Source: an archaeon 13_2_20CM_2_53_6 (GTDB lineage: Archaea; Thermoproteota; Bathyarchaeia; 40CM-2-53-6). Taken from it: DNA of 46,879 nucleotides. The stretch covers positions 1-46,879 of the forward strand of contig MNDT01000026.1 in assembly GCA_001915065.1 (NCBI GenBank), read 5' to 3'. This document shows positions 1 to 46,879 of this stretch, piece after piece. The notes beneath the pieces are model-generated. The model saw only the letters and a list, made by a program, of their open reading frames with translations. It ran no database searches and was not told the origin of the DNA. The position numbers and the translations under genes are program-made. The stretch's first letter is position 1. Every line of letters starts with the position of its first letter.

Positions 1-117
1 AATGTTGAGGGAGGCCGGGCCGAGCGCTTCCTTGGACGAACCGGACCAATCCGAGCAACAGCACACGCTCCAACTATTGAAAGAAGACGGTACAAGAGTT
101 CGGAGGCTGGACCATAA

Positions 118-357
118 ATGGCCAAGTTCATAATGTCGATTGGAGACGAAGCGTTCAAACTCCTATCGTTCGAAGCAACGAATAGAGACGTCACAGTTCA
201 GCAATTGCTCAGAGCTGTCATAGTGCCAGAATGGATAAAACACAACATGGACGGCCAGACCCAACTGGCCGCAGGTGCGATTAGGCCGATCTACGGAGTT
301 GAACCTAGGCGTAGCGACCCAATCGCCGCATCGCCAGTAAACAGGCTTAGAACCTAG
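118..357 (+). CDS. hypothetical protein (79 aa)
   Basis: Intact ORF, ATG start, no dense competing ORF; no recognised family. Confidence 0.5.
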   Translation: MAKFIMSIGDEAFKLLSFEATNRDVTVQQLLRAVIVPEWIKHNMDGQTQLAAGAIRPIYGVEPRRSDPIAASPVNRLRT

Positions 358-462
358 AGACTGCCCTGTCTAGCCAGTGTCAACATTTTCGTGTCTTGAC
401 GCTGGTTACATGACTCTTTAATAGTGCCACGGGAGGCAGTCAGTCAGAGCTGACAATAGAAG

Positions 463-846
463 TTGGCAGACTTCTGCTCCAGATGCGGAAAGACGTTGAG
501 CCTTATCGATCCTCTACTTGAGCTTAAAGGCCTCCGGTTCTGTGAGGACTGCTATCCAGACGTCAAACGGGAACACGCGGCAACAAGCATGTCAGAGAAG
601 ATGGACAAGAGACAACGTGTAGCTTTCGCCGACGATGACACTGACGAGAATCTTCGGGGCTCGATAATCAAGGGGAAGCAGGCTCTCGCCTTGAAAGAGA
701 CGGAGTTCAAGTGGGATAATCCATCACTGTCCCTTATAGCGAGCGCATTGAGAATTCTTACGGAACAGAACAAGATAATCATGAAGCAGAACGAGCTTAT
801 CCTTAGAGAACTAGAGACAAGACCTACCACTGTTAGATCAAAGTAG
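463..846 (+). CDS. small zinc-ribbon protein
   Basis: TTG start; N-terminal CSRCGK...CEDCYP (two CxxC knuckles) then a helical C-terminus. Confidence 0.7.
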   Translation: MADFCSRCGKTLSLIDPLLELKGLRFCEDCYPDVKREHAATSMSEKMDKRQRVAFADDDTDENLRGSIIKGKQALALKETEFKWDNPSLSLIASALRILTEQNKIIMKQNELILRELETRPTTVRSK

Positions 847-894
847 ATAGTCTACCGAATCCTACGAAACTCTCTGGGCCCCCGCGTTGATGCT

Positions 895-1091
895 TGGTCC
901 CGGGGGCCGGAACTTCCCAGGACTGTTTTGTCCTGTTTTGAACCGGCGACATTTCGGGGTCTTTCGCGGAGCCTCTCCGGTTTCAACTGTTAGCCTAGAA
1001 GGCTGACTCGCATGCGCGCTAGGCGCACACCTACAGCGTCTCCGTCGCACGAAGGCGACTCGGAAGCTCTTCCAGGCTGAGCTACCCCGGG
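895..1091 (-). tRNA. tRNA-Tyr(GTA), CCA encoded, interrupted by four predicted introns
   Basis: Reverse strand: acceptor CCCGGGG/CCCCGGG, A73, CCA; TA; GCTC-AGCCTGGAA-GAGC D-arm; TCCG|G CTGTAG|A CCGGA anticodon arm; ATGTC variable loop; GCCGG TTCAAA|T CCGGC T-arm. C1:G72 and A73 fit archaeal Tyr. 77 nt mature + introns of 23, 49, 23 and 25 nt = 197 nt. Confidence 0.8.
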
Positions 1092-1119
1092 ACGACGCCC
1101 ACCGGGTCCTCATGATTAG

Positions 1120-1491
1120 TTAAGACTTGTCGGGAGAAGCCTGGTGATTCTCCCGTATCCACCGGGCCAAGTCTCGGAGAGCAATGTTGGATGAGACATC
1201 TATCACCGGAACCTCCATGTTGCCCACCCGGATCATATTGTTGTACTTGGCCATAGGCGCGTGCGAGACGTTTGAGGCGTAGATCTTACCCTTTACATAC
1301 TCATCCGGCAAAGCCTCCGGTTCGACGAAATCTGCGAGAAAGACGACCCCCTCTGCCCAGTACAGCGCCATTGGCTGACCCGAGACGTTCATGACGAACG
1401 CGATCATCGAAGCTAGGTTCTGCTGCGAAGTGAAGCTCGTTAGACCCGTTACGACTATTTCCTGGGGGGGCGAGTGAATGATCGAGACCAA
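1120..1491 (-). CDS. hypothetical protein (123 aa)
   Basis: Single long ORF with plausible composition; no recognised family. Confidence 0.6.
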   Translation of the reverse strand: MVSIIHSPPQEIVVTGLTSFTSQQNLASMIAFVMNVSGQPMALYWAEGVVFLADFVEPEALPDEYVKGKIYASNVSHAPMAKYNNMIRVGNMEVPVIDVSSNIALRDLARWIRENHQASPDKS

Positions 1492-1875
1492 AGTGGCGCT
1501 CCGTGAACCTTCCTCCTTCGCCAGTGTTAAGCCTTAACCCAACATCCTAGGCTTCAGTCAGAATTCTCCGCTAGACGAGGCTGAGCTCTCAAATCTATCA
1601 TCTGAAACTTTCTCGAGACAGACTGCTGCAAACCGGGGCGTTGGTGCGCTGAAACAGTTATTAGGCATCAACTAGAACATTTTCGGTAGTATGTGAACAA
1701 ACCCTCCTCATCATGTACCCAAACGCCTACTGTCGAGGTTGGATCTATCACAGAAGGATATATCAGAACACAATAGTGTTCAGTTGTATCCGATTTTGCA
1801 GTTTTCGGGAATCGCCGACTGTCCGAGTACATTTAAACACATGTGAACTCAACACGAACACAACTGCTTAGTTAC

Positions 1876-1885
1876 GCATATAAGC
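1876..1885 (+). promoter_or_regulatory. TATA-box-like archaeal promoter (GCATATAAGC)
   Basis: A/T-rich TATA-like element about 27 nt before the ATG at 1911, the spacing expected of a leaderless archaeal mRNA. Confidence 0.4.
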
Positions 1886-1910
1886 TACGCCAAACTATTC
1901 TGAAGCAATC

Positions 1911-2537
1911 ATGTTGAGAAGCTATCAGTTCAAGAACAAGACAAAAAGCGTCACAAGGACGGTAAGGATTGATGAGGACATCGACTACCAGTTGGAAAAG
2001 CTGGCACACGAACAACGCGTAAGTGTCAACTACTTCGCAAACCAAGCCCTTAGAAAATTCGTCGAATGGGACGTCTTTGCCGACAGACTGGGCTTCGTCA
2101 CGCTGCCCTCAGACATTTTCGAGAAACTAGTAGGATTCGTCACTGACGAGCAAGCCAAAGAGCTCGGCGGCTGGTTCGGAAAGAACCTAGCCAAGGACCT
2201 GATAGCTTTCCTCTTCAAACGAGTCGACCTCGAAACATCGGTCCGAGCACTCGAGCTACTCGGTCCCAGATACGGAAAGGCTTTCAGATTCGAATACACG
2301 AACGATGGACATCTGACAACTGTAATACTGAACCATGGATTCGGCCGAAAAGCCTCTCTCTTCTACGGCGAAGCGGTCAAAGCCCTGCTGAAAGACCTCG
2401 TCAACACGACAGTAGACATCGGACTGAGCGAGCACCAGGTCTTCGCGCAAATAGTGGGGCCGAACGAGTTTCGGATCACAATGGCCCCAGCCAACGCCCC
2501 TTCCATCGCTCCAGTGCATCCACTGCAGAAACCCTAG
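1911..2537 (+). CDS. ribbon-helix-helix N-terminal domain protein
   Basis: N-terminal VTRTVRIDEDIDYQLEKLAHEQRVSVNYFANQALRKFVEWD is an RHH-like strand-helix-helix; C-terminal domain not recognised. Confidence 0.65.
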   Translation: MLRSYQFKNKTKSVTRTVRIDEDIDYQLEKLAHEQRVSVNYFANQALRKFVEWDVFADRLGFVTLPSDIFEKLVGFVTDEQAKELGGWFGKNLAKDLIAFLFKRVDLETSVRALELLGPRYGKAFRFEYTNDGHLTTVILNHGFGRKASLFYGEAVKALLKDLVNTTVDIGLSEHQVFAQIVGPNEFRITMAPANAPSIAPVHPLQKP

Positions 2538-2649
2538 ATTTTCATAACGATCCGCAGAGACACTCGGTGTCTCTCCGGACCCCAAAATCATTTTCAACTA
2601 AATTTTTCAGTAAGATTTCTGATTGCCAACCAGGGATCGGGAAACACGA

Positions 2650-2859
2650 TCACCAACAACTCTTCTCGTTGGAATCATTGTCCGACCTTCTCCGATGGTA
2701 GTCTTCCACAGTGGATGGTGGTTCCCACTCTCCGCTCTGAGCTTTGACCATACCGGATGAAAGCACGCGCATATCGAGTTCATACCCGGTCTCCACCGAT
2801 TCTCCCCTGTCATTTCTTTCGTAGGCTATGATAAAGAACCGATGGCAGTCCTGGCACAT
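2650..2859 (-). CDS. possible small Cys/His protein
   Basis: ORF begins MCQDCHRFF; reading frame is open upstream without a clear start. Overlaps an alternative ORF. Confidence 0.3.
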   Translation of the reverse strand: MCQDCHRFFIIAYERNDRGESVETGYELDMRVLSSGMVKAQSGEWEPPSTVEDYHRRRSDNDSNEKSCW

Positions 2860-2979
2860 CTGGATGTTCGTCTTGCTCAGAACATGGGAATGTTTCTCAT
2901 CGACAGTCGTAGTCGACTGAGACGACCTCCTATGGATCCTTTAGCCGAATCCACTGAACCGAGTCTGTCTTCTCGGATC

Positions 2980-4032
2980 TTAGGCTCCTCTCACGCTTGG
3001 TTGTTCCGGATGTAGCCCGATTACTTGTTCGCGAATCGATGAGTCTTCAAGGCGTGGCATCTCGACTCTTATTGTACGATCTTCTTCGAGCGATCTCTTT
3101 GACGCTTCCAAGAGTCTTACAACGCTTGCTCCCAGCGTGCCACTGGCAATGTTTTGGTAGGGTTCGGGCGACGGGTTGTGCTCGATGCAACTCGCAAAGT
3201 GCAGTACTTCCTCTCTCAGTGTATTGTTTGGTAGAACAAGCACTGGTTCAGCTCCACCTTTTCGTTGTAGGATGAGCCTCTGGTCGATGCAGTCAAGCCG
3301 GGCTGCTCCATCGCTCCCGACTACGCTAACATCCCGATGCTTTTCCATGTCCAGCCAGCTCAATTCTATGCCCGCGTCGAGCCCGCTTGGATGTTCGGAG
3401 TAGATGTTGGCCATCTCGTATCCCGCGTTTGTCCTGAAGCCTCTGCCTCTGCAGGAGACTTTCCTGGGCCATGTGTCAAGCAGGTTGTTGCAGATGTCAA
3501 ACGGGTGGGGACCCAGATCCGAGATCACTTCCCTGTTAGTCTGGGAGGCGAGGAGCCCTGTCCATTTGAGATGGAGATAGTAAAGGTCTCCCAGAACTCC
3601 GCTTGTCATGAGCCGTCGCAGTGCTCGGACGCCGTTGTTGAATCTGTGAACGTGGCCCGTGCATAGAACTCTGCCGTGTTCTTTTGCCAGTCTTACCAGC
3701 TCGAAGGCGTCGGCAGAGTTTGCAGCGAGAGGTTTCTCGACCAGTACGTGTTTCCCTCTCCTGATGAATTCGGATGCAATCTGGAAGTGTGTATTGTTCG
3801 GAGAGCATATGTGTACAGCCGAGACTTTGGGATCAGATAGTAGGTCGTGATAGTCCGAACGGTAATCGAGCTGTCCAAACTCCCTCCTACAATACTCAAT
3901 CGCGTCGGGTGAGCTGTCCACTACTGATCGCAGGCCCAGATTGAAGCCGTCTCTGGAAAGCCCCAAGATCTCAGAGATGACCTTGCGTCCCCAATAGCCC
4001 GCGCCGATCACAGCGATGTTTATCCGTTCCAT
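2980..4032 (-). CDS. Gfo/Idh/MocA family oxidoreductase
   Basis: INIAVIGAGYWGRKV Rossmann motif, CSPNNTHFQIASEFIRRGKHVLVEKPLA; start set to the internal ATG at 4032. Confidence 0.9.
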   Translation of the reverse strand: MERINIAVIGAGYWGRKVISEILGLSRDGFNLGLRSVVDSSPDAIEYCRREFGQLDYRSDYHDLLSDPKVSAVHICSPNNTHFQIASEFIRRGKHVLVEKPLAANSADAFELVRLAKEHGRVLCTGHVHRFNNGVRALRRLMTSGVLGDLYYLHLKWTGLLASQTNREVISDLGPHPFDICNNLLDTWPRKVSCRGRGFRTNAGYEMANIYSEHPSGLDAGIELSWLDMEKHRDVSVVGSDGAARLDCIDQRLILQRKGGAEPVLVLPNNTLREEVLHFASCIEHNPSPEPYQNIASGTLGASVVRLLEASKRSLEEDRTIRVEMPRLEDSSIREQVIGLHPEQPSVRGA

Positions 4033-4153
4033 TGCTCTGTCTGATAATCGGCCTCTTTCCATATAATCGGGACGTTTACAACCGGTCAACGGAGTTTGTC
4101 ATGAGCCAAATCCTGTCAACCAGAATACAACTGGTTACAGGTGCAACCAAAGT

Positions 4154-4306
4154 CTAACCCGGCATCGTGTCCGCTGGGTCGGTCTCAGAGGAGCAATCAC
4201 AACACTCCGATAGACAGAGGCTGCAATAGCTACAAAAGAGAACTGACGGTTCTGAGCATGAAGGGCATATCCTTCCTTGACCATCTGTCTGTTCCATCAT
4301 GGTCAT
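4154..4306 (-). CDS. Cys-rich microprotein (50 aa), putative metal-binding
   Basis: Manually translated: MTMMEQTDGQGRICPSCSEPSVLFCSYCSLCLSECCDCSSETDPADTMPG*; nine Cys; shorter than the ORF-track cutoff. Confidence 0.55.
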   Translation of the reverse strand: MTMMEQTDGQGRICPSCSEPSVLFCSYCSLCLSECCDCSSETDPADTMPG

Positions 4307-4469
4307 GAACTCAGCTTCCTGTGCTCACGATATTACTCTCGTGTCCACAACTGCCGCGGTTTGCTTGGGCCCTAGTTAGTCTGAACACTAGTGACGAATA
4401 GAGTGTGCTGACTGAGCATTTGTGGACATGCCGCCCAAATACAGGTCCGGCTCTATTTAGGATGAAAAT

Positions 4470-5525
4470 GTGATGAGAACACAGAATCGGCGCTTCATAA
4501 TACGAGTTCTATCACTGTCTGTTGTACTCTTGATACTTGGCTTGAGCACCGTCGCCACGGGACAAACACTCAAGGGCTCCAGCTCTTACAGCAACAGCCT
4601 CTTCTCCCCAGGAATCACCGAGAACCCATACATCTCGGGCTCGCAGGGTGCCAAGAGGTGGCTGACACCAGGGGCTACACCGTCTGGCTGGCATAGTCCT
4701 GGACCCTCGTGTACTATCACCAATTCGAAGGGGCAGGTTGTCGCTGCCTTCGTCGAGATCAACGGGGTCGGACGGGCATTCTGGAACTATCAGGACTGCA
4801 GCGCAAGCTATGATACTGTGAATGGGGGCACGCCTATGCCATCGGGCCATTGGTGTGACAGCTACGGCAACCTATTTGATCCAGCGCTCGTACCCAACTA
4901 TTCCACGTCGTGCACGTCAGCTTCAGATCCCACGTGCTGGGGCAGGATCCATGTGGAAATTGACCGTGACTGGCTTGCCGCCGGATACTGTGGAACAGGA
5001 ACAGCATGCGACAACAATACTCTGGTCCAGCAGACCACGTCAGCATCCGCAACGACTCTGATTGATGTTCAGGGCTTTGTCTTCTGGGACAGAGACCATG
5101 TTAACGAGACTTGGCACAGCTTCTCGGGATGGGAGCTACACGCACTAACGGCCTGGCGTATCCATCAGTTGCAGCCTCCCCCACCCCCTCCAGACTTCAC
5201 TATCAGCGCAAATTCATCCAGTATGAGCCTTAGCGCAGGAACCTCTGGTTCATCCACGATCTCGCTGACGAGCCTCAACGGATTTACCGGCGCTGCGACG
5301 CTCACGGCTACCGTGACAGGGCCGATCACACTCGACAATCCCACCACGTCGCTCAACCCCTCAAGCATCACCCTTGCGGCTGGCGGGACCGGCTCCTCAA
5401 CCCTGACCGTTTCAACCAGCCTTCTGACAACGCCTGGCACTTACACAATAACTGTCACAGCTTCCAGCGGGACACTGTCCCACAGTACAACCGTGACCGT
5501 AACCGTTGGACTGCCTCTGCTATAG
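4470..5525 (+). CDS. secreted protein with WELH-type domain, Pro linker and C-terminal Ig-like domain
   Basis: Signal peptide; IDVQGFVFWDRDHVNETWHSFSGWELHALTAWR; QPPPPPPDF linker; Ser/Thr-rich FTISANSSSMSLSAGTSGSSTISLTSLNGFTGAATL domain. Confidence 0.75.
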   Translation: MMRTQNRRFIIRVLSLSVVLLILGLSTVATGQTLKGSSSYSNSLFSPGITENPYISGSQGAKRWLTPGATPSGWHSPGPSCTITNSKGQVVAAFVEINGVGRAFWNYQDCSASYDTVNGGTPMPSGHWCDSYGNLFDPALVPNYSTSCTSASDPTCWGRIHVEIDRDWLAAGYCGTGTACDNNTLVQQTTSASATTLIDVQGFVFWDRDHVNETWHSFSGWELHALTAWRIHQLQPPPPPPDFTISANSSSMSLSAGTSGSSTISLTSLNGFTGAATLTATVTGPITLDNPTTSLNPSSITLAAGGTGSSTLTVSTSLLTTPGTYTITVTASSGTLSHSTTVTVTVGLPLL

Positions 5526-5539
5526 CGGGGGTCAGCCAT

Positions 5540-5562
5540 CAAACACCCCCTTTTTTTCTCAT
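5540..5562 (+). terminator. poly-T termination tract
   Basis: acaccccctttttttctc just after the stop at 5525. Confidence 0.4.
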
Positions 5563-5994
5563 CCTAACATGTTCTCAGGCCCTAACTCGAGTGAACTTGG
5601 AACGCTCTATGGAGGCAACACGACCAATCCTGTGTCTCCCACCGGCACGGCTATGTGGCTAACATGATTGATATCAGATACCCTAAGCTAGTTTGCGCTA
5701 TCACGAAGCTGTTGACGAGCCAGCTTGGGTAGAGCGCCATTACAGTCCAGACATGGAGAGGTTCCGAGGCGATATCGTGGATTCTATGCTGCTCAATGAT
5801 GATCCCGAGGAGAACCCAGGCGTTGGCCCACAATTGGTTACTAGTGCATCGACTATGAGTAGACGGCTAGAGTCGGATTACAGGTTATCTCAAAGGATTG
5901 CATGTAATCAAGCAGACTTATTGGCAGGGGCCGACCTAGTATCCTTGTATCTATTGAGTCTGGAACCAGGTTGGCATAGATTCCTGGAGAAACA

Positions 5995-7521
5995 ATGAAG
6001 AAGCGCTATCCTCTTATCATCATCGGCCTATCATTGATCGCGATTCTTGGACCGGTCGTCTATCTGCGTATGTTTCTTCTTTCTGACCCCCCTCCTGTCC
6101 ACCATACTCTCTCTGCTCTCCATGTGGAGGGGGCGCGGATCGTCGACGCGAACGGTCGCGATGTGACCCTCGTGGGACTTAACTATGGAGACCATCCTCG
6201 CAACCTGCCCGCCATGACTGGGGACCCTGTGGCAAACGCATGGAGAATCAAGAACACGGGTTTCAACGCTGTCAGACTTGTCAAGGAGTGGGGGGCACTA
6301 GAGAACAGCTCAAGTCCCAGCGATATTTCGTACAATGAAAACAACTTCACACTCCTATCGAACCAAATCAACGGCCTGACTAGCCAAGGTCTCTACGTGA
6401 TCATCAAGCTCCACGCTGACGCCGACAACTCCTACGACAACCAGAGCTTGTTGCGCTTTTTGGGTCCTTCCCAATACTGCAACACATATGGAGACTATCT
6501 CAGCAAGATGGGTGACACTTTCTTCATGACAAATTCATCTTTGGCAACGTCCGGCTTCTATCATCTCACACAGTTATGGCTCAAGATCTCACGCATTACA
6601 TCGGATAATCCCATGGTGGTCGGCTACGACCTTCTAAACGAGCCGGTCAATTGTTCGACTACATCTCCTTCTACAATAAGGGCCGCATGGCACGCCAGAA
6701 TAGGAGAGCTACTCAAAGCCCTCAGAGACACAGACGATAACAGGATCGCGTTTATCCAGGAAGCACCCTTCTTCTCCTACTACGGAGGCGGAGCGGGCGG
6801 AGCTGTCTTCAGTCCCTATTCAGACCCGCTTTCGAATGCTGTCAGCTCTATTCACTGGTACAGAGATGAATACCCCGTTCCTTCTAAATCATGGCAAGCT
6901 TGTTCAGGTGACCTGCAAACTCTCAGGAACTATTACGGAAATGTGACCGGACCTTCAGGATCGATGTGCTCCAATGCTCCAATTTACGCATACCAGGCCC
7001 AAGAAAACTTCACGAGTCAAGCCTTCGACATCGGCGAATTCGGAGCAAACTGGGGGAACATCCCCGGCGACGTAAACGAACAATGGATCATCAATTCCAC
7101 ACTGCTCTTTAGAGCGCAGCACCTCACAGGCTGGTTCTACTGGTCTTCCAACACGACTGGAACATGGATACCTGACATCACCGGCAATTTCACTCTGGCG
7201 CTTTCTCCTGATACTGTCACACTTACCGGACCCGCCAACATGGTCAATACCACACTCACGGTGACGACAACCCACCCCTTCACAAATACGGCGACGATCA
7301 GCTTCACAACCAACGACCCTTTCACTAACTCAACACTAGGACCAGTTATCCAGTTCATCGCAGCGAACGCCAAGCCTGCCCCAGCCGGAGGGAGCATCAG
7401 TGTAGTTGTGTCCGTATCACTCGGACAGCCTATCACGAGCAAAACCTACAGGTTTGCCATATATGCGTCCACGGAGTCAGGATTAACAAACACAACAATC
7501 CTCACCGTCGTAATCAACTAG
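5995..7521 (+). CDS. membrane-anchored glycoside hydrolase family 5 (cellulase-like)
   Basis: N-terminal TM; DANGRDVTLVGLNYG, GFNAVRLVKEW, YDLLNEP (acid/base Glu), DIGEFG (nucleophile Glu); C-terminal Ig-like Thr-rich domain. Confidence 0.85.
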   Translation: MKKRYPLIIIGLSLIAILGPVVYLRMFLLSDPPPVHHTLSALHVEGARIVDANGRDVTLVGLNYGDHPRNLPAMTGDPVANAWRIKNTGFNAVRLVKEWGALENSSSPSDISYNENNFTLLSNQINGLTSQGLYVIIKLHADADNSYDNQSLLRFLGPSQYCNTYGDYLSKMGDTFFMTNSSLATSGFYHLTQLWLKISRITSDNPMVVGYDLLNEPVNCSTTSPSTIRAAWHARIGELLKALRDTDDNRIAFIQEAPFFSYYGGGAGGAVFSPYSDPLSNAVSSIHWYRDEYPVPSKSWQACSGDLQTLRNYYGNVTGPSGSMCSNAPIYAYQAQENFTSQAFDIGEFGANWGNIPGDVNEQWIINSTLLFRAQHLTGWFYWSSNTTGTWIPDITGNFTLALSPDTVTLTGPANMVNTTLTVTTTHPFTNTATISFTTNDPFTNSTLGPVIQFIAANAKPAPAGGSISVVVSVSLGQPITSKTYRFAIYASTESGLTNTTILTVVIN

Positions 7522-7577
7522 CCCAGCCCATCGATCCCAGGAACTTGCCCCCCGTTTACATAACAACTTAATGACCA

Positions 7578-7704
7578 TGGCGCCCAGGGCGGGATTCGAA
7601 CCCGCAGTGCGCTCGATGCATTTCATCGAGTGTCGCACGGGTGACAGCCGTGCATACTCTCGGCCGGCTCCCGCTAGCCGCGGACCGGGCTATACTACCT
7701 CAGC
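7578..7704 (-). tRNA. tRNA-Asp(GTC), CCA encoded, two predicted introns
   Basis: Reverse strand: GCTGAGG/CCTGGGC acceptor (one G-G mismatch), G73, CCA; D-stem GTAT/GTAT with a 34-nt loop (intron ~24-25 nt); CACGG CTGTCAC CCGTG; 30-nt variable region with CTCGATG/CATCGAG hairpin (intron ~25 nt); GCGGG TTCGAAT CCCGC. Confidence 0.85.
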
Positions 7705-7898
7705 GCGTCCGATTCAACGGACGGGGCGCGAGCCCGGAATTTTCTGTCCTGGGCAACCACGCTACGCGAAAGCTACGAAGCTTAAACCTTCCTCATCATA
7801 TTCAGGAAAAATCCTGTCGTTAACCACTGATAGTCAAGGACGGTCTCGACAAAGGCTAAATCCGGATCAACTATGGACAGTTTAAGGAAAGCCTTCCG

Positions 7899-8294
7899 AT
7901 GGTAGCGTTCGCCGCCCCTTCTCTCGGCACCGGATTAATCAGTATTCTGATAGGCTTCCTCATAGTCTTCATCATCTATCTCCTAGTCATCGGATTCGTT
8001 CTATGGTTGGCAGGGGAGATAGTAGTTGGAAGGCGGGTCACTTTTGGCGAGGCCCTTGGGGTCGCGGGCGTCGGGACATTTCTTGTCGGAGCAATAGTCG
8101 TGTTTCTCCCGTGGCCATTCGGTCTCCTCGTGGGCCTGTTGGTCTTTCTCCTCCTGGTGAAACACTACTTTAGAACGGGATGGCTCGGAGCGATAGGTGT
8201 TGGAATAATGGCAATCGTCGTAGGAATCGTCATCGCCTTTGTACTTGTTGCCGTCGGCCTTGCAGCCATATTCGTGCTGCCGCGGTTCTTCTAG
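7899..8294 (+). CDS. integral membrane protein (131 aa)
   Basis: Hydrophobic throughout, several TM segments. Confidence 0.7.
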   Translation: MVAFAAPSLGTGLISILIGFLIVFIIYLLVIGFVLWLAGEIVVGRRVTFGEALGVAGVGTFLVGAIVVFLPWPFGLLVGLLVFLLLVKHYFRTGWLGAIGVGIMAIVVGIVIAFVLVAVGLAAIFVLPRFF

Positions 8295-8340
8295 CCCACA
8301 GGTCTCGCGGGCCGAGAGTAGCCAGCTTGGCACTGCATAG

Positions 8341-8386
8341 TTAGGATTTGAAAGAAGAAATTGAAGGAGTCGAACCCGACTCCTTC
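8341..8386 (-). terminator. inverted repeat with T-rich tail
   Basis: GAAGGAGTC GGGTTC GACTCCTTC (9-bp stem) followed on the minus strand by AATTTCTTCTTTC; lies downstream of the 8427-8489 micro-ORF. Confidence 0.45.
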
Positions 8387-8426
8387 GGGAGAGTTGGGAA
8401 GTGTCAATGCCCCAGCAGGTATAGGG

Positions 8427-8489
8427 CTAGGCTTCCTCTTCTTGCTTAGAGTCTTCCTGCTCTGAAGAACAGCCACATGTGTCGCACAT
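8427..8489 (-). CDS. 20-aa Cys-rich micropeptide
   Basis: Manual translation MCDTCGCSSEQEDSKQEEEA*; upstream AT-rich CTTTAAATAA TATA-like element (minus strand, about 8521-8531) and a downstream hairpin. Confidence 0.5.
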   Translation of the reverse strand: MCDTCGCSSEQEDSKQEEEA

Positions 8490-8571
8490 TGTTCTTCTAA
8501 ACATAGATTGCACTCTCTCGTTTATTTAAAGATAGAGAATTGTACAGTAAACTTCTCGTCAGGTTCGAGTG

Positions 8572-9270
8572 TCAAGGGACGCTTCTAAGCCAGCCCAAGA
8601 GAGCCGCGAGAGCTTCTTGTGTCCCTTCGGTATGGGCCGGTTTCTCGCCTGGTCTCTTGAAACTGTGATCTCCATTCTCTATCCAGTGTAGCTGGGCGTT
8701 TGGGCCGATCCTTGCAACAACCTTCTCGAGCAGAGACTTTCCAGCGAAGCTGTCCCTCGTTCCTGACAGGAAGATCATTGGTCTCGTAATCCGGTAGAGG
8801 TGCGTGTCCCGCAACTGTTCAGTCCTTCCCGGCGGGTGCAAAGGGTATCCTAGAAAGAAGAGGCCGTCGACATCGACCCCGTCCGTCGCAGCGACCTGTG
8901 ATGCGATTCGGCCTCCCATCGATTTTCCCCCAATGAAAATGCGATCGGGATCGTGTTTGTTCTGCCTGGCCTGTTCGATGACTGCCCGGTAGCTTCCCTC
9001 CAATATGTCGGTCCTGTCAGGCACCTTTCGATGGGCTTCCATGTATGGAAAATTGAACTTGACCGTGATGAAACCCTGCTTTGCCAACTCAGTATGGAAG
9101 TAACGAATGAACGGCGAGTGCATGGGGCCGCCCGCACCATGAGCAATGATGAGGCATGTGGCAGGATCACGCACCTTCGACGGGATGCCGTAGACAATAC
9201 TCGTTTCGCCTCCCTTCGCAAGTTTGAGCGTCGACTGCTCGAGCCTGTAGGACTCGCTTGATGCTTCCAA
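8572..9270 (-). CDS. alpha/beta hydrolase (KANL3/Tex30-like)
   Basis: LIIAHGAGGPMHSPF, FIGGKSMGGRIAS nucleophile elbow, GDHSF catalytic His. Confidence 0.85.
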   Translation of the reverse strand: MEASSESYRLEQSTLKLAKGGETSIVYGIPSKVRDPATCLIIAHGAGGPMHSPFIRYFHTELAKQGFITVKFNFPYMEAHRKVPDRTDILEGSYRAVIEQARQNKHDPDRIFIGGKSMGGRIASQVAATDGVDVDGLFFLGYPLHPPGRTEQLRDTHLYRITRPMIFLSGTRDSFAGKSLLEKVVARIGPNAQLHWIENGDHSFKRPGEKPAHTEGTQEALAALLGWLRSVP

Positions 9271-9419
9271 AGTCTCTCCGAGATTGACGTGGCTACTTTA
9301 GTTAAAGCTCTGGGGTTTCCGCCGAATGAAGCCGAATATGGTCAAGTCGGGGAGAAGGACCTATCTTTCATGATCGAACTACGTACTGTCCGGGGAATCA
9401 CAAGTATCGTACGCGGCTT

Positions 9420-9959
9420 CTAGTGCAGAGTCCCTGAACGGGATCCTTCGCCAATCTTTCCCACACTCTGAAGGAACTCTCGCGTTTCTTGGGCCAGCCA
9501 CTCGAAGTTTTCGTAGGGGTTAACGAGAACTCTGTATCTTTCCATGAGGTGTTTGACAAGAGGCTCGAATGTCTGCCAATCGAACACGACCAAGTATCGG
9601 AGGGAGTGGATGGCAATCGTCAAGTCGATAATTCCCTCCCTTACGAGTTCTCCTATTAGCTCGTAGATGTAGCCGAAGTTTCGAGCCTCGAAGTCCTCCA
9701 GACTGTCGTCGAACCCTTCCCAGTTGATCTTGCTGTACTTTTTGACAGCGTCATGCATGTTCTTCCTCCTGCGCGCAAAGGATTCCTCGGTGATTTTCTC
9801 GAGGACCGAGAAGGATATGTTGGATTTGGTTTCAAGACTTGCTGTCTTGATCAGCTTCGCGTTCTGTCTGAGTTGAAAGACAACGAAGACAGCCCCTAGG
9901 ATAATGGCGATCGAGCTTATCGCGCTAAGGAAGCTGATTAACCAGGATAGATCGGCCAT
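9420..9959 (-). CDS. N-terminal TM protein, DUF4760-like
   Basis: Single N-terminal TM then FQLRQNAKLIKTASLETKSNISFSVLEKI helical region. Confidence 0.65.
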   Translation of the reverse strand: MADLSWLISFLSAISSIAIILGAVFVVFQLRQNAKLIKTASLETKSNISFSVLEKITEESFARRRKNMHDAVKKYSKINWEGFDDSLEDFEARNFGYIYELIGELVREGIIDLTIAIHSLRYLVVFDWQTFEPLVKHLMERYRVLVNPYENFEWLAQETREFLQSVGKIGEGSRSGTLH

Positions 9960-10084
9960 CGATAACCAATGGACTGGTGTTGACCGCTTAATATTGACCT
10001 AGAGGCTATGCCCAAACGGGAGCCGTTTTAGAGGTGCCTAGAAAAAATCATCTAATATAGATGGCCAGGTTCGGGCTGTGTCAC

Positions 10085-10219
10085 GGGCCCGTAGCTTAGC
10101 CAGATCCCTCGCGGGGTCCTAAAGAGGTAGAGCACCGGTGGAGATGTGTCTCTGGTGAAGCTTTTACCTCCGAGGAGGATACCCGGTTGTCGCGGGTTCA
10201 ACTCCCGCCGGGCCCGCCA
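10085..10219 (+). tRNA. tRNA-Lys(TTT), CCA encoded, three predicted introns
   Basis: GGGCCCG/CGGGCCC, G73, CCA; GCTT-(AGCCAGGTA + 23 nt)-GAGC; CCGG|21 nt|G CTTTTA|14 nt|A CCCGG; TTGTC; GCGGG TTCAACT CCCGC. 77 + 58 = 135 nt. Confidence 0.87.
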
Positions 10220-10260
10220 CAAACACAGCTGCCGGGTCCTGGGCTCGAGAAGAGATGTGA

Positions 10261-10818
10261 CTAGTGGCCGGATTGTGGAGCCTTGATCTTCAAGAAGGTC
10301 TGATGGAAAGCCATGGCGATGATGGCTAGGACCGCGCCGACTATTTCTATGTAGAAGCCTGTTTGGAAGCCCCACGTACGGGTCAGGCTCAGAGGTCCAA
10401 ACGTCGTCGTTTCTGTGCCGAATGGTCCGGTAATACAATTGGACGAGCCGCCACATCCATTTGAGACCGTATAGTTCACAAGCAAGGCATAGAGGATGGG
10501 GGTTAGGACGGAGACAATCCCGCCTCCCATTAGTAGACGATGAGCCTTTGGAATAGCTCCCAGCAACACAAGAATCGCTGATGCAATAGTAAGGACCCCT
10601 ATCACTGGGCCATACGTGACGAGCGTCTGGAACGTTTGGGACGAGGTCACTGACGTAGTTGGGGGGCCACTCCAGAGGGGCCATCGGACAGAGTCGTTCA
10701 CGAAGCCTGTGGTGTCGAGGCCCCACCAGTAGAGGAAAATACTCACCAAGAAGAGGGCGCCGGCTAGTAGCGCCACAAAGTTGATTCTGGGAAATTCCAT
10801 CTGTTGCTTGGTTGTCAA
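10261..10818 (-). CDS. membrane protein (4 TM, 185 aa)
   Basis: Four hydrophobic segments; no family recognised. Confidence 0.65.
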   Translation of the reverse strand: MTTKQQMEFPRINFVALLAGALFLVSIFLYWWGLDTTGFVNDSVRWPLWSGPPTTSVTSSQTFQTLVTYGPVIGVLTIASAILVLLGAIPKAHRLLMGGGIVSVLTPILYALLVNYTVSNGCGGSSNCITGPFGTETTTFGPLSLTRTWGFQTGFYIEIVGAVLAIIAMAFHQTFLKIKAPQSGH

Positions 10819-10895
10819 GCCTATTCGAAAGATGATTTGACTCGGGGTTGATTTAACTCGTTCCGTGTTCAGTGTTCTTGAACGGAGGATCGGTA

Positions 10896-11840
10896 TTAGG
10901 CGGGTACCAGATGCCGGGACGGCAGTCTTGTGGGCTTGGTCTCTCGAACTATTGTGTTCTGAAGCTTTCCCAGACTCTCGATTTTCGACTCGACGAGATC
11001 TCCTGGCTGCAAGAGATACGGCGTCTTGTCCGGCTTCCTGTAGATAGCAACCCCGGAAGGGGTTCCTGAAGTGATAATGTCTCCCGGTTCGAGAGTCATT
11101 GAGGAGAAAAATTCGACCAGCTCTTGCATCTTGAAGACCATGTTCTTTGTGCTGGAAAATTGCCTTGTCTGGCCGTTGACCCGGAGTTCCATCTCTAAAT
11201 TGTCTGGATTGCCGGCCTGGTCCGGAGTGACGAGGAACGGTCCCATGGGTGCGAAGGATGCGAAGTTCTTGCCCAGGTTGCAGAACCCCCTCTTCATCTC
11301 CGCGAACTGGATATCTCGAGCGCTAATGTCGTTGAAGACGGAGAAGCCAGCCACATAGTCTAGGGCATTTTTTTTCGAGACATCTTTGCACTTCTCGCCG
11401 ATTACAGCAGCTAGCTCCACCTCGTAATCGAGGAGTTTGACCTTTGGCGGATAGAAGACGGGAGCCTTGTGTCCCACGAGAGAGGTCGGCGACTTGAGGA
11501 AGGATACTGGAAATGGTGGTAGGCTTGCGGATCCTTCCCGTAGATGGTCGGAGAAGTTTCCTCCCAAGCATATGATCTTGGTTGGACGCGCGATAGGCGG
11601 AAGAACTGTGACGCTGTCGAGGCCGATCACGCCCTTGGCACTTTTCTCCTCTGGGTTGGCTAGCTGTTTCTTTGCGTTGTCCAACGTTTGAACAGCTCTA
11701 GCTTCGTGTTTTGGGTCGTGAAGAAAGTCTAGAATTGGTTCGGAATTCTTTTGCCCTGAGAGTTCGGCTATTCGATTCGCGTCGATCATGACGCCGATCC
11801 TATTTTCGATGGGTCTCTGTTGGAATCTCAGAAGTCTCAT
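10896..11840 (-). CDS. fumarylacetoacetate hydrolase (FAH) family protein
   Basis: KIICLGGNFSDH, YEVELAAVIG, DYVAGFSVFNDISARD, GDIITSGTPSGVA. Confidence 0.92.
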   Translation of the reverse strand: MRLLRFQQRPIENRIGVMIDANRIAELSGQKNSEPILDFLHDPKHEARAVQTLDNAKKQLANPEEKSAKGVIGLDSVTVLPPIARPTKIICLGGNFSDHLREGSASLPPFPVSFLKSPTSLVGHKAPVFYPPKVKLLDYEVELAAVIGEKCKDVSKKNALDYVAGFSVFNDISARDIQFAEMKRGFCNLGKNFASFAPMGPFLVTPDQAGNPDNLEMELRVNGQTRQFSSTKNMVFKMQELVEFFSSMTLEPGDIITSGTPSGVAIYRKPDKTPYLLQPGDLVESKIESLGKLQNTIVRETKPTRLPSRHLVPA

Positions 11841-11930
11841 TTCTCGGCGACCTGAACTGTTACGGTCGCCTAGGAACGGGTGATAATGTAAACTGTTCTA
11901 TTCTTTCGGAAACGTGCCTCGCTGGCTCTT

Positions 11931-12131
11931 CTAGATTCGGGAACTCTGCCTAGGCGTTTTCCTCATCCGGTACTGTTCCATCTCATCGAGAAGAGACAGA
12001 ACTAGTCGGACTTGTTCGCGGAGCTTCTCGCTGTTTCGGCGAATCTTACTGGCCGAGATCAAGGTGTACTGGATCGGGTCCGCCTTGACTGTTAGAGTGT
12101 AGAGATGACTGAAACTGAGGATACGCCCCAA
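11931..12131 (-). CDS. small hypothetical protein (66 aa)
   Basis: Charged helical ORF divergent from fumC; weak support. Confidence 0.35.
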   Translation of the reverse strand: MGRILSFSHLYTLTVKADPIQYTLISASKIRRNSEKLREQVRLVLSLLDEMEQYRMRKTPRQSSRI

Positions 12132-12209
12132 TAATATGGACTATTCGGAAGTGGAAGGAAGAGTCTTTTTAATCCAGATTTGCCACCGAACCGATCGAGC
12201 GTCTCGATA

Positions 12210-13616
12210 ATGGTCACAGTCGAAGAGTATCGGTTGGATAGGGACAGCATGGGAGAGGTTAAGGTTCCTAGCTCAGCATACTATGGTGCGGAAACTCAGC
12301 GGGCCTTCCAGAACTTCCCCATCTCGGGCCTTCGCCTCCCGAAGGAATTCATCCGGGCCCTGGCTCTGATCAAACTCTCGGCAGCCCGAGCCAACATGCA
12401 ACTGGGTCTGTTAGACCCTAAGAACGGCGAGGCCATTGCCTCGGCTGCCAAGGAGATTATGGAGGGTAGTTATTACGACCAGTTTGTCGTCGACGTGTTT
12501 CAGACCGGTAGCGGGACATCGTCAAATATGAACATGAACGAGGTCATCGCGAATCGAGCCATCGAGCTTCTCGGGGGCAAGAGAGGCGACAAGTCGATCA
12601 TCCATCCAAACGACCATGTCAACATGTGCCAGTCAACGAACGATGTCTTTCCCTCGGCAATCCATGTGTCGGCCGCCGAGGCTATCGCTCGCAGACTGAT
12701 TCCGAGCCTCCGAGTCTTGGCTGACGCATTGGAGAAGAAGGTGGCGGAGTTTGAGGATGTTGTCAAGGCAGGCCGAACACACCTTCAAGACGCCGTGCCG
12801 ATTACTCTGGGCCAAGAATTTAGCGGATATGCCAGCATGATACGCCACGGTATCAAACGAGCCGAACAAGCAAGAGATACTCTTATGGAATTGCCGCTCG
12901 GGGGCACTGCTGTCGGGACGGGCCTTAATGCTCATCCGAAATATTCGGAGTTGGCGATCATGGAGATCAACCGTATGACCGGCCTCTCCTTCCGCAAGGC
13001 GGAGAATATGTTTGAAGGGTTGCAGAACAAGGACGCCTCTGTCGAGGCAAGCGCCTTGCTGAAGGTCATCGCGACGAGTCTGATGAAAATATCGAATGAC
13101 CTGCGCCTGCTCAATTCTGGTCCACGAACCGCTCTAGGCGAGATCGACCTTCCGGTCATGGAGCCCGGATCGAGCATAATGCCAGGCAAGGTCAATCCTG
13201 TTATTCCTGAAGCCCTCGGCTTGGTAGCCGCCCAGGTCTACGGGAATGATGCGGCGATCGGCCTCTGCGGCTCGCTCGGCCAGCTAGAGCTCAACGTGAT
13301 GATGCCTGTTATCGCCTACGATCTGCTCCAGTCCATAGAGATCTTGGCAAACGGCTCACGAATTCTAGGCGAAAAATGCGTGATGGGAATAACCGCGGAC
13401 AAGAAACGTTGCATGGATTATGCTGAACGGACATTGATGATGGTGACGCGACTCACTCCGAAGATCGGCTACGATAACGCGGCGAAGATTGCGAAGAAAG
13501 CGATGACTGAGAATAAGTCTCTCAGAGAGGTCGTTTTGGAGGAAGGAATCTTGCCCAAGGACAAGCTGGACGAGGTTCTCGATCTAAAGAAGATGACCAA
13601 AGGCGGACGCACCTAA
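12210..13616 (+). CDS. fumC: fumarate hydratase class II
   Basis: YYGAETQRAFQNFPISG, TGSGTSSNMNMNEVIANRA, GSSIMPGKVNPVIPEA signature; start set at ATG 12210. Confidence 0.95.
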   Translation: MVTVEEYRLDRDSMGEVKVPSSAYYGAETQRAFQNFPISGLRLPKEFIRALALIKLSAARANMQLGLLDPKNGEAIASAAKEIMEGSYYDQFVVDVFQTGSGTSSNMNMNEVIANRAIELLGGKRGDKSIIHPNDHVNMCQSTNDVFPSAIHVSAAEAIARRLIPSLRVLADALEKKVAEFEDVVKAGRTHLQDAVPITLGQEFSGYASMIRHGIKRAEQARDTLMELPLGGTAVGTGLNAHPKYSELAIMEINRMTGLSFRKAENMFEGLQNKDASVEASALLKVIATSLMKISNDLRLLNSGPRTALGEIDLPVMEPGSSIMPGKVNPVIPEALGLVAAQVYGNDAAIGLCGSLGQLELNVMMPVIAYDLLQSIEILANGSRILGEKCVMGITADKKRCMDYAERTLMMVTRLTPKIGYDNAAKIAKKAMTENKSLREVVLEEGILPKDKLDEVLDLKKMTKGGRT

Positions 13617-13652
13617 CGCCCTATAATCCTGCGAGAAGAGCTGGGTAGAGTC

Positions 13653-14480
13653 ATGCTTGACACCCAGCAGATCATGAAGATCGCCCTTAGACTAGCCCAT
13701 TTCAATGCGATACCTGCAGACAGCGAGATTCACGTCAGAGGGCGAAGGCTAAGAAAACTCCTCGTCTCCATCGACGTTGGCGTAGGCGAACTATTACTCG
13801 CCAAGGACTTGGGCTGTGATGGAGTGATCGCTCACCATCCAGCTGGCGGAACAGCCCAGCTTGAAGGCTACAAAGTCTTCCTACTCCACATCGAGCAGAT
13901 GAAGGCGGCCGGGGTCCCCCCAGAAGTTGCTAGGGAGGCTGTGAAGAACAAGTATCGCGTTCTTGACATACAGCACCATCCCGAGAATTATGACCAGACG
14001 ACTAGTGCGGCGAAGAAGCTAGGACTATCCCTCGTCACGATCCACAGCCCATGCGATGAGATAGGCAGAAGGATGATGGTGGAGGCGACCAAGGGTCTGG
14101 GCGAAAAAGGGACGGTCCGCGAACTCGTTTCTCGGATCGGCGCTTTCCCTGAGTTCAAGAAGGCAGAGACCAGGATCGAAGTGAGGCTTGGCTCTCCCGA
14201 GAATAGAGCCGGCAGGGTGGTCATATCACACGCGTGTTATACGAACGGTGGCTTCGATGTCGCAAAGGCCTACTTCCAAAACGGCGTCGACACACTATCC
14301 TACATTCACATCTCAGAACCTGATTTGACCAAGCTGGCCGAGGAGAAGCTCGGAAATCTGATCGTCCTCGGACACATCGCCAGCGACTGGTTGGGCATCA
14401 ACCGGCTTCTCAAAGAACTTGAGAAAAATGACATAGAGCCGGTTCCTACAACCGACCTCGGCTTACTGGCAAGAAAATAG
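13653..14480 (+). CDS. NIF3-like dinuclear metal centre protein
   Basis: LVSIDVGVGELLLAKDLGCDGVIAHHPAGG and NLIVLGHIASDWLGINRL. Confidence 0.85.
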   Translation: MLDTQQIMKIALRLAHFNAIPADSEIHVRGRRLRKLLVSIDVGVGELLLAKDLGCDGVIAHHPAGGTAQLEGYKVFLLHIEQMKAAGVPPEVAREAVKNKYRVLDIQHHPENYDQTTSAAKKLGLSLVTIHSPCDEIGRRMMVEATKGLGEKGTVRELVSRIGAFPEFKKAETRIEVRLGSPENRAGRVVISHACYTNGGFDVAKAYFQNGVDTLSYIHISEPDLTKLAEEKLGNLIVLGHIASDWLGINRLLKELEKNDIEPVPTTDLGLLARK

Positions 14481-14524
14481 CGGTTCGTTTATCGTTGAAG
14501 GGTTTCGACCTTGTCAGGTGAAGG

Positions 14525-15235
14525 CTAAATTGTCCAGTCCTTCTTCTCCAAGGCCTCTAGGAGTTCTAAGAGAGATGATGTGATCACGTCAGGGGTTTCC
14601 TTCGAAAAGTCGTTGAACGCAGCAAAGCCGGTCCTTACGAGAACTGTCTTTATCCCTAGACGTTTACCGGCGCGGACGTCCCACCAAGAATCCCCCACGA
14701 GGAAAGCCTCTTCAGGCTCCAGCTGAAATCCTCCTAGAACCTCGCTTACAAGTCGGACCCGCTGACGGACAATCTCTTCCATCGATCCCAAAACCCCGCC
14801 GACGCCAAGATCCTGCCGGGTCCGAAGAAGATCCACGAAGGGAGCGACCGACAGATGTTTCAATTCCGACTCAACAACCCATCTCGTATACCTCATCGTG
14901 GCAACGCCCACCTTGAAGCCAGCACGTTTCAGGCTCTTGAGAATCTCAATACAGCCGATCTGCAGGGTCGCCTTGTCAACTGAACTCTGGAACACCTTCC
15001 TGTAGGACTCGTACGCTCTCTCGACAACCGCTTGGCCTTTGTCGGCAAGTGCTGTCTCGAGGACCATTCGTGGTCCAGTGCCGAGCTCATAGGCCCTGCG
15101 ATAGTAGTTGTTGATGTAGAACTCTCTGCTGATCGGCTTCGACCCCTGTTCAGTGAGTGCATGATTGATGCAGTCGAACTCCCGCTCGTCGATACTCGCG
15201 AGGGTCCCGTCCCAGTCGAAGATGGCCCCCTTCAT
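14525..15235 (-). CDS. HAD-superfamily hydrolase
   Basis: GAIFDWDGTLASI motif I; KVGVATMRYT; FLVGDSWWDVRAGKRLGIKTVLV motif IV. Confidence 0.9.
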   Translation of the reverse strand: MKGAIFDWDGTLASIDEREFDCINHALTEQGSKPISREFYINNYYRRAYELGTGPRMVLETALADKGQAVVERAYESYRKVFQSSVDKATLQIGCIEILKSLKRAGFKVGVATMRYTRWVVESELKHLSVAPFVDLLRTRQDLGVGGVLGSMEEIVRQRVRLVSEVLGGFQLEPEEAFLVGDSWWDVRAGKRLGIKTVLVRTGFAAFNDFSKETPDVITSSLLELLEALEKKDWTI

Positions 15236-15335
15236 TGTCCCAGCCTCATTCTGGCGTAGCCAATGTAACCATTTGGCTCAGCTTGGGGTTACGCACGAAA
15301 TATCATTGCACTGCAAGGATGCGCTCTAAGGGCGG

Positions 15336-15797
15336 ATGGGCTCTCTGGCCAAGAATTCCAATATTACTCAGGACAAGACTGCGGACTTTCTGTTAGCTAT
15401 CGGTGTAGGATTTCTCATCAACCTCATCCTCGGCGCCGGTCTACCACAGGCGGGTCCCTTCATAGCGGGACTCGTTGCGGGAGTAATCGTCAAGACTGGA
15501 CCTCTTCGAGGCGCATCAGCCGGCTTCCTTGCGGGGACTCTCGGCGAGCTGGCCAGCATCGCCCTCTGGGTCCTGACCAACCTCATCAGCCTTCCAGGCG
15601 CCCTGCTACCCTATGCATGGGAAACGGCGTTCGCGATAATTACAGCAGTCTCCGCGGTCATGGCGCTTTCAGGTGGCATAACCGGCAGCGTTGTGTCGCT
15701 GCAACAGTGGCCGAGGATTCATGACTTCCTCCTACGTCACAACATGAGCCTTCCGTTTCTACATCATACTGGTCAGGTTAAGATCCAAGAGGAATAG
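15336..15797 (+). CDS. membrane protein, DUF5518-like
   Basis: Gly/Ala-rich TM segments GPFIAGLVAGVIVKTGPLRGASAGFLAG. Confidence 0.65.
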   Translation: MGSLAKNSNITQDKTADFLLAIGVGFLINLILGAGLPQAGPFIAGLVAGVIVKTGPLRGASAGFLAGTLGELASIALWVLTNLISLPGALLPYAWETAFAIITAVSAVMALSGGITGSVVSLQQWPRIHDFLLRHNMSLPFLHHTGQVKIQEE

Positions 15798-15800
15798 CAG

Positions 15801-16211
15801 ATGCCGGGTGTAGGCATACAACTGCTAGACACGACCCCGAAGTGGCTGGGTCTCACGCTCGTCTGTTCAGCGTGTGCCTTGGTTGTGACGGGAGCCGGCA
15901 TCCTCGTCAACCAGCTGATCCTGTTCAGTATAACGCCGTTCTCCCTGCTGCTTCATTTCGCCTTGGCCATTTCGCTCTCTGCTTGGATTCTGAACCTTAG
16001 ATTCCAGATGACTCAGGACAGAAAGCCGCTTCTCGCCATCGGGATTGCTGTTGCTGTAGGCTCAATCTGGAGCTTGCTCCAGCAATGGTTTGGCTACTTG
16101 CAGACTGGCCTGACCAACGACATTACACTTGTCGCGGGAGCAATGCTCATGGACGCGGCCGGTGGCTGCGTCACCTACATTCTATTCCATCTAAACATAC
16201 TCAGAAAATAG
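15801..16211 (+). CDS. integral membrane protein (136 aa)
   Basis: Four TM segments, 3 nt after the preceding ORF; likely cotranscribed. Confidence 0.65.
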   Translation: MPGVGIQLLDTTPKWLGLTLVCSACALVVTGAGILVNQLILFSITPFSLLLHFALAISLSAWILNLRFQMTQDRKPLLAIGIAVAVGSIWSLLQQWFGYLQTGLTNDITLVAGAMLMDAAGGCVTYILFHLNILRK

Positions 16212-16223
16212 TTTTCCAGGTGA

Positions 16224-17165
16224 TCATGTCGGCCGACTAATCGTCCTTGCCCTGGCCGGAACGGGAACCTGCTCGCGTATCACAGTTCCCTCTTTCGGGT
16301 CTTGAGTTATTCTTTGGAAGGCCCTGATGATCTCCTTAGTGACGGGACCCGGCTTCCCTTCGCCGATCGGGACTCCCTGTATCCGAATGACAGGCACGAC
16401 CTCGGCAAGGGTGCCTGTGAGGAAAACCTCGTCTGCGTTCAGTAGCTCGTAGGGCGTGATGTCTCTCTCATGAACGTCATAGCCGAGTTCTTCTGCAAGC
16501 TTGAGAACTCTACTCCTTGTAATCCCGTGGAGTATGCCCGATGCTGAGGTGGGCGTGTGCACTATTCCCTGTTTTACCAGAAACATGTTTGAGCCGTGGA
16601 ACTCTGATACCATTCCACGGTGATCGAGCATAACGACCTCGTCGGTCCCTGCATCTATCGCCTGGAATTTGGCAAGGACGCTCTGGATGTAGTTGAGGGA
16701 TTTCAGCTCATGAGTGGTCCCGTCAACCATGTCACGCCTGTAGCTGGAGATAATAGCGGTTATTCCCTTCTCGCGAGCCTCTTTGCCGTGGGCTGGACCC
16801 ACCGGCTCGCTCATGATTATGATCGAGGGCTTTTGAGAACTTCTCGGATCGAGACCCAGATTTCCTCGGCCTCGCGTGATGATGAGCCGTATGTATGCGT
16901 CCATGAAATTGTTTCTTCGAAGAGTTTCCACGACAGCATTCATCAGCTCCTCTTTCGATAGTGGACTGTTGATCCTGGTGATTCTCAGCCCCTCCAGCAT
17001 TCGCTCTATGTGTTCGCGTAGGTGGAAGACTATTCCGTTGTAGGCGCGTATTCCTTCGAAGACCCCGTCGCCATAAAGGAGACCGTGGTCGTAAACGGAT
17101 ATTTTCGCGCTGCCCTTTGGCTGGTATTCACCGTCGATGTATACTAGCGGCTCCTTACCCGCCAT
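16224..17165 (-). CDS. ilvE: branched-chain amino acid aminotransferase
   Basis: VYIDGEYQPKGSAKISVYDHGLLYGDGVFEGIRAYNG, LKSLNYIQSVLAKFQA, EVFLTGTLAEVVPV. Confidence 0.93.
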   Translation of the reverse strand: MAGKEPLVYIDGEYQPKGSAKISVYDHGLLYGDGVFEGIRAYNGIVFHLREHIERMLEGLRITRINSPLSKEELMNAVVETLRRNNFMDAYIRLIITRGRGNLGLDPRSSQKPSIIIMSEPVGPAHGKEAREKGITAIISSYRRDMVDGTTHELKSLNYIQSVLAKFQAIDAGTDEVVMLDHRGMVSEFHGSNMFLVKQGIVHTPTSASGILHGITRSRVLKLAEELGYDVHERDITPYELLNADEVFLTGTLAEVVPVIRIQGVPIGEGKPGPVTKEIIRAFQRITQDPKEGTVIREQVPVPARARTISRPT

Positions 17166-17287
17166 AAATGTCCAGAATGAAAACTAGCTATTCGCTCTAT
17201 AAAAGGACAAGCTCCCAACATTGACAAAGCTCGGTAATCTTGACCTAAATCGTAATCTACCGGTAGACGCGACGACTCTTTCGCAGT

Positions 17288-17401
17288 GGGCCGGTAGTTC
17301 AGCCCGGTTGGGACAGATCCTCCGGTGAGAACGTCCGCCTTACACGCGGAAACCATGTCGAGGCCGCACGGTCGGGAGTTCAAATCTCCCCCGGCCCACC
17401 A
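17288..17401 (+). tRNA. tRNA-Val(TAC), CCA encoded, two predicted introns
   Basis: GGGCCGG/CCGGCCC, A73, CCA; GTTC-(28-nt loop, ~18 nt intron)-GAAC; TCCGC CTTACAC GCGGA; 23-nt variable region (18-nt intron, leaves AGGTC); GGGAG TTCAAAT CTCCC. Confidence 0.87.
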
Positions 17402-17411
17402 TTTTAGTAGT

Positions 17412-17792
17412 CTAAGACGAAGACCTAGCTCTCGCTTTTTTCCTGCACTCTTCAAGAGTGTCGACCGCGTAGCGAAGGTGTGGAATCGTGATAGATCCTC
17501 CGACTATTAGGCCGATGTTGAAAGCTTCGAAGAACTCTTCATCGTTCACCTTCTGTTCCACGCACTGAATGACATGATAAGTAACACAGTCATCGCACCT
17601 CAGAACCATTGAGGCTACCAACCCCAGGAGTTCTTTCGTTTTCTTGGGAAGCGCCCCATCGTTGTAGACTTGGGTGTCGAGATTGAAGAACCGTTTTATG
17701 CCCAGATTTCCTCTGGCTAGAATCTTCTCATTCATCTTCTCTCTGTAGTGTCTAAACTCCTCGAGCGAATGCTCATGACTCAAATTCCACAC
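17412..17792 (-). CDS. carboxymuconolactone decarboxylase/AhpD-like protein
   Basis: TKELLGLVASMVLRCDDCVTYHVIQCVEQKVNDEEFFEAFNIGLIVGGS: CxxCxxxH motif. Confidence 0.85.
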   Translation of the reverse strand: MWNLSHEHSLEEFRHYREKMNEKILARGNLGIKRFFNLDTQVYNDGALPKKTKELLGLVASMVLRCDDCVTYHVIQCVEQKVNDEEFFEAFNIGLIVGGSITIPHLRYAVDTLEECRKKARARSSS

Positions 17793-17926
17793 CAGAATAT
17801 AGGAGAAGAAACGCCAGTATTAGAATATCAGAAGATTGGTCGATTCTGCCTTGCCATCGTCGGATACGCGCCTAACATACCAGGTCGCGTTATCAAACAT
17901 GGACTCGTGGAATTAAGTCAGCTCCG

Positions 17927-18346
17927 CTATGTTATGGTCCCATTGAGATACCAGGCAATCAAGTAGTATGCTAGAACGATGATCCCAACAAATATGATGA
18001 AATACCCAACAGCCTCCAGCGCTCTTCTATACTTCAAAAGTCCGACTTCGGTCAGTGCGGACTGGAACCGGAATATTCCGTGGAAGAGCGAGCCTGCTAT
18101 GGTTACAAACACAAAGAGAGCGCCAAGGAGGTGTCCAGTCACTAGCAAGCTAGGGTCTCTCACAAGCGTAAGACACGACGGGCACGCGGGGTTCTCTCTG
18201 CTGAAGGGCCAGAGACCGAACGGGTAGGCGATGGCTGTCATATAGATCATGACTGGAAGGAGAAACGCTGCGATCATCCCTCCGAGGGAGAAGATGCCCC
18301 ATAAGATCGCGTGGAGCTTCGCAACCTTGTGAGTCTCCATTTTCAT
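17927..18346 (-). CDS. frdD: fumarate reductase/succinate dehydrogenase membrane subunit D (E. coli FrdD-like)
   Basis: KLHAILWGIFSLGGMIAAFLLPVMIYMTAIAYPFGLWP resembles FrdD WGLFGAGGM..A.I.PVMI; overlaps the frdC stop; start set at ATG 18346. Confidence 0.75.
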   Translation of the reverse strand: MKMETHKVAKLHAILWGIFSLGGMIAAFLLPVMIYMTAIAYPFGLWPFSRENPACPSCLTLVRDPSLLVTGHLLGALFVFVTIAGSLFHGIFRFQSALTEVGLLKYRRALEAVGYFIIFVGIIVLAYYLIAWYLNGTIT

Positions 18347-18738
18347 CTCAAAACAACCAGCCAGATCGCCAGGTATGAGACTATCACGAGGAGTATGAGG
18401 TTGAGGATTAATGCCTGCCAAGGCTTGGTCTTGCTCCTGCCGATCTTGACTGGCGCGACCGCGCCTAGGAGGTAGAACCAGGTCGCTGCGTGGTACATAG
18501 TGAAGACAAGAGCGACGAGGCTGAAGCCGATCACAGCCGGGTTCTTCAGAAAGTTGAGAAAGTCGGCACGAGACCCCGTAGCCCAGAGCGAGAGCCCGTA
18601 AATGAAGATGAGACTGTAGAGGGCGACGAATAGGCTGGTCCATTCGCGCACCATGTACATCGCGTAGTGCCGGTTGGCAGTCCACCATCCAGGGGTCAGC
18701 CGTTTCCTCAGTTCTGGATAGTGCTTGTTTTCCGCCAT
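18343..18738 (-). CDS. frdC: fumarate reductase/succinate dehydrogenase membrane subunit C (E. coli FrdC-like)
   Basis: RKRLTPGWWTANRHYAMYMVREWTSLFVA resembles FrdC P.WW......YMLREGT; gene order A-B-C-D. Confidence 0.8.
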   Translation of the reverse strand: MAENKHYPELRKRLTPGWWTANRHYAMYMVREWTSLFVALYSLIFIYGLSLWATGSRADFLNFLKNPAVIGFSLVALVFTMYHAATWFYLLGAVAPVKIGRSKTKPWQALILNLILLVIVSYLAIWLVVLR

Positions 18739-18739
18739 G

Positions 18740-19486
18740 CTATCGTCCGCCTCGAGGCATGAGTATCGACTTTATCGCGTTCGTGGCCCCGAGAATCTTC
18801 GTGCGCTGAATCGCAAGCATCGGATCTACGCCTTTCGGGCAGACGACGCTGCACTCGCCGACGAGGGTGCATTCCCAGACTCCCTCGATTTCGTGGACTA
18901 TTGGGAATCGAATGTCCTTCCCTTGGTCCCGGCTATCCTCGATATACCGGTAGGCTAGAGCGGTTGCTGCTGGACCCAGGAATTTTTCGTTGAGTCCGTA
19001 GATCGGGCATGCTGCATAGCAGAGCATGCAGTTGATGCAGGATGAGAACTGTTGATAGCGGTCTAGCTCTTTCGAGGACTGTCTGTATTCGCCCTCTTCG
19101 ACGAGAGAGTCTTTCTTCCTGATTATCCAGGGCTTGATCTTCACAAGCTTCTCCATGAAATCCTCCATGTCGACGACAAGGTCCTTGATCACGGGGAAGT
19201 GGGACATTGGCTCCACTGTGATGGTTCGGTCTTTGAACTCATGGAGGAAGCTGGCGCATGTCAGTTTGGGCTCTCCGTCAATGTTGGCGCCGCAGCTGCC
19301 GCATACGCCCATTCGGCAGGACCATCGATAGGTCAGGCTCCCGTCCAACTCGGCCTTGATGTAGTTCAGAGCGTCGAGCACAACCATGTCGTGCCGGTAC
19401 GGGACCTTGTATTCCTGGAAGAAAGGCTGCGAGTCTTTTTCCGGTCGATACCGCGTCACCCGTATCGTGGCTATTTCCTGGCTCAT
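18740..19486 (-). CDS. frdB: fumarate reductase/succinate dehydrogenase iron-sulfur subunit
   Basis: CRMGVCGSCGANIDGEPKLTC, CINCMLCYAACP, CTLVGECSVVCPKGVDP. Confidence 0.93.
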   Translation of the reverse strand: MSQEIATIRVTRYRPEKDSQPFFQEYKVPYRHDMVVLDALNYIKAELDGSLTYRWSCRMGVCGSCGANIDGEPKLTCASFLHEFKDRTITVEPMSHFPVIKDLVVDMEDFMEKLVKIKPWIIRKKDSLVEEGEYRQSSKELDRYQQFSSCINCMLCYAACPIYGLNEKFLGPAATALAYRYIEDSRDQGKDIRFPIVHEIEGVWECTLVGECSVVCPKGVDPMLAIQRTKILGATNAIKSILMPRGGR

Positions 19487-19489
19487 TTG

Positions 19490-21199
19490 CTAGTAGACAC
19501 GCTCCTCCGGTTTCCATCGTGTTATCATGACGGGGCTGTAATCGATCCTTGGAGGTCCAGCAGTCTTGTAGGCCATAGAGTGCTTGAGAAAGTGGGCATC
19601 GTCTCGTTTGGTGTACTCGGTCCTGAAGTGGGCGCCTCTCGACTCATGTCTTAGGACTGCAGAGTAGGGTATTGTTTCTGCCACGTCGAGCATGAAGTCT
19701 AGTTCAAGCGCAGAGACGAGTTCTGTGTTGTATACGTGATCCTTGTCCTCTACTATGCCATTCTTGAGACGAGTCTTGAGCGCTCCGACTATTCTGCATG
19801 CCTCCTTGAGACTGTTCTCGTCTCGATAGATTCCCACATCCTTCTCCATCTCGTTCTGCATCTCGGTTCTGATGCCAGATATCCTCTCTCCCTGCTCGTG
19901 CTTGAGTAGCTGGTCGAAGATCCTCTTCTCCTCCATCATCGCTTCTCCCTGGACAGGGTTTCCGAAACTGGGACTAATCTCTTTCATTGCAGATTGGGCT
20001 GCCGCTCTGCCCGCTGCCGCGCCGAAGACTAGGCATTCAGTTAGGGAATTGCTTCCAAGCCTGTTGGCGCCATTCATAGTCACGCAGGCCGCTTCACCTG
20101 CTGCGTAGAGTCCCGGCATCCCCGTGAATCCGTGCATGTCTGTGTGCACGCCTCCCATCATGTAGTGCTGTCCCGGTCGGACAGGGATTGGCTCATGCGC
20201 AGGGTCTATTCCGAGATATTTTTCGGCGAGCTCTTTGACAAAGGGTAGCTTGTCTTCGATTGTTATTTCGCCTAGGTGCGTAAGGTCAAGATTTACGTAA
20301 CTTCCATAGGGTCCGTCGAATCCCCTTCCAGCGTTGATCTCACTCATCTCGGCCCTAGAGAGTATGTCGCGCGGACCGAGCTCCATTTTTCCCGGGACGT
20401 ACCGCTTGAGGAATCGTTCTCCGTCCTTGTTCAGCAGATGACCTCCCTCTCCGCGGGCCGCTTCAGTGATCAGGATACCAGTGTTCGGAAGGAGGGTAGG
20501 ATGGTACTGGACCATTTCCATATCTTTCAACGGGACCCCTGCGCGGTATGCTAGTGCCATACCGTCGCCGGTCTTGATCCATCCATTTGTGGTGAACTGG
20601 AAGATACGTCCACAGCCTCCCGTTGCGATGATTACTGCCTTGCCGAGAATAGTGACCAGTTCTCCGGTACGCATCTCTATCGCGGTTACGCCCTCAACTC
20701 GGTCTTTGTCGACCAGTAGGGAGGTTACGAACCACTCATCGTATCGATGGATATTCTCGTACTTGAGCGAAGTCTGGAAGAGGGTGTGGAGGAGATGGAA
20801 GCCGATCTTGTCGGTTGCAAAGAGGGTTCTTTTGACGCTCATTCCACCGAAGGCTCGAGAGCTGATTCGTCCGTCCGGGTCTCGGCTGAACGGGCACCCC
20901 CAGTGTTCTAGTTGATAGGACTCGCGGGGTGCTTCCTTTACGAAAAACTCAACCGAATCTTGGTCGGCTAGGAAATCGCTCCCTTTGATCGTGTCGTAGG
21001 CGTGCGAGTCGAAGTTGTCGTATTCGCGGGTGACCGCCGCCATTCCTCCCTCGGCGGAGACGGTGTGGCTCCGCATCGGGTAGACTTTTGAGACGACTGC
21101 AACATCCATCTTCGGCTGGAGTTCGACTGCTGCTATGGCTGCTCGTAGACCTGCGGCGCCTCCGCCTACGATTACAATGTCGTGATTGTGATGTTCCAA
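19490..21199 (-). CDS. frdA: fumarate reductase/succinate dehydrogenase flavoprotein subunit
   Basis: [32 protein letters not shown] (FAD-His region), [37 protein letters not shown]. Confidence 0.95.
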
Positions 21200-21305
21200 G
21201 CCTGTGAAGGTCCGGTTTGAGCCTGTTCTGTTAATCCGTTTGACCGTACTTTAAATAATCTTAGAGTGAAAAGATCCGCGCTCGCTTCTGAGATATGAGA
21301 ATGAC

Positions 21306-23114
21306 TTATTGGGCGACCTGGTGAATCGAGGCTTTTATTGCTCTGAGACCATAGTTGTCCATTCTTATCTGGACCGCGAAGAGTCCACGGAGGGCGCCTA
21401 CGAATCGGGGCTCCATGGTGTTTATGTTGGCAAGGAAGAGAGCTGTGGCATTTGGAACGGTCAACAGGTCTATCAGCTGTCTAATCCCTTCGTAGACCTG
21501 TTCCCATCGTTCGCCTCTGATAAGATCGGTTATGCTGTCGAATACGAAACTCGCCCCCGAGTTCTTGCTGTTGTCGAGGAAGTCAGAGACGATTGCGGCT
21601 ACGAGTCCAAGCTCCTTGTCCGGAATTTGCATCTCGCCGTCTGGTAGCTCGTCCGGGGCGGAGAGGAGCGATGAGGCAGCGATAATCTTGATCATCCGCC
21701 TTCCCTTGATCGCACGATAGAGCTTGCTGGACTTTACGGTGAAGACGACACAGAGTTCAGCGTTGCTAGTTCCCTCTGCCAGAAACTTGTCAACCGCACT
21801 CTCGTAGTCAGAATTGTTGTCGTATTCGAAGAGTATGACTGAACCACGTATCTGCTGGTGATCAAGATTCACCAAGGACGAGAATGGTTCCGTCGACTCG
21901 GACAAGTTCAGCAGCTCTACGCCCGTGTTCTGGCGTAGAAACTCTGTAAGCTGAGGCCGGGGAGCCTTACTGCTCTCGAGGAGGAATAGCTCTGCTGGCC
22001 CTTGATATTTATCACTCGTCTCCTTGTCGATTGGCGCTATCTGGCCTTGAAGATTCTCCTGCCCTATCTCTTTGAGATAGACTTTCGATATTGGGCCAAA
22101 GCTCAACCTCTCCGAAAGACCCTCTCGCGGCAAGTCTTGACCTTGCACGCTCTGGGAAACGATTAGTCTGCCGCTCTTCTTCCATTCCTCGAAGCGTGGT
22201 TCGTTCTGCGATAGATTTCCAACAAGCCAGCCGCTACTGGACGCGCTGACGATAATCTTTGACCCTGAGTCTATCAACCCTTTCAGTGTCGATGCGAGGA
22301 AAGCAATCGCCCTCCTTCCAGAGTCATGGAGGATCAGGTAACGATGCCCAGGTTTGATGATGGTCTCGGGCAGTAGTTGGCCTGACGGAAATCTTACTGA
22401 ACCTAGTGGAGTAGCTTCACTGATAGACATAGCGAAGAAGAGGACTGACCCTGTCAAGAACGCCAATTCCCATGCAGCCGGGATGGACACTGGAAGCACA
22501 GGAGGCTGTGCACCCAGGGCGAATAGGAAGGTGCCGAGCGTGACGAAGAGGAACCAGGTCGTGGAAAGGGTTGCCATCGCTCTCTTTACGTGCGGAGGCT
22601 TGGCTCGTCTTCCCGCAGCTAGAAACAGTGTTGTTGGGTATATTGCCCCTGCCGATAGTAGGGCGATGGTGTATGGGAGATACCAGGCGGGTAGGAATAT
22701 GTTGAGTCCTAACCAACCAAACACTAGGATCTCGTAAAGGAGTAACGAAGTTCGCGACTTCAGCCGCGACCACGCTTCCCGAAGAGTGTTACATTCCGGG
22801 CAGAAGTACAGGTTCCCAGCCATCAATCCTACCGCGGCGAAGACTAGGGTAACACTGACCTGGAGACCGTATGCAGCCCACTCGAAACCAATACTGCGAA
22901 GGATGTCGAATAGCACGGCGGAAAGGAAATAGAGGTTCAGCCGCGCAAGGTTTCCGGCTCTGACTCCCCAGAAAGATGCCTTCTGGAGCAATAGTCGTCG
23001 AAGAGCGATTGCAGGAAGGACCAATGCCGTGGCGTCTATGAAGACCTCGGCGTACGTGGCGTCAACGCTCCAATCCGCGAAATATACGTGTGGAGCGGCT
23101 GCTGGCGGTTTCAA
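21306..23114 (-). CDS. 7TM protein with C-terminal RecA/KaiC- or MEDS-like region
   Basis: About 7 N-terminal TM segments; C-terminus with GHRYLILHDSGRRAIAFLASTLKGL and SFVFDSITDLIRGERWEQVYEGIRQLIDLLTVPNATALFL; no Walker A visible. Confidence 0.65.
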   Translation of the reverse strand: MKPPAAAPHVYFADWSVDATYAEVFIDATALVLPAIALRRLLLQKASFWGVRAGNLARLNLYFLSAVLFDILRSIGFEWAAYGLQVSVTLVFAAVGLMAGNLYFCPECNTLREAWSRLKSRTSLLLYEILVFGWLGLNIFLPAWYLPYTIALLSAGAIYPTTLFLAAGRRAKPPHVKRAMATLSTTWFLFVTLGTFLFALGAQPPVLPVSIPAAWELAFLTGSVLFFAMSISEATPLGSVRFPSGQLLPETIIKPGHRYLILHDSGRRAIAFLASTLKGLIDSGSKIIVSASSSGWLVGNLSQNEPRFEEWKKSGRLIVSQSVQGQDLPREGLSERLSFGPISKVYLKEIGQENLQGQIAPIDKETSDKYQGPAELFLLESSKAPRPQLTEFLRQNTGVELLNLSESTEPFSSLVNLDHQQIRGSVILFEYDNNSDYESAVDKFLAEGTSNAELCVVFTVKSSKLYRAIKGRRMIKIIAASSLLSAPDELPDGEMQIPDKELGLVAAIVSDFLDNSKNSGASFVFDSITDLIRGERWEQVYEGIRQLIDLLTVPNATALFLANINTMEPRFVGALRGLFAVQIRMDNYGLRAIKASIHQVAQ

Positions 23115-23175
23115 TCTGGCGTAACTGGGAACGAGGGCTGAATGGTACTGTTGGCCGAATCGGGTGAACGTTTAA

Positions 23176-23664
23176 CTATTTTCGAAGTCTGGCTCTGAGC
23201 TGAGTAAGCACATCCTCGTAATCCTCCCGGGCGAGCCTCTTCCTTCTTCGAGGTCCGGTCCAGATGGGGCGGCCCCAGAATGGGTCATCCCTGTACCGGG
23301 GGACAAGGTGCCAGTGGAGGTGAGGCATTCCGTTGCCGAGGAGTTCGTAGTTCATCTTGTCCGGGCCGAGGCTCTCAGCCAGAGCCGTCGCCACTCGCGA
23401 CATGTCCTCGAGGAATTCCCTCCGGTCCTTGTCTGAGAGCTGGTAGAGCTCTTCTCTGTGCCACTTGAGCGTCACGAACGAGTAGCCCCTGAAGAACTGG
23501 TCCGGATTGAGCTTTCCGATAGAGGTTCGCGACTCGAAGAAGACAAGATGGGCTGGCTCACGGAGGCTCTTGCACATCCAGCAATCAGGATTTAGCTCCC
23601 GCAAAGCCCTAGTCTTCGGTGTTGTTGATTGAATATGCGTAACTTCCTTCGTCACCATGAACAT
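23176..23664 (-). CDS. HIT family protein
   Basis: CWMCKSL Zn knuckle and GMPHLHWHLVPRY histidine triad. Confidence 0.92.
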   Translation of the reverse strand: MFMVTKEVTHIQSTTPKTRALRELNPDCWMCKSLREPAHLVFFESRTSIGKLNPDQFFRGYSFVTLKWHREELYQLSDKDRREFLEDMSRVATALAESLGPDKMNYELLGNGMPHLHWHLVPRYRDDPFWGRPIWTGPRRRKRLAREDYEDVLTQLRARLRK

Positions 23665-23733
23665 CGCGCTCGTTGACCAGAAGACGCAACTTTCTGCGAC
23701 GTTGCTCTGATATGTGTTAACTGTGTCCGAAGA

Positions 23734-26700
23734 TCAGGCTTGAACCATTTGGGGCTTTCCCGTTACCTGTGACAAGCCCATATGAAGCTCGTGGCCCTCG
23801 ATCTGCCAGGTCTCTTCTAGAGTCGCGCCGGGTTTCGCCTGGTCTAATCGCAGGAGGAGTAGTGTCTTGGCTCGCACTTCTTCCATCAGCAAGTCCCTTT
23901 CGTCCTCTAGCCAACCGAGTCTTTCTGGATCAGCGACAGAGATGAATGTGTCTGCGAACGCGTCAACGGGGAGGTCGAGGCGTTTCCTCATTTCTTGCAG
24001 TCGGCGTATTACGTCTCTGACGAATCCCTCCCTTACTAGATCGGCTGGGATTGTAAGGTCCACGTAGACCCGTCCCTCGTCAAAGCTTCCTAGAGCATAA
24101 TTCTCAGGCATTTCCTCTCTCAGCGTCACCATCTCGCTAGTGATCTTGTAATCCTCATGGTCGGTCTTCAGCGGGAAGTGTCCGTCTGCTTTGAAAGCTC
24201 TCAGAAGCTCTCGTCCGTCTTTGGTGCGGAGTGCCTGCGCGACCTTGTTCGCGTTGCCCCGAAAGGCTGGGCCGAGGCCCTTGAAGTTCGGCTCAACGAT
24301 CAGCCTCTTCAATCGTTCTGCTTCTGTGATGCCTACGAGCCTGACATGTTTTGCATTGGTCCGTTGAAGGAGAAGCTCGTGGAGTGCTTTGACGGTGCGT
24401 GTTACCATCGGCTTGTCTGAGACTACAAGGATCCTTGAGACTGGCTGTCGAAGTTTGACCTTCTTTGACTGTCGAGCCGAGGCTACTGCTTCCGAGATGT
24501 GCTGGACAATTTTCACCTCCTCCTCGAGTGTCTTGTTAATCCACCTTCTCGACGGGCCTGGCCATGGAGTCATGTGGACGGTTTCTGGACCCTTCGGTTC
24601 TGTCCCTCTGAATGATTCTCGGTAGATTGTCTCGGTCACGAATGGCATCATGGGCGCTGCGAGGCTGAGCCAGGTCCTGAGGGCGTGGTGGAGGACTGCA
24701 TAGGCTGCGAGCTTGTCTCTGCTCTTCTTCTCCAGCCAGAAACGTCTCCTTACGAGGCGGATGTACCAGTGGCTGAGATCCTCTATCACGAAATCTCTCA
24801 GGGCCCGGGCTGAATGGTGGAATTCCATTTCTTCGTTATGCTCGCTGACGTTTTGGACGAGTCTCTCCGTTCGAGAGAGCAGCCACTTATCTTCCTGGCG
24901 GTACAATCTGGACAATCGTTGCAACGGCCATTTGAGTGGTGCAAATTTGTCTAGGCTCATGTAGAGTGTTGCGAATGCGTAGACGTTCCAGATTATCTGG
25001 AGGTCACGGGCCACTGCTTCGACCGCGTTCCATGAGAACCGGAAGTCTTCCCAGACGGTGGTTTGAAGCGTGTAGAATCGCAGAGCGTCTCTGCCATATT
25101 TTCCAATCACATCGCCCGGGCTCACAAAATTTCCTTTGGACTTGCTCATCTTCTCTCCATCTGGGTCCAAGGTGTGTCCATGCATGAGCACGGACTTGTA
25201 CGGAGTCTTATTGAAGACTAGAATGCTGGAGCCTAGCTGATTGTAGAACCAGCCTCGGGTCTGGTCGTGAGCTTCAACAATCGCGTCGGCTGGCCACCAG
25301 GCTCTCAGCTCCTTCGCGTTAGGTGGATAGTTTAGTCCTGCCCACGAGGCTACTCCAGAGTCAAGCCAGCCGTCGAGGACATCTGGCTCTCTCCTAGCTC
25401 TCCCGCCACACCTGCATCTGGTTTCAATTTGGTCCACGCCGTTTCTATGAAGCTCATACTTTCGTGGATGTCGAATGGCTATCTTCTCTAGCTCAGTTCT
25501 CGAGCCTACTACCGTGCGTTCTCCACACTCGTGACATGTCCAGACAGGGAGGGGAGTTCCCCAGTAGCGTTGACGGCTGATGACCCAGTCTCGAGCACCA
25601 ACCAACCATGCGTAGAATCGTTTAGACCCCGCCCATTCTGGGGTCCACCGGACACTCTTGTTCTCTCGAAGCATCTTGTCTTTGAAGTCAGTGACTTTGA
25701 TGAACCACTGGTCCGTGGCTCGCAGTATGAGTGGGGTCTTGCAACGCCAGCAATGGGGATATGAGTGCTCGATCGTCTCCTCTCTGAAGAGTAATCCCCT
25801 GGCTTCAAGGTCCTTGACGATCACCGGGTTTGCCTCTCTGACTTGAAGTCCGGCATATTTTCCCGCTTCAGGAGTGAAGCGTCCTGACGCGTCTACTGGA
25901 GACAGTACCGGTAGGCCGTTTCGCTGGCCTATCTCAAAGTCTTCTTCACCGTGCCCGGGAGCCATGTGGACCAGGCCGGTGCCGTCTGTCATCGTTACGT
26001 ACTCCGAACTCAAGAACACCCTGTGAAGCGTCCCGCCTGTCTTCTGATGAGTCTCTTCTAGCAAGGGCGGGACGTAGGAGACTCCCTCCAAGTCCTGTCC
26101 TTTCCGCTCCTCAAGGATCTTGTAGGGTCTTTCTCCCATTACCTGTGATAGTCTCTCTTTGGCGATTATCAGCTTCTCGCCGTCGACCTCCACACTCAAG
26201 TAGATCATGTTGGGGTGAACCATGACGCCCTCGTTTGCCGGTAGGGTCCAGGGAGTGGTCGTCCATATCAGGAGAAATTCTCGGGGCTTGTCGACGATGG
26301 GTAGTTTCACGTAGATGGAGTGGTCCTTGATCATGCGATACTCGTCTGTCACTTCGTATCCTGCTAGGGCTGTCTCGTCGTGGGGGCACCAGTGGACAAC
26401 TCTCAATCCCTTGTAGAGTAGCTTCTTCCGTTGAGCTTGTTTGACTGTCCACCAGACTGACTCGATATACCTGTCCTGGTATGTTACGTACGGACTTTCC
26501 CAATCCATCCATATGCCGAGATCCTTGAAGACCCGGGTCTGACTCTCAATGTTCTCATCAGAGTACTTCTTGCACTCGGCGATGAACCGGTCAATGCCGA
26601 TTACATTCTCGATATCTTTCTTTGATGTGAGATTGAGACTCTTCTCAACCATCACTTCGACTGGTAATCCGTGACAATCATAGCCCGGCTGGTCATGGAC

Positions 26701-26946
26701 ATTATGGCCGTTCATTCTCTGGAAACGTATGACCACGTCCTTCAGCGTCTTGTTCCAGCCCGTTCCCACATGGGGGGGATTGGTCACAAACGGTGGACCG
26801 TCTACAAAGTAGAACTTGGGTTTTTTCAGAAACCGTTTCTTCGTCTTCTCGTAGGCCCGGCTAGTCTTCCACCATCGAAGTATTTCTTCCTCGGACTTTG
26901 AAGGTTTGTAATCGCGGGTAAGTTTGCCTACGATTCCCTTGCTCAA
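23734..26946 (-). CDS. ileS: isoleucyl-tRNA synthetase
   Basis: DGPPFVTNPPHVGTGWNKTLKD (HIGH-like), WTTTPWTLPANEGV editing domain, KMSKSKGN. Confidence 0.96.
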   Translation of the reverse strand: MSKGIVGKLTRDYKPSKSEEEILRWWKTSRAYEKTKKRFLKKPKFYFVDGPPFVTNPPHVGTGWNKTLKDVVIRFQRMNGHNVHDQPGYDCHGLPVEVMVEKSLNLTSKKDIENVIGIDRFIAECKKYSDENIESQTRVFKDLGIWMDWESPYVTYQDRYIESVWWTVKQAQRKKLLYKGLRVVHWCPHDETALAGYEVTDEYRMIKDHSIYVKLPIVDKPREFLLIWTTTPWTLPANEGVMVHPNMIYLSVEVDGEKLIIAKERLSQVMGERPYKILEERKGQDLEGVSYVPPLLEETHQKTGGTLHRVFLSSEYVTMTDGTGLVHMAPGHGEEDFEIGQRNGLPVLSPVDASGRFTPEAGKYAGLQVREANPVIVKDLEARGLLFREETIEHSYPHCWRCKTPLILRATDQWFIKVTDFKDKMLRENKSVRWTPEWAGSKRFYAWLVGARDWVISRQRYWGTPLPVWTCHECGERTVVGSRTELEKIAIRHPRKYELHRNGVDQIETRCRCGGRARREPDVLDGWLDSGVASWAGLNYPPNAKELRAWWPADAIVEAHDQTRGWFYNQLGSSILVFNKTPYKSVLMHGHTLDPDGEKMSKSKGNFVSPGDVIGKYGRDALRFYTLQTTVWEDFRFSWNAVEAVARDLQIIWNVYAFATLYMSLDKFAPLKWPLQRLSRLYRQEDKWLLSRTERLVQNVSEHNEEMEFHHSARALRDFVIEDLSHWYIRLVRRRFWLEKKSRDKLAAYAVLHHALRTWLSLAAPMMPFVTETIYRESFRGTEPKGPETVHMTPWPGPSRRWINKTLEEEVKIVQHISEAVASARQSKKVKLRQPVSRILVVSDKPMVTRTVKALHELLLQRTNAKHVRLVGITEAERLKRLIVEPNFKGLGPAFRGNANKVAQALRTKDGRELLRAFKADGHFPLKTDHEDYKITSEMVTLREEMPENYALGSFDEGRVYVDLTIPADLVREGFVRDVIRRLQEMRKRLDLPVDAFADTFISVADPERLGWLEDERDLLMEEVRAKTLLLLRLDQAKPGATLEETWQIEGHELHMGLSQVTGKPQMVQA

Positions 26947-27052
26947 TTGTCATAGTGCTCCGAGGAGGGATTTGTGGAATCGAAGAACTCCGGCCTCGCT
27001 GGTGCTGGATGATTGTGTTCTTAAAAAGCTACGGGAGGACCTGCCCTGCTGA

Positions 27053-27403
27053 CTAACGGCTTCGACTTCGACTCTGTTGCTGGCTACGACTTGGATGCTG
27101 GTCTGTCTTCTCGCTGTCTCGACCCTGTACGGGTCTGAACAGGACGATGAGCCACCAGACTATGGCTTGCCCGGCAATTGTGAGGGACGTGAGGATAAGT
27201 CCGCTAGTTGCGAATAGAGGGACGAAGTATGTCAGGATGGAGGCTGTTGGAATGCTGGCGGCTTTTCTCGGAACTTGAGAGTTCTTGTTGAGGGCAGTGG
27301 GCAGGCTAAAAACGACTAGTCCCGCACTCCCGACCGCGATGAGAAGATCGACGAGACTCGTCTAGAAGGCCCCCACCCTACTCTTGAACATGATCTGGAC
27401 CAT
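27053..27403 (-). pseudogene. small membrane protein ORF with an in-frame TAG at codon 14
   Basis: Manual translation MVQIMFKSRVGAF*TSLVDLLIAVGSAGLVVFSLPTALNKNSQVPRKAASIPTASILTYFVPLFATSGLILTSLTIAGQAIVWWLIVLFRPVQ...; no ATG/GTG/TTG between the TAG and the TM region. Confidence 0.4.
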
Positions 27404-27508
27404 CTAGAGGATCTATGTACTGCTGGTTGTGTTACTCTCGAAGACTAGAGGCAGGTAAGGTCTCATGAATCTTATTATCCCGTTCTGCTCCGTTCACAAC
27501 CGCGGCCA

Positions 27509-28513
27509 TTGATCACGCTCACACTTCTCGGGCAGAGAGATGGTGCTGCGCCAGCTGAGACAGTGAAAGACTTTCCCGAACAGATTCGTGATGGGGAGAT
27601 GCTCTGGGTTGACGCGGAGAGCCCGACCGAGGAGGAGCTTGGAGAGCTGAAGGAGAGATTTGGCCTAGATGAGTTCGCCGTGGAAGATGTGATCCACAAG
27701 GATCAGAGACCAAAGCTGGAAGATTATGGGAAGAATGTGTTCGCTGTAATCCATGTGCCGATTGTTAAAAATCACAGGAGCGAGATAATCGAGCTCTTCA
27801 TCTTCTTCCAGAAAAACTGGATCATAACCGTCCACTCAATGGAGTCGGAGCTCATCCAAGCAGTAGACTCCCGGATCAGAGCCAGGGGTCTTGCCCCGCT
27901 CGGAAACATCCCATCGCCAGATCTGCTCTATTATGTCTTCCTTGACTTTGCGGTGGATGCCTACTATCCGATTCTGGACGAGGTGGAGAATCGGCTTGAG
28001 GAGCTTGACAAACAGGCGGTCACGACGTTCAAGACCCGGGTGAGGAGGATGGAGAATGTTGTGCAGATCGTGACGACGATAGGAGGTGTGCGAAAACGGC
28101 TGATGGTCTTGAGGCGCTCTCTGACTCCCACCAGGGATATGCTTGGTATGGTGATGCGCGGTGCGGTTCCTTTCGTCGCGGATTCAAGTCTCAGGAGCTT
28201 CAGGGACGTGTATGACCACTCTTTTCAGCTGTTGGAGACAATTGACAATGATAGAGACAGGACGAGTGACGTTCGCGACCTCTACATCAGCCTACACTCT
28301 GCATCGACGGATAATACGATAAAGCTGCTCACGGCAGTTGCGACGATGTTTCTCCCCCTCAGCCTCCTGGCCGGCATCTACGGAACAAACTTCACTCCTG
28401 GCTTTTTCGAACCAGGGAGCGATAGCCCTCTGGGATTCTATCTTTTTGTCTCAGCAATGGTAATCATGGCTCTCGGATTCGTCTACTACTTCAAGAGAAG
28501 CCACTGGATATAG
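27509..28513 (+). CDS. corA: CorA family divalent cation transporter with GTN signature
   Basis: LWVDAESPTEEELGELKERFGLDEFAVEDV, two C-terminal TMs, LAGIYGTNFTPG. Confidence 0.88.
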   Translation: MITLTLLGQRDGAAPAETVKDFPEQIRDGEMLWVDAESPTEEELGELKERFGLDEFAVEDVIHKDQRPKLEDYGKNVFAVIHVPIVKNHRSEIIELFIFFQKNWIITVHSMESELIQAVDSRIRARGLAPLGNIPSPDLLYYVFLDFAVDAYYPILDEVENRLEELDKQAVTTFKTRVRRMENVVQIVTTIGGVRKRLMVLRRSLTPTRDMLGMVMRGAVPFVADSSLRSFRDVYDHSFQLLETIDNDRDRTSDVRDLYISLHSASTDNTIKLLTAVATMFLPLSLLAGIYGTNFTPGFFEPGSDSPLGFYLFVSAMVIMALGFVYYFKRSHWI

Positions 28514-28723
28514 AAGACTCCCGGATTACATTTCAACCCTCGCAAGTAGTCTACAGATTAGACAAGGCGTATCACGTGTTTCTCCGAACTCAAACGCATT
28601 GGTCGAACCGTCGATGGTGGAGTTTATCGTGGAGCTAACACTATCCGACGTTCCTATCTCGCGCTGTCTTTCCTTCCCGGGACCGCGTCACTTGACGGAT
28701 TAGGGTCTGGTAACGACCTGCAA

Positions 28724-29044
28724 TTGGCAGACCCCCCTGTGAGTATGGATGCTGAGGCAGGGGAGATCGGGTTGGCTGCCTGGGAAGAACCGAAAGAGCT
28801 GGACACGGACAACGAGGCAGTAATCAGCCTCTACGACGGGATAAAGAAGATACTTGAGAACCAGAACAAGCCCAAGATCAAGGTCAAGCAGGAGCAAGGT
28901 CCAAGCATCCCCCGAGACGCTAGACATGTACTGCAATGCGGCAGGATTCTGAAGGTGGACGTTGAACGCAGACTAGTCATAATCACCGTGATGAAAGCCG
29001 ACGGTGAGCTTCACCAGCTCAGAATCGAAGCCAACCAAGACTGA
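28724..29044 (+). CDS. hypothetical protein (106 aa)
   Basis: TTG or internal ATG start; acidic N-terminus; C-terminal small beta domain. Confidence 0.5.
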   Translation: MADPPVSMDAEAGEIGLAAWEEPKELDTDNEAVISLYDGIKKILENQNKPKIKVKQEQGPSIPRDARHVLQCGRILKVDVERRLVIITVMKADGELHQLRIEANQD

Positions 29045-29183
29045 CGAGAACAACATAGCGCATCGTTGAGAAAAATAGCATGATCCGTACTCGCTTGAAG
29101 GCCGGGTCCAGTACCTACTACTATGATAGTAACCTTTTTATGAGACAATCCCTTTCTTGCCGTTTGCCTTAGAGGCAATAAAA

Positions 29184-29477
29184 ATGACAACGACCAGTAG
29201 GCTTCTACTCGCAATAGCACTGCTGTCTCTGGCGGCAATACCATTCCTCGCACGGCCCGTCGCAGCTGACACCAACACAGGCACTTCAGGTCAGCCCAAT
29301 CAGAGCTGTCAGTCTGTCTTCCCGACGGGACCCCTATCTCCAGCAGGCTTCAACACAAACGGATTCGCGAATGCTGAGAACGTCTATGCCGGCTCCGGAC
29401 AAACCCTTCAAACCCCAGCAAACTCGGCAGCCGTATCACAGTACGATGTCGCATGCTTCCAAGTCGCACAGCACTAG
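29184..29477 (+). CDS. small secreted protein
   Basis: Internal ATG 29184; signal peptide LLLAIALLSLAAIPFLARPVAA; two Cys in the mature region; followed by a T8 tract. Confidence 0.6.
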   Translation: MTTTSRLLLAIALLSLAAIPFLARPVAADTNTGTSGQPNQSCQSVFPTGPLSPAGFNTNGFANAENVYAGSGQTLQTPANSAAVSQYDVACFQVAQH

Positions 29478-29495
29478 ACAAAACCCAACAACAAC

Positions 29496-29520
29496 CCGTC
29501 CTTTTTTTTCTGACCTCTCT
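29496..29520 (+). terminator. poly-T tract downstream of small secreted protein
   Basis: cccgtccttttttttctgacc. Confidence 0.4.
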
Positions 29521-29623
29521 ACTACAGCCAAATTATTTATCCGAAGAAACAAGATGATAGGTAGCATGATCATGGCTTACTCCAACCGCCATGCAGAGGA
29601 CAATGACAAGGAGGAGAACGTGT

Positions 29624-30967
29624 TTAGTTGTACTCGCTGATTTTTCTCTGGAAGTATGCCTTCTGGAGAAGGGCTGAGGTCTCGATCCAGCCACGCTTCG
29701 GTATCTCAAGTATTGTCGTCGCGTAGTTCAGCGCTGCGTCCAAGGAGTCGAACCGTTCGAACCTTGTCTTCAGGAGTGCTCGCAGACTCTCCCTAACATT
29801 CCAGACACCGACTGGCATTATGTACCCGGGGTGGATCTCTCTAAGCATTATTGCTCCGGCTTGTCGTCCTATCGAGTCGAGATGTTCAGAGACGGCCAGT
29901 CTTGCAGAGTAGTAGCAGCCTCCGGGTTTTGCGTAGGTTTTCCGTCCCCGGTATCCTTCCGAGTCTCCGAGCATTATGGGCCGGTATCCCCCAAGGGATG
30001 TGTAGTCGATCGTCTGAACATCCTCGTCCATGTTTACATCCGGGAAACTGGTGGCGAGGAGTTCGGGCTCGAACCAGGCCTCGATCCATTCGAACCTCCA
30101 GCTCTCGGGGGTGAGGATTCCAACGTAGACGTTGTCGAGGTAGGTGTAGTTGTAGACGCGATACTCGCCGATGGGCGGGTAGTGTCTGACCCGGGCCATC
30201 AGCCTCAGGCTGAGGTTGCTGTCGACCGCTGTGATGCTCCAGCGGGTGGGTACAAGCTTCCTCCTCTTACCCTCACCGAACATGCCTAGACTGAAGGCTC
30301 TCTGAATCCTCGTCACCAGAACGTTGTCTCTGTAAAGCTGGAGAACAGCGTCGTCTGCTCGTAGATCATGGTCGTAGAATGCCTTCTCGATCCTGTCGTC
30401 AACGGAAGAGTTTCCGGTCTGAAAGGAGGCTAGGGGCGCGATGGGGCCGAAGGGTTGGGAATCCTCACGCATGTCCAGGACCTTACGGGGGAGCCGTGCG
30501 AGAACCAGCTCTGTCTCAACAGGATTCGTCATCATCGCAACCTCCTGCAATGTATCGATGACCTTGCCACCCTTCTGCGCGTCCATGATGTGGGCTCTGC
30601 TGTAGCCGCGGAGGAGACTGTACCGATAGTCGACGATCTCGTCGAAGCCCTTACCCATCCACCATTCCGGCGTGTCAAGAATCGTCGTGTCCCCCGAGAC
30701 GGGCGGGACCATGGGTCCGACGAAGACTTTCGGATAGCCGAACCGGCCTACAAAGACTCCCGGCGGGCTTGAGCCGATTATACTCTTGGTGTCAAACTCG
30801 GGGTGACGAGTCTCCAGGGTCGCGGCTTTGAGGTGTATCGCACATCGGCGTTCGACCGACAGCCGTCTGACCCTCCTGCACATTGGACAGACAGTCTCAG
30901 GAGTCGAGATGATGCGCTCACGTCGCCATCCTGATCTGCCCATTCCATCGAACATGTTGGTAGACAT
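29624..30967 (-). CDS. nreA: archaeal NreA-family DNA repair protein
   Basis: CPMCRR N-terminus, SSPPGVFVGRFGYPKVFVGPMVPP, DTPEWWMGKGFDEIVDYRYSLLRG, typical Nre N- and C-domains. Confidence 0.88.
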   Translation of the reverse strand: MSTNMFDGMGRSGWRRERIISTPETVCPMCRRVRRLSVERRCAIHLKAATLETRHPEFDTKSIIGSSPPGVFVGRFGYPKVFVGPMVPPVSGDTTILDTPEWWMGKGFDEIVDYRYSLLRGYSRAHIMDAQKGGKVIDTLQEVAMMTNPVETELVLARLPRKVLDMREDSQPFGPIAPLASFQTGNSSVDDRIEKAFYDHDLRADDAVLQLYRDNVLVTRIQRAFSLGMFGEGKRRKLVPTRWSITAVDSNLSLRLMARVRHYPPIGEYRVYNYTYLDNVYVGILTPESWRFEWIEAWFEPELLATSFPDVNMDEDVQTIDYTSLGGYRPIMLGDSEGYRGRKTYAKPGGCYYSARLAVSEHLDSIGRQAGAIMLREIHPGYIMPVGVWNVRESLRALLKTRFERFDSLDAALNYATTILEIPKRGWIETSALLQKAYFQRKISEYN

Positions 30968-31205
30968 AGTCTACCCAGGACTCGAAAAATGTTCGACCTG
31001 ATAATGGGGCATTCTGTTAGACTAATGCTCTGACTGGCACTTAACGTTGAAGACGAGGTTGAAGCTGAGAAGCCCGGCGGTGTCACAGGGAGGATGTCGG
31101 GTTGTTCGTTCCTGGCATGATAAGAATCTAGACATCATAGAACCTTGGGCAGCCGCCAACTCTGGCTGGTCGCTCAGTCGACCAGTCCCGCTTGGCCACT
31201 AACTA

Positions 31206-31718
31206 TCAGATTGGGATTTGAAGGCGTGAAGCTCTTCTCCTGTACGCGACCCAGAGAGCAATTATCATTGCGAATATGGACATGATCGCGATCTGTGCAG
31301 GATTGGCAAACACCGATTGAACTCCCGTCTTCTGGACTATGGCGTCCCATTGGGTCGTCTCGAAGATTTGTCTTCCAGAGCTGTAGAGCCAGACTATGAA
31401 CAGTCCTCCGAGACACATCAGGACAATAGCGTAGCGCCCGAGATTTCTTCCCACTTCCAGTTTGGTGTGTCCCACGGTTGCGAGAGTGGGCTCTGGGAAC
31501 AAACCTTGCTCCTCGGTTTCGCCTATCAGTTCGAGGCTCTGCGTCTGTTGTTCTCCGACGCCTACCTGGGACGACGCCTGTCTTGTGAGGCTATCTAGAA
31601 TATCATCCGATGAGACACTGACGCTAGCCGTTTCTTCGAGCGGTTTTGCGCGTTTACGCTTACCGGAAAACCCGAATCGGAATCGTGCCTTTGGAGAGTC
31701 TTGGTCGACCGATTCCAA
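31206..31718 (-). CDS. hypothetical membrane protein (2 TM)
   Basis: Acidic cytoplasmic N-terminus and two C-terminal TM segments. Confidence 0.6.
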   Translation of the reverse strand: MESVDQDSPKARFRFGFSGKRKRAKPLEETASVSVSSDDILDSLTRQASSQVGVGEQQTQSLELIGETEEQGLFPEPTLATVGHTKLEVGRNLGRYAIVLMCLGGLFIVWLYSSGRQIFETTQWDAIVQKTGVQSVFANPAQIAIMSIFAMIIALWVAYRRRASRLQIPI

Positions 31719-31926
31719 TTCCGTTCTCCCATCTGTCTTATAGTGCTGCTCCGATTTGGGAATAGACGTACCATACCAGACCCAGGCCTAAGACTATGTG
31801 GACTCCCCTAGTCCACGCGATGAACGTGTGATCAGGCTAGTCCATGTACTACTACCGAAAGGGGTGAGGAATGAGTGCGGGCCTTGAGATTTGTCTCTGG
31901 GCGCCGAGTCTTCGAGAACTGTTGGA

Positions 31927-32400
31927 CTAGTGTCTCTGATCGTCAGTGTATTGAAGCATGGAGCGATAAAGATCGTCGGCGTCTATTCTCGGTTTCCGGT
32001 GGCGTCGTCGGCTCGTTCTCGGCCCCTTAGGGGTTGGGGGTCCAGCTGTTTCCAGAAGGGGCACCGACCGTACAGACATCAGCTCAAGGCCCTCTTCTGT
32101 GCGCCGTGTCGGGACCGTCCATTCGTCGTTCTCTCGATGTCTGCTGCTCATTGAGCCCAGCAAGGTGAACGTGCCGAGCGCGAATACTGAGATTGTCACC
32201 ATGGACAAGATTGCGTCTGCGATGAGGCTTGTCCGGAAGAGGCTGATGATGTATTCTTGGAGATACACGTTGTTCAGGTATTCCTGATACGTCCAGACGG
32301 TAAATGAGAGTATGATGCCTGCCTGGGCTAAGATTACAAATTTGATCAGGCCTGAAACGTGCCTATGCTTGTCAGATTCCTCGTCAAAGGAGGGTGCCAA
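31927..32400 (-). CDS. hypothetical membrane protein (2 TM)
   Basis: Two TM segments and a basic C-terminus. Confidence 0.55.
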   Translation of the reverse strand: MAPSFDEESDKHRHVSGLIKFVILAQAGIILSFTVWTYQEYLNNVYLQEYIISLFRTSLIADAILSMVTISVFALGTFTLLGSMSSRHRENDEWTVPTRRTEEGLELMSVRSVPLLETAGPPTPKGPRTSRRRHRKPRIDADDLYRSMLQYTDDQRH

Positions 32401-32546
32401 TTTAGAACGCTCGCCTTTTTTCGCTCGGTTGTTTCATATGGTTCGACGCAATTTTTAAACAGAATGCAACTAGTCAAAGTGACTGCCAGTACCTTTCGAG
32501 TATCCTAGGATGCATCGTGTTCGGCTGATCTAAATAGTTCTTCGTT

Positions 32547-33470
32547 CTACAGAAGCTTTGTTATGATGTAGGCTAGCAGGAATCCTGCTATGGGTGAGAT
32601 GATCCAGCTGGATATGATGAGGAATATGTTGCGGACATTCAGGACTCTCATCCTCCGTCCAAGTCCTGATCCTATGATACCTGAGGATACTGTCTCCGTA
32701 ATAGATAGCGGTACCGCGAGCTGGTTGGCCAATTCGACTGTCGCGGATCCGATGAGCTGGGCAAAGAACGCGTTGGGATACCGGAGGCTGAAGATGCCCT
32801 CGGTCAACCTTCTCAGTGCTCCTCTACCTAGAAGAAAGGCGCCGACGGTTGCTCCCAGCCCCACGGCTATTGTTGCGTCGAAGCTCTGGTTGTAGGGTAC
32901 TCCGGCGATGAGGCCGAGAGTGTTGACGCCGAGAACGTAGGCGGAGAGGAATGCCAGTGGCAGCAGTCCTGTTTTGAGCAGTGTCAGTTTGAACCAGAGG
33001 TTTCTTGGGCTCATCCGGTCATCGAGGATAATCAATAGAACTCCCAGTCCGGTTGCGACTAGGGGGACGAGGAACCAGAAGCCGAGTATCAGGGCAAGGT
33101 ATCTGGTCTGGCCTAGTATTCCTAGAGCGGCGCTGACGCCAAGAATTGCCCCTGTGAGCGCCTTGGAGAGCGAGAGGGGGACTCCGAAGAATTCGCCGCC
33201 TAGAAACACGAGAAGTGAGGCCAGCAGGATCGAGAAGGCGCCAGTGGATGTGTTAGCCGGGAGGAAGACTTCCGTGACTCTGAAGAGCTTAGGGCCCTCT
33301 ATTACCAGCCCTGTTACGTAGCCGGCTATTGCCAGGAGTATTCCGGTTCGGCGGCGGACCATTCCGCTCCCGATTATTGTACCGGAGCATGCTGAAAGAT
33401 TGTTTCCCCCCACGACCATGCCCAATAGACCCGCGAGTACCAGTGAGGCAGTGTCAAGCGGCGCGGTCAT
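32547..33470 (-). CDS. PiT family inorganic phosphate transporter
   Basis: MVVGGNNLSACSGTIIGSGMVRRRTGILLAIAGYVTG duplicated PiT signature; adjacent DUF47 gene. Confidence 0.88.
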   Translation of the reverse strand: MTAPLDTASLVLAGLLGMVVGGNNLSACSGTIIGSGMVRRRTGILLAIAGYVTGLVIEGPKLFRVTEVFLPANTSTGAFSILLASLLVFLGGEFFGVPLSLSKALTGAILGVSAALGILGQTRYLALILGFWFLVPLVATGLGVLLIILDDRMSPRNLWFKLTLLKTGLLPLAFLSAYVLGVNTLGLIAGVPYNQSFDATIAVGLGATVGAFLLGRGALRRLTEGIFSLRYPNAFFAQLIGSATVELANQLAVPLSITETVSSGIIGSGLGRRMRVLNVRNIFLIISSWIISPIAGFLLAYIITKLL

Positions 33471-33478
33471 TCTCTGCC

Positions 33479-34180
33479 CTAAGCGCCCAAAGCTTTCGTG
33501 ATAGCCATGACAAGATCGGAAGCGTCTTCGCAGAGATCCAGCATGTCATCAGCCTCTATGGTGGTCTCGAGATAGTTGTGGAACGAGGCGTAGTCTAGTT
33601 TCTCCCACGACCCGTAGATCTCGTCCAGCATCGCGTCCTTGACATCGTCTCCTTGCTCCTCCAACCCCTCGATCTGACGCGCCAGGTCTATCGCCTGTTT
33701 CCGGTCAGAGCCTGCTGTGTTCAATAGCTTTCTGAACATGCGGAGCTGGGCGAGACCTATCTCGATGAGGCTGATCTGTTCCTTCCGGATGTCCGAGTCG
33801 AACTCCTTCGCCTCTCTCAAGGGACGCCTGGTCACCCGTCGGAGCTGTCTGGAGAGACCGTGCGCCCGGTCTAGAATACTGTCTACGTTGTCGGCTAATC
33901 GTCCGAAGTCATAGTCTAGGCTTGCAGTCATCGAGCCTCGCCCAATCATCTCTTCAAGAGACCGGGTAATCTTGTCCCCGTCCTTCTCCAATACGTTGAT
34001 CCGTTCTGTGTAGCTCTCGATGTCCTTGAGACCGTGGCTCGGGCTTGCGAGTATCTTGACGAGTAGTTGAAGCGCCTCCTCGGCAAGTCCGGCCAGCTCC
34101 TGAATGCGGAGAAACGCGTTCTTCTCTCCAGGCACGAAGAAGCCCTTCACACGCCGTAGCACCTCATTCAGAGTCTTCAC
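33479..34180 (-). CDS. DUF47/PhoU-like phosphate transport regulator
   Basis: All-helical; YTERINVLEKDGDKITRSLEEMIGR, LADNVDSILDRAHGLSRQLRR; 8 nt upstream of PiT. Confidence 0.88.
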   Translation of the reverse strand: MKTLNEVLRRVKGFFVPGEKNAFLRIQELAGLAEEALQLLVKILASPSHGLKDIESYTERINVLEKDGDKITRSLEEMIGRGSMTASLDYDFGRLADNVDSILDRAHGLSRQLRRVTRRPLREAKEFDSDIRKEQISLIEIGLAQLRMFRKLLNTAGSDRKQAIDLARQIEGLEEQGDDVKDAMLDEIYGSWEKLDYASFHNYLETTIEADDMLDLCEDASDLVMAITKALGA

Positions 34181-34402
34181 ACGCTCTAGAGAATTTTTCG
34201 TATCTGGTCTTCGCGCATGCTCTGGGGGATAGAAAAGAATGCCGTTTCGAGGGCGAGGGCCGGGAACGACTTCGTTGTTGGACTGGATGTCCGTTAATGT
34301 TTGCCATACGACTCTTCACTTCTGGGCACCTCATCCTAGATAGCGAAGATCTTCTCGTAACACGCTCCTCTGGTGTTCCTCCGCAAGTTCGAATCTTCTG
34401 TC

Positions 34403-35707
34403 TTAGAGGCGGAGGATGAGTATGATGTTGGCGATCGCAAGGTCGAGGATTGTTAGTGGTATTGAACGTTTTGCGAATCTGGCGAAGCTGAGTCTCTTCC
34501 TGTCCTTGTTTAGAATATTCAATGCGACAAGGTTGGAAGCGGTCCCAATCGGCGTGGCCATTCCTCCTATCCCAGTTCCGACGGCTAGTGCCCAGGCTAG
34601 TGGTGCGATCGCGATGCCGGAGACTGCAGCCATCGTCGTGATGACGGGGATGAAGACTGTGACGAGTGGAACGTTATCGACGATCTGAGAGATAAGTGCC
34701 GTTGTCCACAAGACAAGCGTAACTGATAGGACGAGGTTTCCGCTTGACTGCTGGGTGAGCCAGTTGCCGAGGCTGACTAGGAGCCCGGTCTTCGCGAACC
34801 CTGCAACTAGTATGAATAGGCCGCCGAAGAAGAAGAATACCTGCCAGTCGACCCGTCCCAGAACATCTCGCAGCTCGGTCTGACGGGACGATTCGTAGAC
34901 CAGGATAATGAAGGACGGCAGCAAGGTTGCTAGGGCGGCTGAGACTCCAAGGAACGTGTGGACGATGAGGAAGCTCACGGCGAGTCCGAGACTCACCATG
35001 CTGACCTGGAGCAGGCCCCGATCCTTTACAGCGCCTGAAGGGCTTGGCAGATCCAATAGTTGTCGCTCTCTATGCCTCCGCAGAGCGTCTCGATGGAGGA
35101 AACCGTGGTTTTTTAGGTACAGCATGGAAGTGTTCACTGCGAGAACTGCAAGTGCGATGGGAGCAGTGTTTGCGAGAAACTGGTTGAAGGAGAGAGGCGG
35201 ATTCAGACCAGTTCCTATGATCACGTTTGTCGGATCCCCTACCATTGTTGAGATTCCTCCCACATTCGCCGCTAATACTTCGGCTATAACAAACGGGATG
35301 GGATCGATTCCGAGACCGTCAAACACTTGGACAGTCAACGGGACAATGAAGAGGGCGACCGTGACAATGTCCAGAAGGCTGGCCATGCCAGCAGTCAAGA
35401 GTGGCAGGAGTACGTACATGAGGACAGGGTGGACGTCGACCGAGCGGGCGAGATGGAGACCCATCCATTCGAAGAAGCCGGCTTCGCGTAGTGACGAGGC
35501 GATGATGAACATGCCGAGCAACACGCCTAGCGCTGTCCAGTTTATCGCCGAGAAGAGTTCAGTCTCGCTCAACACTCCGGTGCCAACCATCAGAGTGGCA
35601 CCGAGGACCGCTGCAGACGGCTTATGGAACCTGTCTGATAGTATCAAGCAATAGATTCCGAAAAAGACACCGACCACTAGAACTGTGAGGGTCGTGGGAA
35701 GGGCCAA
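34403..35707 (-). CDS. SLC13/ArsB-superfamily anion or Na+ transporter
   Basis: ANVGGISTMVGDPTNVIIGTGLNPPLSFNQFL, GIGGMATPIGTASNLVALNI. Confidence 0.85.
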   Translation of the reverse strand: MALPTTLTVLVVGVFFGIYCLILSDRFHKPSAAVLGATLMVGTGVLSETELFSAINWTALGVLLGMFIIASSLREAGFFEWMGLHLARSVDVHPVLMYVLLPLLTAGMASLLDIVTVALFIVPLTVQVFDGLGIDPIPFVIAEVLAANVGGISTMVGDPTNVIIGTGLNPPLSFNQFLANTAPIALAVLAVNTSMLYLKNHGFLHRDALRRHRERQLLDLPSPSGAVKDRGLLQVSMVSLGLAVSFLIVHTFLGVSAALATLLPSFIILVYESSRQTELRDVLGRVDWQVFFFFGGLFILVAGFAKTGLLVSLGNWLTQQSSGNLVLSVTLVLWTTALISQIVDNVPLVTVFIPVITTMAAVSGIAIAPLAWALAVGTGIGGMATPIGTASNLVALNILNKDRKRLSFARFAKRSIPLTILDLAIANIILILRL

Positions 35708-35821
35708 ATCCAGCGCTGGCTCCGGCCTGGCTCATAAAAACCATCTCATGGCCGAACGGATTTTGTTGACGAAGGGAGTGGCGACAATAACCAAAGACTG
35801 TTGAGAATTAATTCTTCGACA

Positions 35822-36508
35822 TTAGGTTAATGGCCTAACACGTGTAGTCATCCCGAGGCTGGCGTGGAGGTAAACTCTAGGGTTGGAGTGATCCCGGAAT
35901 TGGCATATCGACCGGGCATTTGGTGAAAAAGAACAAATCGTTTTTGGCCTGCGGCTAAAGTGCGCAAAGTAGACAATTGTACCAATTAGTGCGACCACCA
36001 AGCCTGCGAAGACTACGTACGGAGCAACCAGGGCGAGCTTGTTCACCGGGATGGTCGTGGCGCCCACGGAGACTGGGCTAACTGTGAAGGCTCCTAGCAT
36101 GCTAGTCGGGTGGACCGTACAGTAGTAAGTGTATGTGCCTGCCGCCAGATTGATGGTGAAGGTGTAGGTTATGGTTGTGGTCGAGAAGGTGGTTGAGCAT
36201 GGGTCCATCGTCGGACAGTCGGCCGTGTCGGCAACGCCGTCGTTATCACCATCGAGCAGGAACTGGTGGGGGGCGCCGTCGCCGCTTCTCAGGCCCAAGG
36301 CGACCACGTCGTCCTGGTGCACAGTTATGGTCGGGTTTTTCGTGGTTGAGGCGTTCCAGCCGGTGATGAATCCAATGAGGAGGATCGAGACGTTTGTCGC
36401 ATGCGCCTTCTGGACCGTCGGAAGGAGGTTTCGTGTGAACGGTTGCGCTCCCACTACGACCAGGAGGGCTAGTAGAAGCGCGAAGAACAGGTAGGTCCTG
36501 CTTCGCAT
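35822..36508 (-). CDS. membrane-anchored cupredoxin (blue copper) protein
   Basis: Signal peptide; GAPHQF..., YYCTVHPTSMLGAFTV (type 1 Cu ligands); C-terminal TM. Confidence 0.83.
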   Translation of the reverse strand: MRSRTYLFFALLLALLVVVGAQPFTRNLLPTVQKAHATNVSILLIGFITGWNASTTKNPTITVHQDDVVALGLRSGDGAPHQFLLDGDNDGVADTADCPTMDPCSTTFSTTTITYTFTINLAAGTYTYYCTVHPTSMLGAFTVSPVSVGATTIPVNKLALVAPYVVFAGLVVALIGTIVYFAHFSRRPKTICSFSPNARSICQFRDHSNPRVYLHASLGMTTRVRPLT

Positions 36509-36851
36509 TTAGATCCTACTACCGAAATCGGAGCTTTATAACATTATCGACCTTTTCTCATGCCCGTAGTGCCATCGCAGTTGTGACAGGCCACAGGGGA
36601 GTCTTATCGATGGGTCTGCTCGGACAGTCTCCTGACCGACTCTTCTATCGGACAGCTTTAGATTCTCTATCCGCTCATACCGTCAAACATCGAGTTCAAC
36701 CGAAAGCCGTCTGTCAGTCGTGCCACGGCCCTTGTCGAGGCGTTGCAGCAAACGCCGTCGCAGTACGCCACCAGGACCCTGTTCGGCGGCAGCATGACCG
36801 GTATAGAAGCTTCATATTTGTCGTTTCAGGACAGGCTGCAACGGGAGCCCA

Positions 36852-37121
36852 TTGGAGTTTTTCAGACACTGTCCAGGGTGCGGACGCAGGTTCCACATCA
36901 AGCTTGAAGCCAAGACACTGGTAGGCGTTGAGCGTGAGCCCACTCAAACAGTGGAGCGCGTTGTCGGAGGGCCTCGTGCTGACTGGCAGACCATACCCGT
37001 TATCGTCCATGATGCGAGACCTATAGTCTTGGACATAGAGGAATTCCAGTACGTTTACAAGTGCAGGCACTGCGGGCATGAGTGGTCAGAGAAGCATGTT
37101 CAAGAACACCTGGAAGGTTGA
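36852..37121 (+). CDS. zinc-ribbon protein (89 aa)
   Basis: TTG start; HCPGCGRRF ... YKCRHCGHEW. Confidence 0.65.
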   Translation: MEFFRHCPGCGRRFHIKLEAKTLVGVEREPTQTVERVVGGPRADWQTIPVIVHDARPIVLDIEEFQYVYKCRHCGHEWSEKHVQEHLEG

Positions 37122-37156
37122 GAAGCCAAAGTAATAGAACCTAGCTGGAGGGGAGT

Positions 37157-37681
37157 ATGGCCATGCAGGCTCAGGCCGACCTGACGAAGGCGAACGCGAT
37201 AGAGTTCAGCATCCGGGACGAGCCGTGGGTGAAGTACAAGCTGGAGGATGGGACGCTACTCTTCGGTCGTCTGGTCATTCCAAAGATTTTCAAGGCTGAC
37301 GAGTATGATCCCAGTGGCCAGCCCATTTACGCCTGGTCGAGCCAGAACCTCTTCACTACCATCTGTCCTAGACCTCTTCGAGGAATGCCTACAAATCCTC
37401 CGCCAACAACGATCGACCCTAGCACTACGAACACGACCTCTGTCGACTTCGAGCGTGTCGGCCCGGAGAGATGGAACGTGTACGAGCTGTCCGATGGTAC
37501 AGTGTTGAGGGCTAAACTGGAAGTCACGGGCATCCTCCGGACGGACAAGTATGGACCCGACGGCGACCCATTGTACATAGTCAACAACCAGCCCATCACT
37601 AGAGTCAAGGTTCCGGAGACGCTTGTCAGGAAGCAGAAGATAACGCCGAAAGACACTAGGCCCAAGGGACTCTATGGATAG
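37157..37681 (+). CDS. hypothetical protein with two internal repeats
   Basis: EPWVKYKLEDGTLLFGRLVIPKIFKADEYDPSGQPIY and ERWNVYELSDGTVLRAKLEVTGILRTDKYGPDGDPLY align. Confidence 0.7.
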   Translation: MAMQAQADLTKANAIEFSIRDEPWVKYKLEDGTLLFGRLVIPKIFKADEYDPSGQPIYAWSSQNLFTTICPRPLRGMPTNPPPTTIDPSTTNTTSVDFERVGPERWNVYELSDGTVLRAKLEVTGILRTDKYGPDGDPLYIVNNQPITRVKVPETLVRKQKITPKDTRPKGLYG

Positions 37682-38209
37682 GGCACCCGATGGTTCTTGG
37701 AGAATACGTCGTAATAAATTCCTGAATATGGTCTAGTAGATTTCCGTCGTTATTCTGACCCTGACCTGAGTCAGTTTTCCAAGTTCTACAGCGATGCTTA
37801 TCGGTAGTGATGGGAAGAGTGATTCGGAACACCCGACTCCTCTCGGGTCCTAGAGGAAGTAGGAGGGCTCAACGAGTAAGTTCCCGTGGCTAGTCTTGCC
37901 TGGGACGAAGGCCTATTCTCTGCACTCGACGTGACGTCGACCTTCGTCGAGGTGCTTGGGAAGCGACGGTCCCAGTTTCGGAGCATGCCGGTGAGATGTT
38001 GGAGATGCTGATGTTTCCGGTGATCCCCGTCTTCAACGACTGACCGGTTCGTTCGAGTAGTTGGCAATCGGGGGTCTGCTCAGAGTCCCCAGTAGCCTGT
38101 CATAGATACGAGCATGTGATGCTTCTGCATAGGCTGAGATGCTCAGACTAGCGCGCCTAGCCGGGCGGACAGACAGTATCTGTGTCTTCCTTCTGAAAAT
38201 ACTGTTCGT

Positions 38210-38644
38210 CTAAGTTACGACTATCGCGACAGTTAGACCCGGCGGGATCGTGTTGTATGCCTCGAATATCGTTATGGTGCCCGTGTACACTCCTTTACAA
38301 TCGACCGCAGCCACGAGGCAGTGCGCTGTCACAGTGACAGCGTCGGGGGATGGGCCGCATGTCGCTTCGCCCGGTGGACCAATTGTGAGGCTAATCTTGG
38401 ATGGGTTGCTGACAGTAGTGTGGAATACCACATCTGTGAGCTTTGGCGCGCATTTGACAAACTCTGCTACGCTGCCGGTGCCCGCGCTGCCTGAGAAGGT
38501 TATGGTGATCGGGTTTGCCGACCATAATGCCTTTGGAGCGTTGAGGCTGGCGAATCCGACCGCCAAGTAGGCTCCCACCATGATGAGGCTTATCGTAAGG
38601 CCTACCAGCAAATGCGGAAGATATCGTCTGATAGGGCTCGACAA
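38210..38644 (-). CDS. hypothetical exported/membrane-anchored protein
   Basis: N-terminal TM LLVGLTISLIMVGAYLAVGFA; beta-rich remainder with four Cys. Confidence 0.6.
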   Translation of the reverse strand: MSSPIRRYLPHLLVGLTISLIMVGAYLAVGFASLNAPKALWSANPITITFSGSAGTGSVAEFVKCAPKLTDVVFHTTVSNPSKISLTIGPPGEATCGPSPDAVTVTAHCLVAAVDCKGVYTGTITIFEAYNTIPPGLTVAIVVT

Positions 38645-38947
38645 GTGCGGAGAGCCGGCTCGGCTTTTAACAATTTAACACTTGCCTCCTCAGGGATTGT
38701 TAAAGGTCGTCCGGGACGACTCGGGATATCCCCGTATCCCCGTTCCAGCCGCGGGCCCGACTGTTACCGCCTCCTGGAAGCATAAAAGAATCTCCTTTGT
38801 TTGTTCGATGGAACTGACTGACCTAGGACCCCACGCCAGAGCATCGCCACAACAATCGTTCTCGCTCTCCTAGGCTTCGAGCTTATTGTTCTCGCAATCC
38901 TCGCTTTCTTTCCCTATCTGCCAGACCCTGGGCTGGCAACGCTCAAC

Positions 38948-40270
38948 ATGAGCCTCTACACGCTCCTGGCGCCACTATCAACTATACTCCTACTCGGCCT
39001 CCTCTACGCCTGGCTGGTCAGGCTCGTGACAAGAGAGGCCAGTCGTCGTTCTTCCAGTTTCAACGCGTTCACCCGGTTTCTCTCAGAACCATTCCAGAAA
39101 CTACTGTCATCAGTCAAGAATACTTCCTTATCCGAATCAGCCTACAACTTCGAGATCTTATCCCGTCCCAAGCTGATGCTCACCGTTAGCATTGTCGTCA
39201 GCGTACTGCTCGTTTTCGTTCCCTATCGTCCTGATCTGAATCCGACTGGAGACCTTGTGGGGGTGGACAGCCCAACCTATGTTGGCTGGTTAGGCCAGAT
39301 GCTTGCTCTGCCGTTGCCGGGGGCGCTCAGGTACTCGTTCGTCGGAGGGCTTGACGGCAGCCGCCCCCTCCTACTAGTACTCTTGTACCTAGTGGGGTCC
39401 GCAGGAGTCTCACCGTCCCAGATAATCGAGTACCTGCCCCTGGTCCTTGCTCCGATGCTGACGTTGTCAGTGTACATATTCGCACGCTATGGGCAGGGAA
39501 ACGCGAGTTTCGCTGCACTGGCCGGACTCTTCACTCCAGTCTCGTTCTATACCACGGTCGGACTCTGGGGAGGCTACTACGCCAACTGGCTAGCTCTGAT
39601 AATGGTCTACCTCTTCATGACGTGTCTGCTGATCTTCTCAAGATCACCTTCAGCCGTAAACTACTGCGCAATGTACATCCTCTCGGTCACGCTTTTCCTA
39701 ACCCATCCTTACACATGGGTCATGATTATGATGGTCTCACTTGTATTCGCGATCTCCCTGTGGAAAGAGACCAAGAGCCTCGTTCATGTGAAGTCCGTCA
39801 TTCCGATCATCGCAACCGGAATAGTCATCGATATTGTAAAGAGCTTCGTCTTCGCGACGCAGAGTGTAGCTGCAGGGTGGCCGTATAGTGTGGTCGGTGG
39901 GGCCGCATCGTTGCTAGCGTTCTGGAACAATCTTGTCGAAGCGCTCCTCTATACTCACGGAGGACTATTGGCAAGCTGGCTTGTGCTGGGCATGGGATTG
40001 TTGGCTGTCTTCGCGCTCCGGTTCAAAGACTGGTTCGACAGGCTACTTCTTCTCTGGGTCGCGATAGGATCAATACCATTCCCTGCTCTGGACAGTTATC
40101 TCCAGGCGCGGATCCTCTATGACCTCCCCATTCCAGTCCTACTGTCTCTCGCAGTGCTGTTCTATCTCCCACAAACAGGAAACAGAAACATGCGGTTGGC
40201 AAGGCTGATAGCGACACTCTTACTAGTAACAATCGCCAACTATGCCGTTCAAGGCATCCTGTTCCTCTGA
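38948..40270 (+). CDS. polytopic membrane protein (about 11-12 TM)
   Basis: Hydrophobic segments throughout; reminiscent of glycosyltransferase-like membrane proteins but unassigned. Confidence 0.7.
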   Translation: MSLYTLLAPLSTILLLGLLYAWLVRLVTREASRRSSSFNAFTRFLSEPFQKLLSSVKNTSLSESAYNFEILSRPKLMLTVSIVVSVLLVFVPYRPDLNPTGDLVGVDSPTYVGWLGQMLALPLPGALRYSFVGGLDGSRPLLLVLLYLVGSAGVSPSQIIEYLPLVLAPMLTLSVYIFARYGQGNASFAALAGLFTPVSFYTTVGLWGGYYANWLALIMVYLFMTCLLIFSRSPSAVNYCAMYILSVTLFLTHPYTWVMIMMVSLVFAISLWKETKSLVHVKSVIPIIATGIVIDIVKSFVFATQSVAAGWPYSVVGGAASLLAFWNNLVEALLYTHGGLLASWLVLGMGLLAVFALRFKDWFDRLLLLWVAIGSIPFPALDSYLQARILYDLPIPVLLSLAVLFYLPQTGNRNMRLARLIATLLLVTIANYAVQGILFL

Positions 40271-40382
40271 ACGGTTACTTGGCGAATCCCGTCCTTGTAA
40301 TAGCCTAATCGCTCATTCACATCACGAAGCGTGTAAGGGAACGTTTTAACCGAAGTTTTCACAGGTAGCTAGTTGAAGAGTA

Positions 40383-41348
40383 TTGCAGGCCTCGCTCCAG
40401 TCCGATGCGAACAAGGGGCTGGTAGCGGAGATTCTGAGGCTGAAGAGTGAGAGGAACGCGGTCATACTGGCGCACAACTACCAGGTGCCAGAGGTGCAGG
40501 ACATCGCCGATCTTGTGGGCGACTCTCTCGGCCTGTCTCAGGCTGCGGCGAGGACCCCTGCTGATGTGATCGTGTTCTGTGGGGTCCATTTCATGGCCGA
40601 GACCGCGTCGATCATCTCTCCCCAAAAGACCGTTCTGCTTCCAGACCTTGGAGCCGGATGTTCGCTGGCTGCGACCATTGACGCTGACAAGCTTCGGGCT
40701 TGGAAAAAGGAGCATCCTAAGGCTGTCGTCGTCTCCTATGTCAACACGACCGCCGAAGTCAAGGCTGAAAGCGATTATGCGTGTACTTCAGGTAATGCTG
40801 TCAAAGTGGTCAGCAGTATTCCACGTGACCGGGAGATTCTTTTCCTTCCCGACATGTTTCTCGGAGCCTATGTGATGGAGAAGACGGGTCGCAAGATGGA
40901 GGTCTGGCCGGGAGAGTGTCATGTTCACGCCGGCATAACTCCCGACGTAATCAATCGTAAGCTAGCCGAAAATCGTGACGCCGAGTTCCTTGTCCATCCC
41001 GAGTGTGGATGTGTCACACAATTCCTCTACTTCTCTGAGAAGGGAGACTTCGATCTGCCGTTAACTCAAGTCTATTCCACAGAGGGAATGGTGCGACACG
41101 CGCGACAATCACAGGCCGACAAGTTCTTGGTGGCCACGGAGACCGGGATTCTTCATCGAATGCGGAAGGAGAATCCTGGCAAGACCTTCTTACCAGTGAA
41201 GGAGGATGCTGTCTGCCAGTACATGAAGACGATCACTCTCGAGAAGGTCTACCGATCCCTCCGGGACATGGTCTATGAAGTCAGAGTCCCTGGACCGATT
41301 GCCGATAAGGCTCGACTCTCCATCGAGCGGATGTTGGAACTAGCCTAG
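40383..41348 (+). CDS. nadA: quinolinate synthase A
   Basis: VILAHNYQVPEVQDIADLVGDSLGLSQ, VVSYVNTTAEVKAESDYACTSGNA, HPECGC; TTG start. Confidence 0.95.
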   Translation: MQASLQSDANKGLVAEILRLKSERNAVILAHNYQVPEVQDIADLVGDSLGLSQAAARTPADVIVFCGVHFMAETASIISPQKTVLLPDLGAGCSLAATIDADKLRAWKKEHPKAVVVSYVNTTAEVKAESDYACTSGNAVKVVSSIPRDREILFLPDMFLGAYVMEKTGRKMEVWPGECHVHAGITPDVINRKLAENRDAEFLVHPECGCVTQFLYFSEKGDFDLPLTQVYSTEGMVRHARQSQADKFLVATETGILHRMRKENPGKTFLPVKEDAVCQYMKTITLEKVYRSLRDMVYEVRVPGPIADKARLSIERMLELA

Positions 41349-41887
41349 CTTCTCTTTCCTCGCGTTTGATGTGCCTGCTGCTCTGAATCAGCTTTTGCTA
41401 GTATGGACTCGATGAAACTTCGTTTAGCATCCAAGGGCAGGTATCTCCCCTGCTTCTCATAAGCGGCCTCCTTGAGTCGCTCATATTCTATGCGAGCCTC
41501 AGGGTGACTCCGCAAATAGTCCCGAAAGAGAACATACTCCGACCAAAGCGAGCTTCCAGTCTTGACCATTCGAATGTGGTGAGTATTTGCTCCTGATGGT
41601 CCTTTGCGGAAGTATTCAGTGTTTGGAATGATCTCCTTGCTCATTGGGCGGTACTCGTATCCTATCGCTCGAAGAGGCTCAATACAAGATGCGACAAGGT
41701 CCAAGTCGTTAACAGCGATGAGAATATCGATGGTAGGCTTGGACCTCATTCCAGGGATCGACGTACTGCCTATGTGCTCGATCGCGTCAATCCTGTCTCC
41801 TATGACCTCCAAGATTCTTCTCTTCTCCTCCGCGTACATTTCTGGCCAGCGGGGATAGTAGCTCACGATAATGTATGATGAAGTCAC
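41345..41887 (-). CDS. GrpB (UPF0157) family protein
   Basis: YYPRWPEMYAEEKRRILEVIGDRIDAIEHIGSTSIPGMRSKPTIDILI. Confidence 0.92.
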   Translation of the reverse strand: MTSSYIIVSYYPRWPEMYAEEKRRILEVIGDRIDAIEHIGSTSIPGMRSKPTIDILIAVNDLDLVASCIEPLRAIGYEYRPMSKEIIPNTEYFRKGPSGANTHHIRMVKTGSSLWSEYVLFRDYLRSHPEARIEYERLKEAAYEKQGRYLPLDAKRSFIESILAKADSEQQAHQTRGKRS

Positions 41888-41946
41888 GCTTCAGGCTCTC
41901 AACTAGGAGCGCGGGGAAGATCGTCGAGTTAAGTCTAGATCGAACT

Positions 41947-43437
41947 TCAGTTCACTTTGAGGTATTTGTTTTCGAGATAGTTTACTAATCCTGATGGCTC
42001 GTACCCCCTGCCGAACACCCGTGTAAGCAGTTCTTTAGGTGGATATGTCGCGCCCGGCTTGTGAAGGTTTTCTGCTAGCCAGTTCTTCAACGCGGGTAGG
42101 TTTTCTTCTCCTTCGATGGGGAGTAGTTGCTTCTCTGTCAACGTATTCCACAGCATCCCGGCCACCACGTTTCCGAGGGAGTAGCTGGGGAAGGTGGCGT
42201 ACTGTCCCCAGCTCCAGTGGATGTCCTGTAAAACTCCTTCAGCGCTGTTTCGTGGTCGTTTTCCGAAGTGCTCCTCGATCATGTCGTCCCATACTGTTGG
42301 GAGTTCTGGTACGTTGATGGTCCCTCCTAGGAGTTTCTTTTCTAGTTCGTATCTCATCGCGATGTGGAAGTTGTATGTGAGCTCGTCTGCTTCGACTCTG
42401 ATCAGGCTGGGTCTTACGCTATTGATGTAGTAGTAGACCTGGTCCTCCTCGTATAGTGATAAGAAGCTGAGGCTCCGCTTGAGGATGGGATAAGACATGG
42501 ATACGAACTGTCTGCTTCTTCCCACAATATTCTCCCAGAAACGAGATTGGGACTCGTGTACTCCCGAGGATACTCCTCCCCCCACGGGGGTCATGTCCAG
42601 TTCATGGTCCACCTGGAGTTCGTAGAGGGCGTGGCCACATTCGTGGATCAGGCCGTAGATCGGAGCTTTGAAGTTCTTGGGCTCGTATCTAGTGGTTATT
42701 CTCACATCATCGCCTGCGATCCTCGTCGAGAAGGGGTGGGTAGAAACGTCCAGCCGGAATCTGTTCATAGGCATACCCAGCAGCGACAGAAGTTTCTCAT
42801 TCACCTGCTTCATCGCTGGTACATCATAGTCAACATCTTCCAGCGGATGCTTCTCCGGAAATGCTCCTTCGGCAAGGGTCTTTACAAGAATTCTCTTGAG
42901 CTCCGGGATCAGCTCGCCGAAAATCTTGTCGAGATCAGAAGTGGTTAGACCCTCCTCGGAAAGGTCCAGCAATGCATTGTAGGGATGCGTTGACGGATCA
43001 AGATGTTCTGCCTGTTTCCGCTTCAGCTCCGTTATTTTTTCGAGGTGGGGCTGAAAGATTCGAAACTCAGACTTTTCCCGCGCCTCTCTCCACGGAATAG
43101 CCGCTTCTGTTATTGCCTTCTGGAGTTCCTCAAGCAGGTCAGGCGGGACTTTCTGGTAGAACTGAAGGTCTCTCTTTAAGACCCTAATGATCCCCTTTTC
43201 CGCGTCGCTGAGCTTCTCCTGCTTCTCAGCCTTCTCGACTAGCTCTGCAAGGTCCAGGGTCATCTTCTGCCGGAGAAGTTCAAGCTCCGCCTGCGCCTTG
43301 CCCCTGGCAGCAGCTCCAGCTTCAGGCATGTTGATCTCTAGGTCCCAACCAAGGAGGGACGAGGAATAGGTCATGGCAGCGATAGGCCTATACTTGGCCA
43401 GAAGATCAACGATCAGTGAATTGCTGAAGAGCGCCAT
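41947..43437 (-). CDS. carboxypeptidase Taq (M32) metallopeptidase
   Basis: LIHECGHALYE (HExxH), GVHESQSRFWEN, Taq-like N-terminal helices. Confidence 0.94.
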   Translation of the reverse strand: MALFSNSLIVDLLAKYRPIAAMTYSSSLLGWDLEINMPEAGAAARGKAQAELELLRQKMTLDLAELVEKAEKQEKLSDAEKGIIRVLKRDLQFYQKVPPDLLEELQKAITEAAIPWREAREKSEFRIFQPHLEKITELKRKQAEHLDPSTHPYNALLDLSEEGLTTSDLDKIFGELIPELKRILVKTLAEGAFPEKHPLEDVDYDVPAMKQVNEKLLSLLGMPMNRFRLDVSTHPFSTRIAGDDVRITTRYEPKNFKAPIYGLIHECGHALYELQVDHELDMTPVGGGVSSGVHESQSRFWENIVGRSRQFVSMSYPILKRSLSFLSLYEEDQVYYYINSVRPSLIRVEADELTYNFHIAMRYELEKKLLGGTINVPELPTVWDDMIEEHFGKRPRNSAEGVLQDIHWSWGQYATFPSYSLGNVVAGMLWNTLTEKQLLPIEGEENLPALKNWLAENLHKPGATYPPKELLTRVFGRGYEPSGLVNYLENKYLKVN

Positions 43438-43553
43438 GCGAACAGCGTAGAAACATCAACGCCTTACTATCTAAAAACGTTCGATCATCTGCGAAGAGAT
43501 TCGAAGCTGGGACCTATCCCTGATAGACGACTTTGTAGAGATTGCTGGTTGCC

Positions 43554-44465
43554 TCACGATAAATGTCGATGCGGCGAATCTAGGACCCGTGATGTGACTA
43601 GGTAGGAATCGGCCCGCCTAAACTTTCCACTCTGTAAGAGATTCTCCTTGGCGGCTTCGGTATCACTGCTCCACTCGAACCATTTTCGGATCTGGTCCTC
43701 GCGGATGACCACGCAAGCCTCGATGCTCGCTTCGAGCAGTCTTGATACTGACTCTTGGTAGGAGAGAGTGGCATGTGCCGCTAGGTTATGAGTCCGCTTC
43801 TCCCACGTCTGCCAAATGTTGGCATGCAGATGTTTCTCTGGGTGAGGATCCTCAGCACCGACTATCAGAGCGTAGCCTTCTAGGTTTGTCAGCGAGCGGT
43901 GGAACTTGTAGTTGTTTTCCCTAGCTTCGAGTTTGAGCCGTTTTCTCAACTGATCTGTACGGATTGGTCCTTCAGCCTCGACGGTTTCTAGCAGTTTCCT
44001 TTCGAGAGCTGAGAGGATCTTCCCTTTCGTGATAAGCTCCCTCTGATGCTTTATTATTGAGTCGAGCACTGGCCAGAGCTTGTCCGAGACGAAGGTCTTC
44101 GTCCTTCTGAATACTCTCGTAGCGAGAATGTCGTCTCTCCTCTCGATCTCACTAGAGATGCTGGCTATCTGCTTGCCCTCTATCTTGAGGGACCACCAGT
44201 CCAACCAGCCGCTGAAACCCTTCGATGATGGTCTCCAGGCCTTGCCCATCACAGCGCTGATGAGGCTTGGAAGCTCGTTGCCTCCAAGTGCCGAGACGAG
44301 TCCCATGTCATGAACGAAGTTGACAATTTCAGATTGAGTTTTCAGACGGAGGCTTGGTCTGAGCCGATGCTCTCGTTGCCGAATCTCTTCTGCTTTCTTG
44401 ACTAACTGATCGTTGCTTTTCATCAGCCGGGAGGTCCTACCTAGTCTCGTGGGTGAGGTCTGCAA
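43554..44465 (-). CDS. winged-helix protein, possibly AlkZ/YcaQ-related
   Basis: LLETVEAEGPIRTDQLRKRLKLEARENNYKFHRSLTNLEGYALIVGAE wHTH-like; family call tentative. Confidence 0.5.
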   Translation of the reverse strand: MQTSPTRLGRTSRLMKSNDQLVKKAEEIRQREHRLRPSLRLKTQSEIVNFVHDMGLVSALGGNELPSLISAVMGKAWRPSSKGFSGWLDWWSLKIEGKQIASISSEIERRDDILATRVFRRTKTFVSDKLWPVLDSIIKHQRELITKGKILSALERKLLETVEAEGPIRTDQLRKRLKLEARENNYKFHRSLTNLEGYALIVGAEDPHPEKHLHANIWQTWEKRTHNLAAHATLSYQESVSRLLEASIEACVVIREDQIRKWFEWSSDTEAAKENLLQSGKFRRADSYLVTSRVLDSPHRHLS

Positions 44466-44916
44466 TCGTCGGTTTGAGAATCTCGATGATATCCTTGGTA
44501 TGCAACTCCACGAGTTTGTTGATGTCTCCGCCCCCAGCTATTGCAGTGGGATTTTTGAGAACTTCCCGCTCAACGAGTGCTCGCCTCAATTGGTTGAATG
44601 GTGGGACTCCTCCGACGGGGTATCCTGAATACGTGAGGACCTCCTCTTCGTTGGCCAGTCTAACATCCCTGACGCCCAGGAGTGCTTTGACTTTCCTGTA
44701 GCTGATTCTATTCTTCGCAGGAAGGATCGCCAGCAGAGGCTCGTTGTTGGAGTCGACTAGGACGATGGACTTGACGATCTGATCTACATCGGCCTTTCGG
44801 GCGGCCTGTTCGACAGTCTTGACCGGCTCGTCGAACTCGATGAACCGATGCCAGATTCTGTGCGAGAGCAAGAAGCTTCGCAGACGATCAGAATACGTCT
44901 CAGCGACCGAGTCCAA
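44437..44916 (-). CDS. YbaK/ProX-type aminoacyl-tRNA deacylase domain protein
   Basis: TVEQAARKADVDQIVKSIVLVDSNNEPLLAILPAKNRISYRKVKALLG, SGYPVGGVPPF. Confidence 0.85.
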   Translation of the reverse strand: MDSVAETYSDRLRSFLLSHRIWHRFIEFDEPVKTVEQAARKADVDQIVKSIVLVDSNNEPLLAILPAKNRISYRKVKALLGVRDVRLANEEEVLTYSGYPVGGVPPFNQLRRALVEREVLKNPTAIAGGGDINKLVELHTKDIIEILKPTIADLTHETR

Positions 44917-44919
44917 GAG

Positions 44920-45294
44920 CTAGAACGTCTCGTCTCGGAACCTGCAAGGCCGAAAATCCAGCTCGGCCCTTGGTACGCCCACAGATTCTCCATATGAGAT
45001 TGCTTCCTTCCAACTATCCTCCTCGGGTGATGCTTGAAAGGTCCGACCTGGAAAAACTATGATCAGCTCTTCACCTCTGTAAAAGTGTGCATAGTAAGGC
45101 ACTCCGTTCTCGGTCAAGAGATTCCGCTCAATCTCTCGAATCACTCTCGAAATGGCTTTGGCCTCAATGCCTACCTTGAGCAGAGTCAAATTATGACCAG
45201 TCTTTGTTCCAAGTATGGTCATTCTGTTGAGTATCGTCCGGTCCCCGATGCCTTCTCTGACAATGATTCCATGATATTCATCGATATTGAACAT
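44920..45294 (-). CDS. hypothetical protein (124 aa)
   Basis: Intact ORF between YbaK-like and nadC genes, same strand. Confidence 0.6.
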   Translation of the reverse strand: MFNIDEYHGIIVREGIGDRTILNRMTILGTKTGHNLTLLKVGIEAKAISRVIREIERNLLTENGVPYYAHFYRGEELIIVFPGRTFQASPEEDSWKEAISYGESVGVPRAELDFRPCRFRDETF

Positions 45295-45306
45295 CAGACC
45301 CGATAA

Positions 45307-46179
45307 CTATCCTCGTGTCCTGGAAGCTCTTATTTCCATACTCATGTCGATCGCTCGTGCTGAGTGAGTTATCGCGCCCACAGAGATCACGTCTACTCCC
45401 GACTTAGCGTAGCCTGCAATGTTCTCTCTCGTGATTCCACCTGAAGCTTCAACTATGACTTGCTCACGCAGGCGCTTGGCCTTTAGGAGATTGATTGATT
45501 TCTGCACGTCTTCTGGTGTCATATTGTCTAGAAGTACTATGTCGGCTCCTGCACGGGCGGCTTCGACCGCCAGTGCAGGGGTCGTCGCTTCGACTTCTAT
45601 CTTCTTCGTGAAGCTTACTCTCTCTTTCGCCTTCCGAACGGATTGTTCTATCGTGCCCGATAGTGTCAGATGATTGTCCTTGATCAGAACCGCGTCATCA
45701 GTTCTTAGACGGTGGGTGTCGCCGCCGCCAAGTTCGACAGCCCTCTTCTCGAAATATCTCAGACCTGGAAGCGTCTTTCTTGTACAAGCGATTCTGACGT
45801 GTGCCCCGCCATCTTTCTTAGCGATCGATACGATGTTCGCGGTTGCTGTTGCAACTCCGGACATGTGAGATAGCAGGTTCAACAAGGTTCGTTCAATACC
45901 CAACAGTGCTCGGGCATGACCCGTAACTGAGAGAATTGTGCTACCCGCTCTGACTTCTTCTCCATCGCGAAACTTGGATGCGCCTTGGCAGTCCACAAGT
46001 TGGAGAAGAATAGTAGCCTCGTCCAAGCCTGCAATTACAGCGTTTTCATTGCAGACGACTCGGCCCTCACTCTTCCTCTTCGGGTCGACAAGCGCATTGG
46101 TCGTGATGTCCCCGTAGCCTATGTCTTCGGCTATGAATGAACGGAGAGCATCTTCCACAGCTAATCTCGCAAGTTCCAA
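45307..46179 (-). CDS. nadC: nicotinate-nucleotide pyrophosphorylase (carboxylating)
   Basis: EDIGYGDITTNAL, RIACTRKTLPGLRYFEKRAVELGGGDTHR, VEASGGITRENI. Confidence 0.95.
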   Translation of the reverse strand: MELARLAVEDALRSFIAEDIGYGDITTNALVDPKRKSEGRVVCNENAVIAGLDEATILLQLVDCQGASKFRDGEEVRAGSTILSVTGHARALLGIERTLLNLLSHMSGVATATANIVSIAKKDGGAHVRIACTRKTLPGLRYFEKRAVELGGGDTHRLRTDDAVLIKDNHLTLSGTIEQSVRKAKERVSFTKKIEVEATTPALAVEAARAGADIVLLDNMTPEDVQKSINLLKAKRLREQVIVEASGGITRENIAGYAKSGVDVISVGAITHSARAIDMSMEIRASRTRG

Positions 46180-46186
46180 TGTCGGA

Positions 46187-46612
46187 TCAGCCCTGAACGG
46201 AATCGGCTTCTTGTTCTACTTCTATTTCTCCTCGATGGACCTCGTGGCCGCAGGAGCCTAGGAAAATGTCCAGTCCGTCGGGACGTGCATCATCACGGTG
46301 TGGGCTCACGTGGACAAAGACGACCTGCTCGCGGTCGATCGGGCAGACAGCCTTGATCATGTTTGCAGCTTTGAGTCTGATTCTGAGCGGGTTGACGAAG
46401 GCCTCAAACCTCTCCTGGAGTCGTTCATACTTGATTCCGAGGAATCCAGCGTAGAGGCCACAGAAGAACACGAAGATGCTCGCTCCTAGAGCGACCGCTA
46501 TTCCCATTGGCCCAAGGATTTCGCTGAACACCATGACTAGCGAGACAGCGATGGGCAGTACAATGATTGATAATCCGATCAGCGTTTTGCCCATGATCGA
46601 GAGAAAGCCCAA
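46187..46612 (-). CDS. membrane protein with C-terminal Cys/His region
   Basis: Two TM segments; CPIDREQVVFVHVSPHRDD..GLDIFLGSCGHEVHRGEIEV. Confidence 0.6.
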   Translation of the reverse strand: MGFLSIMGKTLIGLSIIVLPIAVSLVMVFSEILGPMGIAVALGASIFVFFCGLYAGFLGIKYERLQERFEAFVNPLRIRLKAANMIKAVCPIDREQVVFVHVSPHRDDARPDGLDIFLGSCGHEVHRGEIEVEQEADSVQG

Positions 46613-46645
46613 GCTCGCACATCCTCTCCGGTCGCTTGTGAATAC

Positions 46646-46879
46646 CTAGCAGCTTCTCGGATGTTTGGAGTCACGTTCTCGCACAATCTTCTCGACATGC
46701 TCGATGATCGTCTTTAATGGGGTCCCAGGACCATAGTTCCCAGAGATTCCCAGCTTCTCGAGGCGCGGCTTGTCATCATCAGGAATAATTCCCCCACCCA
46801 CGAGCAGAATATCATCTCCACCTTTGTCTCGGACGAGCTTTGCAACTTTCGGGAAGGCAGTCATGTGGGCCCCATTTAG
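46646..46879 (-). CDS. methylmalonyl-CoA mutase C-terminal (B12-binding) domain, truncated by window edge
   Basis: LNGAHMTAFPKVAKLVRDKGGDDILLVGGGIIPDDDKPRLEKLGISGNYGPGTPLKTIIE; frame is open to the window end. Confidence 0.85.
   Translation of the reverse strand, partial: LNGAHMTAFPKVAKLVRDKGGDDILLVGGGIIPDDDKPRLEKLGISGNYGPGTPLKTIIEHVEKIVRERDSKHPRSC

Follow-up and report, generated by a model that had tools for sequence, protein, structure and literature searches.

Reviews and the tRNAscan-SE 2.0 survey describe archaeal tRNA genes with up to three introns each (PMC4033280, PMC8450103, PMC3293823). In the Thermoproteales (Pyrobaculum and kin; Sugahara 2008 and Fujishima 2010), as far as they are treated in PMC4033280 and PMC8450103, short bulge-helix-bulge (BHB) introns lie at both canonical and non-canonical sites, the splicing endonuclease is of the (alpha-beta)2 type, and introns have been gained and lost among relatives. 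Caldiarchaeum subterraneum, which is not a member of the Thermoproteales, has introns in the D-, V- and T-arms of its tRNAs, with several per gene (PMC3293823). Among the Asgard archaea, the main text of PMC11291895 reports that 92-95% of the tRNA genes of Atabeyarchaeia and Freyarchaeia contain introns, over half of them several, with non-canonical sites in use, and these are soil archaea. The locus described here resembles each of these systems in these respects.

The locus lies at 895..1091 on the minus strand of the window (the whole stretch of 46,879 nucleotides that we analyzed), which belongs to an 80%-complete metagenome-assembled genome (MAG; G000) of a soil bathyarchaeon that falls outside the Thermoproteales. 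We are highly confident that it is a functional tRNA-Tyr(GUA) gene with four BHB introns, which we predict are spliced by an (alpha-beta)2 endonuclease. The 197 nt, which include an encoded CCA, read CCCGGGG-TA-GCTCAGCCTGGAAGAGC-TTCCG ... TCCGG-CCCCCGGG-ACCA. If 23 + 49 + 23 + 25 nt are taken out, then a 77-nt tRNA-Tyr(GUA) is left, with C1:G72 and A73. This agrees with the original prediction for this DNA, which had given the strand and coordinates, the 197-nt total, exons adding up to 77 nt, introns of 23, 49, 23 and 25 nt, a Tyr tRNA with C1:G72 and A73 after splicing, and a T-stem GCCGG/CCGGC around 32 nt; each of these can be read from the sequence.

The assignment relies on ARAGORN, which identifies the spliced 77-mer as tRNA-Tyr(gta), and on 18 orthologs from the same family. 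ARAGORN made no calls on the gene in the window or on the unspliced precursor. Across the 15 combinations of intron removal, it reported an uninterrupted tRNA-Tyr solely when all four introns were taken out; its calls after partial removal either had the wrong anticodon or still contained an anticodon-loop intron. Rfam gave no matches to the unspliced gene, even at E up to 10. The tRNA finders that we ran (ARAGORN and Rfam) overlook this gene, so genomes like this one may appear to have no tRNA-Tyr. One result counts against our interpretation: in the minimum-energy folds from RNAfold, for the precursor and for the bare mature RNA, the D and anticodon arms do not form a cloverleaf.

To find orthologs, we searched the genomes of the family with a pattern for the 5' exon of the tRNA, which occurs once in 19 of 21 genomes. 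(Most of the named genomes are MAGs of Candidatus Bathyarchaeota that carry soil-depth labels, from the BA_ and 13_1_40CM series; UBA185 is also among them.) One and the same expression divided each of the 19 genes into its exons and introns; in G002, an assembly gap falls within the 30/31 intron. Each gene contains exactly four introns, for which five sites are in use (30/31, 37/38, 44/45, 53/54, and 59/60), and the mature tRNA always has 77 nt. The introns are at 30/31, 37/38, 44/45, and 59/60 in the window, G007, G010, and G018; at 37/38, 44/45, 53/54, and 59/60 in G008 and G016; and at 30/31, 37/38, 53/54, and 59/60 in the remaining 13 genomes. In other families of the order, the gene has three introns (30/31, 37/38, and 59/60; G024, G029, and G026) or two (30/31 and 37/38; G021). 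Within the family, the mature tRNA is 95-100% identical to the window's (mostly 99-100%) and the introns are 44-96% identical (mostly 44-86% if the near twin G007 is set aside). Near-invariant exons and divergent introns are as expected if the gene works and its introns are spliced out. These comparisons, which are our strongest evidence, support the prediction of one tRNA-Tyr gene that is split by four introns, one of them in the T-loop.

In a canonical BHB motif, the exon's last bases pair with the intron's last bases in a 4-bp helix, which is flanked by 3-nt bulges that are cut after the second base. All four pairs of this border helix (H) form in 63 of the 74 distinct introns, as compared to 1-3% of shuffled introns, and at least three pairs form in all 74 (9-23% of shuffled introns). 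When the 59/60 introns were folded with their T-stems and with no motif imposed, the consensus was T-stem, 3-nt bulge, 4-bp helix, 3-nt bulge, and inner stem, with two-sided compensation in 8 of 15 pairs. That 19 genes of the family would splice to one mature tRNA, with helix pairing so far above that of the shuffles, is beyond chance. The earlier claim that the borders are bulge-helix-bulges thus holds, both from the pairing of H and from the 59/60 consensus fold: removing the introns restores a canonical tRNA, and two opposed 3-nt bulges surround a 4-bp border helix.

In the window, one intron has the strict motif and each of the other three has one mismatch in H. (All of these pieces are on the minus strand.) Exon 1 (1061..1091; positions 1-30, with the 5' side of the acceptor, the D-arm, and the start of the anticodon stem) is the same in the 18 family relatives except for G019. 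The 23-nt 30/31 intron (1038..1060), which is missing from G008 and G016, is the strict one, a canonical hBHBh' with H CTTC/GGAG, bulges CGA and ACG, and a 5-bp inner stem, GTCGC/GCGAC. Exon 2 (1031..1037; GCTGTAG, positions 31-37), which contains the anticodon GTA, is delimited by the parse of the family's genes, as is exon 5. The 49-nt 37/38 intron (982..1030) has two internal hairpins and an H of CTGT/GTTG (3/4 pairs). It is followed by exon 3 (975..981; ACCGGAG, positions 38-44), the 23-nt 44/45 intron (952..974), and exon 4 (937..951; TGTCGCCGGTTCAAA, positions 45-59), inside which the additional 53/54 intron falls in relatives. The 25-nt 59/60 or T-loop intron (912..936), whose consensus fold is hBHBh', has an inner stem CAGGAC/GTCCTG, an H of TTCA/GGAA (3/4 pairs), and bulges AAA and GTT. 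Exon 5 (895..911; TCCGGCCCCCGGGACCA) provides positions 60-76. The orthologs of the 37/38 and 59/60 introns mostly have 4/4 pairs.

The weakest motif is at 44/45. Its H is CCGG/CCGA (3/4 pairs) and its inner stem is short, so this intron of the window would require relaxed recognition. The original prediction had placed it at about 43/44, with ATGTC following; the other three sites stand as given, and this one is better set at 44/45 (exon ACCGGAG, then AGGCTCCGCGAAAGACCCCGAAA, then TGTC). The ATGTC register is one base off because of a short direct repeat. With 44/45, the variable bases become GTGTC, as they are in relatives without this intron, and the 3-nt bulges (AGA and AAT) are canonical. 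We rejected registers 42/43 and 43/44, as their border helices are poorer and they are unlike the relatives.

Could the gene have just three introns (30/31, 37/38, and 59/60), with the 44/45 insert being a degenerate expansion of the variable arm that is never spliced? The weakness of the window's motif would fit, as would a length that is still drifting (the 44/45 intron of G007 has 24 nt). We consider this unlikely. The counterparts in G010 and G018 have the full BHB (hBHBh'), ACCGGAGTGTC is contiguous in 13 relatives in the family, and no tRNA-Tyr of the family has anything like the 28-nt variable arm that would result. Also, the 13 relatives with a 53/54 intron would keep four introns anyway.

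Another concern is that the gene might be a pseudogene or a copy in decay, and that the true tRNA-Tyr is encoded at another place: it is invisible to standard tools and the MAG is incomplete. An intact tRNA-Tyr elsewhere was what the original prediction had named as evidence against itself. We searched for one in the window's genome and in 20 relatives, and found neither a contiguous TCCGGCTGTAGACCGGAGTGTC nor an intron-free tRNA-Tyr in these 21 genomes. A pattern for the D-arm, with up to three mismatches allowed, has one occurrence in the window's genome. A second gene could lie in the unassembled DNA of this 80%-complete MAG, yet six relatives that are at least 90% complete likewise show just one. 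The gene also has a probable TATA box, TTAACTA (1117..1123, minus strand), which lies 32 nt upstream of the start of the mature tRNA and overlaps the stop codon of the upstream open reading frame. At all 10 loci that we examined in genera g1, g2, and g4 of the family, this box is present 32-35 nt upstream of that start; G019 (genus g3) is without it. Several other tRNAs in this genome have a comparable AT-rich box ahead of them, and we infer that TTAACTA is the promoter of the tRNA-Tyr gene. With exons that are near-invariant in 19 genomes while the introns diverge, a conserved promoter-like element, and the sole Tyr gene found, the idea of a pseudogene is largely refuted and we think it very improbable.

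The upstream open reading frame (1120-1491, minus strand) encodes a protein of 123 amino acids with no Pfam match. The protein is 83-98% identical in the family. Most of the genus's genomes encode a close relative of it, and most genomes have a diverged second paralog. In the relatives from g1, g2, and g4 that we examined, this reading frame is also upstream of tRNA-Tyr, with the 5' exon following it.

The genome contains two tRNA_int_endo genes. The putative catalytic subunit (the C17 protein) aligns to 3p1z (E = 1.6e-43), and the alignment covers the loop GFFGKPVGIPKPK as well as the residues Tyr, His, and Lys. This protein also carries VYEHGPGIDHAPF...RKHF. We take 3p1z to be the alpha subunit of the Aeropyrum splicing endonuclease (our tool labels it as tRNA-splicing endonuclease). 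In the C11 paralog, the His is absent. A subunit with the catalytic triad and the crenarchaeal loop, together with a structural paralog that lacks the triad, is what an (alpha-beta)2 enzyme comprises, and the genome encodes both of the expected subunits, which we predict to assemble. Endonucleases of the (alpha-beta)2 type accept relaxed motifs at non-canonical sites (PMC4033280, PMC4090602).

We propose that the gene is transcribed from its own promoter into a precursor with four introns, that the BHBs at 30/31, 37/38, 44/45, and 59/60 are cut by the tRNA splicing endonuclease, whose form is most likely (alpha-beta)2, a heterotetramer of relaxed specificity, and that a tRNA ligase unites the five exons. 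The introns probably leave in order, with each exit letting the next motif fold, because the anticodon stem contributes bases to some border helices (25-28 to that of 30/31 and 39-42 to that of 44/45). Neighboring motifs share exon bases, so this gene is a concrete case in which splicing would need to be ordered. Disrupted tRNAs of other kinds do occur in archaea (reviewed in PMC4033280), but we give almost no credence to split or permuted tRNA parts, as the exons are all collinear within 197 nt, or to self-splicing introns, as group I and II introns are much longer than 23-49 nt and Rfam did not match a group I/II catalytic core in the introns.

The 37/38 intron (982-1030; orthologs in L086-L108) is far better conserved than the other introns, with a near-invariant CAGCC..YYAGGCU..ACA. 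Its YYAGGCU is complementary to AGCCUGG(A/U)AG of the exon's D-loop. Of the 18 distinct introns, 10 can form 9-10 pairs and the others 6-7; position 20 covaries in part. The minimum-energy fold of the precursor contains this pairing, in a pattern that we spotted post hoc. Perhaps it serves as an alternative fold and thereby determines in which order the introns are spliced. We also considered an H/ACA-like guide RNA in this intron and do not propose it, as pairing with the UGU at the intron's 5' end explains the conserved ACA at least equally well.

As for how the introns arose, those at 30/31 and 37/38 look old, as both are in all four outgroup genes. The 59/60 intron is in three of these four, and the 44/45 and 53/54 introns were seen in the family only. 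On the RpoB tree, the genomes with the 44/45 intron fall into three separate groups (G008, G010, and G016; G000 and G007; and G018 by itself). G010 and G018 are from different genera (L089 and L103), and their 44/45 introns are 95% identical, as compared to 53% for their 30/31 introns, which suggests that a segment of the gene was exchanged or transferred. Either a five-intron ancestor lost one intron per line or there were repeated gains, and we do not favor one over the other; the constant number of four may be a coincidence. Among the tRNA loci that we compared, which are a minority of this genome's tRNA genes, there was no match to suggest that the introns were transposed from other tRNAs of the same genome. 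More speculatively, this family might have the most fragmented continuous tRNA gene known in archaea, with five usable sites of which four are always filled, by one loss per line from a five-intron ancestor or by site swapping, and with a conserved 37/38 intron that maybe pairs with the D-loop and helps to set the splicing order. We consider this whole scenario rather improbable.

We also note that introns seem to be the rule in this genome, as its other recognizable tRNA genes (L001-L012, L118, and L142) are mostly 89-127 nt long. The window has two more intron-containing tRNA genes: one at 10085-10216 (plus strand; 132 nt), with long inserts in the D-arm and the anticodon region, and a tRNA-Val(TAC) gene at 17288-17398 (plus strand; 111 nt). 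Of the genome's 12 tRNA loci from Rfam, three gave a gene call in ARAGORN, and in one of these three the anticodon is unclear.

The main difference from the known systems is the number of introns. In the accounts of the Thermoproteales that we cite, the published maximum is three introns per gene, as compared to four here, and the host here is a bathyarchaeon known from soil metagenomes. For C. subterraneum, three is the known maximum as well, and its own multi-intron example, tRNA-Thr, has two (PMC3293823). The main text of the 2024 Asgard study (PMC11291895) does not give a maximum per gene, and a four-intron gene may occur there. Among the papers that our literature searches covered, none described an archaeal tRNA gene with four introns. 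The original prediction had called four introns in one gene notable, and the maximum of three in PMC4033280 and PMC8450103 strengthens that view. Relative to the cited reviews and survey, and limited to these, the count per tRNA gene rises by one, in a lineage that was not known for such genes. Two, three, or four introns at five sites in about 20 related genomes form a natural series for tracing how BHB introns are gained, lost, and exchanged.
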